Source: Rhizobium lentis
GTDB lineage: Bacteria > Pseudomonadota > Alphaproteobacteria > Rhizobiales > Rhizobiaceae
DNA length: 64,000 bases
Assembly (NCBI RefSeq): GCF_017352135.1
Contig: NZ_CP071454.1
Coordinates: 868,001 to 932,000 of the forward strand
Reading direction: 5' to 3'
Part shown: positions 1-64,000 of the stretch, piece by piece
Layout: each line of letters opens with the position of its first letter
How positions within the stretch are numbered: position 1 is the stretch's first letter
The notes under the pieces: generated by a model
What the model saw: the letters and a program-made list of their open reading frames with translations, nothing else
The model's database searches: none
What the model was told of the DNA's origin: nothing
Made by a program: the position numbers and the translations under genes

Positions 1-418
1 GCTGCTGTTGCCCGCCGGAAAGATCGCCGCCACGCCGCGACAGCATCGACTTCAGCACCGGGAAGAGACTGAAGATGTCGTCGGGAATGTTGCGGTCGCG
101 CCGGCCAAGCGGAGCGAAACCGGTTTCGAGATTTTCCTTGACTGTGAGCAGCGGAAAGATTTCGCGCCCCTGCGGCACATAGCCGATGCCTTGCTTGGCG
201 CGGGCAAAGGGCGGCAGGCCGTTGAGCCTGGTATCGTTGAAGGTGACGGTGCCGGCCGACAGCGGATGCTGGCCGGTAACGGCGCGCAGAAGAGAACTCT
301 TCCCCACGCCGTTACGCCCCAGCACGCAGGTGATCTTGCCCATCTCCGCCTTGATGGAGATGCCGCGTAGCGCCTGCGCCGCGCCATAGTGCAGATTTGC
401 GTTTTCGACTGTCAGCAT
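1..418 (-). CDS. urtE: Urea ABC transporter ATPase UrtE (3' part outside window)
   Basis: Second ATPase (LivF type) of the urea importer, expected to power the UrtB/UrtC channel at the inner membrane. The frame opens with an ATG at 418 and runs off the window edge, so only about 139 N-terminal residues are visible. The Walker A motif GRNGVGKSS is at residues 34-42, and the last visible residues are the ABC signature LSGGQQQ; Walker B and the H-loop lie outside. It is the last urt gene seen, 18 bp after the small membrane-protein gene at 437-955. Assignment as UrtE rather than a generic LivF rests on its place behind urtA-D. Confidence 0.93.
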   Translation of the reverse strand, partial: MLTVENANLHYGAAQALRGISIKAEMGKITCVLGRNGVGKSSLLRAVTGQHPLSAGTVTFNDTRLNGLPPFARAKQGIGYVPQGREIFPLLTVKENLETGFAPLGRRDRNIPDDIFSLFPVLKSMLSRRGGDLSGGQQQ

Positions 419-436
419 CCGTTCACCCGTTCCCCA

Positions 437-955
437 TCAGTTCATCAGACTGCGCCTCAGCGTCTGCAGGGCGTAGTCCTGTTCTTTCGTTGCCTCGCCG
501 CCGACCGCGGCCACGTCCTCGGCAATACCGATCAGCTGCTGGCGCTCCTGCATGTCGAGCGCCTTTATCCAGAGGTCCCGGAATCGGCGGATCGGATCTT
601 CGGGACTGGTGACGTTCTTGGACGCCCATTCGCCGAAAACCAGCACCTCTTCCATGTCGCCCGGCCGGATGATGCCTTTCATGCGGTTGCGCACGACATT
701 CTTCGCCGCGTCGACATAGATCGGCTTCTCCTTGGCCAGACAGAAGAAGAAGGCCACCGCCGCAATCGCCGGATCGGCAATCGAGGCCAGCGGCGCGACC
801 TCGGCCTGCTTGCGAAACTTTCTGCGCTTATAAGCGCCCCGCATGCGCTCGACGGAATCGATGATCTCGTTTCCCGCCTCGCGCACCATTTTAAAACGCC
901 AATACCAGATGACCGCGCCGCTGAGCGCCGCGACCAGAATACCGAGAAAAGCCAT
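437..955 (-). CDS. Small membrane-anchored protein embedded in the urea operon
   Basis: About 172 residues, family not recognised. Residues 1-20 form one hydrophobic segment (MAFLGILVAALSGAVIWYWR), followed by a basic stretch with RRKFRKQ and a mostly helical soluble part. A TTG at 970 would add five residues; the ATG at 955 is preferred because a GGGG lies seven bases upstream. The gene sits between urtD (61 bp including its start offset) and urtE (18 bp) on the same strand, so it is probably cotranscribed. It is not part of the standard five-gene urt set; a role in transporter assembly or regulation is only inferred from position. Confidence 0.8.
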   Translation of the reverse strand: MAFLGILVAALSGAVIWYWRFKMVREAGNEIIDSVERMRGAYKRRKFRKQAEVAPLASIADPAIAAVAFFFCLAKEKPIYVDAAKNVVRNRMKGIIRPGDMEEVLVFGEWASKNVTSPEDPIRRFRDLWIKALDMQERQQLIGIAEDVAAVGGEATKEQDYALQTLRRSLMN

Positions 956-1031
956 GATGAAACCCCACAATAGACCCCGCTCGTTTTAGAACGTCTTCCT
1001 CTGTCAGGTTCAAGCCTGGAAGTTGCATTCC

Positions 1032-1796
1032 TCACCTTCCTAGATAGTTCTCGATCACCTTCGGATCCGAACTGACGAAGTCGATCGATCCTTCCGCCAG
1101 CACCGAGCCTTCCGCGAGGCACGTCACCTTGACACCAAGGTCGCGGATGAAGCCCATGTCGTGCTCGACGACGACGACCGACCGGGTCTTGGCGATATCC
1201 TTGAGCAGGATCGCCGTTTCCGCCGTCTCCGCATCCGTCATGCCGGCCACCGGCTCGTCGACGAGGAGCAGCTTCGGCTCTTGCGCCAAGAGCATTCCGA
1301 TCTCCAGCCATTGCTTCTGTCCGTGCGAAAGGTTGGCGGCCAATTCGTCGCGCCGGTGCGTCAGTCGTACTGTTTCCATAATCTCGTCTATGCGCGCCCT
1401 GTCCTCGCCTGAAAGACGGTAGAACAGGGTCGAAAAGACTGAGCGTCGGCGGTTCAGCGCCAGTTCCAGATTGTCCCACACCGTATGGCTTTCGAAGACC
1501 GTGGGCTTCTGGAACTTGCGGCCGATGCCGAGCTGAGCGATGTCGGCCTCATCCTTCTTGGTGAGATCGACGGTGCCGTTGAAGAAAACCTCGCCTTCGT
1601 CGGGCCTGGTCTTGCCGGTGATGATATCCATCATCGTCGTCTTGCCGGCGCCGTTCGGGCCGATGATGGCGCGAAGCTCGCCCGGCTCGATGACGATCGA
1701 GAGCGAATTCAGCGCCTTGAAGCCGTCAAAGGAAACGGAGACGCCGCTGAGATAGAGGACGCTGTTGGGTTTGACGTCGGGAATCATGGCACTCAC
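1032..1796 (-). CDS. urtD: Urea ABC transporter ATPase UrtD
   Basis: First ATPase (LivG type) of the urea importer, 254 residues, cytoplasmic face of the inner membrane. Walker A is GPNGAGKTT at residues 46-54, the signature LSHGQ at 156-160 and Walker B LLLVDEP with D180, followed by the H-loop VVEHDM. The GTG start at 1796 overlaps the urtC stop by four bases (GTGA), which implies translational coupling; an ATG at residue 4 is an alternative. The following gene in the operon is a small membrane protein rather than urtE directly. Confidence 0.95.
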   Translation of the reverse strand: MSAMIPDVKPNSVLYLSGVSVSFDGFKALNSLSIVIEPGELRAIIGPNGAGKTTMMDIITGKTRPDEGEVFFNGTVDLTKKDEADIAQLGIGRKFQKPTVFESHTVWDNLELALNRRRSVFSTLFYRLSGEDRARIDEIMETVRLTHRRDELAANLSHGQKQWLEIGMLLAQEPKLLLVDEPVAGMTDAETAETAILLKDIAKTRSVVVVEHDMGFIRDLGVKVTCLAEGSVLAEGSIDFVSSDPKVIENYLGR

Positions 1797-2956
1797 TCCG
1801 CTGCCTGGATTTTCGGCTCGATGCCGTCTTCCTGCGCAGGCGGCGGCGCAGCTTTGGTAACGGCTTTCCGCCCGCCGAGATAATGCGAGATCGTGCCGAC
1901 GACGCCCTTCGGCAGGAACAGCGTGACGGCAACGAAGAGGCCACCCAGCGCAAACAGCCAGATCTCCGGGAACAGGCCGGTGAAGATCGTCTTGCCGCCA
2001 TTGACGAGGATCGCGCCGATGATCGGCCCGATCAGCGTTCCCCGCCCGCCGACCGCCGTCCAGATGACGACTTCGATAGAGTTTGCAGGCGCAAATTCGC
2101 CAGGATTGATGATGCCAACCTGCGGCACGTAGAGAGCGCCGGCAATGCCCGCCATCATCGCCGAAACGACGAAGGTGAAGAGCTTGAAATGCTCAACGCG
2201 GTAGCCGAGGAAGCGCGTGCGGCTTTCGGCATCGCGCACGCCAACCAGCACCTTGCCGAACTTCGAGCGCACGATCGCCGAGGCAATCGTGAGCGACAGT
2301 GCCAGGAAGATTGCGGTCGCGGCAAAGAGGCTGGCGCGCGTGCCGTCCGCCTGGATGTTGAAACCGAGGATGTCCTTGAAATCGGTCATGCCGTTATTGC
2401 CGCCGAACCCCATGTCGTTGCGGAAAAACGCAAGCAGCAGCGCATAGGTCATCGCCTGGGTGATGATCGAGAGGTAGACGCCGTTGACCCGCGAGCGGAA
2501 GGCGAACCAGCCGAAGATGAAGGCGAGCAGGCCAGGCACGAGAAGCACCATCAGCGCCGCGAACCAGAACTGATCGAAGCCGTGCCAGAACCAGGGCAGT
2601 TCCTTCCAGTTCAGGAATACCATGAAATCGGGCAGGATCGGATCGCCGTAGACGCCGCGCGAGCCGATCTGGCGCATCAGATACATGCCCATCGCATAAC
2701 CGCCGAGCGCGAAAAAGGCGCCGTGGCCGAGCGAGAGGATGCCGCAGAAACCCCAGACGAGATCGAGCGCCAGCGCCAGAAGCGCATAAGTCAGATACTT
2801 GCCGAACAGCGCCATGATATAGGTCGGAACGTGCAGCGGATGGGTCGGGCCGGTGGCAAGGTTCAGCACCGGCACGAGGATGGCGGCCGCCAGCAGCAGG
2901 GCGACGGCAATTGAGATCCTGCGATCGAGAGACCGGAGAAGGAAGGCCGTTATCAT
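1793..2956 (-). CDS. urtC: Urea ABC transporter permease UrtC
   Basis: LivM-type permease of 387 residues, one half of the transmembrane channel for urea. It has about nine to ten hydrophobic helices, starting at residues 15-35, and the LivM hallmark GLAWGFCGILSLGHGAFF-like motif (here DLVWGFCGILSLGHGAFFA). The C-terminal tail is rich in Ala/Pro and charged residues. Its ATG at 2956 overlaps the urtB stop and its stop overlaps the urtD start, four bases each, so urtB-C-D form a tightly coupled unit. Confidence 0.95.
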   Translation of the reverse strand: MITAFLLRSLDRRISIAVALLLAAAILVPVLNLATGPTHPLHVPTYIMALFGKYLTYALLALALDLVWGFCGILSLGHGAFFALGGYAMGMYLMRQIGSRGVYGDPILPDFMVFLNWKELPWFWHGFDQFWFAALMVLLVPGLLAFIFGWFAFRSRVNGVYLSIITQAMTYALLLAFFRNDMGFGGNNGMTDFKDILGFNIQADGTRASLFAATAIFLALSLTIASAIVRSKFGKVLVGVRDAESRTRFLGYRVEHFKLFTFVVSAMMAGIAGALYVPQVGIINPGEFAPANSIEVVIWTAVGGRGTLIGPIIGAILVNGGKTIFTGLFPEIWLFALGGLFVAVTLFLPKGVVGTISHYLGGRKAVTKAAPPPAQEDGIEPKIQAAE

Positions 2957-4578
2957 GCTTCCACCGCCCTTCCTTTGAGTGCGAAGAGCCCGCGCGGACG
3001 CTTCTGGATGAAGAGAATGATGAGGACGAGCACCAGGATCTTGCCGAGCACGGCGCCGGCGAAGGGCTCGAGGAACTTGTTGACGACGCCGAGCGACAGC
3101 GCGCCGACCAGCGTGCCCCAGAGATTGCCGACGCCGCCGAAGACGACGACCATGAAGCTGTCGATGATGTAGTTCTGGCCGAGGTTGGGCGAGACGTTGT
3201 CGATCTGCGAGAGCGCCACGCCCGCCATGCCGGCAATGCCGGAGCCGAGCGCAAAGGTGAAGGCGTCGACCCAGCCGGTGCGGATGCCCATCGAGGAGGC
3301 CATCCGCCGGTTCTGCGTCACTGCCCGCATCTGCAGGCCGAAGGCGGAACGCTTGAGCAGCATCAACAGCGTCAAAAACACGACCAGCGAGAAGACGATG
3401 ATCCAGAGCCGGTTCCAGGTGATGACGAGCCCGCCGAAATCGAAGGCGCCGGACATCCAGCTCGGATTGCGAACCTCACGATTGGTCGGGCCGAAATAGC
3501 TGCGGATCGCCTGCTGCAGGATCAGCGACACGCCCCACGTGGCGAGCAGGGTTTCCAGCGGCCGGCCGTAGAGATAGCGAATCACCGAACGTTCGATGAC
3601 GAGACCGACCAGACCGGTGAAGAGGAAGGCCGCCGGTACCGCGAAGGCCAGCGAATAATCGGCAAGCGAGGGAAAGGCCGAGGCGATCGTTTCCTGCACG
3701 ACATAGGTCGTATAGGCGCCGATCATCACCATCTCGCCATGCGCCATGTTTATGACGCCCATGACGCCGAAAGTGATGGCAAGGCCGATCGCGGCCAAGA
3801 GCAGCACCGAACCGAGCGACAGGCCGTACCAGACGTTCTGGACGACGTCCCACAGCGCCAGGTCGCGGTTGATCGAATTGATCTCCGTCTGAATCGCAGG
3901 CTTCAGATCGTCCGGCGCATTCGCCATCGCCGTCGTCAGGATCGTCAGCGCATCGCGGCCGCCACGGGCAGCGATCATGTCGATTGCCGCCTTCTTGTCC
4001 TCGATGCCGGCATCGCTCTTCAGCATCATCACGGCGCGCGCCGCTTCCATCGTGCTTTTGATCTCGCCGTCCTTTTCGGCCGACAGAGCCGAGTTCAGGA
4101 GATCGAGATTGGCGGGATCGGCATCCTTGAGCATGCCCTCAGCCGCCGCGAGCCGCGCGGAGCGATCCGGGCTCAGAAGCGTCAGCTGGCTCATCATCGT
4201 CGTGATCGTGGTGCGCAGCGCATTGTTGATCTTGACCTTCGACATCATGTCGGGGTCAACATCGGCGACCGCCTCGCCGGTGATCGGATCGGAATAGGTG
4301 GGCTCATCCTCCGTGCCGCCCTGAACGAGAACGGGACCGCCCTCCGAATTGACGTAGAGCTGGCCGTCGCTCAGCTGCTTCAGGATCTTGCTGACATGCG
4401 GGTCGCCGGAAGCGGCGAGTGCCCGTATCGCCGCATCGCGCTCGGGAAAGCCGCCGACGCCGAGCGCATCGACGAGTGCATGCACATCGCCCTCGGCGCG
4501 AAGGCCGGTCATCGAAAGCGTCAGGCCCGAAAACATCAGGCAAAATGTCAGAAGAAAGATCTTGATGGCGCGAAACAT
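2953..4578 (-). CDS. urtB: Urea ABC transporter permease UrtB with periplasmic extension
   Basis: LivH-type permease of 541 residues. Residues 1-28 look like a signal sequence, followed by roughly 200 residues of helical, charged sequence before the permease part (about residues 245-535, eight or so helices, with INMAHGEMVMIGAY as the LivH hallmark). This long N-terminal, presumably periplasmic extension is typical of UrtB and separates it from BraD/LivH, which helps assign the operon to urea. It follows urtA after a 112-bp gap holding a strong hairpin and is coupled to urtC by a four-base overlap. Confidence 0.95.
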   Translation of the reverse strand: MFRAIKIFLLTFCLMFSGLTLSMTGLRAEGDVHALVDALGVGGFPERDAAIRALAASGDPHVSKILKQLSDGQLYVNSEGGPVLVQGGTEDEPTYSDPITGEAVADVDPDMMSKVKINNALRTTITTMMSQLTLLSPDRSARLAAAEGMLKDADPANLDLLNSALSAEKDGEIKSTMEAARAVMMLKSDAGIEDKKAAIDMIAARGGRDALTILTTAMANAPDDLKPAIQTEINSINRDLALWDVVQNVWYGLSLGSVLLLAAIGLAITFGVMGVINMAHGEMVMIGAYTTYVVQETIASAFPSLADYSLAFAVPAAFLFTGLVGLVIERSVIRYLYGRPLETLLATWGVSLILQQAIRSYFGPTNREVRNPSWMSGAFDFGGLVITWNRLWIIVFSLVVFLTLLMLLKRSAFGLQMRAVTQNRRMASSMGIRTGWVDAFTFALGSGIAGMAGVALSQIDNVSPNLGQNYIIDSFMVVVFGGVGNLWGTLVGALSLGVVNKFLEPFAGAVLGKILVLVLIILFIQKRPRGLFALKGRAVEA

Positions 4579-4632
4579 CGGCTCTCTCGCCTTGATTGTC
4601 GTCGGCCTTGCGGCGCAGCGGTAAGGACGGAG

Positions 4633-4661
4633 CTTCCGCCCGGATCAGCTCCGGACGGAAG
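4633..4661 (-). other. Intercistronic hairpin between urtA and urtB
   Basis: Two 12-base arms (CTTCCGTCCGGA and TCCGGGCGGAAG on the transcript) face each other across a five-base loop with one mismatch. No T-run follows, so it is not a standard terminator. Such structures between a binding-protein gene and its permease genes often protect the upstream mRNA or reduce downstream expression; that role is inferred here. Confidence 0.6.
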
Positions 4662-4690
4662 TCTTCAGGCTTTCAACGGTTGGGATATCC

Positions 4691-5983
4691 TCAGGAGCCC
4701 TTGCCGCCGCACTTGCCTGTGGCAACGTTGAAGTTGCCGCAGGAGAGAGGCTTGCGCCAATCGGAGATCAGGTCCTTGGAGTCGGGCAGGTAGTCGGACC
4801 ATTCGTCGCCGACGACGGCGGGGGTCTGCTGGACGATTTCGAACTGGCCGTCGGCCTGGATTTCACCGATCAGCACCGGCTTGGTGATGTGGTGGTTCGG
4901 CATGACGGTGGCATAACCGCCGGAGAGGTTCGGAACGGTGACGCCGATGATGGTGTCGAGAACGGCATCCGTGTCGGTTGTGCCAGCAGCCTGAACGGCC
5001 TTCACCCAGGCGTTGAAGCCGATATAGGCGGCTTCCATCGGGTCGTTGGTCACGCGCTTGTCGTTCTTGGTGAAGGCATGCCATTCCTTGATGAACTTCT
5101 TGTTGGCGGGGCTTTCCACCGACTCGAAGTAGTTCCAGGCGGCGAGATGGCCGACGAGCGGCTTGGTGTCGAGACCGGCCAACTCTTCTTCGCCGACCGA
5201 GAAGGCGACGACCGGAATGTCGGTTGCCTTGATGCCCTGGTTGCCGAGTTCCTTGTAGAAGGGCACGTTGGCATCGCCGTTGATGGTGGAGACAACGGCG
5301 GTCTTCTTGCCGGCCGAACCGAATTCCTTGATCTTGGCGACCTCGGTCTGCCAGTCCGAGAAACCGAACGGCGTGTAGTTGACGAGAATGTCTTCCTTCG
5401 GAATGCCCTTGGATTCGAGATAGGCTGCCAGGATCTTGTTGGTCGTACGCGGATAGACGTAGTCGGTGCCTTCGAGCACGAAGCGCTTCACGCCTTCGGT
5501 GTTCATCAGGTAGTCGACTGCCGGGATCGCCTGCTGGTTCGGGGCGGCACCCGTGTAGAAGATGTTGCGCGAGGATTCTTCACCCTCGTACTGCACGGGA
5601 TAGAAGAGCAGCGAGTTCAGCTCTTCGAAGACGGGCAAGACGGATTTGCGCGAGGACGAGGTCCAGCAGCCGAACACGGCGGCGACCTTGTCCTTTTCGA
5701 TCAGTTCGCGTGCCTTTTCCGCAAAGAGCGGCCAATCGGACGCCGGATCGACGACGACCGCTTCGAGCTTCTTGCCGAGAAGGCCGCCCTTCTTGTTCTG
5801 CTCGTCGATGAGCATCAGCATGGCGTCTTTCAGCGTGGTTTCGGAAATCGCCATCGTGCCAGACAGCGAATGTAGCACGCCGACCTTGATCGTGTCGTCG
5901 GCGGCAACCGCACCGCTGAAGGCAGCGGACGCCGCCATGACGGCGCCGAGCGCAGCACCCGTAATAGTGGTTCTGAGATTCAT
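4691..5983 (-). CDS. urtA: Urea ABC transporter substrate-binding protein UrtA
   Basis: Periplasmic binding protein of 430 residues that captures urea (or short amides) for UrtBCDE. An N-terminal signal peptide ends near SGAVAA (residues 24-28), followed by DDTIKVGVLHSLSGTMAISE, the usual start of UrtA. The family's characteristic LFYPVQYEGEE stretch is also present. The ATG at 5983 is chosen over an upstream in-frame ATG at 6037 because GGGGAG lies just before it and the signal peptide starts there. It is first in the operon and 191 bp from the convergently facing end of the phosphatase gene's 3' side, so the operon promoter lies at about 5990-6170. Confidence 0.96.
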   Translation of the reverse strand: MNLRTTITGAALGAVMAASAAFSGAVAADDTIKVGVLHSLSGTMAISETTLKDAMLMLIDEQNKKGGLLGKKLEAVVVDPASDWPLFAEKARELIEKDKVAAVFGCWTSSSRKSVLPVFEELNSLLFYPVQYEGEESSRNIFYTGAAPNQQAIPAVDYLMNTEGVKRFVLEGTDYVYPRTTNKILAAYLESKGIPKEDILVNYTPFGFSDWQTEVAKIKEFGSAGKKTAVVSTINGDANVPFYKELGNQGIKATDIPVVAFSVGEEELAGLDTKPLVGHLAAWNYFESVESPANKKFIKEWHAFTKNDKRVTNDPMEAAYIGFNAWVKAVQAAGTTDTDAVLDTIIGVTVPNLSGGYATVMPNHHITKPVLIGEIQADGQFEIVQQTPAVVGDEWSDYLPDSKDLISDWRKPLSCGNFNVATGKCGGKGS

Positions 5984-6080
5984 CTGATTGAACTCCCCTC
6001 TCTTTGTTCCGCAACAGGCCGGAAAAACGGAAATCAACTGTTGCCGAGGGGACTATCGGGTGCTGCAGCGCGAAAACACA

Positions 6081-6096
6081 TACGCAAAATGACGTA
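6081..6096. promoter_or_regulatory. Candidate operator upstream of urtA
   Basis: An inverted repeat TACG-N8-CGTA lies 98 bp upstream of the urtA start. Spaced four-base arms of this kind suit a dimeric LuxR/NarL-type regulator, and such a regulator is encoded at 11632-12549. The link between the two is inference; the site could be chance, as the arms are short. Confidence 0.35.
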
Positions 6097-6174
6097 GGCG
6101 CAGGGGGCAAACGGGCAGTTTAAGCAAGATGGGTATCCCCTGCAGCAGGGATGCCCTTCCGGTTCGCTATGGAA

Positions 6175-8079
6175 TTAGCCGCCAATTGTCAGGGTGACCG
6201 AGGTCGGGCCGTAGGAGAGGGTCGCCGTGTGGCCGGAGATGGTGAACTTGCCGAAAGTGCCGGTCACGGCAGCAGCCTTCAGGATCTCGATTTTCGTTCC
6301 AGGCGCCGGCGCGAAGCCATGGGCGAGCGTCACGTCGAGATCGCCGGCAAGCATCGCCTTGCCTGCAACGACGAGCGTGCCTGCCCCGTCAGCAGCGAGC
6401 GTCGGCTTCGCCGTGGCGCTAGCGAGTTGCTGATAGTCGCCGCCGACGGTCAAAGGCTTGTCGGCCGCCACGACGAGCGACCCGCCATTGACCATCAGCC
6501 CGCCGGCGCCGAGAGCCGAAGGCGAGCGGGTGACCAGCACGCCCTCTTCCAGCACGGTGCCGCCAGCATAGCTGTTGGCGCCGGAAAGGCCAAGGATGCC
6601 GCTGCCGCGCTTCACCAGCTTGCCCTTGCCGCGGATGTCATTGCGCCAGGTATCGATCGCATTAAAGCCACCCTTGGCCGCATCCATCGTCACGATCACA
6701 TCCTGCTCGAATGCACCGTAGCCGTCGGCTGCGGCAAACAGGTTGAGGCGGCCGTAACCTTCCGCGTCGTCGAGCAGCGGATAACCCGAGGCGATTTCCG
6801 TCGTCATTAGCACCTCGCGGCGCTGTTCGCCGTCGAGATAGGGCAAACGGGTCTCTAGAAGCACTTCTGCGCCCTGGGGCACCCGAGCCGGCTGATCGAT
6901 TGCATGGATCGTGGGCATGCCGTAGCTCAGGCGCTGCAGCACATAGGCACGATTGGCGTCATGATCGGCGAAACGGTCTGCGGAGAGCCGCGCCGCATGG
7001 GCCGCGACTTCGAGCGCACCCGCATCCGCAACGCCCGACTTGGCGATCAGCCATGCCTGCGCCTGGGCGTAGCCATCGCTCTTCAACGCTGCATTGTCGG
7101 CCTTGTTCAGATTATAGACAACGGTAGCGGTGCCGAGCATGCGGCCGCCCATCACATCAAGGGGCGAATGCATGCCGCCGAGGATGCGGTCTTCGCCGAG
7201 TTCGCTGGCCCGCGTGATCATTTCCTGAAAGCGCTGCGGCACGAGATAGGCCATCGCGAGCGCATCTCGCCAGGCTTCCGCCGTATGGCCGCTCGGGAAA
7301 CCGCCGTCCTCGACCGGCTTGCTGCTCTTGGCAGGCTCGAGGGTCGGGACGACAGAGACGTCCTGGCTCCAGCGATAGGGACGCGCATATTTGAAATAGC
7401 GCTTGGCGGGCTCCGTCGAGCCGTCACCGCTTGCGGCGTTGATGAAGTCGATGGCAAGGCCCATGTCCGGATTGGCATCGGTCTTGTTTTCCGTGTCCGG
7501 TTTGCTGCCGGCGCCGCGATTGTTGCCCTTGTCGTCATATTTGACGGTCGTCGCATCGGCCGCGACTTCGGTGATGGTGGTGGTCTGCTTGGAACCGGCC
7601 TTCCAGGCATCCTTCAGCGGACCGAGGCCGTCGACGATGCTGGCATTCTTGCCGCGCCGGTCGTCGAGATAGGCAGCGACCGCCTGCTCGGCCGTCCGCG
7701 CCTTCGTCACTTTGATAACATAGCCGATATTCGCATCATGAACGAGCTTGTTGACGATTTGGCCGTCGGTCTTGCTGAAAGGGATGCCATCCCAATCCGT
7801 CTTGGCGACAGCGGGGCAACTGTCCTTGGCCGGAGCTTCTACGCCGGCATCGACGAAGGGCGTTCGCGGTGTCCATACTTCGAGAAAGCCGGAGAGAAGA
7901 TGGACGGCGGCGTTGGTGTCGACCGTCGAGAAGCAGGCGTCACCGCGCTTGTTGGTATTTCCGGTCTCGGCATAGGGCGCTTTCGCGGTCGTGGCCTGCT
8001 CTGCGGCGGCAAGCGAAGGCACGACCGAAAGAAAGCTGACGAGAGCGGTGCCCAGGCGGCAAAGTTTTGAAACGGACAT
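6175..8079 (-). CDS. Exported PAP2-family phosphatase with autotransporter-associated repeat
   Basis: A 634-residue secreted protein. Residues 1-25 are a signal peptide ending PSLAAA. The PAP2/class A acid phosphatase signature is complete: KYARPYRW near residue 230, FPSGHT near 263 and GGMHSPLDVMGG near 303, so a phosphatase active site is likely. The C-terminal part carries an autotransporter-associated beta-strand repeat (LSGANSYAGGTVLEEG, about residues 495-520) and further beta-rich sequence to the end, but no beta-barrel domain. It is divergent from the permease-kinase gene with 176 bp between them. Substrate and final location (periplasm or surface) are unknown. Confidence 0.88.
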   Translation of the reverse strand: MSVSKLCRLGTALVSFLSVVPSLAAAEQATTAKAPYAETGNTNKRGDACFSTVDTNAAVHLLSGFLEVWTPRTPFVDAGVEAPAKDSCPAVAKTDWDGIPFSKTDGQIVNKLVHDANIGYVIKVTKARTAEQAVAAYLDDRRGKNASIVDGLGPLKDAWKAGSKQTTTITEVAADATTVKYDDKGNNRGAGSKPDTENKTDANPDMGLAIDFINAASGDGSTEPAKRYFKYARPYRWSQDVSVVPTLEPAKSSKPVEDGGFPSGHTAEAWRDALAMAYLVPQRFQEMITRASELGEDRILGGMHSPLDVMGGRMLGTATVVYNLNKADNAALKSDGYAQAQAWLIAKSGVADAGALEVAAHAARLSADRFADHDANRAYVLQRLSYGMPTIHAIDQPARVPQGAEVLLETRLPYLDGEQRREVLMTTEIASGYPLLDDAEGYGRLNLFAAADGYGAFEQDVIVTMDAAKGGFNAIDTWRNDIRGKGKLVKRGSGILGLSGANSYAGGTVLEEGVLVTRSPSALGAGGLMVNGGSLVVAADKPLTVGGDYQQLASATAKPTLAADGAGTLVVAGKAMLAGDLDVTLAHGFAPAPGTKIEILKAAAVTGTFGKFTISGHTATLSYGPTSVTLTIGG

Positions 8080-8255
8080 GAGTATACCCGAGTGGTTGAA
8101 CGAAACGCGGGAGGGTTAGAGCGGATATGTGACAGAGCCGTCTCAAAAATATGACTGTTCTGCAAATCCGCCAGTGCTCACCCCTTGCCTTTCCCGTCCA
8201 TCCCGCCAAAACTGCCGTGGAACGATGAGCCCAACGAGAGTGCCGGAAAGAGGGC

Positions 8256-11200
8256 ATGACAGCGCGCCAACGCATCATTCCGGTGAGACGCGAGTATAAT
8301 CGCTGGGTCGCCAACCAGACGCTCGAAGATTATGCGCTGCGCTTCACCGCGAAGAGCGCCCGCCATTTTTCCTCTGAGCGCATTTCGCAGACGGCGATCG
8401 GCGCGATCTCCTTCCTAGCGCTTGAGGCGATCGGCGGGGCGATCACCCTCTCCTACGGCACCACCAACGCTTTCTACGCCATCATTGTCGCCTCGATCGC
8501 CATGCTGGCGATCGGCCTGCCGATCAGCCGATATGCCGTCCGTCACGGCGTCGACATCGATCTTCTGACGCGCGGCGCCGGCTTCGGCTACATCGGCTCG
8601 ACGATAACTTCGCTGATCTATGCGAGCTTCACCTTCATGCTGTTTGCGATCGAGGCCTCGATCATGTCCGGCGCGCTGGAGCTTACCCTCGGCATTCCGC
8701 TTTGGATCGGCTACATCATCAGCGCTGTCATGGTCATCCCGTTGGTGACGCACGGCGTGCGTCTGATCAGCAAGTTCCAGCTGATGACCCAGCCATTCTG
8801 GATCGTGCTGAACATCCTGCCCTTCATCTTCATCGCCTTCATGGACTGGGAAAAGTTCGATCTCTGGCGAGCCTTCGCTGGCATCCGCCACGCCTCCGGC
8901 CCGCCGGGTACCGTGGCCGAATTTGATCTGGTTGAATTCGGTGCGGCCTCCGCCGTCATTCTGGCGCTGATGTCGCAGATTGGCGAACAAGCCGATTTCC
9001 TGCGCTTCCTTCCGCCGGTCCCGCAGCGCAAGTGGCACCACCGCCTCGCCGTCTTTCTCGCCGGTCCCGGCTGGGTCATCATCGGCGCACCGAAACTGCT
9101 TGCCGGTTCGTTCCTCGTCGTGCTGACCTTCACCTCGGGAGTGCCCCTCGACCGCGCCGCCGATCCGGCGCAGATGTATCTCACGGCCTTCGGCTACATG
9201 GTTCCCTGGCACGATGCCGCGCTGCTGTTGATGGCCGCCTTCGTCGTCGTCTCGCAGCTCAAGATCAACGTAATGAACGCCTATGCCGGCTCGCTCGCCT
9301 GGTCGAACTTCTTCTCCCGGCTGACCCACAGCCATCCCGGCCGCGTCATCTGGCTGGTCTTCAACGTTGCGATCGCTCTGCTCTTGATGGAACTCGGCAT
9401 CTATCGGCTGCTGGAGGAGACGCTCGGCATCTTCTCGATCATCGCCATGGCCTGGCTCTGCACGATCTCTGCCGATCTCTTCATCAACAAGCCGCTGGGG
9501 CTCGCCCCTCCCGGCATCGAGTTCAAGCGCGCCCATCTCTACGACATCAACCCGGTCGGCCTCGGCGCCATGACGCTGTCGGCGACGATATCGCTGATCG
9601 CCCATTTCGGCGCTTTCGGCGAAATAGCCGCGTCGCTCGCTCCCTATATCACCCTCGTCATCGCACTGATCGCCACACCGGCGCTTGCCTGGGCGACGAG
9701 GGGCAAATTCTATCTCGCCCGCAAGCCGCGCCAGAGCTGGAAGAATTTGACGAGCATCACCTGCTCTGTCTGCGAGCATCCGTTCGAGCCAGAAGACATG
9801 GCCTGGTGCCCGGCCTATGCCGCACCGATCTGCTCGCTTTGCTGCTCGCTCGACAGTCGCTGCCACGACATGTGCAAGCCGGCCGCCCGTTTCAACGCAC
9901 AGGTCGGCACCGTCGCCAAAACGCTGCTGCCGGAAAGCATTCTTGGCAAGCTGACGACGCGCCTCGGCCGCTACGGCATCGCGGTCGCGCTGGCGCTGAC
10001 CGCCATCGGCGCGATCCTGGCAATGATCGCCCATCAGGTCGCCTCCGCCTCTCCCGAGACGGCAGAGGTGGTCAACCGCACCATCCTCATCGTCTTCTTC
10101 GTATTCTCGGTGATTTCAGGCGTGGTCTGCTGGTTCTATGTGCTTGCCCATGACAGCCGCGTCGTCGCAGAGGAGGAATCCTCACGTCAGAACACGCTGC
10201 TGCTCAAGGAAATCGCCGCTCACAAGAAGACCGACGCCGCGCTGCAGAATGCCAAGGAGACGGCGGAGGCCGCCAACCGGGCCAAGAGCCGCTATGTCGT
10301 CGGCCTCAGCCACGAGCTGCGCACACCTTTGAATGCCGTGCTCGGCTACGCCCAGATCCTCGAACGCGACGAGACGATCCCGGCGCCACGCCAACCCTCG
10401 ATCAAGGTCATCCGTCGCAGCGCCGAACATCTCTCCGGCCTGATCGACGGCCTGCTCGATATCTCCAAGATAGAGGCCGGCCGCCTGCAGGTCTATTCCA
10501 ACGAGATCAACATCCAGGATTTCCTCGACCAGATCGTTGAAATGTTCCGGCCGCAGGCGCAGGCCAAGGGGCTAGCCTTCATCCACGATCGCTCACCGGC
10601 CCTGCCGCAATTCGTCCGCACGGATGAGAAGCGCCTGCGCCAGATCCTTGTCAACCTGCTCTCCAACGCCATCAAATTCACCGACGAAGGCAGCGTCACC
10701 TTCGATGTCGGCTATCGCAGCCAGGTCGCGACCTTCACCGTCACCGACACTGGCCGCGGCATCGCCGAAAAGGACCTCACGCGCATCTACGAGCCTTTCC
10801 AGCGCGGCGAAGCCGACAGCGTGCGGCCGATGCCGGGCCTCGGTCTCGGCCTCACCATCACCCGGCTTCTGACCAATACGCTCGGCGGCGAGATTGCGGT
10901 TTCGAGCGTCAAGGACGAAGGCTCGACCTTCCGTGTGCGGCTGATGCTGTCCGCCGTCATGCGCGCCGCCGCCCCGCCGCAGGAAAAGCGCATCGTTGGT
11001 TACGACGGTCCGCGCCGCACGATCGTCGTCGTTGACGACAATGAAGATCACCGCGACATGATGCGTGAGATCCTGGCGCCGCTCGATTTCATCGTGCTGA
11101 CGGCGGCAGGCGGCGCCGAATGCCTGACGCTGATCGACGGCATCATGCCCGATCTTTTCCTCGTCGATATTCTGATGCCCGGCATGAGTGGCTGGCAGCT

Positions 11201-11639
11201 CGTCTCGCGCCTGCGTGAGGCCGGCCAGACGGCGCCGGTACTGATGCTCTCGGCCAACATCGGCGATGCGACGGTCTTAAGCGAGAGCGACGACAGCCAC
11301 AACGACGCGATTGGCAAGCCCGTCGACATCCGCCAGTTGCGCGACAAGCTCGCCCTGCATCTCGGCCTGAACTGGGTCTACGCCGACGACGCTCCCATCC
11401 CTCCTGCAAAGACCGAAGCGCCGATGCTGAGCCCGGGTGCGGCCCATGTGCAGGAGTTGCTGCGGCTCGGCGAGATCGGTTACATCAGGGGCATCGAAGC
11501 CAAGCTTTCGGACCTTGCCAAGCTGGAGGCAAATCGGCCATTCACGGAGGCCCTTCGACCCTATGTGGCAGCCTTCGATCTGGCCGGCTTCATGACATTC
11601 CTGCACGACTTCGAAGAAAAGGTGGAACCCATTGGCTGA
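8256..11639 (+). CDS. NCS1-like permease fused to hybrid histidine kinase
   Basis: An 1127-residue membrane sensor. Residues about 40-490 resemble a cytosine/purine (NCS1) permease with around twelve helices (EDYALRF start, LLTRGAGFGYIGS loop). Residues 503-540 hold eight cysteines (503, 506, 518, 526, 529, 530, 536, 540). Two more helices lie near 575-635, then a dimerisation/phosphoacceptor region with H686 in SHELRTPLN, an ATPase domain (NLLSNAIKFTDEG, DTGRGI, GLGLGL) and a receiver with D971 in LFLVDILMPG, ending in a helical tail. Its last eight bases overlap the response regulator gene. The layout recalls CrbS (SLC5 transporter plus kinase) but with a different transporter family. A nitrogen-related ligand is inferred from the flanking urt and bra operons. 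Confidence 0.9.
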   Translation: MTARQRIIPVRREYNRWVANQTLEDYALRFTAKSARHFSSERISQTAIGAISFLALEAIGGAITLSYGTTNAFYAIIVASIAMLAIGLPISRYAVRHGVDIDLLTRGAGFGYIGSTITSLIYASFTFMLFAIEASIMSGALELTLGIPLWIGYIISAVMVIPLVTHGVRLISKFQLMTQPFWIVLNILPFIFIAFMDWEKFDLWRAFAGIRHASGPPGTVAEFDLVEFGAASAVILALMSQIGEQADFLRFLPPVPQRKWHHRLAVFLAGPGWVIIGAPKLLAGSFLVVLTFTSGVPLDRAADPAQMYLTAFGYMVPWHDAALLLMAAFVVVSQLKINVMNAYAGSLAWSNFFSRLTHSHPGRVIWLVFNVAIALLLMELGIYRLLEETLGIFSIIAMAWLCTISADLFINKPLGLAPPGIEFKRAHLYDINPVGLGAMTLSATISLIAHFGAFGEIAASLAPYITLVIALIATPALAWATRGKFYLARKPRQSWKNLTSITCSVCEHPFEPEDMAWCPAYAAPICSLCCSLDSRCHDMCKPAARFNAQVGTVAKTLLPESILGKLTTRLGRYGIAVALALTAIGAILAMIAHQVASASPETAEVVNRTILIVFFVFSVISGVVCWFYVLAHDSRVVAEEESSRQNTLLLKEIAAHKKTDAALQNAKETAEAANRAKSRYVVGLSHELRTPLNAVLGYAQILERDETIPAPRQPSIKVIRRSAEHLSGLIDGLLDISKIEAGRLQVYSNEINIQDFLDQIVEMFRPQAQAKGLAFIHDRSPALPQFVRTDEKRLRQILVNLLSNAIKFTDEGSVTFDVGYRSQVATFTVTDTGRGIAEKDLTRIYEPFQRGEADSVRPMPGLGLGLTITRLLTNTLGGEIAVSSVKDEGSTFRVRLMLSAVMRAAAPPQEKRIVGYDGPRRTIVVVDDNEDHRDMMREILAPLDFIVLTAAGGAECLTLIDGIMPDLFLVDILMPGMSGWQLVSRLREAGQTAPVLMLSANIGDATVLSESDDSHNDAIGKPVDIRQLRDKLALHLGLNWVYADDAPIPPAKTEAPMLSPGAAHVQELLRLGEIGYIRGIEAKLSDLAKLEANRPFTEALRPYVAAFDLAGFMTFLHDFEEKVEPIG

Positions 11640-12549
11640 GCCGGCCCTCCCTCGCGATATCGTTCTGCTCGTCGACGACTCGCCGGAGGCGCTCGGCTTC
11701 CTGACCGATGCGCTCGAACAATCCGGCTTCTCCGTGCTGATCGCCACCTCAGGCACGGCAGCACTTGGCATCGTGGAGCGGATCACGCCCGACCTCATCC
11801 TGCTCGACGCCGTCATGCCTGCGATGGATGGCTTCGAGACCTGCCGCAGGCTGAAGGCGAACGCCGCCGTCGCTCAGGTGCCGGTCATCTTCATGACCGG
11901 GCTGACGGAAACCGAGCACGTCGTGCATGCGCTGGAATCCGGCGGCGTCGATTACCTCACCAAGCCGATCAACATCGACGAACTGCGCGCCCGCATCCGC
12001 GTTCACCTGCGCAATGCCCGCTCGACCCAGAGTGCCCGGGTTGCGCTGGATGCCGCCGGTCGTCACCTGCTGGCGGTCAAAGGGGACGGTGCGATCCATT
12101 GGTCGACGCCGCAGGCGACGCGGCTCGTCAATGCCGCCATGGGCAGCGACGACGGCATGGAGATCGTCGTCCGCCATATCGCCGGCTGGATGCGCGACCG
12201 CGTGGCAGCGGTACGCGAAGGCATCATCTCGGTCACCCATGCCGGCCAGACCGCGCTCCAGCTCGCCTTCCTCGGCGCGATTGGGCCGGACGAATATCTC
12301 TTCCGCCTCACCGCCGCCAGCCAGCGAAGCGACGACGAGGTGCTGCGCCAGCGATTCTCGCTCACCCAGCGCGAATCCGAAGTGCTGCTTTGGATTGCAA
12401 AGGGCAAGCCCAATCGCGATATCGGGGAGATACTGGGTTTGTCGGCGCGCACCGTGAACAAGCACCTCGAGCAGATCTATGTGAAGCTCGGCGTCGAGAA
12501 CCGTGCATCGGCCGCCGTGAAGGCTACGCATGTGCTGCATGAGATGTGA
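11632..12549 (+). CDS. LuxR-type response regulator, partner of the permease-kinase
   Basis: A 305-residue two-component regulator. Residues 8-122 are a receiver with the acidic pair in VDDS, phosphorylation site D59 (LILLDAVMPAMDGF) and K near 109 (YLTKPI). A middle section of about 100 residues has no clear family but could be PAS-like. The C-terminal LuxR helix-turn-helix spans about residues 240-300 (LTQRESEVLLWIAKGKPN, LSARTVNKHLEQIYVKLGV). It starts with TTG at 11632 inside the kinase gene, overlapping eight bases, so the pair is translationally coupled. Its targets are unknown; the neighbouring urt operon is the obvious candidate. Confidence 0.93.
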   Translation: MAEPALPRDIVLLVDDSPEALGFLTDALEQSGFSVLIATSGTAALGIVERITPDLILLDAVMPAMDGFETCRRLKANAAVAQVPVIFMTGLTETEHVVHALESGGVDYLTKPINIDELRARIRVHLRNARSTQSARVALDAAGRHLLAVKGDGAIHWSTPQATRLVNAAMGSDDGMEIVVRHIAGWMRDRVAAVREGIISVTHAGQTALQLAFLGAIGPDEYLFRLTAASQRSDDEVLRQRFSLTQRESEVLLWIAKGKPNRDIGEILGLSARTVNKHLEQIYVKLGVENRASAAVKATHVLHEM

Positions 12550-12691
12550 TGGATAGCGAAGGCCTTCCGCGGATCACATTTCCTCCGCAGTACCACCGAC
12601 AAGCGGCAACAGTCACCTTCTCCATCCGTTCAGGCCAGCGCCGAAATCAGCGCCGCTTCACCGCCTGACCGCGCCGTGGATCAAGCGCCGC

Positions 12692-12721
12692 AAAAAAGAA
12701 GCCCGGCTGGAACCGGGCTTC
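12692..12721 (-). terminator. Rho-independent terminator of the bra operon
   Basis: On the minus strand GAAGCCCGG and CCGGGCTTC form a nine-base stem around a six-base loop, followed directly by TTTTTT. It lies about 30 bp after the braC stop. Confidence 0.85.
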
Positions 12722-12752
12722 GATGATCATATTCATAGAGAGGAAGTAAAGC

Positions 12753-13874
12753 TTACATGCCCTGCGGCACGTAGGTGTACTTGCCGTCCGCGCCCTTCTT
12801 CCATTCGTACATGATGTAGCCAGGAATCTTGGGGTCGCCCTTTTCGTCGAACGAGATGTCGCCGAGAACGGTCGGGAACGGACCCTTTTCCTTCATGGCC
12901 GCTGCAACGGCTTCAGGATCGAGCGAACCGGCAGCCTTGGCAGCGCCGGCGATCGCCTGCATCGCAGCGTAGGAGTAGAGCGTGTAGGCTTCGGGGTTGA
13001 AACCGGCAGCCTTGAACTTTTCGACGAGTTCCTTGTTCGCCGGGTTCAGCGTCGGGTCAGGACCGAATGTGTTCAGCGTACCGGCAACGGCGTCGCCAGC
13101 GATCGAGGCCAGTTCGTTCGAAACGATACCATCGCCGGAAACCAGCGTTGCCTTCAGGCCCTGGTCAGCGGCCTGACGGATGATGAGACCGGCTTCGGTG
13201 TGCAGACCGCCCCAATAGATGATCGAGACGCCGGCTTCCTTCATCTTGGCGATGAGGGCCGAGAAGTCCTTGTCGCCAACGTTGATGCCTTCGTACATGG
13301 CTTCCGTGACACCAGCGGCATTCATGGCCTTTTTGGTTTCGTCGGCAAGGCCCTGACCGTAGGGGGTCTTGTCATGAACGACAGCGATCTTGGCGTCCTT
13401 GAAGTGGTCGGCAAGATATTTGCCGGCAATAGCGCCCTGCTGGTCGTCACGGCCGCAGGTGCGGAAGGTGTTCCAGAGGCCACGCTCGGTGAACTTCGGG
13501 TTAGTAGCGGCCGGGGTGATTTCGAGAATGCCGTTTTCGGCGTAAACTTCCGAAGCCGGGATGGATACGCCCGAGTTGAAATGGCCGATGACGAACTTGA
13601 CGCCGTCGGCAACGAATTTGTTGGCGACCGAGATACCCTGCTTCGGGTCGGAGACGTCGTCGCCGAGCTCGATCTTGATCTGCTCGCCGTTGATGCCGCC
13701 GGCAGCGTTGATGTCGGCAGCTGCCTGCTCGGCACCCTTCTGAAGCTGAGCGCCGAAAGCGGCATTCGGGCCGGTCAGCGGACCAGCGACAGCGATGAGG
13801 ACGTCGGCCCAAGCGTTGCCGCTGAAGGCGACCATCGCCGTCAGAGCCACCGCCGACAGAAGAGACTTCTTCAT
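12753..13874 (-). CDS. braC: Branched-chain amino-acid binding protein BraC
   Basis: Periplasmic binding protein of 373 residues for the Bra importer. The signal peptide covers residues 1-23 (cut after GNAWA), followed by [18 protein letters not shown], the usual LivJ/LivK opening, and the conserved [16 protein letters not shown] segment. A GGGAG ribosome site precedes the ATG. In rhizobia the Bra system takes up branched-chain and a wider range of amino acids including GABA. Here the binding protein is the last gene, after a 120-bp gap from the small membrane protein, matching the rhizobial braDEFGC order. Confidence 0.94.
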
Positions 13875-13994
13875 ATTGTTACTCCCAATTTTTGGGCGGG
13901 TTCCGGTCCAAGGCCCGGCGCATTACCCACCATTGACTGCGCCAGGAAAGCTGTTCCACTCTGAAGGCAATTCATGCCTAGTTTCAACGGACTG

Positions 13995-14348
13995 TCAATG
14001 TTTGTCCTTCCACGAAAACGCGGAAGTTTTTTCGTACAGCCAGTAATAGTTGTTGACCATCTGATTGGTACGGCGAAAGCGGAAGCCGGCAGTCGAGAAG
14101 ACCAGCAGCGTCACGAAATCGATGGTGTAATAGAAGGCGCTGAGCATCGGCCCATTGAACAGGGCATGGTGCAGAAACTGCATCGCCCAGGCCAGGAGGA
14201 AGGTGTAGATCACGGCGAGCGGATAATTATTCCAGCCGTCCGCAACCGCCTTCCCGGCCCGCCACGCCGTCCAGAAGCCGATCAGCACGACGAGAGCGCG
14301 AATGACGACTCGAACACCGTCGTCACTTTCGAAGAAAAGTCCCTGCAT
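13995..14348 (-). CDS. Small membrane protein embedded in the bra operon (DUF6867-like)
   Basis: 117 residues with about three hydrophobic segments (around 17-30, 43-60, 70-90) and a conserved-looking aromatic C-terminus (NNYYWLYEKTSAFSW). It has a very strong ribosome site (GGAGGAG) and lies 18 bp behind braG and 120 bp before braC, so it is cotranscribed. It resembles proteins I associate with the uncharacterised family DUF6867; this is from memory, not a search. No function is known. An accessory role for the Bra transporter is inferred only from position. Confidence 0.82.
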   Translation of the reverse strand: MQGLFFESDDGVRVVIRALVVLIGFWTAWRAGKAVADGWNNYPLAVIYTFLLAWAMQFLHHALFNGPMLSAFYYTIDFVTLLVFSTAGFRFRRTNQMVNNYYWLYEKTSAFSWKDKH

Positions 14349-14366
14349 ATCAAACTCCTCCTTCGA

Positions 14367-15109
<743 letters not shown>

Positions 15110-15110
<1 letters not shown>

Positions 15111-15985
15111 CAGTTTGCGCCTCCTTCGAGCTGCTCGACGGTTGCGATCACCTCTTCCACTTCTTCATCCTCGACGCCGAGATAGGCCGCGATGACCTTC
15201 GGATCGTGTTTCACATGGTCGGGCGTGCCATCGGAAATCTTCTGGCCATATTCGAGAACGACGACGTGGTCGGAGATTTCCATGACCACCGACATGTCGT
15301 GCTCGATGAGCAGGATCGAGGTTCCGGTTTCGGCGCGAATGCTCTGCAGGAGCTCATTGAGCTTTGCCGATTCCCGCGGGTTGAGGCCGGCGGCCGGTTC
15401 ATCCAGGCAAAGCAGTTCCGGACCGGTGCACATGGCACGCGCGATCTCGAGACGCCGCTGGGCGCCGTAAGGGAGATCCCCAGCCGGATCATCGGCACGG
15501 TCGATCAACTCGGCCTTTTCAAGCCAATGACGGGCGAGCTCGACCGCACCGGCAGCCTCCCGCTTGTAAGGACCGATGCCGATGAGGCCGAGGATGGTGT
15601 AGCCCGATGCCTGCATCAGCTTGTTGTGTTGGGCGACGAGCAGGTTTTCGAGAACCGTCAGGCCGGAGAACAGCCGGATGTTCTGGAAGGTGCGGGCCAC
15701 CTTGGCTTCCTTAGTGATGCGAAAGTCCGGCAGACGCTCCAGGAGGTACTGCTTGCCGCTACTCTGGTTGAGCGTGATCATCCCCATCGTCGGCTTATAG
15801 AAACCGGTGATGCAGTTGAAGACGGTGGTCTTGCCGGCGCCGTTCGGACCGATCAGCGCGGTGATATCGCCGCGCTTGGCCTCGAACGAGAAGTCGTTGA
15901 TGGCCATCAGGCCGCCGAACTTCATCGACAGGTGCTCGACCTTGAGAAGCGTGTCGCTCGACATTGCATTGGTAACGGGGCTCAT
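15110..15985 (-). CDS. braF: Branched-chain amino-acid ABC transporter ATPase BraF
   Basis: LivG-type ATPase of 291 residues. Walker A is GPNGAGKTT near residue 46, Walker B is LLCLDEPAAGLNPRE, followed by LLIEHDMSVVM. A LivG-specific insertion (TFQNIRLFSGLTVLENLLVA) is present. The ATG at 15985 overlaps the braE stop by one base; a TTG one codon earlier is possible. The C-terminus carries an acidic extension (VEDEEVEEVIATVEQLEGG) that is longer than in many LivG proteins. Confidence 0.94.
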
Positions 15986-17376
15986 CAACCGTGGCCCTCC
16001 TTGGTAAAGCTTCCGGATACTGCCTTGCGCACCTTGAGGAAGGCGGTCGGTTCACGCGAACCGACGAAACCGCGCGGCTTGAACAGCATGACGACGACCA
16101 TGGCGAGGCCAAAAAGCAGCATGCGATAAAGTTCCGGCGTAAAGTCGGGTCCGAAGACCTGTTTCAGGAAATCCATTTCGCGAAGCGCCTCGGTGCCGCC
16201 GACCATGACGATCGCAGCAATCGCTATACCGGTCAGCGAGCCCATGCCGCCAAGAACGACGATGGCGAGAATGACGGCCGACTCCAGGAAAACGAAGGAT
16301 TCCGGTGAAACGAAGCCCTGCCGTGCTGCGAAGAAGGAGCCCGCGAACCCCCCGAACATCGCACCCGTCGCGAATGCTGTCAGTTTGGTCGTCACCGTAT
16401 TGATGCCGAGCGATCGGCAGGCGATTTCGTCCTCGCGCAAGGCTTCCCAGGCACGGCCTATCGGCATGCGGCGCAGCCGGATGGTGACGTAAGCGGTCAG
16501 CATGCAGAGCGCCAGAATGAGATAGAACAGGAAGATCTTGTAATAGGCCGAGGACATCGGCAGGTGGAAGAGCTTGGCAAAGCCGCCGGCCGTTGCATCG
16601 AAGGGAATACCGAAGAGCGTCGCCTTCGGTATGCTCGATATGCCGAAGGTTCCTTTGGTGACGTCCGTCCAGTTGATGAGGACGAGGCGAATGATTTCAC
16701 CGAAGGCAAGCGTCACGATGGCGAGGTAATCGCCGCGCAGGCGCAGCACCGGGAAGCCGAGGATGACACCCCAGAGTGCGGCCAAGATACCGGAAAGCGG
16801 CAACAGCACCCAGAAGGACAGGCCGAAGTAGCTCGACAGCAGCGCATAGGAATAGGCGCCCACCGCGTAGAAAGCGACATAACCGAGGTCGAGCAGGCCG
16901 GCGAGCCCGACGACGATGTTCAGGCCCCAGGCGAGCATCACGTAGATGAGGATCTGGATACCGAAATTGTCGACCCACTTCAGCGAGCCCTGAGCGCCCA
17001 CAAGCGCAACGATCACCACAGGATACAGCATCAAAGCGATCAGCGCGATCTTCAGGAAATGCCGATGGAAGAAATTCTTCTCGGTCGAGATGTCGAGATC
17101 GCCTTCCCGCGCCTTGCGGAGCTTGCGGCGGTCGATATTCGGCTTGACGAACACGACCATGGCGAAACGGCCGATCGCGGCGATCGCGACGAAGATCGCG
17201 AGCAGACCCCAGCGCTGGACGATGATCAGCTCGTTGTTGATGTTCTGATCGGTCTTCAGGCCGACGTAGAGAACAAACATCCCGAGCGACAGAACGGCGG
17301 CGAAAAGGGCTTCGATAAGACCCTTGCGGACAAGTCCGGCATCGGACTTGCCTGCAGAATTCTCGATGTTTGCCAT
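15985..17376 (-). CDS. braE: Branched-chain amino-acid ABC transporter permease BraE
   Basis: LivM-type permease of 463 residues, longer than the minimal family because of an N-terminal part with extra helices and a charged segment (residues about 1-125) before the permease core. The core has the motif [19 protein letters not shown] and around eight helices. It lies four bases after braD and overlaps braF, so the operon is compact. Confidence 0.94.
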
Positions 17377-17380
17377 GACG

Positions 17381-18283
17381 TTATACCTTCTCGACTTCCG
17401 GCCGCCCGAGAATACCCGTCGGCTTGAAGATCAGCACGAAAGCGAGGATGGCGAAGGTCGCCACATCCTTGTACGCGATGGTGAAATAGGCCGACCACAG
17501 CGATTCGATCAGGCCGATCATCAGCCCGCCGAGCACGGCGCCCGGCAATGAGCCGATGCCGCCGAGAACGGCTGCGGTAAACGCCTTCACACCCGGCGTA
17601 AAGCCGTCAGCGAACGAAGCAACGCCATAATACATCAGATACATGGTGCCGGCGACTGCAGCCAGCGCGGCCCCCATGACGAAAGTGATCGAGATCGTCT
17701 GATCGACATTGACGCCGAGCAGCGCCGCCATCTTGCGGTCCTGCTCCGTCGCGCGCTGGGCCCGGCCGAGTGCCGTATGGTTGACGATGTACCAGAAGAC
17801 GGTGAGCAGCACCGCGGTGATCAGGATGATGATGATCTGCTTCAGCGACACCGAAATATTGCCGAACTGGTAGACCGAGCTCACCATGGGCGGGATCGGC
17901 TTGTTGCGCGGTCCCTGAGTCACCTGGATGAAGTTGGACAAAACAATCGACATGCCGATTGCGGTAATCAGTGGCGCAAGGCGGAAAGAACCGCGCAGCG
18001 GACGGTATGCGACACGCTCGATCGTCCAATTCCACAAGCTCGTCATCAGCATCGCTACGACAAGCATCGCCAACAGCAAAATTGCCACCGGGAGGCCTGC
18101 GAAGATGGATGTGAGAACGAGAAAGACGATAAGAGCGGCGAAACCACCGAGCATGAAGATGTCGCCATGGGCGAAGTTGATCATGCCGATAATGCCATAA
18201 ACCATCGTATAGCCGATAGCCACAAGGCCATAGATGGATCCGAGCGTCAGCCCATTGAAGAGCTGCTGGACGAAATACTCCAT
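17381..18283 (-). CDS. braD: Branched-chain amino-acid ABC transporter permease BraD
   Basis: LivH-type permease of 300 residues with about eight helices and the hallmark [16 protein letters not shown]. The ATG at 18283 is chosen instead of an in-frame ATG at 18322 because AGGGGA precedes it and the protein then begins [18 protein letters not shown] as LivH proteins do. It is the first gene of the bra operon, so the promoter must lie in the 532-bp gap toward 18815. Confidence 0.94.
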
Positions 18284-18815
18284 ATGTCGTTTTCCCCTGG
18301 ATGCGAGCGGAACGTGCTGCATCTCTTTTTGGTTCTTTGGTTCCCCGTTTCAGGCAACCTCATAAGCCGATGCATAGCGGTTTCGCTGGAAATGTGAAGA
18401 CAAAAAGGATTTATTCCGGCAGATTCTTGTCGAAACAGGGCTAAATGACGCATTTTGAACCAGAATCCACAGAAAATCGGCAGGGCGCGGCCTGTTTTTG
18501 GTCAGAAACCGCCGCGGGGTTAATTATCCAGGAATAACGTTTTCGATTTTTGGCGCGTTTCGCGCGTAAGCCATTCCACAGAATTGGAAGATGGAGCAAA
18601 TTCAAACCTGGATTTGCTCGCTTTAGCGAACGCGATTCCACGCGCAATACCTCATCTTCGTCTGACATGACTGAAGACTTATGGTAGTATCGTGGTTCTG
18701 CGTTGTCGGGGATGCGGAACGCGACGGGAAACACCATATCCCGTATCGGGTGACAGGGATGGTTTGCGGACGGGCGACAGCGGGTGCGCGCCGCATGGCG
18801 AACGGCAAAAGGACG
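18284..18815. other. Gap between braD and the CysQ-like gene
   Basis: 532 bp holding the divergent promoters of the bra operon and the cysQ-like gene. No convincing gene was seen. An AT-rich stretch at about 18520-18550 contains an imperfect dyad, TTATCC-A-GGAATAA (18524-18537), a possible regulator site for bra. No sigma-54 promoter match was found. Confidence 0.5.
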
Positions 18816-19613
18816 ATGCTGAGGACATTTGAAAGGGCGGCCCTGGAAGCCGGTAAGGCCATCATTACGGTCTTACGCGAAGGCTTCCCCGTCGCCATGA
18901 AGGCGGATGCAAGTCCGGTCACGGTCGCCGACGAGGAGGCCGAACGCATCATCCTCGCCCACCTCGCCAGGGATTATCCCGACATACCCGTCGTGGCGGA
19001 AGAATCGGTCGCCGCCGGAAAAGTGCCCGACATCAGCGGCCGGGGCTTCTTTCTCGTCGATCCCCTCGACGGCACCCGTGAATTCGTCGAGGGACGGCAG
19101 GAATTCACCGTTAACATCGCTTATATCGAAAACGGTGCCCCCGTGGCCGGCATCGTTTATGCCCCGGCGCTCGGACTCGCCTTCTCCGGAGAAGGCGGAC
19201 ACGCTGAAAGACTGGTCGTCACCGAAGATTTCACGGTCGGCCTGCGCACAGCCATCACCGTGCGCGAACAGCCGGACGACAGGCTTGCGCTCGCAAGCCT
19301 TCGCCACAACAGCCCGGAGACCGGCAACTTCCTTGCTCACCACGCGATCTCCAAATGCACCAATATCGGCTCCTCGCTGAAATTCTGCCTGCTGGCGGAA
19401 GGCAAGGCCGACGTCTATCCCCGTTTCACGCGCACGATGGAATGGGACACAGCCGCCGGCGACGCGGTGCTGCGCGCCGCCGGTGGCTCGACGGTGACGC
19501 TCGACGGAGCGCCGCTGACCTATGGCAAGACAGGAACGGCGGCGGATTTCGATTTCGCCAATCCGAACTTCATCTCCTGGGGCGGCAGGAAACGCGTCCT
19601 CGAACCGGCTTGA
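18816..19613 (+). CDS. Inositol-monophosphatase family, CysQ-like 3'(2'),5'-bisphosphate nucleotidase
   Basis: 265 residues. Metal-binding motifs of the family are visible: E63 in AEES, DPLDGT at residues 82-87 and WDTAAGDAVL near the C-terminus. CysQ enzymes hydrolyse 3'-phosphoadenosine 5'-phosphate in sulfate assimilation; an inositol or related phosphate is an alternative substrate. The ATG at 18816, with AAAGGA upstream, is preferred over in-frame starts back to 18681, because family proteins begin close to this point. It stands alone, 612 bp before the sugar transferase gene. Confidence 0.85.
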   Translation: MLRTFERAALEAGKAIITVLREGFPVAMKADASPVTVADEEAERIILAHLARDYPDIPVVAEESVAAGKVPDISGRGFFLVDPLDGTREFVEGRQEFTVNIAYIENGAPVAGIVYAPALGLAFSGEGGHAERLVVTEDFTVGLRTAITVREQPDDRLALASLRHNSPETGNFLAHHAISKCTNIGSSLKFCLLAEGKADVYPRFTRTMEWDTAAGDAVLRAAGGSTVTLDGAPLTYGKTGTAADFDFANPNFISWGGRKRVLEPA

Positions 19614-20225
19614 TCACCCGCAGGATTTTCGAAGAGACCGCAATAAGCGGTCCCCCACACTATTGGAAGGTTCTACGGCCGCCGCCCTTCTCTTGATTGG
19701 CCGGTATCGTCCTGCCCGCGATCGAGCGGCACGCCATGCAGGCAGGAGTCCGAACGTGATTCGCAACGCCGAACCGGCTCAGGTGATTCTGCCTGGCCCC
19801 GGCCATACTTCACTCGGCTTGGACACCGCCGATTCGGCCTTGATTTTGTCATATTCCGACACAGTTTGAGGACGGTCGAGGATACTCGCCAAAAAAATTT
19901 CGCGTCGGAATTCGTTAAAATTACTGGCTGCCGACGGTCGGTCGCGTGTCCAAACAACACACCGACCGCCCCCCGGAAGCTCTCGCCAAAGGCCTAAAAA
20001 CCTTGACGAAATTCCAATTATTAACGAAATATCATGAGCTTGCCTCAACTTATCGCAATTGCGAAAGATTTATTGCAATGCGATATTTCTCTGGACAGCA
20101 TTACACAATTGTCGCATTTTTCCGTTTTAGTAGGGTTACCAACACCTGAGTGCAGCCCTGGTGACAGGGTCAACCATTGATCGCCTATTGCCGCCGCGCC
20201 CCTCGAAGACAACAGAGTACGATCC
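19614..20225 (+). promoter_or_regulatory. Long AT-rich upstream region of the sugar transferase gene
   Basis: 612 bp without a convincing gene. The stretch 19990-20140 is notably AT-rich for this genome. It contains a perfect 12-base palindrome TCGCAATTGCGA (20053-20064) and related pieces (TTGCAATGCGATA, CAATTGTCGCA). A candidate promoter is TTGCGA (20059) and GATATT (20082) with 17-bp spacing. AT-rich upstream regions are typical targets of the Ros/MucR/RosR repressors of exopolysaccharide genes; binding here is inferred. Confidence 0.45.
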
Positions 20226-20951
20226 TTGAGCATCACGGAACTAAACAACACCATCTCGACAGAGTCTTTTCGGCCAAGCCGCCGCCAGCAGCCGGCCCTG
20301 AAGATCCAGACACCTGTTATCCATAGCGATGCGCCTCAGGCGCCGTGGATGGATCTCGTCCTGAAGCGGGCGTTCGACATTGTTTCGTCGTTGAGCGCCC
20401 TCCTCGTCCTCGCCCCCTTCCTGCTTTTCGTCGCCCTGCTGATCAAGCTCGACAGCCCAGGGCCGGTACTCTTCAAGCAGACGCGCTGGGGTAAGAACTG
20501 CAAAACCATCAAGGTTTACAAGTTCCGCTCCATGCGCACCGACCTCTGCGACGTCTCCGGCGTGGCGCAGACGGTGAGAAACGACCCGCGCGTCACCCGC
20601 GTCGGCGCCATTCTGCGTCGCACGAATGTCGACGAGTTGCCGCAGTTGCTGAATGTGCTGATGGGCGACATGTCGGTCGTCGGCCCGCGTTGCCACGCGA
20701 TCGGCATGCGCGCTGGCGGCATGCTCTACGAAGAGCTTGTGCCGGAATATCACCAGCGCCACGCGATGCGTCCGGGCATGACGGGCCTTGCCCAGATGCG
20801 TGGCCTGCGCGGCCCGACCGATCGTCCGGCCAAGGCGCGAGCCCGTATCGCCAGCGATCTTTATTATGTCGCCAATTTTTCGATCTGGATGGACGTCCGA
20901 ATCATTGCCGGAACCGTCGTGTCGGAACTCACCGGCGGAAAAGGCTTCTGA
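20226..20951 (+). CDS. Exopolysaccharide-initiating sugar transferase (ExoY/PssA type)
   Basis: A 241-residue bacterial sugar transferase, which loads the first sugar-1-phosphate onto undecaprenyl phosphate at the inner membrane. One helix lies at about residues 52-75, then the family motifs [30 protein letters not shown] and [11 protein letters not shown]. The first about 40 residues are polar and variable. The start is TTG at 20226; no ATG fits before the helix apart from an internal one at MDLVLKR. Given the Rhizobium context it may be PssA, the glucosyl transferase starting acidic exopolysaccharide, but I cannot separate it from other ExoY-type enzymes without a search. Confidence 0.88.
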
Positions 20952-22261
20952 TAACTTGTCGGCCGGAAGGCTGCAGCCATTCCGGGATAAGGACATAGAA
21001 AACCAAAAATCTGGAAGCGCGTCGTATGACTCATGTTTGAGGCGGCGCGCTTTCGGTTTTTCGTAAAGCCCGCCAGCCCGAAAGCACGTCACGCAAAACA
21101 ATGGCCCATGCCACGCGAATCTGTAAAGATCGCGACGGGTTTAGAGCAGCCGGTACCGAAGTGTGCCCTGGCGACCGCCTGCATGCGATTGACCGAGCTG
21201 CTTGCGCGCATCGCACTCTTCAAATAACCCGCCTCGGTATGCGACGACAGGTCGAGAATGATCGCGAGCTCGTCGCTGCTCCTGACGACAGCCGACCAGC
21301 GCCGGCATTCGATTTCGCGCCGCGTGAACGTCTCCGATGGCCCTTCCTCGAGGCCGCAGCTGCACGGGGAAGCGCCACACAGGCGTACAGCAGCGCCTCC
21401 GCCTGAGATCCCCGTCAAGCAGGGGAGAGCCGCCTGAGAAGGCAAGGATGTCTTGTTTCAGGTCACACATCGTGCAGCGTGAAGGCGAAGCTATTCCCCG
21501 CCCGCGCATCTGAGGGAGGGCGTTGCGACGCCGATTTTCCTGCTGGCGGCGCCTCCGCAAAGGCTCCCCGCTCGTAGAAAACACCCATGACCATTCGCTT
21601 CGTCGCGGTCACCAGCCGGCTGCAATAGAAGGAACGGCCGCCTCGTATAAGCCGCTGAGGTTTTACGGCCAGTTGCTAATCAACCTGTTTTCGATGAAGA
21701 TCATGCGGGAAAGCCGAGAGCGGATAAAAACCGACGGCCGCAAGCTGCGCCGTCTCCCCGAGCCGCCGCGATGTCGGTGAAGGACAGGTCGGCGCCATCG
21801 GCCCGCTAAGGCGAAAACCCAGCATCCTCAGGCCAATCGTCGATTGCGCACCCATGCTTTTTCATCTTCGTATCCTGGTCCGCAAGCTTCAGCTCGGCCT
21901 TGCTGCCGGCGATGAAAAGCTCGCGCCAGAGGGTCGTCAGAAACGGCCTTTGCCCGCATCCCGAGAACGGGAAGCGTCGAAGGCACGCGCTGGACTGATA
22001 CAACGGGAAGAACGGAGGCGAAGCCTCTGCGTATATTCTTTGCTGCGCGGCTTATAAAATTTTCTCGGGGACAGGGAAGATTTCATTCCGCCTGGCCCCA
22101 TGCAGCCGTCCGACAGATTGACGTAGCGGCATGCAATCGCCCCAAATGATCGCCGGCCGACCATCTAAATTTGTTATCAAAGTCTTACGATGCGTTTAGG
22201 CAATTTTTAAATGTGGCAAGCTAGAGTGGCGTCCGTGGTCTTGCGTTGTGTAGAGAGTCCC
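20952..22261. other. Gene-poor stretch with a decayed regulator
   Basis: 1310 bp between the sugar transferase and sciP. The only recognisable content is the LuxR-type remnant at about 21155-21790. The rest (20952-21150 and 21800-22260) shows short frames only, with no motif I recognise. The last about 110 bp are AT-rich and presumably carry the sciP promoter. Confidence 0.5.
21155..21790 (-). pseudogene. Decayed LuxR-family (autoinducer-binding type) regulator
   Basis: The best-preserved part, 21155-21334, translates to a LuxR helix-turn-helix: TRREIECRRW, then AIILDLSSHTEAGYLKSAMR and VNRMQAVARA, as in quorum-sensing LuxR proteins. Upstream, in other frames and broken by stops, are fragments resembling the linker (AEALLYACVALPRA) and ligand-binding domain (LVTATKRMVMGVFYERG, FLSALGF). 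At least two frameshifts and two stops separate these, so no working protein is possible. Residual similarity is weak in the N-terminal part, so the upstream limit is approximate. It appears to be a lost solo or cognate quorum-sensing regulator. Confidence 0.55.
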
Positions 22262-22537
22262 ATGACCGAAATGATACGTCCCAGAGTGAAATATGTCATC
22301 GGCCCCGATGGCAGCCCCCTGACCATCGCGGATCTTCCGCCGCCCAATACGCGGCGCTGGGTGATCCGCCGCAAGGCAGAGGTTGTCGCGGCGGTTCGCG
22401 GTGGCCTGTTGAGCCTGGAAGAGGCCTGCGAGCGTTATACGCTCACGGTCGAAGAGTTCCTTTCTTGGCAGTCGTCGATCAACAGCCACGGCCTTGCCGG
22501 CCTGCGCACCACGCGTATCCAGCAATATCGCCACTGA
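22262..22537 (+). CDS. sciP: CtrA inhibitor SciP (DUF1153)
   Basis: 91 residues, the full DUF1153 length. It starts MTEMIRPRVKYVIGPDG and contains the core PPNTRRWVIRRKAEVVAAV followed by SLEEACERYTLTVEEFLSW, a helix-turn-helix-like fold. In Caulobacter SciP binds DNA and CtrA and damps CtrA-dependent transcription after division. The ATG at 22262 is chosen over one at 22211 because homologues start here. ctrA lies 1.8 kb downstream on the same strand, so the inhibitor and its target are close neighbours. Confidence 0.93.
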   Translation: MTEMIRPRVKYVIGPDGSPLTIADLPPPNTRRWVIRRKAEVVAAVRGGLLSLEEACERYTLTVEEFLSWQSSINSHGLAGLRTTRIQQYRH

Positions 22538-22556
22538 TCGCACGCATCATCGACAT

Positions 22557-23024
22557 TTATTTCGGGCCGGGCGCATTTCCCATCAGGGAATGAAGAAGGC
22601 CCGAAATTATTGACGAGGCGGCGTAGCACCAGAGGCCAGGCTGCGTGAAGGCATCCGCCAACCCCGTTGTCTTCGCCGCAGCAATGACGATCGCGACGAG
22701 CAGCACGTCCATCATTGACCACTTGGACAGATGCGGCACGACGCGACGATAGAACAGGCTCCCGGCCCCGCCGCCGGCAGCCGTCGCTTCCGCCGCGATC
22801 CCGACCATCTTGAGAAGCGGAAGCACGATCGAGACCAGCGCAACGATCGCCGCCAGCGGCCCATCTCCGCCTTGCCAGAGCGAGACGACGATTTCGATGA
22901 GCGACGGAGTCTGATCGAAGAAATAAAGCGTCTCGAAACGAACCAGCGGTAAGATGAGCCCGAGCGCCAGGAGGAACGGAGCCGCGACGAGAAGAGCGGG
23001 GCGGACGATCGAAAGCGCTCTCAT
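22557..23024 (-). CDS. PqiA-domain membrane protein
   Basis: 155 residues with about four helices (near 8-28, 57-75, 103-122, 128-148) and the PqiA hallmark LSKWSMMDVLLVAI. It is a single-domain version of paraquat-inducible protein A, an inner-membrane protein linked elsewhere to lipid transport with MCE proteins (PqiB); no MCE gene lies nearby. It is convergent with sciP (19 bp between stops). Confidence 0.85.
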   Translation of the reverse strand: MRALSIVRPALLVAAPFLLALGLILPLVRFETLYFFDQTPSLIEIVVSLWQGGDGPLAAIVALVSIVLPLLKMVGIAAEATAAGGGAGSLFYRRVVPHLSKWSMMDVLLVAIVIAAAKTTGLADAFTQPGLWCYAASSIISGLLHSLMGNAPGPK

Positions 23025-23158
23025 TGCCCAGAGGCTCGTGTCGATGCGATATTTTCCATGAACACTGCGTCTCCCTCAGGAATGATTTCACCGGCTTGGC
23101 ACGGCGGCGCCGCCGTGTCACCGTCGGCGGCGATAATATCTGTGTACGAGGTAAGGCG

Positions 23159-23437
23159 ATGGACATTCGAAATGAAGAAGGCGGCTCCGGCGGCCGTTAT
23201 GCCGCCGAGGTCGAGGGGCACGAGGCGGAGATGACCTATTCGCGCGCGTCGCCGAAGCTCGTCATCATCGATCATACGGCGGTTCCCGACGCCTTGCGCG
23301 GCAAGGGCGTCGGCCAGGCATTGGCGCTGCATGCGGTGGAAGCGGCTCGCGCGGGTGGCTGGAAGATCATCCCGCTCTGCCCCTTCTTCAAGGCGCAAGC
23401 GCAACGCCACCCGGAATGGCAGGATGTCGTGAACTGA
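23159..23437 (+). CDS. Short GNAT-fold N-acetyltransferase
   Basis: 92 residues, the small stand-alone GNAT family (Acetyltransf_CG type). The acetyl-CoA loop is visible as ALRGKGVGQALALHAVEAARAGGWKIIPLCPF. The ATG at 23159, with GAGG/AAGG upstream, is preferred to an earlier in-frame ATG at 23024 that would lie on the start of the PqiA gene. Substrate unknown. Confidence 0.85.
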   Translation: MDIRNEEGGSGGRYAAEVEGHEAEMTYSRASPKLVIIDHTAVPDALRGKGVGQALALHAVEAARAGGWKIIPLCPFFKAQAQRHPEWQDVVN

Positions 23438-23588
23438 TGCCGTGGCCCAAATCCGGTGAGGTTTGCGCGACGACATGCAGACGTGAAAGGCAAACACCAA
23501 AAGCCATGTATGACGGACAGCGCGCGCCCATCATACATGGCTTCTCTCTGGCGATCCTCAGGCGCCGAAGCCGGCGCCCGTTTGTCTC

Positions 23589-23939
23589 TTAGGCCCTAGC
23601 GCGGGCGCCGCCGTCACGCTCTTCCAGCGCCGTCGCCCTTGCATATTCCGCCTGCATCTCCTCGAGCGCCAGTTCCAGCGCCTCTTCCTGCATCTTCAGT
23701 TCCTTGATCGAAACCTGCAGGTTGTCGGCCCGCTGCCGCGCGGCCTTGGCGAAGGTCGGATAAGCAAAGTGATTCGGGTCGGATATACCGGACTTCTTTT
23801 CCTCGACGACGATCTGGCTCTCCAGATCCTTCGTCATCCGTTCGAATTCGGACATCATCATCTGCAACTGCTGCAATTGACGGCGTTTTTCGTTCACCTG
23901 AAACTCCTTCAGGCGAACGAGACTTTCTCGCGACTTCAT
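23589..23939 (-). CDS. fliJ: FliJ-like flagellar coiled-coil protein
   Basis: 116 residues, almost all helical coiled coil (KSRESLVRLKEFQVNEKRRQ, later QMMMSEFERMTKDLESQI and EEALELALEEMQAEYARA). Length and pattern fit alphaproteobacterial FliJ, a chaperone/escort of the flagellar export ATPase FliI. Proteins of this kind are commonly encoded next to ctrA in the Rhizobiales. Start at 23939 has GGGAG eight bases upstream; an ATG two codons earlier has too short a spacing. Divergent from ctrA. Confidence 0.78.
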   Translation of the reverse strand: MKSRESLVRLKEFQVNEKRRQLQQLQMMMSEFERMTKDLESQIVVEEKKSGISDPNHFAYPTFAKAARQRADNLQVSIKELKMQEEALELALEEMQAEYARATALEERDGGARARA

Positions 23940-24071
23940 ACGCATTACTCCCGTGATGCGAGACCCCGGCTCAACTTGAAACCACCCTGCGCGCCGCTTT
24001 GACACGGTTTGCTAAAAAATTTCCTGCGATATTAACAAAAACCTACCGCTGGTAACCTTTCGTTTACGGGC

Positions 24072-24079
24072 ATCGTTAA
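24072..24079 (-). promoter_or_regulatory. CtrA-type half site near fliJ
   Basis: On the minus strand TTAACGAT, one base off the CtrA half-site TTAACCAT, 133 bp upstream of fliJ. Weak on its own. Confidence 0.3.
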
Positions 24080-24144
24080 TGATAGGCCCGATGATTTAAG
24101 GCTCGGTAAATGCCGCGGCATGAAGTTCGAACCTTTTCATTGGC

Positions 24145-24209
24145 GAGTCGGATGAATCACTTAGCGCTGTTTCCTGATGTTAAAGTTTAGGAACGCCTTT
24201 TTGAGATTC
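24145..24209. promoter_or_regulatory. Cluster of three GANTC (CcrM methylation) sites upstream of ctrA
   Basis: GAGTC at 24145, GAATC at 24154 and GATTC at 24205 lie within 65 bp, 170-230 bp before ctrA. By chance one site per about 256 bp is expected. CcrM adenine methylation of GANTC times ctrA transcription in Caulobacter, so the cluster fits methylation-controlled expression. Confidence 0.6.
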
Positions 24210-24282
24210 CTATTGGAAAACAGAGAAATGGAAAAATTATTTAATAAATTCGATACTCCTTGCCAGAGTGAATTAGAATTTG

Positions 24283-24290
24283 TTAACCAT
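24283..24290 (+). promoter_or_regulatory. CtrA half-site TTAACCAT upstream of ctrA
   Basis: Exact match to the eight-base CtrA half-site, 87 bp before the ctrA start, with an ATTA seven bases upstream of TTAAC as a partial second half. It suggests autoregulation of ctrA. Confidence 0.55.
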
Positions 24291-24376
24291 TTCGTGGCAG
24301 CTTCCAAATCACGTAGCTTGTTCGGGTAGCGTGTAGGGGGCCAGACCACCTTTCGGCGGCGGTAAAGGGGATAATT

Positions 24377-25078
24377 ATGCGGGTACTTCTCATCGAGGAT
24401 GACAGCGCTACGGCGCAGAGCATCGAGTTGATGCTAAAATCAGAAAGTTTTAATGTTTACACCACCGATCTCGGTGAAGAAGGCGTCGATCTGGGCAAGC
24501 TGTATGATTATGATATCATCCTTCTCGATCTGAACCTGCCCGACATGTCGGGATATGAAGTGCTCCGCACCCTCCGGCTGTCCAAGGTCAAGACGCCGAT
24601 CCTCATTCTGTCGGGCATGGCCGGCATCGAAGACAAGGTTCGCGGCCTCGGCTTCGGCGCCGACGATTACATGACCAAGCCGTTCCACAAGGACGAGCTC
24701 GTCGCCCGCATCCACGCTATCGTCCGCCGCTCCAAGGGCCACGCCCAGTCGGTCATCATGACTGGCGAGCTCATCGTCAACCTCGACGCCAAGACCGTCG
24801 AAGTCGGCGGCCAGCGCGTCCACCTGACGGGTAAGGAATATCAGATGCTGGAGCTGCTTTCGCTCCGCAAGGGCACCACCCTCACCAAGGAAATGTTTCT
24901 GAACCACCTTTACGGCGGCATGGACGAGCCCGAACTGAAGATCATCGACGTCTTCATCTGCAAGCTTCGCAAAAAACTCGCCAACGCGGCCGGCGGCGCC
25001 AACTATATCGAGACCGTCTGGGGCCGTGGCTACGTTCTGCGCGAGCCTGATGGCACCGAATATGCGGAAACCGCTTGA
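24377..25078 (+). CDS. ctrA: Cell-cycle master regulator CtrA
   Basis: OmpR-type response regulator of 233 residues. The receiver has the acidic cluster EDD (7-9), phosphorylation site D51 in [14 protein letters not shown] and [18 protein letters not shown]. The winged-helix DNA-binding domain includes [38 protein letters not shown] and the terminal WGRGYVLRE. In alphaproteobacteria CtrA, phosphorylated through CckA-ChpT, controls division, motility and DNA replication. Start at ATG 24377 with AAGGGG upstream. chpT lies 0.7 kb downstream on the other strand and the inhibitor sciP 1.8 kb upstream. The C-terminus ends ETA rather than the AA of Caulobacter CtrA. Confidence 0.98.
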
Positions 25079-25105
25079 TCTTCCGGTCCCCCTTATCGGA
25101 TGACG

Positions 25106-25133
25106 AAATCCCGCCCTTCCGGCGGGATTTTTC
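25106..25133 (+). terminator. Rho-independent terminator of ctrA
   Basis: ATCCCGCC and GGCGGGAT form a stem around CTTCC, followed by TTTTTC, about 30 bp after the ctrA stop. Confidence 0.85.
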
Positions 25134-25298
25134 GTTTGTACCGCGCAGACGTTGCTGTCCGGATAAACGCTCGAGATCCAGCGTGAATGGCTGGTTTCCA
25201 TCTCTCGATCACGTTGGAAGATGTCGCGCAGCCGGAGCCGTCCACGCTTTCGGCATTGTGCTCAAGGGCGGCCGATGCGGCCGGGAAGAAACCTGCAG

Positions 25299-25661
25299 TC
25301 AGGCTGCGATCGCGCGGTTTCCGAAAACGGCGGTCAGGATCTTGCGATCGAAGGGCTTCAGCAGGAAGTCTGTCGCGCCGGCCCGTTTGCCTGCCATCAA
25401 TTTCTTGAGATCGGCTTCGATGACGCAGTAATAGATCTTGACGTCCTTGCCGCCCTCCATGGCGCGGATGGCGGCAATGAGGTCAAGGGCGCCTTCCATG
25501 CCGGAATCGACGATCAGATATTCCGGCAGCTCCGCCTGGCAGCGCTGAAGCGCCTCACCGGCGTTGGAAGCTTCGCTGACGAGAAAGTCGAGTTCGGAGA
25601 GAATGCGCTTGCCGACCTTGCGGACGATGTCCGAGTTATCGGTGATCATGAACCTTTGCAT
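25299..25661 (-). CDS. Atypical single-domain receiver between ctrA and chpT
   Basis: 120 residues, only a CheY-like receiver. D52 (YLIVDSGMEG) and K102 (FLLKPFDRK) fit the phosphorylation site and conserved lysine, but the acidic pair is reduced to T7-D8 (ITDNS) and the conserved Thr/Ser is apparently V80 (YCVIEAD). Phosphorylation may be slow or non-switching. It lies 120 bp behind chpT on the same strand and is probably cotranscribed, so a role as a ChpT partner, sink or adaptor is plausible but inferred. Not CpdR or DivK by sequence. Confidence 0.85.
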   Translation of the reverse strand: MQRFMITDNSDIVRKVGKRILSELDFLVSEASNAGEALQRCQAELPEYLIVDSGMEGALDLIAAIRAMEGGKDVKIYYCVIEADLKKLMAGKRAGATDFLLKPFDRKILTAVFGNRAIAA

Positions 25662-25781
25662 GACTACTCCTTTGCCCTCGCATTCGTCGTAACAGGATGC
25701 CTCCTACAACCCTAGAGTATAGTTCCATCAGGCTAAGGAATCGTTACCGCAAACGCGCAGCCGCTTGTCCGGGCGCCGAAA

Positions 25782-26429
25782 TCACGCCGCAGCGACCGCG
25801 GCGGTGAACACCAGTTCGTCGGCGCTTGCGCTGTGATCAAGCGTCATTCCGCACTCCTCAGCCAGCAGCACCGTGTAATAGGGCTGGATCGAATGGGCAT
25901 CGATCGCCTCCTCAATCGTACCGGTCGATATCTCCACAAATTTGGGCGGCAGGCGCATCAGCTTGCCCTTGGCCGTGAGCCTGAACCTGGCATCGAACTC
26001 GGGATCTTCGAGCGTTACTTCGAGCACGCCGCCGCGCGGAATCGCCGAATAGGCAACAAGGAAGAGGTTGAGGAGCAGCTTGACGCGGTTCTTGGCAACG
26101 ATGGCGCGCGGTCCGTTCCAGATCACCTCGGTCTTCTTCTCGGCGAGGGCAAAATCCTTGGCGGCCCGCTCCGCCTCGCCAGTGTCGATCGACGCGCCGA
26201 CCGAACCCGAGGCGCCGAAGGCAAGGCGCGCGAATTTCAGGCGCACGGAAGCGTTGAGCGCGCTGGTGCGGATCAAATCCATCGCATCGGCATCGGCACC
26301 GCCTTCATCCAGAAGTTCCAGGCCGTTATTGATCGCGCCGACGGGCGAGATGACATCGTGGCAAACGCGGCTGCAGAGAAGCGCGGCCAGATCCGGGCCG
26401 GACAGGGTGAGGTTCGGGTTCTTGGACAT
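25782..26429 (-). CDS. chpT: Histidine phosphotransferase ChpT
   Basis: About 215 residues. The dimerisation helix carries H24 in CSRVCHDVISPVGAINNGLELL, the ChpT phosphoacceptor signature, followed by a degenerate ATPase-like domain (KNRVKLLLNLFLVAYSAIPRGG). ChpT passes phosphate from CckA to CtrA and CpdR. Two adjacent ATGs (26432, 26429) follow AGGAG; the second has better spacing. A longer frame to 26483 lacks a ribosome site. It is divergent from eipA. Confidence 0.93.
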   Translation of the reverse strand: MSKNPNLTLSGPDLAALLCSRVCHDVISPVGAINNGLELLDEGGADADAMDLIRTSALNASVRLKFARLAFGASGSVGASIDTGEAERAAKDFALAEKKTEVIWNGPRAIVAKNRVKLLLNLFLVAYSAIPRGGVLEVTLEDPEFDARFRLTAKGKLMRLPPKFVEISTGTIEEAIDAHSIQPYYTVLLAEECGMTLDHSASADELVFTAAVAAA

Positions 26430-26535
26430 CATCGTCTCCTGAAGGGCAGCAATCTCATCGCGCCGGCAAATATGCTTCATCAAAATTGCGCGAAGTTTGC
26501 GATCGTACTCGGTGCCATAATGACACCATATTTGG

Positions 26536-26550
26536 TAAACCGATTGTTAA
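26536..26550 (+). promoter_or_regulatory. Degenerate CtrA-like box upstream of eipA
   Basis: TAAA-N7-TTAA, close to the CtrA consensus TTAA-N7-TTAA, lies 74 bp before the eipA start. In Brucella eipA is directly activated by CtrA, which makes the weak match more credible. Confidence 0.35.
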
Positions 26551-26623
26551 GATCATCGGCGCAAAATGCAGCAATCGACGCGAGCGGGTGCCCGCTCCAG
26601 CCAAACGACGAACGGATGACACC

Positions 26624-27211
26624 ATGCGCCCTCGATTTCCGCACCGATTCATTGGCTTCTGCAGGTTGCTTTCGGCCTTCGTACTGACCTGGCTGATGAT
26701 TGCCGGGCCGGCCGCCGCCCAGAACAACGGTCAGTATACGATGCAGGAAATCATCGATACGGGCCACTCCTTCTTCGGCTCCGCCAGCGGCGGCCTCGCC
26801 AAGGTGGTGGAAAGCGCCTTCCAGAAATATGGCCTGCCGAACGGTTATATTCTCGGACAGGAAGGCGGCGGCGCCTTCATCGCCGGTCTCACCTATGGCG
26901 AAGGCCAGCTGAACACCAAGAATGCCGGCGAGCATTCGCTCTACTGGCAGGGTCCGTCTCTCGGTATCGATTACGGCGGCCAAGGCTCGCGGGTCATGAT
27001 GCTCGTCTATGATCTGCCCTCCATCGACGGCATCTATGCCCGCTTCGGCGGCGTCAGCGGTTCGGCCTATGTGATCGCCGGCTTCGGCATGACGGTGCTG
27101 AAGAACAACAACGTGCTGATTGTGCCGATCCGCACCGGCGTCGGCGCCCGCCTCGGCGTCAATGTCGGCTATCTCAAGATCACCCAGGCGCCGACCTGGA
27201 ACCCCTTCTGA
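26624..27211 (+). CDS. eipA: Periplasmic envelope-integrity protein EipA (DUF1134)
   Basis: 195 residues. A signal peptide covers about residues 1-33 (hydrophobic LLSAFVLTWLMIAGPAAA, cut before QNNGQ). The remainder is the DUF1134 domain with MQEIIDTGHSFFGSASGGLA, GGGAFIAGLTYGEG and SGSAYVIAGFGMTVL, forming a small beta-barrel in the Brucella homologue. In Brucella abortus EipA supports envelope stress resistance and is a direct CtrA target. ATG at 26624 is chosen because the signal peptide begins there; earlier in-frame starts back to 26486 run into the chpT promoter. Confidence 0.9.
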   Translation: MRPRFPHRFIGFCRLLSAFVLTWLMIAGPAAAQNNGQYTMQEIIDTGHSFFGSASGGLAKVVESAFQKYGLPNGYILGQEGGGAFIAGLTYGEGQLNTKNAGEHSLYWQGPSLGIDYGGQGSRVMMLVYDLPSIDGIYARFGGVSGSAYVIAGFGMTVLKNNNVLIVPIRTGVGARLGVNVGYLKITQAPTWNPF

Positions 27212-27434
27212 CGCCGCTGGGCCCTGGAAATTGCCGCCGTCCGCATCGGCGGCCTTGCCCCTATGCACCATGCATGCTTAATCATCGCGGCTGGCCAAGA
27301 GCATGATGCCGAAACATGTGAACAGTTTTCGGATGACAGCATGCTGCATCTCATTAAGAATAGAGTTCAGATTTTAGACCGGCCGGACTGAAATCGTCCC
27401 ATTCTGGTATCAACGTCGAATCGATGGCCGCGCA

Positions 27435-28595
27435 GTGATCGAATATGCTCTTTTGTTCGGATTGGGCTTCCTGACAGCGGCCTTCCTCGTCTTTCTGATC
27501 TCGCCGGCGGTGCACCGCCGCATCGTCTGGTATACCGAAAACCGGCTGAAGGCGACGATGCCGCTGAGCCCGCAGGAGGTTCGCGCCCAGAAGGATATGG
27601 TGCGCGCGCTTTACGCCGCCGAAAACGCCCGCACGACCCAGGATCTTCTGCGTGAACGCGAAAAATCCCTATCGCTCCAGCTGCGCCACGATGCGCTTGC
27701 CGTCGATGCCGGCAGGCTTGCCGCCGAGATCAGTGACTTGCAGGCCGAGATCGGCGAGATGCATGTCGAGGCGGCCGAGCAGCGCTCGCGCCTGCGCAAG
27801 GATGAGAACTATATCAGCCAGTTGAAGACCAATCTGCATATTGCCGAGCAATCCGCGGCCAACAAGGAGAGCGAACTGGCGGCAATGCGCACACGGCTGA
27901 GCAAGCTCAGCGAACAAATAGACGGGCTGAGGATCGACCTTGCCGCGCGTGAGACCGAGGCGGAAAGCCTGAAATTCCGCGCCAATGCGCTACGCGACGA
28001 ACGTGACACATTGCGCCAGGACGTCACCCTGCTGCAGAAGCGGGCCAAGGATGCCGAACAGAAACTGACGCAACAGCAGCATATGGTGATCCGCCTGGAG
28101 GACAAGGCCGCACGCGAGAGCGCCTCCGCTGCTGAGAAGGAAAGCCTGCTTATCCGCCGTCAGCAGGAGATCGCCAAGTTGAAGGAGCAGGTGAAGGCCG
28201 CCAATGCCGAGATCCGCAAGATCAATCGGGTGCTGCGCGAGGCCGGCCTGGCCAAGATGGCGGCGGAGCTGCCGCCGGAACTGACGACCGAAGACACGAC
28301 CGCATCCGTGTTCGACACGGCCGCGGTGGCAGCTGAGATGGGCGAGGATGTCCGCATGCGCAGCGCCGCCCTTGCCGAGCGCCTGCTGAAGGCAAAGTCC
28401 GTTACCGGGCGTGATGGCGCGATCCGCGAGGAGATCGCCTCGATCGCCGCCAATATGGTGGCGCTGACCGCACTCAACGAAGGCCCTTCCTCACCAATCC
28501 GGACGCTGCTGCCGGATGCCGGCACCAAGAACCCGAACGACCGCGTCAGCCTAGCCGACAGGGCAGCGGCCATCATCGCCAATCCGGTGCGGTAA
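27435..28595 (+). CDS. Membrane-anchored coiled-coil protein
   Basis: 386 residues, family not recognised. One N-terminal helix (residues 3-24, YALLFGLGFLTAAFLVFLIS) anchors a long cytoplasmic coiled coil, about residues 60-270, rich in Glu, Lys, Arg and Gln heptads. The C-terminal 115 residues are less regular and Ala-rich. Start is GTG at 27435. It follows eipA after 223 bp and may be an envelope or division-related scaffold, but nothing in the sequence shows that directly. High Ala/Glu content gives weak matches to many coiled coils. Confidence 0.8.
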   Translation: MIEYALLFGLGFLTAAFLVFLISPAVHRRIVWYTENRLKATMPLSPQEVRAQKDMVRALYAAENARTTQDLLREREKSLSLQLRHDALAVDAGRLAAEISDLQAEIGEMHVEAAEQRSRLRKDENYISQLKTNLHIAEQSAANKESELAAMRTRLSKLSEQIDGLRIDLAARETEAESLKFRANALRDERDTLRQDVTLLQKRAKDAEQKLTQQQHMVIRLEDKAARESASAAEKESLLIRRQQEIAKLKEQVKAANAEIRKINRVLREAGLAKMAAELPPELTTEDTTASVFDTAAVAAEMGEDVRMRSAALAERLLKAKSVTGRDGAIREEIASIAANMVALTALNEGPSSPIRTLLPDAGTKNPNDRVSLADRAAAIIANPVR

Positions 28596-28598
28596 GCG

Positions 28599-29423
28599 TC
28601 AGAGCCGCCCCATTGCCGAAGCCATGGAAAACAGTGCGATCCCTGTCGCCGTCGCGGCGTTGAGACTGTCGAGCCCGTCCGATTGCGGGATGCGCGCGCT
28701 CTGAAAGCGTGCCAGCAGCGCCTCCGGCAGGCCCTCGCCCTCCGTGCCGACGACAAGCGCCATGCGCGCCGAGGCCGGAATGGCGCGGATGTCTGTGATG
28801 CCACGGGGCGAAAGCGTCCAGATGGCAAAACCCCGTTCGGCAAGCGCCAGAAGCACATCCAATGCCTTGCCGCCGCGCCGGTGCGGAACGCTCAGCACCG
28901 AACCGACCGAAACACGCAGCGCCTTGCGATAGAGCGGATCACAGGAGGTTTCGTCGAGCAGCACCGCATCTGCCTGGAAGGCGGCCGCATTGCGGAACAT
29001 CGAGCCGGCATTGTCGTGATTGGAAATGCCGCAGCCGACCAGCACCAGCGCCCGTTCCGGCAGGGCGTCGAGAAGCGCTGCCTCGCCGCGGTCCTCCCGC
29101 CGGCCGAGGGCGAGAACGCCGCGATGCAGATGAAAACCGACAACGCCGTTAAGCACATCGGCCTCGGCGACATAAACCGGCACATCGGTCGGAAATCGTT
29201 CGAGGATGGACGACACGCCCTCGACGCGGTTGCGCAGCAGCAGGATCTTTTCGGCTGAGAAGCCGCGGCCCGCCGCATGGGCTTCGGCCAGCATGCGCAA
29301 CACGACGGTACCCTCGGCGATGAAGCGGTTCTCCCGGCCCGTCAGGTCACGCTCTCTTATATCGCGAAACTCAGCGATGCGCGGATCGTCGGCGCTGTCG
29401 ATGACGATGGGGTTGGCGGCCAT
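28599..29423 (-). CDS. SpoU/TrmH-family RNA methyltransferase
   Basis: 274 residues. An N-terminal substrate-binding domain (RIAEFRDIRERDLTGRENRFIAEG) is followed by the knotted SpoU domain with GISNHDNAGSMFRNAAAF, ALVVGTEGEGLP and the final SLNAATATGIALF loop, which bind S-adenosylmethionine. It methylates a ribose in rRNA or tRNA; the exact target cannot be read. ATG at 29423 is chosen, since the long upstream frame is Arg/Ser-rich noise on the opposite strand of the next gene. It ends 3 bp after the coiled-coil gene stop. Confidence 0.9.
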   Translation of the reverse strand: MAANPIVIDSADDPRIAEFRDIRERDLTGRENRFIAEGTVVLRMLAEAHAAGRGFSAEKILLLRNRVEGVSSILERFPTDVPVYVAEADVLNGVVGFHLHRGVLALGRREDRGEAALLDALPERALVLVGCGISNHDNAGSMFRNAAAFQADAVLLDETSCDPLYRKALRVSVGSVLSVPHRRGGKALDVLLALAERGFAIWTLSPRGITDIRAIPASARMALVVGTEGEGLPEALLARFQSARIPQSDGLDSLNAATATGIALFSMASAMGRL

Positions 29424-29430
29424 GCCGGCC

Positions 29431-29814
29431 TCAATTGCCCGTGACGAGGATGTCGGCGACGGTTCGGCCGGTCGTGAGGTCGAAGACCAGCGCCTTGTTC
29501 CTGCCCTCGACCGTCTCGCCATAGAACAGGATCTGCCCCGCCGAAAACGAGGTCGACTGCACCTTGAATCCGAGCGGCAGGGAAACGGTCGCCGCAAGCG
29601 GTCCATCCGAGGGCACACCGGAGGTCGCGGCAGTGGACGTCGTCCCCTTTGGTTCACGCATCGTCTTGTAGACAACAGCGCCGAAGACCGCCATAAGGCT
29701 CACGAACATGATGGCGCCGGAAACGATCTGCAGGCGGACCATCTTGCGCCGGACACTTTCCATCGCCGGATCAAGGGGCTTCTCTTCCTGGTCGTCTGGC
29801 TCGATTGCTGTCAT
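29431..29814 (-). CDS. Small single-span membrane protein (DUF6476-like)
   Basis: 127 residues. An acidic N-terminus (IEPDDQEEKPLDPAMES) leads into one helix at about residues 29-50 and a periplasmic beta-rich part ending ALVFDLTTGRTVADILV. It lies 7 bp before the methyltransferase gene on the same strand, so the two are cotranscribed. I associate the pattern with uncharacterised family DUF6476; unverified. Its start is only about 40 bp from the start of the divergent pseudouridine synthase gene. Confidence 0.8.
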   Translation of the reverse strand: MTAIEPDDQEEKPLDPAMESVRRKMVRLQIVSGAIMFVSLMAVFGAVVYKTMREPKGTTSTAATSGVPSDGPLAATVSLPLGFKVQSTSFSAGQILFYGETVEGRNKALVFDLTTGRTVADILVTGN

Positions 29815-29855
29815 CTGTGCGTCCCGTTCTAAAAATGCGTCGGAGAAGAAGCCTC

Positions 29856-30884
29856 TTGAGCGACCCCTTTAAACAAGCCGCCGCCATTAGAAAAGTCCTG
29901 ACCGCCGATGAAACCGCCGAAGGCCGGCTCGACGCCTGGCTGACGGCGCAGCTCGGCGAGGCTTTTTCCCGCAGCCGCATCAAGGCGCTGATCAAGGACG
30001 GTCAGGTTTCCATGCGTGGCGAAGCCGTCACCGATCCGCAGCGCAAGGTGCGCGTCGGCGACAGTTTCGAGATCACCCTGCCCGAGCCGGAAGACCCGAC
30101 CCCAAAGGGCGAGGATATCCCGCTCGATATCCTCCATGAGGACAACGACGTTATCGTCATATCGAAGCCGGCAGGCCTGGTCGTCCATCCCGGCCCCGGC
30201 AACTGGACAGGAACGCTCGTCAACGCGCTGATCCATCATTGCGGCGATACGCTGTCCGGCATCGGCGGCGTGCGTCGCCCCGGCATCGTCCATCGTCTCG
30301 ACAAGGACACGACAGGTGTCATGGTCGTCGCCAAGAACGACATAGCCCATCGCCACCTCTCGCTTCAATTTGCCGACCACGGCCGCACCATGCCGCTGGA
30401 GCGGGCTTACCAGGCTGTCGTCTGGGGTCGCCCTCGCTCGTTGTCGGGCATGGTCGATGCACCGCTTGGCCGCGCCACCGGCGATCGCACACGCCGCGCC
30501 GTCAAGCACCCCGACAGCCAGGATGCCGACGAAGCGATCACGCATTACCAGGTCATCGAGCGTTTCCAGGAGAATCCGGATGCGACGGCGCTTGCCTCAC
30601 TGGTCGAGTGCCACCTCGAAACCGGCCGCACCCATCAGATCCGTGTGCACATGGCCCATATCGGCCATCCGCTCGTTGGCGACACAGTCTACGGAGCCGG
30701 CTTCAGAACCAAGGCCAATCTGCTGCCCGAAGAGATCCGCAAGGTGGTCAACGGCTTCGGCCGCCAGGCTCTGCATGCCTTCATGCTGCAATTCGAACAT
30801 CCGCGCACCGGCGAACTCATGCATTTCGAGGTACCGCTGCCCGACGATATGATCGAACTGGTCGAGGCACTGCGGCGGCGATAA
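29856..30884 (+). CDS. RluA-family ribosomal pseudouridine synthase (RluD-like)
   Basis: About 342 residues. An S4 RNA-binding domain (RLDAWLTAQLGEAFSRSRIKALIKDGQV) precedes the catalytic domain with the active-site motif HRLDKDTTGVMVVAKND and the conserved ETGRTHQIRVHMAHIGHPLVGD. RluD-type enzymes modify uridines in helix 69 of 23S rRNA. The TTG at 29856 has GGAGAAG upstream; an ATG at 29835 without ribosome site would add seven residues. Confidence 0.92.
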   Translation: MSDPFKQAAAIRKVLTADETAEGRLDAWLTAQLGEAFSRSRIKALIKDGQVSMRGEAVTDPQRKVRVGDSFEITLPEPEDPTPKGEDIPLDILHEDNDVIVISKPAGLVVHPGPGNWTGTLVNALIHHCGDTLSGIGGVRRPGIVHRLDKDTTGVMVVAKNDIAHRHLSLQFADHGRTMPLERAYQAVVWGRPRSLSGMVDAPLGRATGDRTRRAVKHPDSQDADEAITHYQVIERFQENPDATALASLVECHLETGRTHQIRVHMAHIGHPLVGDTVYGAGFRTKANLLPEEIRKVVNGFGRQALHAFMLQFEHPRTGELMHFEVPLPDDMIELVEALRRR

Positions 30885-31074
30885 GGCTCCCGGAGTTCCG
30901 CCCTCCCCGGTCTCACACCTGCGTGAGCGGCATCTTGAACCGCCATTTCGCCATACTTATCTGTATATAGACTTAGTGCGGGCTTGAGTTGAGAGCCGCA
31001 CGTCCCGGTTCGCCTTTCTCAACGCGGGGACGCGTTTCTATCGGGAACCGGAATTCACTTTAGGAGGGTGCACT

Positions 31075-31983
31075 ATGGCCCGAAATACCTTGCCGTCCAT
31101 TACCGCCGGCGAAGCCGGTCTCAATCGTTATCTCGACGAAATCCGCAAATTCCCGATGCTCGAGCCGCAGCAGGAATACATGCTGGCAAAACGTTATGCC
31201 GAGCACGGCGACCGCGATGCCGCCCACAAGCTGGTCACCAGCCATCTCCGTCTCGTTGCGAAGATCGCGATGGGGTATCGCGGCTACGGCCTGCCGATCG
31301 GCGAAGTCGTCTCGGAAGGTAATGTCGGCCTGATGCAGGCCGTCAAGAAGTTCGACCCCGAGCGCGGCTTTCGCCTCGCCACCTATGCGATGTGGTGGAT
31401 CAAGGCCTCGATCCAGGAATATATCCTGCGGTCCTGGTCGCTGGTGAAGATGGGCACGACCGCCAACCAGAAGCGCCTGTTCTTCAACCTGCGCCGGCTG
31501 AAAGGTCGCATTCAGGCGATCGACGACGGCGATCTGAAGCCGGAGCATGTCTCTGAAATCGCCACGAAGCTGAATGTCTCGGAGGAAGAAGTCATCTCGA
31601 TGAACCGCCGTCTCTCCGGCGACGCCTCGCTGAACGCGCCGATCAAGGCCGCCGAAGGCGACAGCGGTCAATGGCAGGATTGGCTTGTGGACGACCACGA
31701 CAGCCAGGAAGAGGTGCTGATCGAACAGGATGAGCTCGACACCCGCCGGCGCATGCTGGCGAAAGCAATGAGCGTGCTGAACGAACGCGAGCGCCGCATC
31801 TTCGAGGCCCGCCGCCTTGCCGAGGAACCGGTGACGCTGGAAGACCTTTCAGCTGAGTTCGACATTAGCCGTGAACGCGTCCGTCAGATCGAGGTTCGCG
31901 CCTTCGAGAAGGTGCAGGATGCCGTCCGCAAGGAAGCCCTCGAGCGCGCCAAGGCCATCCGCGTCGTCGAAGCCACGGCCTGA
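31075..31983 (+). CDS. rpoH: Heat-shock sigma factor RpoH
   Basis: Sigma-32 of 302 residues. Region 2 contains EGNVGLMQAVKKFDPERGFR and YAMWWIKASIQEYILRSW; the RpoH box reads QKRLFFNLRRLK; region 4 ends TLEDLSAEFDISRERVRQIE. It directs RNA polymerase to heat-shock promoters; rhizobia often have two copies and this one most resembles the main RpoH1. AGGAGG precedes the ATG. A clear terminator follows. Confidence 0.96.
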   Translation: MARNTLPSITAGEAGLNRYLDEIRKFPMLEPQQEYMLAKRYAEHGDRDAAHKLVTSHLRLVAKIAMGYRGYGLPIGEVVSEGNVGLMQAVKKFDPERGFRLATYAMWWIKASIQEYILRSWSLVKMGTTANQKRLFFNLRRLKGRIQAIDDGDLKPEHVSEIATKLNVSEEEVISMNRRLSGDASLNAPIKAAEGDSGQWQDWLVDDHDSQEEVLIEQDELDTRRRMLAKAMSVLNERERRIFEARRLAEEPVTLEDLSAEFDISRERVRQIEVRAFEKVQDAVRKEALERAKAIRVVEATA

Positions 31984-32002
31984 TTGCTGAACTTAAGAAT
32001 GG

Positions 32003-32040
32003 AAACGCCACCTCCCTTTTCGGGGAGGTGGCGTTTTTGT
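32003..32040 (+). terminator. Rho-independent terminator of rpoH
   Basis: ACGCCACCTCCC and GGGAGGTGGCGT make a 12-base perfect stem around six bases, followed by TTTTG. About 20 bp after the rpoH stop. Confidence 0.92.
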
Positions 32041-32176
32041 TTTGTCGGGCAAGGCGCTGCCATATGTCTCTACTGGGCAGCGGGGAGAAGAGCGAGCCTC
32101 AATGCCGGCCTCTGACCTCTGCTGGGAGGCGGCCGCAGAATCGAGGCTGCTCGGCACCTATGCAACGGCCCACGCC

Positions 32177-34654
32177 TCACTGGCTCGTCGAGACATCCCC
32201 CAGCGCGGTCCATTCCTTAATCGCGGTATTGAACGCATTCGTTCCCGTGCCACCCTTCTCCATCGTCAGCAGCGCGCGGCGGCCGTTGCGGTAGGTGATC
32301 GGAATATCGATCCAGTTGCGGGTCGACATCAGATCGAGATTGGCCTTGCGCGCATCGGGATAGTCGTTGAGCGCGATCATGTGGAAATCATCGGTGATCT
32401 TGGCCGGCACCGCGATCAGCGCATCACCGCGATCCTGTTCGGTTCGCTTCATCGAAATGCGCTGGACGCTGTCGATGCTGCCGCCTTCAAAATTGGGCGG
32501 CACCGAGAAGACGATCTCGACGAGGTGGCTCGCCGGCAGCGACGGATCGGAATTGCGCTTGAAGGTGACGAGGGCCGAGAGATTGCGCTCGGGAACGGTG
32601 ACATTGCCCTGAACCGTCGCCTCCTGCCGGCCACCCTGGCCGGCCTCGTGCTGTACGCTCCAGACGACCGTTCCCTCGATCGCCGTAGGCGAACTCTGGC
32701 CGATACGCTCCTCATAGAGGAACATTTTTTCCGACGAACTAACCGGCGCTGCCTGCTGCGGCGATACCGCAGGACCGTTCGGCGTCTGTGTTTCGGGCGG
32801 TGCGGTGTCGCCTTGCGCGCTGGCAGCCGGCGTATCCGCTGCCGCCACATTCTGCTCGGCTACCGACTTTCCTTCGGCGGTCGGCGTTCCCGGCACCGTC
32901 GCCGGGCCGCTGTCGACTTCGGTTCCGTCAGAAAGCAATCGCTGCGTGAATTTGGAATTGGCCGCTGCACCGTCATTGTTCAATGACGCCACCTGCTGGT
33001 TCGGCTGTGCCGGTGCCGCCGGTGTATTCTGCGCTTCCGGCGTGGCTGGCTGGGCTGGCGTCGGCGTGGGCTGCGCGGGAGTCTCCGAGGTCGCGGGCGT
33101 CGTTGCCGCCTCGTTCCTCGTCGCCTGCGACGGTGCCGAGCTGACAAGCCCATCGACCATCGCCACCAGCGCCTCTCTGTTCATCCAGCCGGCATAGGCG
33201 CCGCCGATCAGGATAAGCGCGAAGATGAGGGTGATCACGGTGCCGATGCCGAAGCGGCGGCGCTTCGGCTCCATGCGGAAATTCTTGCCCTGCAGCTTGG
33301 AGGCGACGATCTGGTCGATATCCATCGCCGGATTGGTGTCGTCATCATCAACGGCAACCGAGCCGCGGCGGTCATAGCCACGAAGCGCCTTCGCTTCGCG
33401 CCACGCCTCGCTCGGCGCGCCGGCGGCGGGTGCGGGCTTTCCATCGTGGACTTCCGCAAAGATATCGACATCGTCGAAATGTGAGGCAACCGGCGTCTTC
33501 TTGTTGCTGCCGGCCTCGATCGGCGGCAGATCATCGAAAGCGGCCGTCTCCCAGGAAAAGCTTTCCTTGGCGGCCGGCATGACCGCCGCGGGCGCCACCT
33601 TTTCGAGGCTCGATATCACCTCTTCGAACGCACGCGCCGAGGTGTCGGTGGCGCTCGGCGCGGTTTCCGAATAGTGCCGAAGTTCCTCATCCGCCCATTC
33701 CGTCTCGGCATCCTTGGGCGCCGGTGCTGGTGTTTCGGCGACGGGCTCGGTCCAGACGGGGTCGAAATGCGCCGCGGCATCTGCGTGCAACGGCTCCTCG
33801 CGGCTATGTTCGACGAAGTCCTGCGCACGATCGAAATCGGCGACCGGCTCCACCAGCCGGTTGGATGCATGCTCTATGCCGCGTGGGATCGGCTGAAACG
33901 ATTCGATGGGCTCGTTAGCCGCCTCGGCCTCCGGCTGATGGCTTTCCACTGTCGCCGGTTCGGCTGCGACCTCGTCGGCTTCCACGGAATGCGGCTCGTC
34001 GGCACGATGTTCGTCGGCCTCATCGTAGGGATGACCGGCAGGCGGCGCTTCGAAACCATGTGGTTCCGGCGGGACTTCGTCGGCAGCGACATCTCGCGCC
34101 TCGCCGGCATGCCATTCCTCGGCCGGGGCCTCCTCCTCATGCGAGGGATGCCAGTATGTCTCGACGGGTGCCTCGGTCTCCGCCGAAACAGGTGTCTGCG
34201 CGGGCTCGACCTGCGCAGGTTCGGGCTCCTCGGCCGCGACCTCTTCCTGGATTTCCGGCTGTGCGTGGGCTTCCACGTGATCGGGCTCGTCGACGGCCGC
34301 CGGCGATTCCACATCGGCTTCACCGACCGGGTGATCGACAGCCGGCTGGGGCGCGGACGCCAGTTCGCTTTCGTCAGAAACCGCTTGTTCTTCCAAGATT
34401 TCCGGCGCAGCGACAGCGCCAGTCGCCTCGTCGAGCGCCTGCGCTTCGGAGTGCTCCCCCTCCACTTCGCGGATGGCGGCCTCGAGCTTTTCGAGCTGGC
34501 GTTGCAGCATGGCTTCCGGCGGGCGCGGCTTCATGTTCTCGAGCTGCCGCTGCACTGCGCCGCGAGCACGTTCGTAGACCTTCACCCGCATCTCGGGGGT
34601 ATTTTCAGCCAAGCCGTCGACGGCCCGCCGAATAACTGCAATAAAATCCGCCAT
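32177..34654 (-). CDS. Large acidic single-span membrane protein
   Basis: 825 residues, family not recognised. Residues 1-70 are helical (RRAVDGLAENTPEMRVKVYE). Residues about 70-430 are low-complexity, Glu/Ala/Pro/His-rich with repeated EE, EPA and SHEE patterns. One helix lies at about 470-492 (GTVITLIFALILIGGAYAGW), then a Pro/Thr/Gln/Ala linker and a probably folded C-terminal domain from about 638 (MFLYEERIGQSSPTAIEGTV). The negative N-terminal part would be cytoplasmic and the C-terminal domain periplasmic. It sits 60 bp behind purA. No function is known. Confidence 0.85.
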   Translation of the reverse strand: MADFIAVIRRAVDGLAENTPEMRVKVYERARGAVQRQLENMKPRPPEAMLQRQLEKLEAAIREVEGEHSEAQALDEATGAVAAPEILEEQAVSDESELASAPQPAVDHPVGEADVESPAAVDEPDHVEAHAQPEIQEEVAAEEPEPAQVEPAQTPVSAETEAPVETYWHPSHEEEAPAEEWHAGEARDVAADEVPPEPHGFEAPPAGHPYDEADEHRADEPHSVEADEVAAEPATVESHQPEAEAANEPIESFQPIPRGIEHASNRLVEPVADFDRAQDFVEHSREEPLHADAAAHFDPVWTEPVAETPAPAPKDAETEWADEELRHYSETAPSATDTSARAFEEVISSLEKVAPAAVMPAAKESFSWETAAFDDLPPIEAGSNKKTPVASHFDDVDIFAEVHDGKPAPAAGAPSEAWREAKALRGYDRRGSVAVDDDDTNPAMDIDQIVASKLQGKNFRMEPKRRRFGIGTVITLIFALILIGGAYAGWMNREALVAMVDGLVSSAPSQATRNEAATTPATSETPAQPTPTPAQPATPEAQNTPAAPAQPNQQVASLNNDGAAANSKFTQRLLSDGTEVDSGPATVPGTPTAEGKSVAEQNVAAADTPAASAQGDTAPPETQTPNGPAVSPQQAAPVSSSEKMFLYEERIGQSSPTAIEGTVVWSVQHEAGQGGRQEATVQGNVTVPERNLSALVTFKRNSDPSLPASHLVEIVFSVPPNFEGGSIDSVQRISMKRTEQDRGDALIAVPAKITDDFHMIALNDYPDARKANLDLMSTRNWIDIPITYRNGRRALLTMEKGGTGTNAFNTAIKEWTALGDVSTSQ

Positions 34655-34714
34655 CAGTACTTTCTCAAGAAGTCCGGCTTTCCGCCGTACTGTCCTCCAC
34701 AGTGACCCGTGACC

Positions 34715-36013
34715 TTAATCCTCAAACGGATCGGTCACAAGTATCGTGTCGTCCCGCTCCGGGCTGGTGGAAAGGAGCGCGACCGGCGCCCCAATCAGCT
34801 CTTCGACCTGGCGCACATACTTGATCGCCTGTGCCGGAAGATCCGCCCAGCTGCGGGCGCCCACGGTCGATTCCTTCCATCCCTCCAGCGTGATGTAAAT
34901 CGGTTCGACCCTAGCTTGCGCTCCTTGGCTTGCGGGAAGATGATCAATCTGTTCGCCGTCGAGCATATAACCGACGCAGATCTTCAATTCTTCGAGGCCG
35001 TCGAGTACGTCCAGCTTGGTGAGCGCGATGCCGGTGATGCCGTTTGTGGCGACCGACTGGCGCACCAGTGCCGCGTCGAACCAGCCGCAGCGCCGCTTAC
35101 GCCCGGTTACGGTCCCGAATTCATGGCCTTTTTCGCCGAGAAACTGGCCGATCTCATCCGTGAGCTCGGTCGGGAACGGACCTTCACCGACGCGCGTCGT
35201 ATAGGCCTTGGTGATGCCGAGGATATAGCCGAGCGAACCGGGCCCCATGCCCGAACCGGCGGCCGCCTGACCGGCGACCGTGTTCGAGGAGGTCACGAAG
35301 GGATAAGTGCCGTGGTCGATGTCGAGTAGGCTGCCCTGCGCGCCCTCGAACAGGATGCGGGCTCCCTTGCGGCGCTCCTTGTCGAGCAGCAACCAAACGG
35401 TATCGCGGAAGGGCAGCACCCGATCGGCGATCGAGGTCAGCTCTTCCATGATCGCCTGGTGGCTGACTTCGGCGACGCCAAGGCCGCGGCGAAGCGCGTT
35501 GTGATGCGTCAGAATACGGTCGACCTTGCCGGAAAGGCTGTCCAGATCGGCAAGGTCCATGACGCGGATAGCGCGGCGGCCGACCTTGTCTTCATAGGCC
35601 GGGCCGATGCCTCGGCGCGTCGTGCCGATCTTGGTGCCGCTGTTCGATGCCGCATCCTCGCGCATCGCGTCAAGCTCGCGGTGCAGGGAAAGAATGAGCG
35701 TCGCATTGTCGGCGATGCGCAGATTGTCAGGCGTAACCGCCACGCCCTGCGCCTCCAGTCGACCGATCTCGGCGATCAGGGCATGCGGATCGACGACAAC
35801 GCCGTTGCCGATCACCGCCATCTTGCCCGTGCGCACGACGCCGGACGGCAGCAGCGAGAGCTTATAGCTCGTGCCGTCGATGACGAGCGTATGGCCGGCA
35901 TTGTGGCCGCCCTGATAGCGCACGACGATGTCGGCACGTTCCGAAAGCCAGTCGACAATCTTGCCCTTGCCTTCGTCACCCCATTGCGAACCGACCACGA
36001 CTACGTTCGTCAT
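34715..36013 (-). CDS. purA: Adenylosuccinate synthetase
   Basis: 432 residues, usual length. [16 protein letters not shown] at residues 8-23 (GTP-binding P-loop and catalytic Asp), [24 protein letters not shown] and [10 protein letters not shown] are all present. It joins IMP and aspartate using GTP in AMP synthesis, in the cytosol. It is followed on the same strand by the 825-residue membrane protein. Confidence 0.98.
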
Positions 36014-36206
36014 CTAACTCTTCCTGTTACCGGCGCGGAACCGCGCACCTGCTCAAACCCGCGCATCTATAAAGCTTTGTTTTTGGGAAAGCGACCCTGT
36101 TGTCACAGCCGATTGGGCTTTTTACGTGACAAATCAGGAGCCGGCAGGCTATTTCCCCTGAGAAAACGCCACCTGGCGACCGCCGAAAGACGAGGAAGAA
36201 ACGCTC

Positions 36207-37124
36207 TTGCAAGCCACGGCCTATATCTGCCTCGTGATCGCCACCCTTTGCTGGGGCGGCAACTCCGTCGCCGGCAAACTTGCGGTCGGGCATATCAGCC
36301 CGATGATGCTGACCTTCCTGCGCTGGTTCCTCGCCGTCGCGCTGATCGCCTCGATTTCGGTGCCGCAACTCAAGAAGGATTGGCCCGTGGCGAGGAAAAA
36401 CCTGCCGCTGCTGCTTTGCTACGGCGCCATCGGCTACACGCTCTTCAACGCCATGCTCTACTCGGCGGTGCAATATACGACAGCGATCAACGTCGCCATC
36501 GAACAGGCCGGCATTCCGATGCTGATCTTCCTGTTGAATTTCTTCTTTTTCCGCACCGGCATCTCGCTGGCGCAATGTCTCGGCTTCGGCATGACGCTGG
36601 TGGGCGTGGCGTTGACGGCCGCCCATGGCGACCTTGCCTCGCTGCTGCAGCTGCAGCTCAACCGCGGCGATGGGTTGATGCTGGTCGCCATCGCTGCCTA
36701 TTCGCTCTATACCATCTTCCTGCGGTGGAAACCGCCGGTCGATTGGCGCACTCTGATGGCGTTCCCCGCCCTCGCCGCCATGCTGACCTCGCTCCCGCTG
36801 CTTCTCTGGGAAGTCAGCCGCGGCGCCGCGAAGTGGCCGGACCAGGCCGGCTGGAGCATTACTCTCTACACCGCGATCTTTCCCTCGCTCCTGGCGCAGA
36901 TCCTCTACATCAAAGGCGTCGAGGCGATCGGCGCCAACCGCGCCGGTCTCTTCATCAATCTCGTGCCGGTGTTCGGGACTTTGCTCTCCGTCTTGCTGAT
37001 CGGAGAAAGACTTCAGTCCTTCCATATGATCGCACTGGTGCTGACACTCGGCGGCATAGCAATCGCCGAAAAGGGCCGGCCGAAAGCCTCCGCTTCGACA
37101 GTGCCCGCCTCACCCGTGGATTAG
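36207..37124 (+). CDS. EamA/DMT-family transporter
   Basis: 305 residues with ten hydrophobic helices in two EamA repeats (first about 5-135, second about 150-290; motif WGGNSVAGKLAVGHISP and the second-repeat GANRAGLFINLVPVFGTLLS). Substrate cannot be read; the family exports amino acids and metabolites. The TTG at 36207 has GAGGAAG nine bases upstream. It is divergent from purA. Confidence 0.88.
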   Translation: MQATAYICLVIATLCWGGNSVAGKLAVGHISPMMLTFLRWFLAVALIASISVPQLKKDWPVARKNLPLLLCYGAIGYTLFNAMLYSAVQYTTAINVAIEQAGIPMLIFLLNFFFFRTGISLAQCLGFGMTLVGVALTAAHGDLASLLQLQLNRGDGLMLVAIAAYSLYTIFLRWKPPVDWRTLMAFPALAAMLTSLPLLLWEVSRGAAKWPDQAGWSITLYTAIFPSLLAQILYIKGVEAIGANRAGLFINLVPVFGTLLSVLLIGERLQSFHMIALVLTLGGIAIAEKGRPKASASTVPASPVD

Positions 37125-37973
37125 CTAACCGAGCTCGAGCGTCGTCACGCCGAAGACGTGTTTCAGCGGGATGGCCGGCGCCGGTCCGCGATACATGCGC
37201 GTGGTCTCGAACACCGGCTGAAGGCCCATGCCTTCGGCAAGTGCCGCCGCCTCGTGGTTCTCCGCGGGAATGTCGATGAAGATCGAAGCGCCTTTCGCTT
37301 CAGGGATCAGTTCGGCAAGCAAGGCCGCAGCGCTGTCGGCGTCATTGGCAAAGAGCGGCCCGATCTTGTAGCCCTCGTAGCAGCGGCGAATCGTCCCGTA
37401 ACCGCGGATCTTGTGGCTCTTTCGCACCACGGCCGTCCGACGTCCCTTGCGTCCGGTGCACCAAGCGGCAAGAAAGGCATCCCGCGGCTGCGGGAAGATC
37501 GCCGAATCATAGCGCTGCAGGCCTTCGAGGCGGGAATCCAGCACCGGCTGCGCGACGAGCGTCGAGGCAGGCAGCGAGCTGGCGACGCCGCCGTAGCGAA
37601 TGGTGGCATAAGCGGGTTCGAAGCCGGCCCTGCGGTAGTTCTCCTGCTGCGCGGCAACACCGTCGAGCCCGATCGTCCGGCCCTCCGCCGTGGCGATCCC
37701 CGCATCCCAGATCGCCTTGCCGTAGCCCTTGCCGCGGAAATCGGGGTGGACGATGTAGAGGCCGAGAAAAGCAAAGCTGTCGCCATATTTGACGACCGAG
37801 ATCGAGCCGACGGGGACCTCGCCGATGGCGCCGATGAAAAATCCCGACGGATCAGCTTCGAGGAAGGCAAGCGAATCATCGAGGCCCGGATTCCACCCCT
37901 CCTGACGCGCCCATTCGAGCACGAGCTCCAATTCGCCGGGCCGCATCGAACGAACGGCAAATTCCGAATTCAT
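37125..37973 (-). CDS. Two-domain GNAT acetyltransferase (YitH type)
   Basis: 282 residues. The N-terminal GNAT domain (about 1-130) has the acetyl-CoA motif HPDFRGKGYGKAIWDAGI; the C-terminal half looks like the second GNAT-like domain of YitH-type proteins (RKSHKIRGYGTIRRCYEGYKIGPLF). Start at 37973 follows GGGAAGG; a longer frame to 38027 has no ribosome site. Convergent with the EamA transporter (stop codons adjacent). Substrate unknown. Confidence 0.87.
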   Translation of the reverse strand: MNSEFAVRSMRPGELELVLEWARQEGWNPGLDDSLAFLEADPSGFFIGAIGEVPVGSISVVKYGDSFAFLGLYIVHPDFRGKGYGKAIWDAGIATAEGRTIGLDGVAAQQENYRRAGFEPAYATIRYGGVASSLPASTLVAQPVLDSRLEGLQRYDSAIFPQPRDAFLAAWCTGRKGRRTAVVRKSHKIRGYGTIRRCYEGYKIGPLFANDADSAAALLAELIPEAKGASIFIDIPAENHEAAALAEGMGLQPVFETTRMYRGPAPAIPLKHVFGVTTLELG

Positions 37974-38524
37974 GCGACCTTCCCAGATTGAATGTCCCGC
38001 AAGTCCATCCCGGCAACGGCAAAGCAATTGTCAGGTCACGGCTTCCCGAACGCACCTGCGAATGATGGAGAAGCAGCGCCGATGGTCTTGACGACGCGTG
38101 TAATCATTTTCGATGCAATGCAGTAAGCTTCGGCTTCCGCAATACCATGAAACAACGGCGTTGCAAGCTCAAGAAAATTACTTGGCGCCCAATAATCTTC
38201 CTGCCGGCGGTGCGAATAAAATATCGCGCCGTAGCGGAAATCAGCCAGCAATCACTGCCTTGTGCTTATCGGCCCCACCCGTGATCGGCGGGAGCAGCCG
38301 GTCTGTCTCGGCTGCCGGCGCAGGATAACCAAACGCGTAGCCCTGCAAGCCGTCGCAACCCAGCTGCGCCAGCACGCTGGCATGGGCCTTGGTCTCGACG
38401 CCTTCGGCGATCCCTTCGACGTTAAGCGCCTTGCCGATTTCGACGATCACGAATGCGAGGTGAAATCTTCGTTACGCTTTTCCCCTTTTGGATCAGAAGC
38501 TTTTACGTTGGCCGCAGCGTCGGG
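37974..38524. other. Gap with an EAL-domain remnant
   Basis: 551 bp between the GNAT gene and the dehydratase gene. Apart from the EAL fragment at 38241-38480, only short frames without motifs are present. Confidence 0.5.
38241..38480 (-). pseudogene. C-terminal fragment of an EAL-domain (cyclic-di-GMP phosphodiesterase) gene
   Basis: The frame reads IVEIGKALNVEGIAEGVET, then LGCDGLQGYAFGYP, the last third of an EAL domain including the EGVE motif and QGY loop. The EAL motif itself and upstream domains are missing; the next 5' sequence is already the dehydratase gene end. It is therefore a truncated relic that cannot be active. Confidence 0.72.
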
Positions 38525-40309
38525 TCAGTGATTATGCCTCGGTGGTTTTTTCGCGATCTGGCGGAATTCTGCTGCCCCTTCCAGAACCGCGCCGTCCGCC
38601 AACTGCGTCACCGAGCGGCGATAGATCCGCTGCCACGGCGTCGCATCGGCCGGCACAGGCGGAATACCCTCCCCCTTGCGCCGGACGATTTCGGCGTCAT
38701 CCACGAGCATATCACAGCGCCCCTGGTTGAAGTCGATGCGGATGACATCGCCGCTGCGAAGCCAGGCGAGGCCACCGCCGGCAGCACTCTCCGGCGAGGC
38801 GTTGAGAATCGAGGGGCTGTCCGCCGTGCCCGATTGACGGCCATCGCCGATCGTCGGCAGGCTGCGTATGCCGCGCTTCAGGAGATGGTCCGGCGGCTGC
38901 ATGTTGACGACCTCGGCCGAACCTGGCCAGCCAAGCGGTCCCGCGCCGCGGATCACAAGGATCGTATTCTCGTCGACGCCGAGCCCGGGATCGTTGATGC
39001 GGCGATGATAATCTTCCGACCCGTCGAAAACGACCGCCCTGCCCTCAAAAACGCCTTCCCGCCCGGGTTCCTGGAGATAGCGCCGACGGAAATCCTCTGA
39101 AACAACGCTCATCTTCATGATGGCAAAGTCGAAGAGATTGCCCTTGAGAACGAGAAATCCCGCCCGCTCCTTCAGCGGCTCGTCGAATGGCCGGATGACC
39201 TCGCGGTCGCTGGCCTCCCGCCCTTTCAGGTTCTCCGCCATCGTTCTGCCCGTCACCGTGCGACAGTCGCCGTCGAGCTTTCCGGCCTGCAGCAGCTCCC
39301 ACATGATCGCCGGTGTGCCGCCGGCGCGATGATAATGCTCGCCGAGATAGGCGCCGGCCGGCTGGACATTGGCGAGCAGCGGGATGTCGAAGCCGTGCAC
39401 CTGCCAGTCATCGGCATGGAGTTCGACACCGGCATGTTTCGCCATCGCAGCCAGATGCGGCTGCGCATTGGTGGAGCCGCCGATCGCCGAATTCGTGCGG
39501 ATCGCATTGAGGAACGCCGTCCGCGTCAGGATATCCGACGGCTTGAGATCCTCGAACACGATCTCGACGGCACGCCGTCCGGTGCGGTAGGCCATCTGCC
39601 CGCGCTCGCGGTAGGCGGCAGGAATGGCGCCGCAGCCGGTGAGCGACAGACCGAGCGCCTCGGCCAGCGCATTCATCGTCGAAGCCGTGCCCATCGTATT
39701 GCAGTGGCCGACGGATGGAGCCGAGTCGAGCGCCGCTTGCAGAAACTCCTCCCGATCGATCTCGCCTGCCGCATATTTCCGCCTCATCCGCCAGATCACC
39801 GTGCCGGAGCCGACCAGTTCCCCCTCGTGCCAGCCATCGAGCATCGGTCCTCCCGAGAGCACGATCGCCGGGATATCGACCGTCGAGGCGGCCATGATTG
39901 CCGAAGGCGTGGTCTTGTCGCAGCCGGTGGTCAACACGACTCCGTCGAGCGGGTAGCCGTAGAGGATTTCGACGAGGCCGAGATAGGCGAGGTTGCGGTC
40001 GAGTGCTGCCGTCGGGCGCTTGCAGTTCTCGAAGATCGGATGCGTGGGAAATTCGATTGGAATGCCGCCGGCATCGCGAATGCCGTCACGCACGCGCTTG
40101 GCAAGCTCGATATGCACCCTGTTGCAGGGCGTTAGGTCACTGCCGCTCTGGGCAATGCCGATGATTGGCTTTCCCGAGCGCAACTCTTCCGGCGTGATGC
40201 CGTAATTCATGAAACGCTCGAGATAGAGCGCCGTCATGTCGATGTGATCGGGATTATCGAACCAATCCTGCGAGCGCAGACGCCGCTTCCGCGAATGGTC
40301 GTTCGTCAC
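38525..40309 (-). CDS. IlvD/Edd-family sugar-acid dehydratase, probably D-xylonate dehydratase
   Basis: 594 residues. Iron-sulfur cysteines are C62 (LTPCNRVH), C130 (TTGCDKTTPS) and C203 (GHCNTMGTAST), an almost exact offset of those in Caulobacter D-xylonate dehydratase (60, 128, 201), and the C-terminus PRHNH is the same as I recall for that enzyme. It would dehydrate D-xylonate to 2-keto-3-deoxy-xylonate using a [2Fe-2S] cluster. L-arabinonate or D-galactonate are alternative substrates. It stands alone, with no sugar transporter or dehydrogenase beside it. Confidence 0.88.
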   Translation of the reverse strand: MTNDHSRKRRLRSQDWFDNPDHIDMTALYLERFMNYGITPEELRSGKPIIGIAQSGSDLTPCNRVHIELAKRVRDGIRDAGGIPIEFPTHPIFENCKRPTAALDRNLAYLGLVEILYGYPLDGVVLTTGCDKTTPSAIMAASTVDIPAIVLSGGPMLDGWHEGELVGSGTVIWRMRRKYAAGEIDREEFLQAALDSAPSVGHCNTMGTASTMNALAEALGLSLTGCGAIPAAYRERGQMAYRTGRRAVEIVFEDLKPSDILTRTAFLNAIRTNSAIGGSTNAQPHLAAMAKHAGVELHADDWQVHGFDIPLLANVQPAGAYLGEHYHRAGGTPAIMWELLQAGKLDGDCRTVTGRTMAENLKGREASDREVIRPFDEPLKERAGFLVLKGNLFDFAIMKMSVVSEDFRRRYLQEPGREGVFEGRAVVFDGSEDYHRRINDPGLGVDENTILVIRGAGPLGWPGSAEVVNMQPPDHLLKRGIRSLPTIGDGRQSGTADSPSILNASPESAAGGGLAWLRSGDVIRIDFNQGRCDMLVDDAEIVRRKGEGIPPVPADATPWQRIYRRSVTQLADGAVLEGAAEFRQIAKKPPRHNH

Positions 40310-40412
40310 TGTTATCCTCCCACCTGCTCTGCACCTTTGATAGCCCCCTCGCCCACCGTTGCAAACGGTTTTGATTGACGTAACGCATTTTTGTCGATGC
40401 CTGAAAACGATA

Positions 40413-40438
40413 CGGGCGAGAACCGAAGTTCCCGCCCG
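40413..40438 (-). terminator. Terminator behind the first RND pump gene
   Basis: On the minus strand CGGGCGGGAAC and GTTCTCGCCCG form an 11-base stem capped by TTCG, followed by TATCGTTTTC. About 30 bp after the pump stop. Confidence 0.75.
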
Positions 40439-40469
40439 ATTTACTCGACAAAGGAAGGGTGAATTCCGT

Positions 40470-43400
40470 CTATTCCGCTGCGAGCCGGATAACTTCGGCC
40501 TCTTCTTCCTTGTGCTCGTCCGGCTTGTGCTGCACGAGCGGTCGGTTGCCCGTCAGCCTCCGCAAGAGCACGTAGAACACCGGCGTCATGAAGATGCCGA
40601 AGAGGGTCACGCCGATCATGCCGGAGAAGACCGCGACCCCCATGGCCGCGCGCATTTCCGCGCCCGCACCGGTGGAGACGACGAGCGGTACGACACCCAT
40701 GATGAAAGCCATGGAGGTCATCAGGATCGGACGCAGGCGAAGGCGGCTGGCCTCGACCGCGGCCTCCCGCGGCGTCCTTCCCTCGAACTCCAGTTCGCGG
40801 GCGAACTCCACGATGAGGATTGCGTTCTTCGCCGATAGGCCGACAAGGACGACGAGGCCGATCTGCGTGAAGATGTTGTTGTCTCCACCGGTGAGCCAGA
40901 CGCCTGTCAGAGCCGCCAGGACACCCATCGGTACGATCATGATGATCGCCAGCGGCAACGTCAGGCTTTCATACTGGGCGGCAAGCACCAGGAACACCAG
41001 CAATAGCGCGAGCGGAAAGACGACGACGCTCGAATTACCGGCAAGGATCTGTTGATAGGTCAGATCCGTCCATTCGAAGTCGATGCCAGCAGGCAGCGTC
41101 TCCCGAAGGATCTTCTCGATTGCCGCCTGTGCCTGACCGGACGAGAAGCCCGGCGCGGGACCGCCGTTGATATCGGCAGCGAGGAAGCCGTTATAACGGT
41201 TCGCCCGCTCCGGACCCGTGCTCGGCTCCACCTTCAGGAGCGCCGACAGCGGGATCATCTCGCCCGATGCCGAACGAACCTTCAGCTGGCCGATATCTTC
41301 CGGCTGGGCGCGGAATTTCGCGTCGGCCTGCACACGGACGCTGTAGGTGCGGCCGAAGGCGTTGAAGTCGTTCACATAGAGCGAGCCGAGATAGATCTGC
41401 AGCGTCTGGAAGACGTCGGTGACGGAAACCCCGAGCTGCTCGGCCTTGGCGCGGTCGAGATCGGCATAGAGCTGCGGCACGTTGATCTGGAAGCTGGAGA
41501 ACAGCCCGGCGAGTTCAGGCGTCTGGTAGGCCTTGGCAAGCACTGCCTTGGTCGCCTCGTCGAGCGCCTGGTTGCCCAAGCCTGCGCGATCCTCGATCTG
41601 CAGCTTGAAACCGCCCGTCGTGCCGAGACCGTTGACCGGCGGTGGCGGGAACATAGCGATGAAGGCATCCTGGATGGCGCCGAATTTCTGGTTCAGCGCC
41701 ATGGCGATGGCGCCGCCAGAAAGATCCGGCGTCTTACGCTCCTCGAAATCCTTCAGCGTCACGAAGACGATGCCGGCATTCGAAGAGTTGGTGAAGCCGT
41801 TGATCGACAGGCCGGGGAAGGCGATGGCATTGGCGACGCCGGGCTGCGCGAGCGCGATATCGGTCATGCGCTTGATGACGTCTTCCGTGCGGTCGAGGCT
41901 AGCGGCATCCGGCAGCTGGGCGAAGCCGATCAGATACTGCTTGTCCTGCGACGGCACGAAGCCGCCGGGTACCGTGGTGAACATGCTGTAGGTCGCGCCG
42001 ACCAGCGCCAGGTAGACCACCATGACGATGCTCTTGCGCGACACCAGGCCGCCAACACCTTTGCCATAGGCATTCGAGCCTGCGCCGAAGACGCGATTGA
42101 AGCCACGGAAGAACCAACCGAAGATCGCGTCCATGAACCGCGTCAGCCAGTCCTTGGGCGCGTCGTGGCCCTTCAGCAGAAGGGCGGCGAGCGCCGGCGA
42201 CAGGGTCAGCGAGTTGAAGGCCGAGATGACGGTGGAGATCGCGATCGTCAGCGCGAACTGACGATAGAACTGACCCGACAGGCCAGAGATGAATGCGAGT
42301 GGCACGAAAACCGCGACGAGCACCAGCGCGATTGCGATGATCGGGCCGGAGACTTCCTTCATCGCCTTATAGGTGGCCGCGCGCGGCGATAGGCCATGCT
42401 CGATATTGCGCTCGACGTTTTCCACCACGACGATGGCGTCGTCGACGACGATACCGATCGCCAGCACCAATCCGAACAGACTGAGCGCGTTGATCGAGAA
42501 GCCGAAGACATACATGACCGCGAAGGTGCCGATGATCGAGACCGGAACCGCGATCAGCGGAATGATCGAAGCCCGCCATGTCTGCAGGAAGAGGATGACG
42601 ACGAGGACGACGAGCGCGACGGCCTCGAGCAGCGTGTCGATGACCTTCTCGATCGAGGAGCGCACGAATTTCGTCGTATCGTAGACGATCTCGTATTTGA
42701 CGCCCTCCGGCATGGCCAATTGCAGCTGATCCATGGTTGCGCGCACATTGTCGGCGATTTCGATCGCATTCGAACCGGGCGCCTGAAGGGCTGCCACGGC
42801 GACGGCCGGCTTGCCGTCGAGCAGTGACCGCAACGTATAGTCGGCGGCGCCAAGCTCGATGCGGGCGACGTCGCGAAGGCGGGTGATCTCGCCATTGGCG
42901 CCCGTCTTGACGATGATGTTGCCGAACTCCTCGGGCGTGCGCAGGCGGCCCTGGGCATTCACGTTGAGCTGCAGGTCGACTCCCGGCTGGCTCGGCGAGG
43001 CACCGATAATGCCGGCCGCCGCCTGGACGTTCTGCGAGCTGATCGCGTTGCTGATGTCGCTGGCGGCGAGTTCATGCTCGGCGGCCTTCTGCGGGTCGAT
43101 CCAGACACGCATCGAATAATCGCCGGCGCCGAAGACCTGCACCTGGCCGACGCCGGGGATGCGGGCGAGCCGATCCTTGATGTTCAAGGTCGCGTAGTTG
43201 CGAAGATAGGTGATGTCGTGGCTGTTCCCCTCGGAGACGAGGTTGACGACCATGATGAAGTCGGGCGAGCTCTTGACTGTCGTGATCCCGAGGGCGCGCA
43301 CCTCCGCCGGCAGGCGCGGTTCGGCCTGCGAAACGCGGTTCTGCACGAGCTGTTGCGCCTTGTCTGGGTCGGTGCCGAGCTTGAAGGTGACGGTTACGTT

Positions 43401-43670
43401 GAGCACGCCGTCCGACGTCGCCTGGCTCGACATGTAGAGCATGTCTTCGACGCCGTTGATCTGCTCCTCGAGCGGTGTCGCCACCGTTTCGGCAATGACG
43501 CTCGGATTTGCGCCGGGATAGGTGGCGCGCACGACGACCGACGGCGGCACGACGTTGGGATATTCGGAAATCGGCAGCGCGCGCAGGCCGATCAGGCCGG
43601 CAACCACGATAAGGACCGAAAGAACGCCGGCAAAGACCGGCCGGTCAACAAAGAATCTGGAGATGTTCAT
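40470..43670 (-). CDS. RND multidrug efflux pump, inner-membrane protein (HAE1 type)
   Basis: 1066 residues, standard length. It starts MNISRFFVDRPVFAGVLSVL and has the twelve-helix RND layout with the proton-relay aspartates in GIVVDDAIVVVENVERN, and FVPLAFISGLSGQFYRQFA. The pump takes drugs or lipophilic compounds from the inner membrane/periplasm to an outer-membrane channel. Its adaptor lies 118 bp upstream on the same strand. No TolC-like channel gene is adjacent, so one encoded elsewhere is presumably shared. Confidence 0.95.
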   Translation of the reverse strand: MNISRFFVDRPVFAGVLSVLIVVAGLIGLRALPISEYPNVVPPSVVVRATYPGANPSVIAETVATPLEEQINGVEDMLYMSSQATSDGVLNVTVTFKLGTDPDKAQQLVQNRVSQAEPRLPAEVRALGITTVKSSPDFIMVVNLVSEGNSHDITYLRNYATLNIKDRLARIPGVGQVQVFGAGDYSMRVWIDPQKAAEHELAASDISNAISSQNVQAAAGIIGASPSQPGVDLQLNVNAQGRLRTPEEFGNIIVKTGANGEITRLRDVARIELGAADYTLRSLLDGKPAVAVAALQAPGSNAIEIADNVRATMDQLQLAMPEGVKYEIVYDTTKFVRSSIEKVIDTLLEAVALVVLVVILFLQTWRASIIPLIAVPVSIIGTFAVMYVFGFSINALSLFGLVLAIGIVVDDAIVVVENVERNIEHGLSPRAATYKAMKEVSGPIIAIALVLVAVFVPLAFISGLSGQFYRQFALTIAISTVISAFNSLTLSPALAALLLKGHDAPKDWLTRFMDAIFGWFFRGFNRVFGAGSNAYGKGVGGLVSRKSIVMVVYLALVGATYSMFTTVPGGFVPSQDKQYLIGFAQLPDAASLDRTEDVIKRMTDIALAQPGVANAIAFPGLSINGFTNSSNAGIVFVTLKDFEERKTPDLSGGAIAMALNQKFGAIQDAFIAMFPPPPVNGLGTTGGFKLQIEDRAGLGNQALDEATKAVLAKAYQTPELAGLFSSFQINVPQLYADLDRAKAEQLGVSVTDVFQTLQIYLGSLYVNDFNAFGRTYSVRVQADAKFRAQPEDIGQLKVRSASGEMIPLSALLKVEPSTGPERANRYNGFLAADINGGPAPGFSSGQAQAAIEKILRETLPAGIDFEWTDLTYQQILAGNSSVVVFPLALLLVFLVLAAQYESLTLPLAIIMIVPMGVLAALTGVWLTGGDNNIFTQIGLVVLVGLSAKNAILIVEFARELEFEGRTPREAAVEASRLRLRPILMTSMAFIMGVVPLVVSTGAGAEMRAAMGVAVFSGMIGVTLFGIFMTPVFYVLLRRLTGNRPLVQHKPDEHKEEEAEVIRLAAE

Positions 43671-43713
43671 ATCAAAGCCCTCTCCGGGGTGAACATGGAT
43701 GCAACGCCCCTCT

Positions 43714-43736
43714 CCGGCGGTTTGGGGAGCCGCCGG
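43714..43736 (-). repeat. Hairpin between adaptor and pump genes
   Basis: CCGGCGG and CCGCCGG arms (7 bp) around nine bases in the 118-bp intercistronic gap, with a second small hairpin at CCCTCCCCGTGAGGGG nearby. A REP-like or mRNA-stabilising element; role inferred. Confidence 0.45.
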
Positions 43737-43788
43737 CGGGTCATATCATTTCTGGTATTGGCCCTCCCCGTGAGGGGAAGGCTGCGTC

Positions 43789-44979
43789 TTACTGCGCGGT
43801 CGCGACCTTCTCTTCCATCTGCGGAATGACGGCGGCGCCCGGACGGATGCGCTGCAGGCCGTTGACGACGATCTTCTCGCCGGCCTTCAGGCCGCTTTCG
43901 ACCACCCGCTGCCCCTCAGCCAGAGCGCCGAGCTGCACCTGCCGGTATGCGACCTTGTTCTCGCCGTCGACGACGAACACGAACTTCTTGTCCTGGTCCG
44001 TGCCGACAGCCCGGTCGCTGATGACGATCTTGTTCTCAGCCTTCGGCTGGCCCATGCGCACGCGCACGAACTGGCCGGGGATGAGGCGTCCGCCCGGATT
44101 ATCGAAGACGGCGCGCACACTGATGGTGCCGCTCGATGCGTCGACCTCGTTGTCGATCAATTGCAGCTTGCCCTTGATCGGCGTGCCTTCGTCGGCGAGC
44201 GTGCCGACCTCGACCGGAATCTCTTCGACCGGCGGCAGGGCGCCGTCCGTCTGCGGCAACTGGGCGAGAGCACGCGTGACCATCTCTTCGCTGGCATTGA
44301 AGCTTGCATAGATGGGATCGACCGAAACGAGCGTCGTCAGCGCCGGCGAGGCCGATCCGGCGGCAACGAGGTTACCTGCCGTCACCTCGATTTTGCCGAT
44401 GCGGCCGGAAACCGGCGCCCGCACCTGAGTATAATCGAGATTGAGCTGGGCAGACTGCAACGCGGCTTGCGCCGAACGCAATCCTGCCTGCGCCTCGGCC
44501 AGCGCGCTCTGGCGCTGATCGAGATCGCTCTGGGAGATAGTGCGGTTGTCGGAAAGCCTGCGGCCGCGGTCAAGCTCGGTCTGCGCCAGGCTGACCCTGG
44601 CTTCAGCCGAAGCGACCTGGCCTTGCGCCTGCGCCACGCTCGCCTGATAGGGAGCCGGATCGATGGTGAAGAGCAGGTCGCCCTGCTTCACCAGCGCGCC
44701 CTCACGGAAAGCCACCGAAAGGATCGCGCCTTCGACGCGGGGACGGACCTGGACACGATCGACCGCTTCGAGACGGCCGGAGAAGGTCTCCCAGGCCGTC
44801 ACGTCGCGCTCTGCGACGACGGCAACCGTCACCGGCACGGCCGGAGGCTGCGCAGGGGCGGAAGCTGCCGTAGCGGTCGTGCTCATTGGTAGTTCGAAAA
44901 ACAATGCAGCGCCTGAAACCGACGCAATAAGTCCCATGCCGGCGCCCACGAGGGCCCAGCGCTTGCTTCTGGACGTCAT
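43789..44979 (-). CDS. RND efflux adaptor (membrane fusion protein)
   Basis: 396 residues, AcrA/MexA type. The N-terminal hydrophobic stretch (about 8-30) is a signal or anchor. The sequence then shows the barrel-sandwich lipoyl half (RVQVRPRVEGAILSVAFREG), the hairpin of coiled-coil helices (AQAQGQVASAEARVSLAQTEL) and the second lipoyl half (YTQVRAPVSGRIGKIEVTAG). It bridges the RND pump and the outer-membrane channel. First gene of a two-gene operon with the pump at 40470-43670. Confidence 0.94.
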   Translation of the reverse strand: MTSRSKRWALVGAGMGLIASVSGAALFFELPMSTTATAASAPAQPPAVPVTVAVVAERDVTAWETFSGRLEAVDRVQVRPRVEGAILSVAFREGALVKQGDLLFTIDPAPYQASVAQAQGQVASAEARVSLAQTELDRGRRLSDNRTISQSDLDQRQSALAEAQAGLRSAQAALQSAQLNLDYTQVRAPVSGRIGKIEVTAGNLVAAGSASPALTTLVSVDPIYASFNASEEMVTRALAQLPQTDGALPPVEEIPVEVGTLADEGTPIKGKLQLIDNEVDASSGTISVRAVFDNPGGRLIPGQFVRVRMGQPKAENKIVISDRAVGTDQDKKFVFVVDGENKVAYRQVQLGALAEGQRVVESGLKAGEKIVVNGLQRIRPGAAVIPQMEEKVATAQ

Positions 44980-45025
44980 CAGTACTCTCCTTGCGGCCCT
45001 AAGCCGCCGAAATATCAGATCTTCT

Positions 45026-45841
45026 TCAATGCAATTGCGGTTGGACGCTTACATCCTGCAGGAAACTCCCGAAATGGCGGCTGACGTGCTCCTGCCAGTC
45101 GGGCGCTTCCCCGGATTTCCCACCATAAATCGAAGGCCAGCCCGTCCCGGCGGGAAGGACATGCTGGCGCACACCGACGCCGGCCTTTTTCAGGCGGGCG
45201 CCGTAACCAAGTGTTTCGTCGTGCAGAGGATCGTCCTCGGCGGTGAATATCAGCGCCGGCGCGACCCCTGAAAGACGCGAACAGAGGCAGGGTGCGGCAT
45301 AGGGATGACAGCCGCCGCCGCTCAAGTAATGGCTCCAGCCCTCCGTCCAGCGCTGGCGCATGCCGATGGCTTCCGCCTTGCGGATCGAAGAGGTGCCCAT
45401 GAAGGGATCGAGCAGCGGCGAAATCAAAACCTGGCCGTCAAGCGCATCAGGCAGTTGGTCGCGCGCCTTCAACGCCACACCGGCGGCGACATTGCCGCCT
45501 GCTTCCTCCCCGGCCACGAACAGCAGCGACTTGCGGTCGCCAAGACCGGCAGCACGTTTGTTGGCGAGGTAGCTGAAAACGGAGAAGGAAACTTCCAACG
45601 CCTTCGGAAACACATTGTCGGAGAGGCTGCTATAGTCAACGGCGGCGACGATAGCGCCGGCTTTGGCCAGGCTCATCGCCACCGGCCGATCGACATTCGT
45701 CTCACTGTCGAGAAATGCGCCGCCGTGCAGGTAAAGTACGATCGGCGGCCCCTTGCCGTAGTCGGCGCCCTGGTAGATACGTGCGGAGACGGGGCCGATG
45801 GCCACCTTGTCCAGCATCATATCTTTCCATTCCACCGTCAT
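45026..45841 (-). CDS. HSL-type alpha/beta hydrolase lacking the nucleophile serine
   Basis: 271 residues. The oxyanion-hole motif is present (LYLHGGAF, residues 37-43), as are likely acid and histidine positions (AEDDPLHDE and VRQHVLPAG). The nucleophile elbow, normally GDSAGG, reads GEEAGG at 111-116 with E113 in place of Ser; the codon is GAA, so it is not a single-base misread of a Ser codon. An esterase activity by the usual mechanism is therefore unlikely. ATG at 45841 is chosen; an earlier frame start at 45904 falls near the operator region. Divergent from a LysR gene. Confidence 0.82.
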   Translation of the reverse strand: MTVEWKDMMLDKVAIGPVSARIYQGADYGKGPPIVLYLHGGAFLDSETNVDRPVAMSLAKAGAIVAAVDYSSLSDNVFPKALEVSFSVFSYLANKRAAGLGDRKSLLFVAGEEAGGNVAAGVALKARDQLPDALDGQVLISPLLDPFMGTSSIRKAEAIGMRQRWTEGWSHYLSGGGCHPYAAPCLCSRLSGVAPALIFTAEDDPLHDETLGYGARLKKAGVGVRQHVLPAGTGWPSIYGGKSGEAPDWQEHVSRHFGSFLQDVSVQPQLH

Positions 45842-45912
45842 GGTTCCGGTCTCTTTCTCGCATCGGAGCAAACAGACACAGTCCGCCGCTTGCGTTTTGT
45901 ACAAAAAAGATA

Positions 45913-45974
45913 TTGTTATTCAGAACAAGGAATAAGAAGCGATATCGCGATAACACTGTTCCAATTCTCGAACA
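45913..45974. promoter_or_regulatory. Three dyads between the hydrolase and LysR genes
   Basis: Perfect inverted repeats TTGTT-N6-AACAA (45913-45928), GCGATATCGC (45939-45948) and TGTTC-N8-GAACA (45957-45974) lie in the 166-bp divergent gap. LysR regulators bind such T-N11-A dyads near their own promoter, so the divergent pair is probably controlled by this LysR protein. Confidence 0.5.
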
Positions 45975-46007
45975 ATGGTGCAATGCAAACTGCGGACTTG
46001 AAAACCG

Positions 46008-46919
46008 ATGGATCAGCTCTCGGCAATGCGCGTCTTCATCCGCGTCGTGGAGACGGGCAATTTCACCCGCGCCGCCGACATGCTCGCCATGCCCAAGGCG
46101 ACGGTGACCAACCTCATTCAGGGCCTCGAGGCGCATCTGCGCACCAAGCTCCTGAATCGTACCACGCGCCGGGTCATGGTGACCACCGACGGCGCACTTT
46201 ATTACGAACGTGCCGCCCAGATCATTTCCGAGCTGGAGGAACTCGACGGCAGCCTCTCCAACTCGCAGAGCCTGCCGAGCGGGCGGCTGCGCATCGAAAT
46301 GAGCGGCGCCTTTGCTGATGCCATCGTCGTTCCGGCCCTTTGCGACTTCTACCAGCGCTACCCTGACATACGCCTGGATCTGGGGGTCAGCGACCGCACA
46401 GTCGATTACCTGGTCGAAAACGTCGATTGTGCGCTGCGGGCCGGTACGCCCACCGACCAGTCGCTGATCGCCCGGCGCGTTTCGGAGATGGAGCTGATCA
46501 CCTGCGCTTCGCCGAGCTACATTCAGAAATTCGGCATGCCCGAACGGCCGGAAGATCTGGAAGCGACGCACTATTCCGTCAATTATTTCCGCGCCCAGAA
46601 CAACCGGACGCTGCCCTTCGAATTTCGCAGGGGCAATGAAATAGTGGAGACCACCCCGCGCTGCATCGCCTCGGTCAACGACAGCCGCACTTATCTGACT
46701 GCGGCCCTGACGGGGCTCGGCGTCGCGCAGGTGCCGATCTTCATGGCGCGTGAACCGATGCGGCGGGGCGAACTGGTCCGCGTGCTGCCGGAATGGCGCC
46801 GCGATCCGATACCACTTTATGTGGTCTATCCACCGAACCGTCACCTCAGCAACAAGGTCCGCGTCTTCGTCGATTGGCTGGTGAAGCTCCTGATGGAGGC
46901 CAAGCTGAACGACGCCTGA
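46008..46919 (+). CDS. LysR-family regulator
   Basis: 303 residues. The N-terminal winged helix-turn-helix (residues 1-60; MRVFIRVVETGNFTRAADML, PKATVTNLIQGLEAHL) is followed by a periplasmic-binding-protein-like effector domain (about 90-295). It belongs to the AaeR/CrgA-like subgroup by its LLNRTTRRVMVTTDG segment. Divergent from the unusual hydrolase gene, its likely target. Confidence 0.93.
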   Translation: MDQLSAMRVFIRVVETGNFTRAADMLAMPKATVTNLIQGLEAHLRTKLLNRTTRRVMVTTDGALYYERAAQIISELEELDGSLSNSQSLPSGRLRIEMSGAFADAIVVPALCDFYQRYPDIRLDLGVSDRTVDYLVENVDCALRAGTPTDQSLIARRVSEMELITCASPSYIQKFGMPERPEDLEATHYSVNYFRAQNNRTLPFEFRRGNEIVETTPRCIASVNDSRTYLTAALTGLGVAQVPIFMAREPMRRGELVRVLPEWRRDPIPLYVVYPPNRHLSNKVRVFVDWLVKLLMEAKLNDA

Positions 46920-46933
46920 GCCGGCAACAAATA

Positions 46934-46968
46934 CGGCCCGGAAGGCAAGGGAAACCTTCGACGGGCCG
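46934..46968 (+). terminator. Terminator-like hairpin after the first LysR gene
   Basis: CGGCCCG-GAAGG and CCTTC-GA-CGGGCCG form a stem with a small bulge, followed by CAATATTTTG. Confidence 0.6.
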
Positions 46969-47148
46969 CAATATTTTGAACATCGGGCCTATCGCGCCGC
47001 AGACTGGGCGCGGCAGGCTTGGAGGTTCGGAAGAGAGCGTCAGGGAATCCACTCTCTCGCGATAAAACAGTTATAAGCACTCTCCGGTGGATTGTAAGAG
47101 GGAAAAGCTACAAGCGCCGTTCACATAATTGCGATAACGGCACCTTCG

Positions 47149-47892
47149 TCAGATCACGCCGCCATTGGCGCGCACGGTCTGGCCGTTGATCCAGCCGCCG
47201 TCCGGGCCGGCCAGGAAGGCGACCGCGGCCGCGATGTCCTCGGGCGCACCAAGACGTTCCAGCGGGTTCATCTTCGCCATCCGGGCAATGAGTTCCTCCG
47301 GCTTGCCGTTAAGGAAGAGTTCGGTGGCGACAGGACCGGGCGCGATCGCGTTGACGGTGATATTGCGGCCGCGCATCTCCTTGGCCATGATCGCCGTCAG
47401 CGTTTCGACGGCGGCTTTGGTGGCGGCGTAGACGCCGTAGGTTTCGAGCTTCAGCCCGATGACCGAGGTCGAGAAATTGATGATCCGGCCGCCGTCGCGC
47501 AGACGCTTGGCTGCTTCCCTCAGCGTATTGAAGGTGCCCTTGAGATTGACGGCGATCTGGCGGTCGAAATTGGCGTCGTCAGCCTCGGCCAGCGAGGAGA
47601 GCATCATGATGCCGGCATTGTTGACGAGAACGTCTATACCGCCGAAGGCGGCTTCCGCGGCATCGAACATGCGGCGGACCGCTTCAGCGTCGCTGACATC
47701 GGCTTTCGCCGCCAGCGCCTTGCCGCCGCTCTGCTCGATCTCGCGGACCAGTTCCTGGGCCGGCGCGGCACTGCCGGAATAGTTGACGGAGACGGTAAAA
47801 CCGTCTTTAGCGAGCCGTCGGGCGACTTCAGCGCCAATGCCGCGGGAAGCGCCGGTAACCAGCGCGACCTTGCCGTTTTCGTTGAAAGCCAT
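47149..47892 (-). CDS. Short-chain dehydrogenase/reductase
   Basis: 247 residues, classical SDR. NAD(P)-binding TGASRGIG (14-21), NNAG, the catalytic Ser in NFSTSVIG and YxxxK in YGVYAATKAA are present. It resembles 3-oxoacyl-ACP reductase-like enzymes, but the substrate is unknown. Divergent from a LysR gene (116 bp between starts), which probably controls it. Confidence 0.92.
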   Translation of the reverse strand: MAFNENGKVALVTGASRGIGAEVARRLAKDGFTVSVNYSGSAAPAQELVREIEQSGGKALAAKADVSDAEAVRRMFDAAEAAFGGIDVLVNNAGIMMLSSLAEADDANFDRQIAVNLKGTFNTLREAAKRLRDGGRIINFSTSVIGLKLETYGVYAATKAAVETLTAIMAKEMRGRNITVNAIAPGPVATELFLNGKPEELIARMAKMNPLERLGAPEDIAAAVAFLAGPDGGWINGQTVRANGGVI

Positions 47893-48008
47893 GGTTCTTC
47901 TCCTTCATCTGCACCCGCGTGTTTCGATAAGGAGACGATGCGCCTTTTCTTTCATCGGATAATCATGCATTGTTTGGCATCACCATCCGGAAATCACGAA
48001 TAAAAAAG

Positions 48009-49267
<1,259 letters not shown>

Positions 49268-49307
49268 TGCCGGCCTGCCAGTTCAAATGGTTTTTGGGTG
49301 ACGGCAG

Positions 49308-49934
49308 ATGCATCGAATGTTATCTGCCACGGCCATGACAGATGGTGGAACGATATCAGGCGCGATCGGCGCCGGCGCGCTTGCCGGCGAGGGCCTCAGG
49401 ACGTTTTTCGAGCGCGATGCGATCGCCGTCGCCCGTGATCTGCTCGGCTGCCATCTCACAGTCGACGGCGCCGGCGGCCGCATCACCGAGACCGAAGCCT
49501 ATTTCCCCGATGACGAGGCCTCGCACAGTTTTCGCGGGCCCACGAAGCGCAACGGCGCCATGTTCGGCCGGCCCGGCAATGTCTACATCTACCGCATCTA
49601 TGGCATGTACTGGTGCCTGAACTTCGTCTGCCATCCTGGCTCGGCCGTGCTGATCCGGGCGCTTGAGCCGGAAGCGGGAATCCCTGCGATGATGGAACGG
49701 CGCGGCACCGAGATGCTGACGGCGCTTTGCAGCGGCCCGGGCAAGCTCTGCCAGGCGCTCGGCATCGATATCGCGATCAACGACAGGCTGCTTGATCGCG
49801 CGCCCTACGCGCTCACGGCCTCCGCACCGGCGCCGATCGTCGCTGGCAAACGCATCGGCATTACGAAAAATGCCGAAGCACCCTGGCGCTTCGGCATTCA
49901 GGGCTCGCGTTATCTCAGCAAGCCGTTTCGCTAA
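49308..49934 (+). CDS. mpg: 3-methyladenine DNA glycosylase (AAG/MPG family)
   Basis: 208 residues, usual length. Conserved TETEAY with the catalytic glutamate, HSFRGPTKRNGAMFGRPG, YGMYWCLNFVC and PGKLCQALGI are all visible. It removes alkylated purines such as 3-methyladenine in base-excision repair. The start is uncertain: an ATG at 49335 is also possible, neither has a strong ribosome site. Confidence 0.93.
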   Translation: MHRMLSATAMTDGGTISGAIGAGALAGEGLRTFFERDAIAVARDLLGCHLTVDGAGGRITETEAYFPDDEASHSFRGPTKRNGAMFGRPGNVYIYRIYGMYWCLNFVCHPGSAVLIRALEPEAGIPAMMERRGTEMLTALCSGPGKLCQALGIDIAINDRLLDRAPYALTASAPAPIVAGKRIGITKNAEAPWRFGIQGSRYLSKPFR

Positions 49935-50004
49935 GCAATTCCAGCAAAAGTGTGAAGCGGTTTTCCCAAGCAAAGCGCGAAGCGCTTTTGCCGGGAATTG
50001 CTTA
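49933..50004. repeat. Rhizobial intergenic palindromic repeat
   Basis: About 72 bp with arms AAGCAATTCC and GGAATTGCTT at the ends, plus inner matches AGCAAAAGTG and AGCGCTTTTG. It matches, from memory, the common Rhizobiaceae interspersed palindromes (RIME-like; AGCAATTCC...GGAATTGC). It lies between convergent genes and may act as a bidirectional transcription end. Confidence 0.7.
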
Positions 50005-50016
50005 AACGCTTGAAGC

Positions 50017-51558
50017 CTATTCCATGACCGCGCCGTGATCGACGGCGGGCGCCGCCTTCGGCTTGCGCAGCAGGAGTACCAGCGGGATGACCGCCAGCGA
50101 CATCAGCATCAGCAGCTTGAAATCGTCCATATAGGCGATGATCGTCGATTGCAGCGTGATGATCTCGTTGAGTGAGGCTCGGCCAGCGAGCGTCAGAGGG
50201 CTCAGCCCCTGCGCCGCCACGGCGTTGAAGGCGTGGTTGAACGGAGTCACATAGGCCACGATCGACTCATGATTGCTCTGCGTGTTCTCGACGATCAGTG
50301 CCGAGACAATCGAGATTCCGACCGCCGAGCCGATGTTTCGCGACAGATTGTAGAGGCCGGTGCCGTCGCCGCGCATATCGGCGGGGAGCGTCGCGAAAGC
50401 GATCGTCGTCAGCGGGACGAAGAGAAAGCCGAGGCCGGCGCCCTGAATGAAGCCGACCGAGATGATCGTCCATTGCGAGACGTCGGGCGTCCAGCCGGTC
50501 ATGTCGTACATCGCCCAGGCGGTGAGGCCGAGGCCCAGCACCAGCAGCAAGCGCGTATCGACCTTGCCGATCAGCCGCCCGACAATGAACATGCAGAGCA
50601 TGGTGCCGAGACCGCGCGGCCCCATGACGATGCCGGCGGTGATCACGGGATAACCCATCAGCGTCTGCAGATAGGGCGTCATCAGCGCCAGCGAGGCGAG
50701 GTAGGTGACACCAACGACGAAGATGAAAATCATGCTGACCGTGAAATTCTGGTCGAGGAACAGCTTCGGATTGACGAAGGATTTCTCCGCCGTCAGCGTA
50801 TGCACGATCAGCAGGTAGAAAGCGGCGGCGCAGATCAGCGCCTCGAGCATGATCTCGCCTGATGAGAACCAGTCGAGCTGCTCACCGCGGTCGAGGAAGA
50901 GTTGCAGCGCGCCGATGAACAGGCTCATCATCCCGAAACCGAACCAGTCGAGTTTGGCGAGCAGATCCCTCTTGGTCTCGCCGACAAAGATGACGATGCC
51001 CAAGAAGGCGAGCGCGCCGATCGGCACGTTGATGTAGAACACCCAGCGCCACCTGATATTGTCTGTCAGCCAGCCGCCGATGACGGGTCCGAGGACCGGC
51101 CCGACCATGACCGAGACGCCGAAAAGGGCCATGGCCGAGCCGCGCTCCTCCACAGTATAGATGTCGAGCAGGATGCCCTGGGAAAGCGGCACCAGCGATG
51201 CGCCGAACAGACCCTGCAGCAGGCGGAAGACGACGATCTGGTTCAGCGATTGCGCCAGGCCGCAGAGCACCGAGGCCCCGACGAAGCCGGCGATGGCGAC
51301 GAGCAGTACGCGCTTGCGACCGAACCTGGCGGCGAGGAACCCGGAAGGCGGCGTCATGATCGCCGCCGCGACGATATAGGATGTGAGTACCCAGTTGATC
51401 TGGTCGGCGGAAGCCGAAACGCTGCCCTGGATATAGGGCAGCGCCACGTTGGCGATCGTCGTATCCAGCGCCTGCATGATGACGGCGAGAATGACGCAGG
51501 CCGTGATCGCACCGCGATTAGCGATGGGGGTCGCCGGAGAGGCGGCAGCGCTACTCAT
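50017..51558 (-). CDS. MFS drug efflux permease, EmrB/QacA (DHA2) type
   Basis: 513 residues with about fourteen helices. DHA2 motifs: LDTTIANVALPYIQGS, the motif-A loop GFLAARFGRKR, and PVLGPVIGGWLTD (motif C, antiporter type). It exports drugs by proton antiport with the EmrA-type adaptor. ATG at 51558 overlaps the adaptor gene end by eight bases; the longer frame to 51633 is not needed. Third gene of a marR-emrA-emrB operon. Confidence 0.93.
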   Translation of the reverse strand: MSSAAASPATPIANRGAITACVILAVIMQALDTTIANVALPYIQGSVSASADQINWVLTSYIVAAAIMTPPSGFLAARFGRKRVLLVAIAGFVGASVLCGLAQSLNQIVVFRLLQGLFGASLVPLSQGILLDIYTVEERGSAMALFGVSVMVGPVLGPVIGGWLTDNIRWRWVFYINVPIGALAFLGIVIFVGETKRDLLAKLDWFGFGMMSLFIGALQLFLDRGEQLDWFSSGEIMLEALICAAAFYLLIVHTLTAEKSFVNPKLFLDQNFTVSMIFIFVVGVTYLASLALMTPYLQTLMGYPVITAGIVMGPRGLGTMLCMFIVGRLIGKVDTRLLLVLGLGLTAWAMYDMTGWTPDVSQWTIISVGFIQGAGLGFLFVPLTTIAFATLPADMRGDGTGLYNLSRNIGSAVGISIVSALIVENTQSNHESIVAYVTPFNHAFNAVAAQGLSPLTLAGRASLNEIITLQSTIIAYMDDFKLLMLMSLAVIPLVLLLRKPKAAPAVDHGAVME

Positions 51559-52774
51559 GATCCATGCCCTGAGGCCGGCCCAGAAGTCTGTTGACGAAAT
51601 CGGGCAGGCCGCGGGCGTGGCCGGTGTCGACATCGACCACCGTGCTCATGCCGACGCGCAGCGGCGGCCTGCCTTCGGCATCTTCGATGCTGACGCGCAT
51701 CGGAATGCGCTGCACGACCTTCACCCAGTTGCCGGTGGTGTTCTGCGCCGGCAGCAGCGAGAAGCTGGAGCCGGATGCCGGGCTGATGCTCTCGACCTTG
51801 CCCTTCCAGGTGACGCCGGGATATGTGTCGACATAGATCTCGGCCGTCTGGCCGGGCTTGACGTAGGTCAGTTCGGTTTCCTTCGGGCTGGCGGCGATCC
51901 ACAGATGGTCGGTGGCGACAAGCGAGAAGGCCTGCTGCGAAGCCTGCAGGTAGGAGCCGACCTGCAATGCGTTGACATTGGTGACGATGCCATTGAAGGG
52001 CGCCTTGACGACGCTGTGGTCGAGTTCGCGCCGGGCGTTGTCGACCTGCGATTTGGCCTGCAGATAAAGCGGATTTTCCTCGACCGGCTGGTCGGCCCTG
52101 CCGCCGAGCTGGGCGAGCGTCGTTGCGGCCTCCGCCTTGGCAACGGCAACCTTCTGCTGCGCCGCTTCGAGGTTGTGCTTGGCCTCGTCATAGGCCGACT
52201 GCGTCGCGCTGCCGTTGTTGACCAGGTTCTGCTGCCGGTCGAACTGATCCTGGAAATAGGGCAGATCGGCTTCAGCCTGCGTGATTTCGGCCAGCGACTG
52301 TTGATAGCTCGCCTTGAGGTTCATGATCTGGTTGCGCTGGACGCCGAGCTGGGCTTCGGCGCCGGCAAGCGCGATCTTGAAGGAATCGGCCCTCAGGCTG
52401 AAGAGCACCTGCCCCGCCTTGACCGCTTCGTTTTCATGCACGTCGATCCGGTCGACGATGCCCGAGACATCCGTGGTGACCCCGACCATATCGGCCTGGA
52501 TATAGGCGTTGTCGGTCGACATCACCTGACCGCCATTGACGTAATAATAACCGCCGACAACGAGCGCGACCGGCAGCAGGGCGAAGAGAACGGGCCGCGT
52601 GAGACTGCGCCGGCGGCGGACCTTCTTGCCGCCGGGCGCAGCCACGGCGACAGCCGGCGCTGAACTGGATGAAGGCGCTTCGGCTACCGTTTCCTGCTGT
52701 TTCGCTTCATTTTGTTCAATAGGTGACTTTGCATTGGCGTCGGCAACGACGCGGAGGGGAGATTGATCAGCCAT
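51551..52774 (-). CDS. EmrA/HlyD-family efflux adaptor
   Basis: 407 residues. A cytoplasmic N-terminus (about 1-60, Ala/Glu-rich, ending RRRRSLTRP), one helix (61-82), then HlyD-like lipoyl and coiled-coil parts (DVSGIVDRIDVHENEAVKAG, and HSVVKAPFNGIVTNVNALQVG). It joins the MFS pump to an outer-membrane channel. Its start overlaps the MarR gene stop by eight bases. Confidence 0.92.
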   Translation of the reverse strand: MADQSPLRVVADANAKSPIEQNEAKQQETVAEAPSSSSAPAVAVAAPGGKKVRRRRSLTRPVLFALLPVALVVGGYYYVNGGQVMSTDNAYIQADMVGVTTDVSGIVDRIDVHENEAVKAGQVLFSLRADSFKIALAGAEAQLGVQRNQIMNLKASYQQSLAEITQAEADLPYFQDQFDRQQNLVNNGSATQSAYDEAKHNLEAAQQKVAVAKAEAATTLAQLGGRADQPVEENPLYLQAKSQVDNARRELDHSVVKAPFNGIVTNVNALQVGSYLQASQQAFSLVATDHLWIAASPKETELTYVKPGQTAEIYVDTYPGVTWKGKVESISPASGSSFSLLPAQNTTGNWVKVVQRIPMRVSIEDAEGRPPLRVGMSTVVDVDTGHARGLPDFVNRLLGRPQGMDHE

Positions 52775-53231
52775 CGTTCATCTCATTCTCGTCAACCGGG
52801 GTCCGGCATGCCTGGATCAGGTTGGTCTTCATTACGGACAGGATGTGGAAAAGCTGCTCGCGCTGCTCGACTGAGACACCTTCCAGCGCCTCTGCGCGGG
52901 TCACATCGCCGAGTTCGCGCATTTCGGCGAGCAGAGGATGCGCTTCGTCGCGCATGTAGAGCAGCCAGATCCGCCGGTCGGTCGGATGCTGGCGGCGCTC
53001 AATGAGCCCTCGTTCAGCGAGTTTGTCGAGAATACGCACCAGCGTGATCGGCTCGACTTCGAGAATTTCGGCAAGGCCGCTTTGGTGGATGCCTTCGTTG
53101 TTTGAGAGATAGGCAAGTGTCTGCCATTGTGAACGCGTCAACCCAAGGCACTTCGCGCGCTGCTCGAACCGCTTGCGCAGCAGCCGCGCGACGTCGTGCA
53201 AAAGAAATCCGAGGGTGGGCGTGGCGCTCAT
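52767..53231 (-). CDS. MarR-family repressor of the efflux operon
   Basis: 154 residues. Winged helix-turn-helix in the middle (LGLTRSQWQTLAYLSNNEGI, LAEILEVEPITLVRILDKL) with a wing containing the DRRIWLLYM motif. It heads the operon with EmrA- and EmrB-like genes, so it probably represses them and is relieved by phenolic or drug ligands, as in EmrR systems. Confidence 0.92.
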   Translation of the reverse strand: MSATPTLGFLLHDVARLLRKRFEQRAKCLGLTRSQWQTLAYLSNNEGIHQSGLAEILEVEPITLVRILDKLAERGLIERRQHPTDRRIWLLYMRDEAHPLLAEMRELGDVTRAEALEGVSVEQREQLFHILSVMKTNLIQACRTPVDENEMNDG

Positions 53232-53446
53232 GGAGACCTTTGCCGGCTATTTATAAGCATACTTATGATGTGGATGATATATTCCCGTCGCCCGCACTGC
53301 ACAAGGGCGCGGAGGCAGATTCCGCAGCCGCGGCCAAAATGCCGCAGCCGCCGCGAAAAGAGCCGGCTGCTTGCAGTGGCCGCAGACCGGCTTCGGCCCT
53401 AATTTCCGATGAGATCGCCTCGGCCGGAGGCGCGCAGGAGGGCTTG

Positions 53447-54988
53447 ATGGCGTTCTTCGAAAGCATGCTGACATTGCTTCTGGTAGCGATCGTCTTCCTG
53501 CAATTCTCCCGGAAATTCCGCATCCCTTATCCCACGATGCTGGCGATCGCCGGCATGATCGTTGCCGCCGTGCCCTGGGCGCCCGACGTCGCCATTGATC
53601 CGCAACTGGCGCTGGCGCTGTTGATCGCGCCCGTCCTCTTCGACGCCGCCTATGACCTGCCGCCACGGACGTTGAGGCGCAACTGGCTGCCGCTCTTCTC
53701 GCTCGCCGCCATTGCCGTCATCCTGACGGCCGTCGCAGTCGCCGCCGTCGCCATGACGACGGCCGGCCTGCCGCTTGCTGCAGCCTTGGCGCTCGGCGCC
53801 ATCGTCGCACCACCCGATGCGGCAGCGGCAACCGCCATGCTCGACCGTTTCGAGCTGCCGCGGCAGACCTATGTGGTTCTTAAAGGCGAGAGCCTTTTGA
53901 ACGATGCCGTCGCGCTCCTGATCTTCAGCGCGGCGGTGGCCGCCGCCTCGAGCCCGACCTTCTTCAGCGGCGCCCTTGCGCAACTGGCGCTGGCGGCGCC
54001 GGGAGGTATCATCCTCGGTTATCTCCTCGGCCGTCTCTACATGGTCATCGGAGTAAGGCTCGCCGGCACGCTCGGCGGCACCTTGCTCGAATTCGTCGCC
54101 ACGTTTGGCGCATGGATCATCGCCGAGCGGCTGCACCTTTCAGCAATTTTGACCATCGTCGTTTATGCGATGGTGATCGCCCGCTACATGCCCGAAAGGC
54201 AGACCGCCCGCCATCGCATCCACTCCTATTCGGTTTGGGAAGCCGCGGTCTTCCTGGTCAACGTGCTCGCCTTCCTGCTGATGGGGCTGCAAGTCCGCCA
54301 AATCTTCGTTGATATCGACCCCGGTCGACTCGACTTCGCGATCACCCTGGCCGCCTCGGTCTTCATCACCGTCATCGTGGTCCGCCTGGCTTGGGTGCTT
54401 CTCTATAACCGTGTGATTACCTTTCTGGCGGTGCGTAGGCTGACGAAACAGGCAGTTCCCACTTTCGCGACGAGCCTTATTGCCGGATGGTGCGGAATGC
54501 GCGGCCTCGTGACGCTGGCGACCGCGCTCGCCTTGCCGATCGACTTCCACGACCGCGACATCATCCTACTCAGCGCCCTTGCCGTCGTCCTCGGCACACT
54601 CATCGTTCAGGGGCTGACGCTCGGGCCGCTGATCCGCTTCCTGAAATTTGATCCGGACACCTCCTTGGACCGTGATCTCACAAAAGCCCGCATCGCGCTC
54701 ATCGATGCAGCGCTTGCCGAGCTTGACGGCAATGAAAAATCCACCCGCATCTTGCGCGATGTCTACACCTCCGAGCGCGAGATCGCCGCTGACGGAAAAC
54801 ACCCGCGCGAGGTCAGCCGGCTTGACAAACAGCGCCGCAACGTCATCACCGCCAAACGCCGCAAACTGGCCGCGATGCGCCGCGACGGCGAGATCGACGA
54901 CGATGTATTTCACATGCTGGAACAGGAACTTGATTGGGCCGAACTCGCAGCCTTACCGCCAGGCCGCGATGAGATTGTCGAAAGCTGA
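53447..54988 (+). CDS. CPA1 (NhaP-type) sodium/proton antiporter
   Basis: 513 residues with about twelve helices and a cytoplasmic tail of roughly 110 residues (DLTKARIALIDAALAELDG). Family motifs include LGAIVAPPDAAAATAML and VVLKGESLLNDAVALLIF. It exchanges Na+ or K+ for H+. ATG at 53447 with AGGAGG six bases upstream; the frame extends to 53102 but that part overlaps the MarR gene region and is low quality. Confidence 0.9.
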   Translation: MAFFESMLTLLLVAIVFLQFSRKFRIPYPTMLAIAGMIVAAVPWAPDVAIDPQLALALLIAPVLFDAAYDLPPRTLRRNWLPLFSLAAIAVILTAVAVAAVAMTTAGLPLAAALALGAIVAPPDAAAATAMLDRFELPRQTYVVLKGESLLNDAVALLIFSAAVAAASSPTFFSGALAQLALAAPGGIILGYLLGRLYMVIGVRLAGTLGGTLLEFVATFGAWIIAERLHLSAILTIVVYAMVIARYMPERQTARHRIHSYSVWEAAVFLVNVLAFLLMGLQVRQIFVDIDPGRLDFAITLAASVFITVIVVRLAWVLLYNRVITFLAVRRLTKQAVPTFATSLIAGWCGMRGLVTLATALALPIDFHDRDIILLSALAVVLGTLIVQGLTLGPLIRFLKFDPDTSLDRDLTKARIALIDAALAELDGNEKSTRILRDVYTSEREIAADGKHPREVSRLDKQRRNVITAKRRKLAAMRRDGEIDDDVFHMLEQELDWAELAALPPGRDEIVES

Positions 54989-55238
54989 CGCCGCTCGTAA
55001 AGAATTGATAACCGCCGGCAATTGGCATTTGCTATTTTTGGCGGCAGCCGTTTATATCCCGTTCCATAGCGTTAAGACTTTCCATTGTGCATCGCATGCC
55101 GGCCTTCCCTTCTATCGATCGGATACCGGGGGTATCACGGGAGCCCAGGCTTCCGTTCACAGCAGCAAGACATGAATAACATAACTTCATCTTAGGTTCG
55201 GCGACCATCCATCGGCCGTCGAGATTGGAGGGACCGGT

Positions 55239-56417
55239 ATGACTTACGCGCTTCGACGGATATTGGTGCTCGGCTGCATCGCCACGTTCATGCCTCTGGC
55301 CGTGATGGCGCAAGGCGCACCGCCTGCCCCTCCTCCCGTCACCGTCGCAAAGCCTGTCGTGCGTGATGTCGTCGATAACGACGAATTCATCGGCCGTTTC
55401 CAGCCGGTCGATGAGGTCTCCGTGCGCTCGCGTGTCGGCGGCTATCTGCAGGAAGTTCATTTCGAGGACGGCGCCCTGGTCAAGCAGGGCGACCTGCTCT
55501 TCGTCATCGACCAGCGGCCGTTCATAACCGCGCTCAACCAGGCAAAGGCCGCGCTTGAAGCGGCGCAATCCACCCTTGTCTTTGCCGATGCGCAGTATAA
55601 GCGTGCCCAGTCGCTTGCTTCGAGCGGCAGCCAATCCGCACAGACGCTGGACGATCGCCGCCGCGAATTCGATTCCGCCCAGGCCAATGTCCGCGGCGCG
55701 CAGGCCGCCGCTGATCGCGCGGCTCTCGATCTTGAATATACCGAGATCAAGGCGCCGCTCAGCGGCCGCATCGACCGTCGCCTGATCTCGACCGGCAATC
55801 TCGTGCAGGCCGACCAGACGGTGCTTACCACGATCGTCTCCCTCGATCCGATCGATTTCTATTTCGATGTCGATGAACGTCGCCTGCTCAATTTTGCCGA
55901 CACCGCGCGCAAACTGGGCAAGGACCTCCAGCTCGGCGGCGGCGGCGTCGACGTGTCCGTCACCATCTCCGACCCCACCGCCAAACCTTTCACGGGAAAG
56001 CTCGATTTTGCGGAAAACCGGGTCGACAACGAGAGCGGCACCATTCGCATCCGCGCCCGCCTTGCCAATCCTGATCTCGTCCTGCAGCCGGGCCTGTTCG
56101 GCCGTGTGCAGGTCGCAGCCTCCAATACCTACAAGGCCATTCTCGTCCCGGACGAGGCGATCGGCTCGGATCAGAATGAGCGCGTCGTCTATGTCGTCGA
56201 CGCCCAAGGCAAGGTTTCGACCAAGCCGGTACGCCCCGGACCGCGGCTCTACGGCTATCGCGTCATCCGTGAAGGCCTCGACGGCAACGAAACGATCATC
56301 GTCAACGGCCTGATGCGCGCCCGGCCGGGCTCGACCATCACGCCTCAGATGAGCGAACTGCCGCAAGAGCGGCAGGACATGCCACCGGAATCCGCAAACG
56401 CGGAGAGCGGACAATGA
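55239..56417 (+). CDS. RND efflux adaptor, second system
   Basis: 392 residues, AcrA type. Signal peptide about 1-24 (cut after VMA), lipoyl halves (DEVSVRSRVGGYLQEVHFED and YTEIKAPLSGRIDRRLISTG) and a coiled-coil hairpin between them. Its last four bases overlap the pump gene start (ATGA). Only about 30-40% similar by eye to the first adaptor, so the two systems are not a recent duplication. Confidence 0.93.
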   Translation: MTYALRRILVLGCIATFMPLAVMAQGAPPAPPPVTVAKPVVRDVVDNDEFIGRFQPVDEVSVRSRVGGYLQEVHFEDGALVKQGDLLFVIDQRPFITALNQAKAALEAAQSTLVFADAQYKRAQSLASSGSQSAQTLDDRRREFDSAQANVRGAQAAADRAALDLEYTEIKAPLSGRIDRRLISTGNLVQADQTVLTTIVSLDPIDFYFDVDERRLLNFADTARKLGKDLQLGGGGVDVSVTISDPTAKPFTGKLDFAENRVDNESGTIRIRARLANPDLVLQPGLFGRVQVAASNTYKAILVPDEAIGSDQNERVVYVVDAQGKVSTKPVRPGPRLYGYRVIREGLDGNETIIVNGLMRARPGSTITPQMSELPQERQDMPPESANAESGQ

Positions 56418-59400
56418 GATTCGCCCATTTCTTCGTGGACAGGCCGATCTTTGCGGCCGTCATTTCGATTCTCTTCCTCGTCGTCGGCGGCATCGCCTAT
56501 ACGCAGCTGCCGGTCTCCCAATATCCGGAGATCGCGCCGCCCACCATCGTCGTGCGCACCTCCTATCCGGGCGCCGACCCGCAGACCATCGCCGACACGG
56601 TTTCGACCCCCCTCGAGCAGCAGATCAACGGCGTCGAAGACATGCTGTACATGTCTTCCTACTCCAGCGCCGACGGCGCCATGTCGCTGACGATCACCTT
56701 CAAGCTCGGCACCGATCTCGACAAGGTCCAGGTGCTTGTCCAGAACCGCGTTTCCATCGCGCTCCCCCGCCTTCCCGAGGAGGTTCAGCGGCTCGGCGTG
56801 ACCACGGACAAGAGCTCTCCCGACCTGATGATGGTTGTGCACCTCCTGTCGCCGTCACACCGTTACGACCAGCTTTACGTCTCGAACTATGCCCGCAATC
56901 GCATCCGCGACGTGCTCGTGCGCCTCGACGGCGTCGGCGACGTGCAGATCTTCGGCGAGCGTCAGTATTCGATGCGCATCTGGCTGGATCCGGAAAAACT
57001 CTCCGCCTACGGCATGACCTCGGACGACGTCGTCTCCGCCCTGAGGGACCAGAACGTCCAGGTATCGGGCGGTAAAATCGGCGCGCCGCCGGTGACCGGC
57101 AGGAACGCCTTCGAATATACCGTGCGAACGGACGGGCGTTTCTCCGATGTTCGCGAGTTCCGCTATGTCATCGTGAAATCGACGGGAGCGGGCCGGCTGG
57201 TGCAGCTACAGGACGTCGCCCGCATCGAACTCGGCGCACAGGACTACGTCACCAACAGCTATCTCAACAACGACCCTGCGGTCGCTCTCGGCATTTTCGC
57301 TCGGCCGGGAACCAATGCGCTGGACACGGCCCATCAAGTCCAGACGCTGATGAAGGATATCTCACAGAACTTCCCGGAGGGGCTGGAATATCGCATCGTC
57401 TACGACACGACCGAATTCATCTCGGACTCGATCAACGAGGTCTATAGGACCATCGCCGAAGCGGCCATCCTGGTGGCGATCGTCGTTCTCGTCTTCCTGC
57501 AATCCTGGCGGACCGCGATCATACCGATCGTCGCCATTCCCGTCTCGCTGATCGGCACCTTCGCCGTTCTGCTCGCCTTCGGCTTTTCGCTCAACATGCT
57601 GACACTCTTCGGTCTCGTGCTCGCCATCGGCATCGTCGTCGATGACGCGATCGTGGTGGTGGAAAACGTCGAGCGCAATCTGGCGCGCGGCATGACGCCG
57701 AAGCAGGCGTCCCACGTGACAATGGACGAAGTCGGAACCGCCGTCGTGGCGATCTCGCTGGTGCTGATCGCGGTATTCGTGCCGACCGCCTTCATCCCCG
57801 GCATATCTGGCCAGTTCTACAGGCAGTTTGCGGTGACGATCTCCGTCACCACAGCGATATCGGCATTGAATTCCCTGACGCTTTCGCCCGCGCTCGCCGG
57901 CATATTGCTGAAGGCCCATGATCACGAGACAAAGCGCAAGAGCATCGCCTCACGCTTGGGAACAGGTCTTGCGAACGGCTTCAATCGCGGCTTCGACCGG
58001 ATGAGCTCGGGCTATTCGTGGACCGTCCGGCACCTAGTCAGCAGCTGGGTAGGCTTGACCTGCGCGATGCTCGCCTTCGCCGGCCTTCTGGGTGCGACCT
58101 GGTACATGAGCACCAGGGTTCCCTCGGGTTTCATTCCGACTATGGACCAGGGTTACGCGATCGTCGTCGTGCAGCTTCCCGACGGCGCCTCGCTTGCGCG
58201 TACCGATGCCGTCGTCAAACAGGTGGGCGACATCGCCCGAACCGTGCCCGGTGTCGGAAACGCCGTGCAGTTTGCCGGCTTCAGCGGAGCGACCTTCACC
58301 AATGCCTCGAATGCGGGCGTCGTCTTCGTTCCCTTCAAGTCCTTCGCCGAACGCGAGGAAGGCGGAGACAACGCCAACAAGATCATCGGCGAGCTCTTTG
58401 CCAAGCTGCAAAGCATCCAGGAAGCCTTCATCATTGCCATCCCGCCGCCGTCCGTGCGCGGCGTCGGCAATTCCGGCGGCTTCAAGATGCAGATCTCCGA
58501 TCTCGAAAACCCTGACATGACGCGCGTGCTGGGCCTCGCCCGCCAGATGATGGGGGCTGCGGCAACGACCGAGGGCCTGACCGGCGTCTTTACGACATTC
58601 TCGGACGCCAGCCCGCAATATTTCCTGTCGATCGACCGCGACAAGGCGCGGTTCCTGAACGTGCCGATCCCCAATATCTTCAATGCACTTTCCATCAATC
58701 TTGGCGTTGCCTACGTGAACGATTTCAACGCGTTCGGCCGCGTTTACCAGGTTCGCGCCCAGGCCGACCGGCAATACCGTATGGACAGGGAAGATATCCT
58801 TGCGTTGAAGGTGCGCTCCGCAACCGGCGCGCTGGTACCTCTCGGAACCCTGATGGACATTCAGGACTCCAGCGGCCCGGCGCTCGTCCAGCGCTACAAC
58901 ATGTATGTCTCGGTGCCGCTTCAGGGCAATCCGACGCCCGGCACCTCGACGGGCGATGCGCTGAAGAAGATGGAGGAACTGGCGGCCAAGATCCTTCCAC
59001 CCGGGACGACCTTCGAATGGACGGAACTCGCCTATCAGGAAACCCACACCGGCAACACCGCTGTCTACATCTTCGCCCTCTCCGTGATTTTCGTCTTCCT
59101 GGCCCTGGCGGCCCAGTATGAGAGCTGGGTTCTGCCGCTCGCGATCATTCTCATCGTCCCGCTCGCCGTGCTGGCGGCACTGATCGGAGTGTCACTCAGG
59201 GGAATGGACAACAATGTGCTGACGCAGATCGGCCTGATCGTCCTGATCGGCCTTGCGGCCAAGAACGCCATTCTTATCGTCGAATTCGCAAGACAGGCGG
59301 AGGAGGAGGGCAAATCACCGGTAGACGCGGCCATCGAGGCCAGCCACCTTCGCCTGCGACCGATCCTGATGACGGCATTCGCCTTTATCTTCGGCGTTCT

Positions 59401-59599
59401 GCCGCTGGCCATCGCCACTGGCCCCGGTGCCGAAATGCGGCAATCGCTCGGCACCGCCGTCTTCTCCGGCATGCTCGGTGTCACGTTCTTCGGGTTGTTC
59501 CTGACGCCGGTTTTCTACGTCGTGCTGCGCGGCCGGCGTCGCCACCGCGCGACGGAAAGGCCGCTCGAACCCGCTCCGGCCGAAAGGGAGACGGTCTGA
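56414..59599 (+). CDS. RND multidrug efflux pump, second system
   Basis: 1061 residues. It starts MRFAHFFVDRPIFAAVISIL; proton-relay aspartates lie in GIVVDDAIVVVENVERN and later motifs (AALIGVSLRGMDNNVLTQIG) fit HAE1 pumps. Together with the adaptor it forms a complete inner-membrane/periplasm pair; no outer-membrane channel is nearby. Plus strand, unlike the first pump. Confidence 0.95.
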   Translation: MRFAHFFVDRPIFAAVISILFLVVGGIAYTQLPVSQYPEIAPPTIVVRTSYPGADPQTIADTVSTPLEQQINGVEDMLYMSSYSSADGAMSLTITFKLGTDLDKVQVLVQNRVSIALPRLPEEVQRLGVTTDKSSPDLMMVVHLLSPSHRYDQLYVSNYARNRIRDVLVRLDGVGDVQIFGERQYSMRIWLDPEKLSAYGMTSDDVVSALRDQNVQVSGGKIGAPPVTGRNAFEYTVRTDGRFSDVREFRYVIVKSTGAGRLVQLQDVARIELGAQDYVTNSYLNNDPAVALGIFARPGTNALDTAHQVQTLMKDISQNFPEGLEYRIVYDTTEFISDSINEVYRTIAEAAILVAIVVLVFLQSWRTAIIPIVAIPVSLIGTFAVLLAFGFSLNMLTLFGLVLAIGIVVDDAIVVVENVERNLARGMTPKQASHVTMDEVGTAVVAISLVLIAVFVPTAFIPGISGQFYRQFAVTISVTTAISALNSLTLSPALAGILLKAHDHETKRKSIASRLGTGLANGFNRGFDRMSSGYSWTVRHLVSSWVGLTCAMLAFAGLLGATWYMSTRVPSGFIPTMDQGYAIVVVQLPDGASLARTDAVVKQVGDIARTVPGVGNAVQFAGFSGATFTNASNAGVVFVPFKSFAEREEGGDNANKIIGELFAKLQSIQEAFIIAIPPPSVRGVGNSGGFKMQISDLENPDMTRVLGLARQMMGAAATTEGLTGVFTTFSDASPQYFLSIDRDKARFLNVPIPNIFNALSINLGVAYVNDFNAFGRVYQVRAQADRQYRMDREDILALKVRSATGALVPLGTLMDIQDSSGPALVQRYNMYVSVPLQGNPTPGTSTGDALKKMEELAAKILPPGTTFEWTELAYQETHTGNTAVYIFALSVIFVFLALAAQYESWVLPLAIILIVPLAVLAALIGVSLRGMDNNVLTQIGLIVLIGLAAKNAILIVEFARQAEEEGKSPVDAAIEASHLRLRPILMTAFAFIFGVLPLAIATGPGAEMRQSLGTAVFSGMLGVTFFGLFLTPVFYVVLRGRRRHRATERPLEPAPAERETV

Positions 59600-59625
59600 C
59601 CATCAGCGTGCCGGGCGGGATGATG

Positions 59626-60363
59626 TCAGGTGGAAAACAGATGCACCCTGCCCTGCCAGAATCGGGCGACGGTCAGCCGGCCGCTGCGAAAGGCGCGTGT
59701 ATCGAGATTGAGCCGCCTCGAGCGAATGTCGGGCTCATCGTTGGGCGTATGACCATGCACGACAAGTTTCGGCAAGGGGATCCTGCTTTCGAGAAAGCGA
59801 TGGCGGATGAGGACCAGATCCTCCTCCGTTTGTGCGGCAAGCGGCAGCATCGGATCGATGCCCGCATGCACGAACACCACGTTCGGCGTCTCCAGCATGA
59901 CGGGCAGCGCCCGCATGAAATCGATATGCGTATGCGGCAGCGACTGGCGCAGGAAGGCGTCGAGCTGTACGCCGGAGGGAAAAATCAGCGGCAAGTGCTC
60001 CGGATCGAGCCCATAGGATTTGAGCAGTTCCGCCGACCCCATCCTCATCCAGTCGTCGTAAGAGAGCCAGCCGTCGATATAGTCGAGCATGGCGATCTCG
60101 TGATTGCCAGCAAGGCAGATGCGGTCGAAACCATCCGGCGGCGGCGTCATGAGATGAGCGATGACCTGCGCCGAGTCCGGGCCGCGGTCGATATAGTCAC
60201 CAAGCGTCACGATCAGCTTTTGCCCGGGCAGCTGCGCGCCATCGCGCAGGATCGCCTCTTCGGCTTTCAGGAGCAGGTCATAGCGTCCATGAATGTCGCC
60301 GATCGCATAGGTTGGAGTGTCGGCAATATCCAGCGTCAGACGCGGTCTCTGCTGGCGGCCCAT
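59626..60363 (-). CDS. PPP-family metallophosphatase
   Basis: 245 residues. All metal motifs are present: GDIHGR, GDYIDRG, GNHE, HAGID and HGHTP in order. It is like bacterial serine/threonine or diadenosine-tetraphosphate phosphatases (PrpA/ApaH-like). ATG at 60363 with GAGG upstream is preferred to longer starts up to 60519. Substrate unknown. Confidence 0.92.
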   Translation of the reverse strand: MGRQQRPRLTLDIADTPTYAIGDIHGRYDLLLKAEEAILRDGAQLPGQKLIVTLGDYIDRGPDSAQVIAHLMTPPPDGFDRICLAGNHEIAMLDYIDGWLSYDDWMRMGSAELLKSYGLDPEHLPLIFPSGVQLDAFLRQSLPHTHIDFMRALPVMLETPNVVFVHAGIDPMLPLAAQTEEDLVLIRHRFLESRIPLPKLVVHGHTPNDEPDIRSRRLNLDTRAFRSGRLTVARFWQGRVHLFST

Positions 60364-60569
60364 TTTCCAAACCTCGCTATGGCGAGCAAGTGAATCTCTC
60401 ATCATGTTTCTCAGTGAAGGGAAGCCCCGGTTAACCATAAGTAGCGTGGTGGACGAGACGATCAAGTTGGTGAAAAAATTCGACGCATTGGGTTTTTCTG
60501 GAAAAACCGTTCTTATCATTCACAGCGAAATCCCCCACTCCTGTCATCCGTCGAGGAAAGAGCGAAGCG

Positions 60570-61694
60570 ATGGGAACGATATCGCAGTTTCATGACCCCT
60601 TGAGGCCGCCGGCCCACCGCATCGAAAGCGAAGAGGAGGCCTTGTCCACGGCTCGCAGCCTCGCCGCCACGTTCCGGCATCAGGCAAGCGAGCGCGATAT
60701 CAACCGCATCCTGCCTTTTGCCGAGCTCGACGCGCTGTCGTTATCGGGACTGACGGCAATCGCTGTTCCGCCCGAACATGAGGGGCTCGACGTGCCGAAC
60801 GCCCTGCTCGCCGAGATCGTTGCGATTATCGCCGAGGCCGACGCCTCGATCGGTGAGACCCTGGAATATCATTTTTCCGTGCTGGAAACGCTCCGCACCC
60901 AGGCGGCCGAGAATCTGAAGGCATCGCTGTTTGCCCATGTGCTGCTCGGCGACCGCTTCGCGGGCACGACCGTCGTCGACGGTACCCAACTGTCGGCCGA
61001 AGGGCCGGGTTACCGCCTGAGCGGACGGACACGGCAGGCACCCGGCATTCTCTATGCCGACTGGATCGCCGCTGCCCTCACACTTCCGCCCGGGCGCCCG
61101 GTGACGATCTATCTCAGCCGCGGTGACGAAGATGTGCAGGTGGTCGACGATTGGGACGGCTTCGGCCAGCGCACCAATGGATCGGCAACGACGATCGCCG
61201 GCGCAGTTCATATCAATGCCGACGCGATCGCGCCGGCCCCCTCATCCGGATATTCGACCGGCGTCTCGCTCGGCCTGCTGCTCAAGGCCGCTGTCAGCCT
61301 GGGTATTGCGCGGGCTGCATGGGCTGAGCTGATGACAGCGATTGGCGATCGCACCGTCACCCCCGCCCGGCTCGGCGAACACGCCGTCGGCATCGAAATC
61401 ACGGCGGCAGCTCTGGAACGGGCAGGCCGCAAACTCGACATTGCCCAGGTCAATCCTGTAGAAGCCGCGATGGCGGATGCCTATTTTTCCGCTTCAGCGG
61501 CCGCGATCACAGCCGAGGAGACAGCACTCCGCACCGCAAATGCGCTGTTCGAGCTCGCAGGCGAAGCAGCGGCCGGCATCGGCCTCAATCTCGATCGCCA
61601 TTGGCGCAATGCCCGCATTCACGCGCTGTCGCTGCCGCGGGATAGACTGCTGCACCGCGCCGGCGACTATCTGTCAAGCAAGGCTGCGACCTGA
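60570..61694 (+). CDS. SfnB-like acyl-CoA-dehydrogenase-fold flavoprotein
   Basis: 374 residues, slightly shorter than most acyl-CoA dehydrogenase relatives. The opening PPAHRIESEEEALSTARSLA and FAELDALSLSGLTAIAVPPEHEG are typical of SfnB, a monooxygenase-like protein associated with use of sulfones and other organosulfur compounds. The substrate is not certain. It converges with an Rrf2 regulator gene (51 bp between stops). Confidence 0.8.
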   Translation: MGTISQFHDPLRPPAHRIESEEEALSTARSLAATFRHQASERDINRILPFAELDALSLSGLTAIAVPPEHEGLDVPNALLAEIVAIIAEADASIGETLEYHFSVLETLRTQAAENLKASLFAHVLLGDRFAGTTVVDGTQLSAEGPGYRLSGRTRQAPGILYADWIAAALTLPPGRPVTIYLSRGDEDVQVVDDWDGFGQRTNGSATTIAGAVHINADAIAPAPSSGYSTGVSLGLLLKAAVSLGIARAAWAELMTAIGDRTVTPARLGEHAVGIEITAAALERAGRKLDIAQVNPVEAAMADAYFSASAAAITAEETALRTANALFELAGEAAAGIGLNLDRHWRNARIHALSLPRDRLLHRAGDYLSSKAAT

Positions 61695-61744
61695 CCGATT
61701 TCAGCACCGTCCGAGCGGTGGCGCCCGGGACCTATCGAAACGTC

Positions 61745-62209
61745 TCAGCTGGCTGCAGAGATCGGGAAGTCGTCCGGGGCGCCTTCAATGCGGCCGCCGG
61801 CCTGGACGAATTGGTCGAGGGTCATATTGTCGAGAATCGCGGCGATCGCATCCCGAACATCGGTCATCGAGCGCCGCACCTGACAGGTTTCCGGATCGGC
61901 GCAGTCGTCGCAGGCCTCATAGGCCGTCCGGCTGGCGCAGCGGATCGGCGCCAGCGGACCGTCGAGCGTGCGGATGACATGCCCGATGCGGATTTCAGAG
62001 GCTGGCCGCGAGAGGGAGTATCCCCCGCCTGGCCCCTTCTTTGAACGCAGAATGCCGACATTGCGCAGTTCCAGCAGGATCGTATCGAGAAACTTCTTCG
62101 GAATATTGTTGCGGCTCGCGATGTCATTGATGAAGGCGGTCTCGCCAGGCGCCAGACGCGCCAGATCGACCAGTGCCTTCAGGCCGTATTTCCCCTTCTT
62201 CGTCAGCAT
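61745..62209 (-). CDS. Rrf2-family regulator with a four-cysteine motif
   Basis: 154 residues. Winged helix-turn-helix (INDIASRNNIPKKFLDTILLEL) and the Rrf2 GPGGGYSLSRPASEI wing. Four cysteines at 91, 100, 103 and 109 (C-X8-C-X2-C-X5-C) could bind an iron-sulfur cluster, but the spacing differs from IscR (C-X5-C-X5-C) and from RirA. Start at ATG 62209; frame upstream lacks a ribosome site. Nearby SfnB-like gene suggests sulfur-related control, inferred. Confidence 0.88.
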   Translation of the reverse strand: MLTKKGKYGLKALVDLARLAPGETAFINDIASRNNIPKKFLDTILLELRNVGILRSKKGPGGGYSLSRPASEIRIGHVIRTLDGPLAPIRCASRTAYEACDDCADPETCQVRRSMTDVRDAIAAILDNMTLDQFVQAGGRIEGAPDDFPISAAS

Positions 62210-62290
62210 CGTCGTCGCCTTGTGAAAACTGCAATATCCGCCCGCTAATAGCAGGCAAATAACGTCGAAAGCGTGAAGATACAACAAAAT

Positions 62291-62307
62291 AGCTAATATT
62301 TATAGCT
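62291..62307. promoter_or_regulatory. Candidate Rrf2 operator
   Basis: AGCTA-N7-TAGCT inverted repeat in an AT-rich stretch about 85 bp upstream of the Rrf2 gene. Position fits autoregulation; arms are short. Confidence 0.4.
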
Positions 62308-62385
62308 TGCATCGGCAACATCCACAGCCGACCGGCAGTTTTGCGAAAGAAACGGCCGGCCACGTGGCTCTTGTGACGGCTGCGA

Positions 62386-63174
62386 TCAAATCGTCTTCAG
62401 CATGCCGCCATCGACGAAATAGGTCGATCCGATGCAGTAGCTCGCCCGCTCCGAACTCAGAAAGACAAAGACGTTCGCCAGTTCCTCCGGCGTGCCGAAG
62501 CGCTTGGAGGCGGCATGTTCATTGGCAACGCTCTGCAGGTAGCCTTCCCAGTTTCCGCCGCTTTCGGCAGTCAGTTGCTTGGCGGTCTTGATCCAGTCGG
62601 GCGTCAGGATCAGGCCGGCATTGATGCAGTTGACGCGGATATTGTCCTGGATGAGCTCGGTCGAGAGTGTCTTCGAAAACATCATCAGCGCCGATTTGCT
62701 GACATTGTAGATCGGCTCGTACCAGAGCGGCTGGACGGCGCAGATCGAGGCATTGTGCAGGATCACACCGCCGCCTCGCTTTTTCATCTGCGGCGCGATG
62801 CCGCGCGCAAGCCGCACGGCGGCCATCACATGCAGATCCCAATAGGCCTGCCACTTCTCGTCGGGCGCCTCCATCACCGTCTCATTCGATCCGGTGCCAG
62901 CATTGTTGATCAGGATATCGGCCCCGCCTTTCTCCGCCGCCGCCGCAATGATCGCCTCCGTTCCCGCAGCCGTCGCCACATCGGCAACGACAGCGGTGGT
63001 GCTGACCCCAAATTTCTCGGCAATACGGGCGGTTTCGGCCTCCAGCCGTTCGCCGCCGCGCGCCGCCAGCACGAGGTCTGCACCCTCGGCCGCCAGGCCC
63101 TCGGCGATCGCCAACCCGATGCCGACCGACGCGCCCGTTATGACGGCAATCTTTCCCTTCAATCCCAGATCCAT
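62386..63174 (-). CDS. SDR oxidoreductase (second)
   Basis: 262 residues. TGASVGIG cofactor motif, NNAG, Ser in HNASICA and YxxxK in YNVSKSA. The ATG at 63174 follows GGGAGG; a longer frame to 63228 is not needed. Divergent from the hydroxypyruvate-isomerase-like gene (137 bp between starts), which suggests a shared sugar or hydroxy-acid pathway, inferred only. Confidence 0.92.
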   Translation of the reverse strand: MDLGLKGKIAVITGASVGIGLAIAEGLAAEGADLVLAARGGERLEAETARIAEKFGVSTTAVVADVATAAGTEAIIAAAAEKGGADILINNAGTGSNETVMEAPDEKWQAYWDLHVMAAVRLARGIAPQMKKRGGGVILHNASICAVQPLWYEPIYNVSKSALMMFSKTLSTELIQDNIRVNCINAGLILTPDWIKTAKQLTAESGGNWEGYLQSVANEHAASKRFGTPEELANVFVFLSSERASYCIGSTYFVDGGMLKTI

Positions 63175-63311
63175 CTTTTCCTCCCGAAACGGCCGGCGAC
63201 CCCGGCGATGCGGCAAGTGTTCCGCCAATGAATCCGGGCGTCAAGCACCCAGACGCCTCTTGCGGCAGGCTCCGTTCTGTCGCAGCCTGCGTCCAAGTCG
63301 GGGGAGTTTTC

Positions 63312-64000
63312 ATGCGACGTTATTCAGCCTGCATAGAATGGTTGTTTGCCGAAGTCGGCGACAGCTTTCCCGATCGCATCCGCCGCGCTCATACCGGCGG
63401 CCTGACGGCGATCGAATTCTGGCGCTGGACCGACAAGGATCTGGGTGCGATCGAGGCGGTACTGGCGGAAACCGGCCTTGCCGTCACCAGCCTTGTCGCC
63501 GAGCCGATGATCGCGCTGACCGACGCCGCCAACCGGCAGGCCTGGCTGAAAGGCCTTGCCGATCCCGTTGCTGTCGCCGGGCGCCTAGGCGCACCCGTGC
63601 TGATTGCCCAGGCTGGCGACGATCTTCCCGGCTCCAGCCGTCAGGAGCAGCGCCGGTCGCTCACCGAAACTCTGAAAGCCGGTGCCGATATCCTCAAAGG
63701 CAGTGGCGTGCGTCTCGGCGTCGAACCGCTCAACATCCGCATCGACCATGTCGGCTATTTCCTCGACTCGACCCGCGAAGGCCTCGACATCATCGATGAC
63801 GTCGCCCGCCCCGAGATCGGCATCGTCTACGACCTCTACCATTCCGCGGTGATGGACGAACGCACCGAAGAGGTGCTGGACGGCCGTCTCGATCGGGTTT
63901 TCCATGTTCATGTCGCCGATCATCCCGGTCGCAACGAACCGGGCTCCGGCAGCATCGACCTTGCCCGCCGCCTCGACTGGATCTTCGCCAACGGCTATGC
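63312..64000 (+). CDS. Hydroxypyruvate-isomerase-like TIM-barrel protein (3' end outside window)
   Basis: About 229 residues are visible from ATG 63312 to the window edge. The sequence MRRYSACIEWLFAEVGD, then IEFWRW, LGVEPLN, IVYDLYH and VFHVHVADHPGR fits the Hyi/sugar-phosphate isomerase-epimerase family (metal-binding Glu, Asp, His). Stop codon not seen. Exact substrate unknown. Confidence 0.87.
   Translation, partial: MRRYSACIEWLFAEVGDSFPDRIRRAHTGGLTAIEFWRWTDKDLGAIEAVLAETGLAVTSLVAEPMIALTDAANRQAWLKGLADPVAVAGRLGAPVLIAQAGDDLPGSSRQEQRRSLTETLKAGADILKGSGVRLGVEPLNIRIDHVGYFLDSTREGLDIIDDVARPEIGIVYDLYHSAVMDERTEEVLDGRLDRVFHVHVADHPGRNEPGSGSIDLARRLDWIFANGY

Follow-up and report, generated by a model that had tools for sequence, protein, structure and literature searches.

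A permease-headed hybrid histidine kinase of NCS1-type fold and its LuxR-type regulator as a probable control system for urea or short-chain amide uptake in Rhizobium lentis

The present analysis of Rhizobium lentis DNA points to a two-component system of the transceptor type, which probably serves the uptake of urea or short-chain amides by activating urtABCDE. In the window, i.e. the whole 64,000-nucleotide stretch that was analysed, a permease-headed kinase and a LuxR-type regulator are encoded by overlapping genes (Table 1), confirming the claim of the first-pass annotation that a permease-hybrid kinase fusion is accompanied by its own regulator. The link from this pair through a predicted operator to the urt genes is highly probable; the permease part is likely to act as the sensor, and the signal is expected, with slightly less assurance, to be urea or a short amide. 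In the proposed mechanism, the NCS1-fold part in the membrane would bind, and perhaps carry, urea or a related small amide, and the change would be relayed to H686 via a module of eight cysteines (8-Cys module) and the two helices that come after it. A phosphorelay would then run from H686 to D59 of the regulator, either directly or through D971, and the regulator would bind TACGTCA-N2-TGACGTA about 105 bp upstream of urtA and activate urtABCDE.

Table 1. Position, strand and basis of the features described in the window.
Feature	Position	Strand	Basis or remark
urtD	1032..1796	-	position and sequence cluster; gene order as in annotated L346, L347
urtC	1793..2956	-	TIGR03408 449.9 bits, cut-off 296.2
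urtB	2953..4578	-	TIGR03409 435.9 bits, cut-off 250.3
urtA, urea ABC transporter binding protein	4691..5983	-	TIGR03407 557.8 bits, cut-off 492.75
Predicted operator TACGCAAAATGACGTA, 28.2 bits	6081..6096	.	centre 105 bp upstream of preferred urtA ATG
Permease-headed hybrid histidine kinase, 1127 aa	8256..11639	+	gene confirmed in window
NCS1-fold permease part, residues about 1-490, limits approximate	8256..9725	+	fold comparison
8-Cys module (C503, 506, 518, 526, 529, 530, 536, 540)	9762..9875	+	alignment
Two further predicted helices, residues about 569-630, followed by the kinase	9960..10145	+	
HisKA domain, H686 at 10311-10313	10284..10481	+	
HATPase_c domain	10620..10949	+	
Receiver domain, D971 at 11166-11168	11022..11351	+	
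LuxR-type response regulator, 305 aa, D59	11632..12549	+	overlaps kinase gene by 8 bases

From the N- to the C-terminus the protein is composed of the permease, the 8-Cys module, two helices that probably sit in the membrane, and the HisKA, HATPase_c and receiver domains of a hybrid histidine kinase, with both phospho-sites present. Its partner has the receiver and GerE helix-turn-helix of a LuxR/FixJ-type response regulator. The closest proteins, from Rhizobium sp. R339 and R. bangladeshense, show 98% identity across residues 1-660. The window occupies positions 868001-932000 of contig 1, a Rhizobium chromosome, and no second protein matching the permease part was found in the 6.42-Mb genome, the other matches being to kinase and receiver domains.

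Fold comparison of residues about 23-485 gave CodB and Mhp1, which are NCS1 transporters, as the best matches, and the permease part thus has the Mhp1/CodB fold by which NCS1 membership was judged; an SLC5 (SSF) identity was also tested and was not found. The Pfam NCS1 model PF02133 did not match the permease part even at E 10, nor was a match to it found anywhere in the Rhizobium genome. A free-standing relative is reached by the family profile at 3.8e-46 and itself matches PF02133 at 3.6e-9, above the cut-off. The earlier assignment to an NCS1-type permease therefore stands by fold and by this chain of homology, and fails as a direct Pfam match. The closest free-standing permease found adjoins genes for a CN-hydrolase, a Peripla_BP_5 (AmiC-like) protein and an AmiR-like protein, and in a quick tree the kinases branch apart from four free-standing permeases.

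The module lies between the permease and the last two helices, and all eight of its cysteines are conserved without exception in the 25 alignment rows. The module was found at 57 places in 52 of 398 genomes, every one of them in frames of 894-1365 aa belonging to this kinase family. Its model shows only weak likeness to zinc-binding treble clefs; it likely binds zinc and, counting the twelve preceding helices, is likely cytoplasmic. STAC and PAS domains gave no Pfam match between permease and kinase, the STAC position being occupied by the cysteine module and the two helices. Some variant kinases were also observed: a relative at L172:8857-10713 (+) has no permease and only a remnant of the cysteine module and lies near a regulator of the same family, and divergent kinases of 885 and 894 aa are encoded at L170:7499-10156 (-) and L171:7663-10347 (-), with formamidase near both. 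The Pfam scan covered L171, where no receiver was detected and a separate receiver-kinase protein comes next. The receiver-less and permease-less variants indicate that kinases of this line can do without the one part or the other.

SLC5/STAC sensor kinases (CbrA, CrbS/MxtR, RpuS) are likewise (hybrid) histidine kinases headed by a transporter-like N-terminal part, whereas in the present protein the permease is NCS1-type and the cysteine module with two helices lies where Pfam recognised no STAC or PAS domain. In comparison to CodB and Mhp1, which have the fold in common with it, the permease part is fused to a kinase, is missed by the Pfam NCS1 model and is a putative transporter. UreR and AmiC/AmiR are soluble regulators that sense urea or amides and govern the utilisation of these compounds; the kinase described here is membrane-bound, and the response to urea or amides, which it would have in common with them, is proposed. 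Passages of PMC13022988 describe transporter-fused kinases for the SLC5 family and treat their mode of sensing as an open question, and literature searches returned no published description of an NCS1-headed sensor kinase with a LuxR-type partner. According to portions of PMC9100948 and PMC5715377, the LuxR-type regulators that work with CrbS and RpuS act through a repeat to switch on genes for uptake or use. The operator predicted here differs from the ACTU sequences printed in the latter paper and from the direct repeat reported for RpuR.

The neighbourhood of the kinase was compared in 146 loci: that of the window, the 80 best among 591 named loci, and a further 65 stretches from other genomes. 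Neighbour names were taken from scans of representatives. Eight loci in which tblastn gave no permease-kinase were set aside (L140, partial; L169, L173, L174 and L176, free-standing permeases; L172, permease-free; L170 and L171, divergent, ~890 aa), leaving 138. These are not independent: many belong to closely related Rhizobium, and a single contig supplied both L086 and L087. In all 138 a regulator, matched as far as its DNA-binding part, lies directly downstream, beyond the kinase end. The check for a conserved urt neighbourhood that had been proposed gave a positive result, as urtA (at least 45% identity to that of the window) is present in 90 of the 138 loci and is divergent and upstream in 85. 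FmdA is found in 30 loci, UreC in 25 and AmiE in 11. Of the 138 fetched stretches, 128 carry one or more of UrtA, UreC, FmdA and AmiE. Among the ten remaining loci, L079, L110 and L175 are cut by contig ends and L119 and L123 hold a UrtC-like gene; in L090, L130-L132 and L136, whose flanks are complete, none of the urea and amide genes searched for was found (five neighbours each were scanned in L130 and L136). The binding protein of formamidase loci is further from the window's UrtA, yet several pass the UrtA cut-off. The pair thus recurs beside urea, urease or formamide genes across Proteobacteria.

These neighbours switch between formamidase and urt/urease at least 8 times on the quick tree as drawn, which makes a common ligand, urea or a short-chain amide, the most likely. 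A nucleobase, allantoin or a urea-related compound had been suggested as the ligand; judged by the neighbours, urea or a short-chain amide fits better than the first two of these.

A de novo search of 37 representative urtA-kinase intergenic regions recovered the dyad TACG-N8-CGTA in 27 of them, whereas in five mononucleotide shuffles no dyad occurred in more than 7. The consensus is TACGTCA-N2-TGACGTA, and a matrix was built from 53 sites out of 49 of 71 regions. At a threshold of at least 11 bits it gave 138 matches in 2,975 kb and 20 once the sequence was reversed. With the threshold raised to 14 bits it matched 119 of the 138 loci, training loci included, and 4 of 138 when reversed. By locus type, sites of at least 14 bits occur in 83/85 loci with divergent urtA, 28/31 of the formamidase/amidase type, 2/9 of the urease type, 1/3 with same-strand urtA and 5/10 others, and 13 of the 138 loci have more than one site. 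No such site was found in 19 loci, which include seven of the nine urease-type ones; two of these seven have variant dyads.

The matrix was also applied to urtA promoters outside the training set. All 16 with the kinase on the stretch, some of them close relatives of training loci, score 14.3-29.3 bits at 41-121 bp before the projected start, whereas none of 71 on fetched stretches without the kinase reaches 14 bits (best 8.3; Fisher 8e-18). Among these 71 are L224 and L234, where a urease-type kinase lies beyond the stretch at a distance of about 10 kb and 4 kb respectively, and L294, where the contig piece carries a kinase-type urtA but not the kinase. Within 15 genomes holding both a kinase-linked locus and a second urtA, 14 kinase-linked loci have best matches of 13.5-28.1 bits and the second copies at most 3.4; the exception is L129 of genome G189, whose kinase-linked locus has no site. 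The best match lies at the formamidase gene in L206 and L182 (urtA sites 22.9 and 20.7), and the 13.5-bit match of L202, beside ureA, is below the 14-bit threshold. The three annotated plasmid loci, which are outside training, all carry the operator (24.4-28.9 bits).

A site remains at urtA in loci where PAP2, phytochrome or other genes intervene before the kinase, as in the window with its PAP2 gene and in Sinorhizobium meliloti, where three genes separate urtA from the kinase. L055 has a second site at the kinase gene, L130-L132, with no urt genes nearby, have a site before the kinase gene, and extra sites lie at FmdA in 6 loci and at porin genes in 6. In the window, the site upstream of urtA is the only strong one and the kinase gene has none; the second-best score is 10.1 bits, for a weak dyad inside urtA (5446-5461). 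The distance to urtA is given from the preferred ATG at 5983, which was picked by eye, the longest ORF beginning at 6037. The pattern TACGYN6RCGTA occurs at two places in the whole genome, the operator and this weak dyad inside urtA, and its reversed form, a control unmatched for dinucleotides, occurs 30 times. Counting mismatches alone would not single out the window site (with at most 3 mismatches, 0.91 matches are expected per window and 78 places are found in the genome); its weight comes from the intact core, the place and the conservation.

As judged from these promoters, the operator travels with the kinase-linked urt operon and not with urt operons generally. Binding of the site by the regulator would be the simplest account of this tie, and activation of urt may be expected by analogy with the related LuxR-type CrbR and RpuR. 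As UreD comes after the urt genes in Rhizobium relatives, the operator upstream of urtA may serve urease too. Control of urt, one of the two outputs suggested in the first-pass annotation, is therefore strongly supported by the conserved divergent neighbourhood and by an operator at kinase-linked urtA that is absent from 71 others. That the operator belongs to another urt regulator, with the kinase pair a bystander, is improbable, as none of those 71 promoters carries it, second urt copies of kinase-holding genomes included; a Klebsiella plasmid bearing the kinase-urt module has the operator as well. The other suggested output, the bra amino-acid importer, has in its favour that braC adjoins the pair in the window and lies on 44 of 138 stretches, and that a weak match of 5.0 bits lies at 18273, 49 bp inside the first bra permease gene. 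But all 44 braC loci fall within the 81 loci of the window-plus-named set, mostly Rhizobiales, and none among the 57 others, and the best scores are -7.8 bits upstream of braC and -5.0 upstream of the bra permease genes, in comparison to 28.2 at urtA, so that control of bra is very unlikely.

Two other readings concern the role of the permease part. It could be a working urea or amide importer whose transport flux is read by the kinase, as perhaps in CbrA with histidine, and this is a possible though less favoured reading. The permease may instead be only an anchor or fossil, in which case the 8-Cys module would read an internal signal (nitrogen state, metal or redox). The invariance of the cysteines, the restriction of the module to these kinases and its weakly zinc-finger-like fold would suit such a role, and a portion of PMC7918813 reports that soluble CbrA without its transporter part remains active. 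A bare anchor would drift, whereas the permease part is 48-59% identical across families with many polar and glycine positions invariant, and a permease-free variant was met only once in 398 genomes; this reading is accordingly considered unlikely, and sensing by the permease part is preferred.

A class-level search found matches in 27 of 385 genomes, counting that of the window. In 25 of them the complete permease part lies in a kinase-length frame, another has a partial match, and the last holds a weakly related free-standing NCS1 permease. At the phylum level 57 of 398 genomes matched. The permease match is complete or almost so in 52 of these, while the other five have only fragments, a relative without the permease, or free-standing permeases that are weakly related; both searches scored no more than three candidates in any genome. 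The species collection gave at least 591 matching stretches. With TIGR03407 at an E-value of 1e-90 or lower, UrtA was detected in 51 of the 52 genomes with the kinase versus 118 of the 346 others, so that the refuting outcome named in the first-pass annotation, homologues that never co-occur with urt, did not arise. Among 72,556 plasmids 515 match at E 1e-100, of which 496 cover at least 80% of the query and 340 are from Klebsiella. It is about an even chance that these proteins form a widespread family of NCS1-type transceptor kinases with an 8-Cys module, acting as dedicated membrane sensors of urea or short-chain amides with their own operator, within a mobile module of kinase, regulator, urt and formamidase that is also carried on conjugative plasmids. 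If true, the system would account for the switching of urea uptake in many soil and plant-associated bacteria. The NCS1-headed family, with one predicted promoter site in the genome, receiver- and permease-less variants and a likely small ligand, would lend itself to simple reporter tests of sensing.

A few minor observations concern the genes around the pair. UrtB has 541 aa and its model spans residues 247-537 only, leaving about 246 N-terminal residues outside. The PAP2 gene between urtA and the kinase, present in some Rhizobium and missing from others, is a 634-aa frame at 6175-8079 (-) that combines a PAP2 phosphatase domain with an autotransporter repeat. In L073 and L075 a bacteriophytochrome and a heme-oxygenase-like gene (nine members per cluster) are inserted at this place. 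A small DUF6867 gene at 13995-14348 (-) lies between braC and the bra ATPase gene, and its cluster has 40 members among the 146 loci. At L345:2909-13264, a conjugative IncF Klebsiella plasmid carries amiF formamidase, urtA-E, the kinase-regulator pair and the operator.
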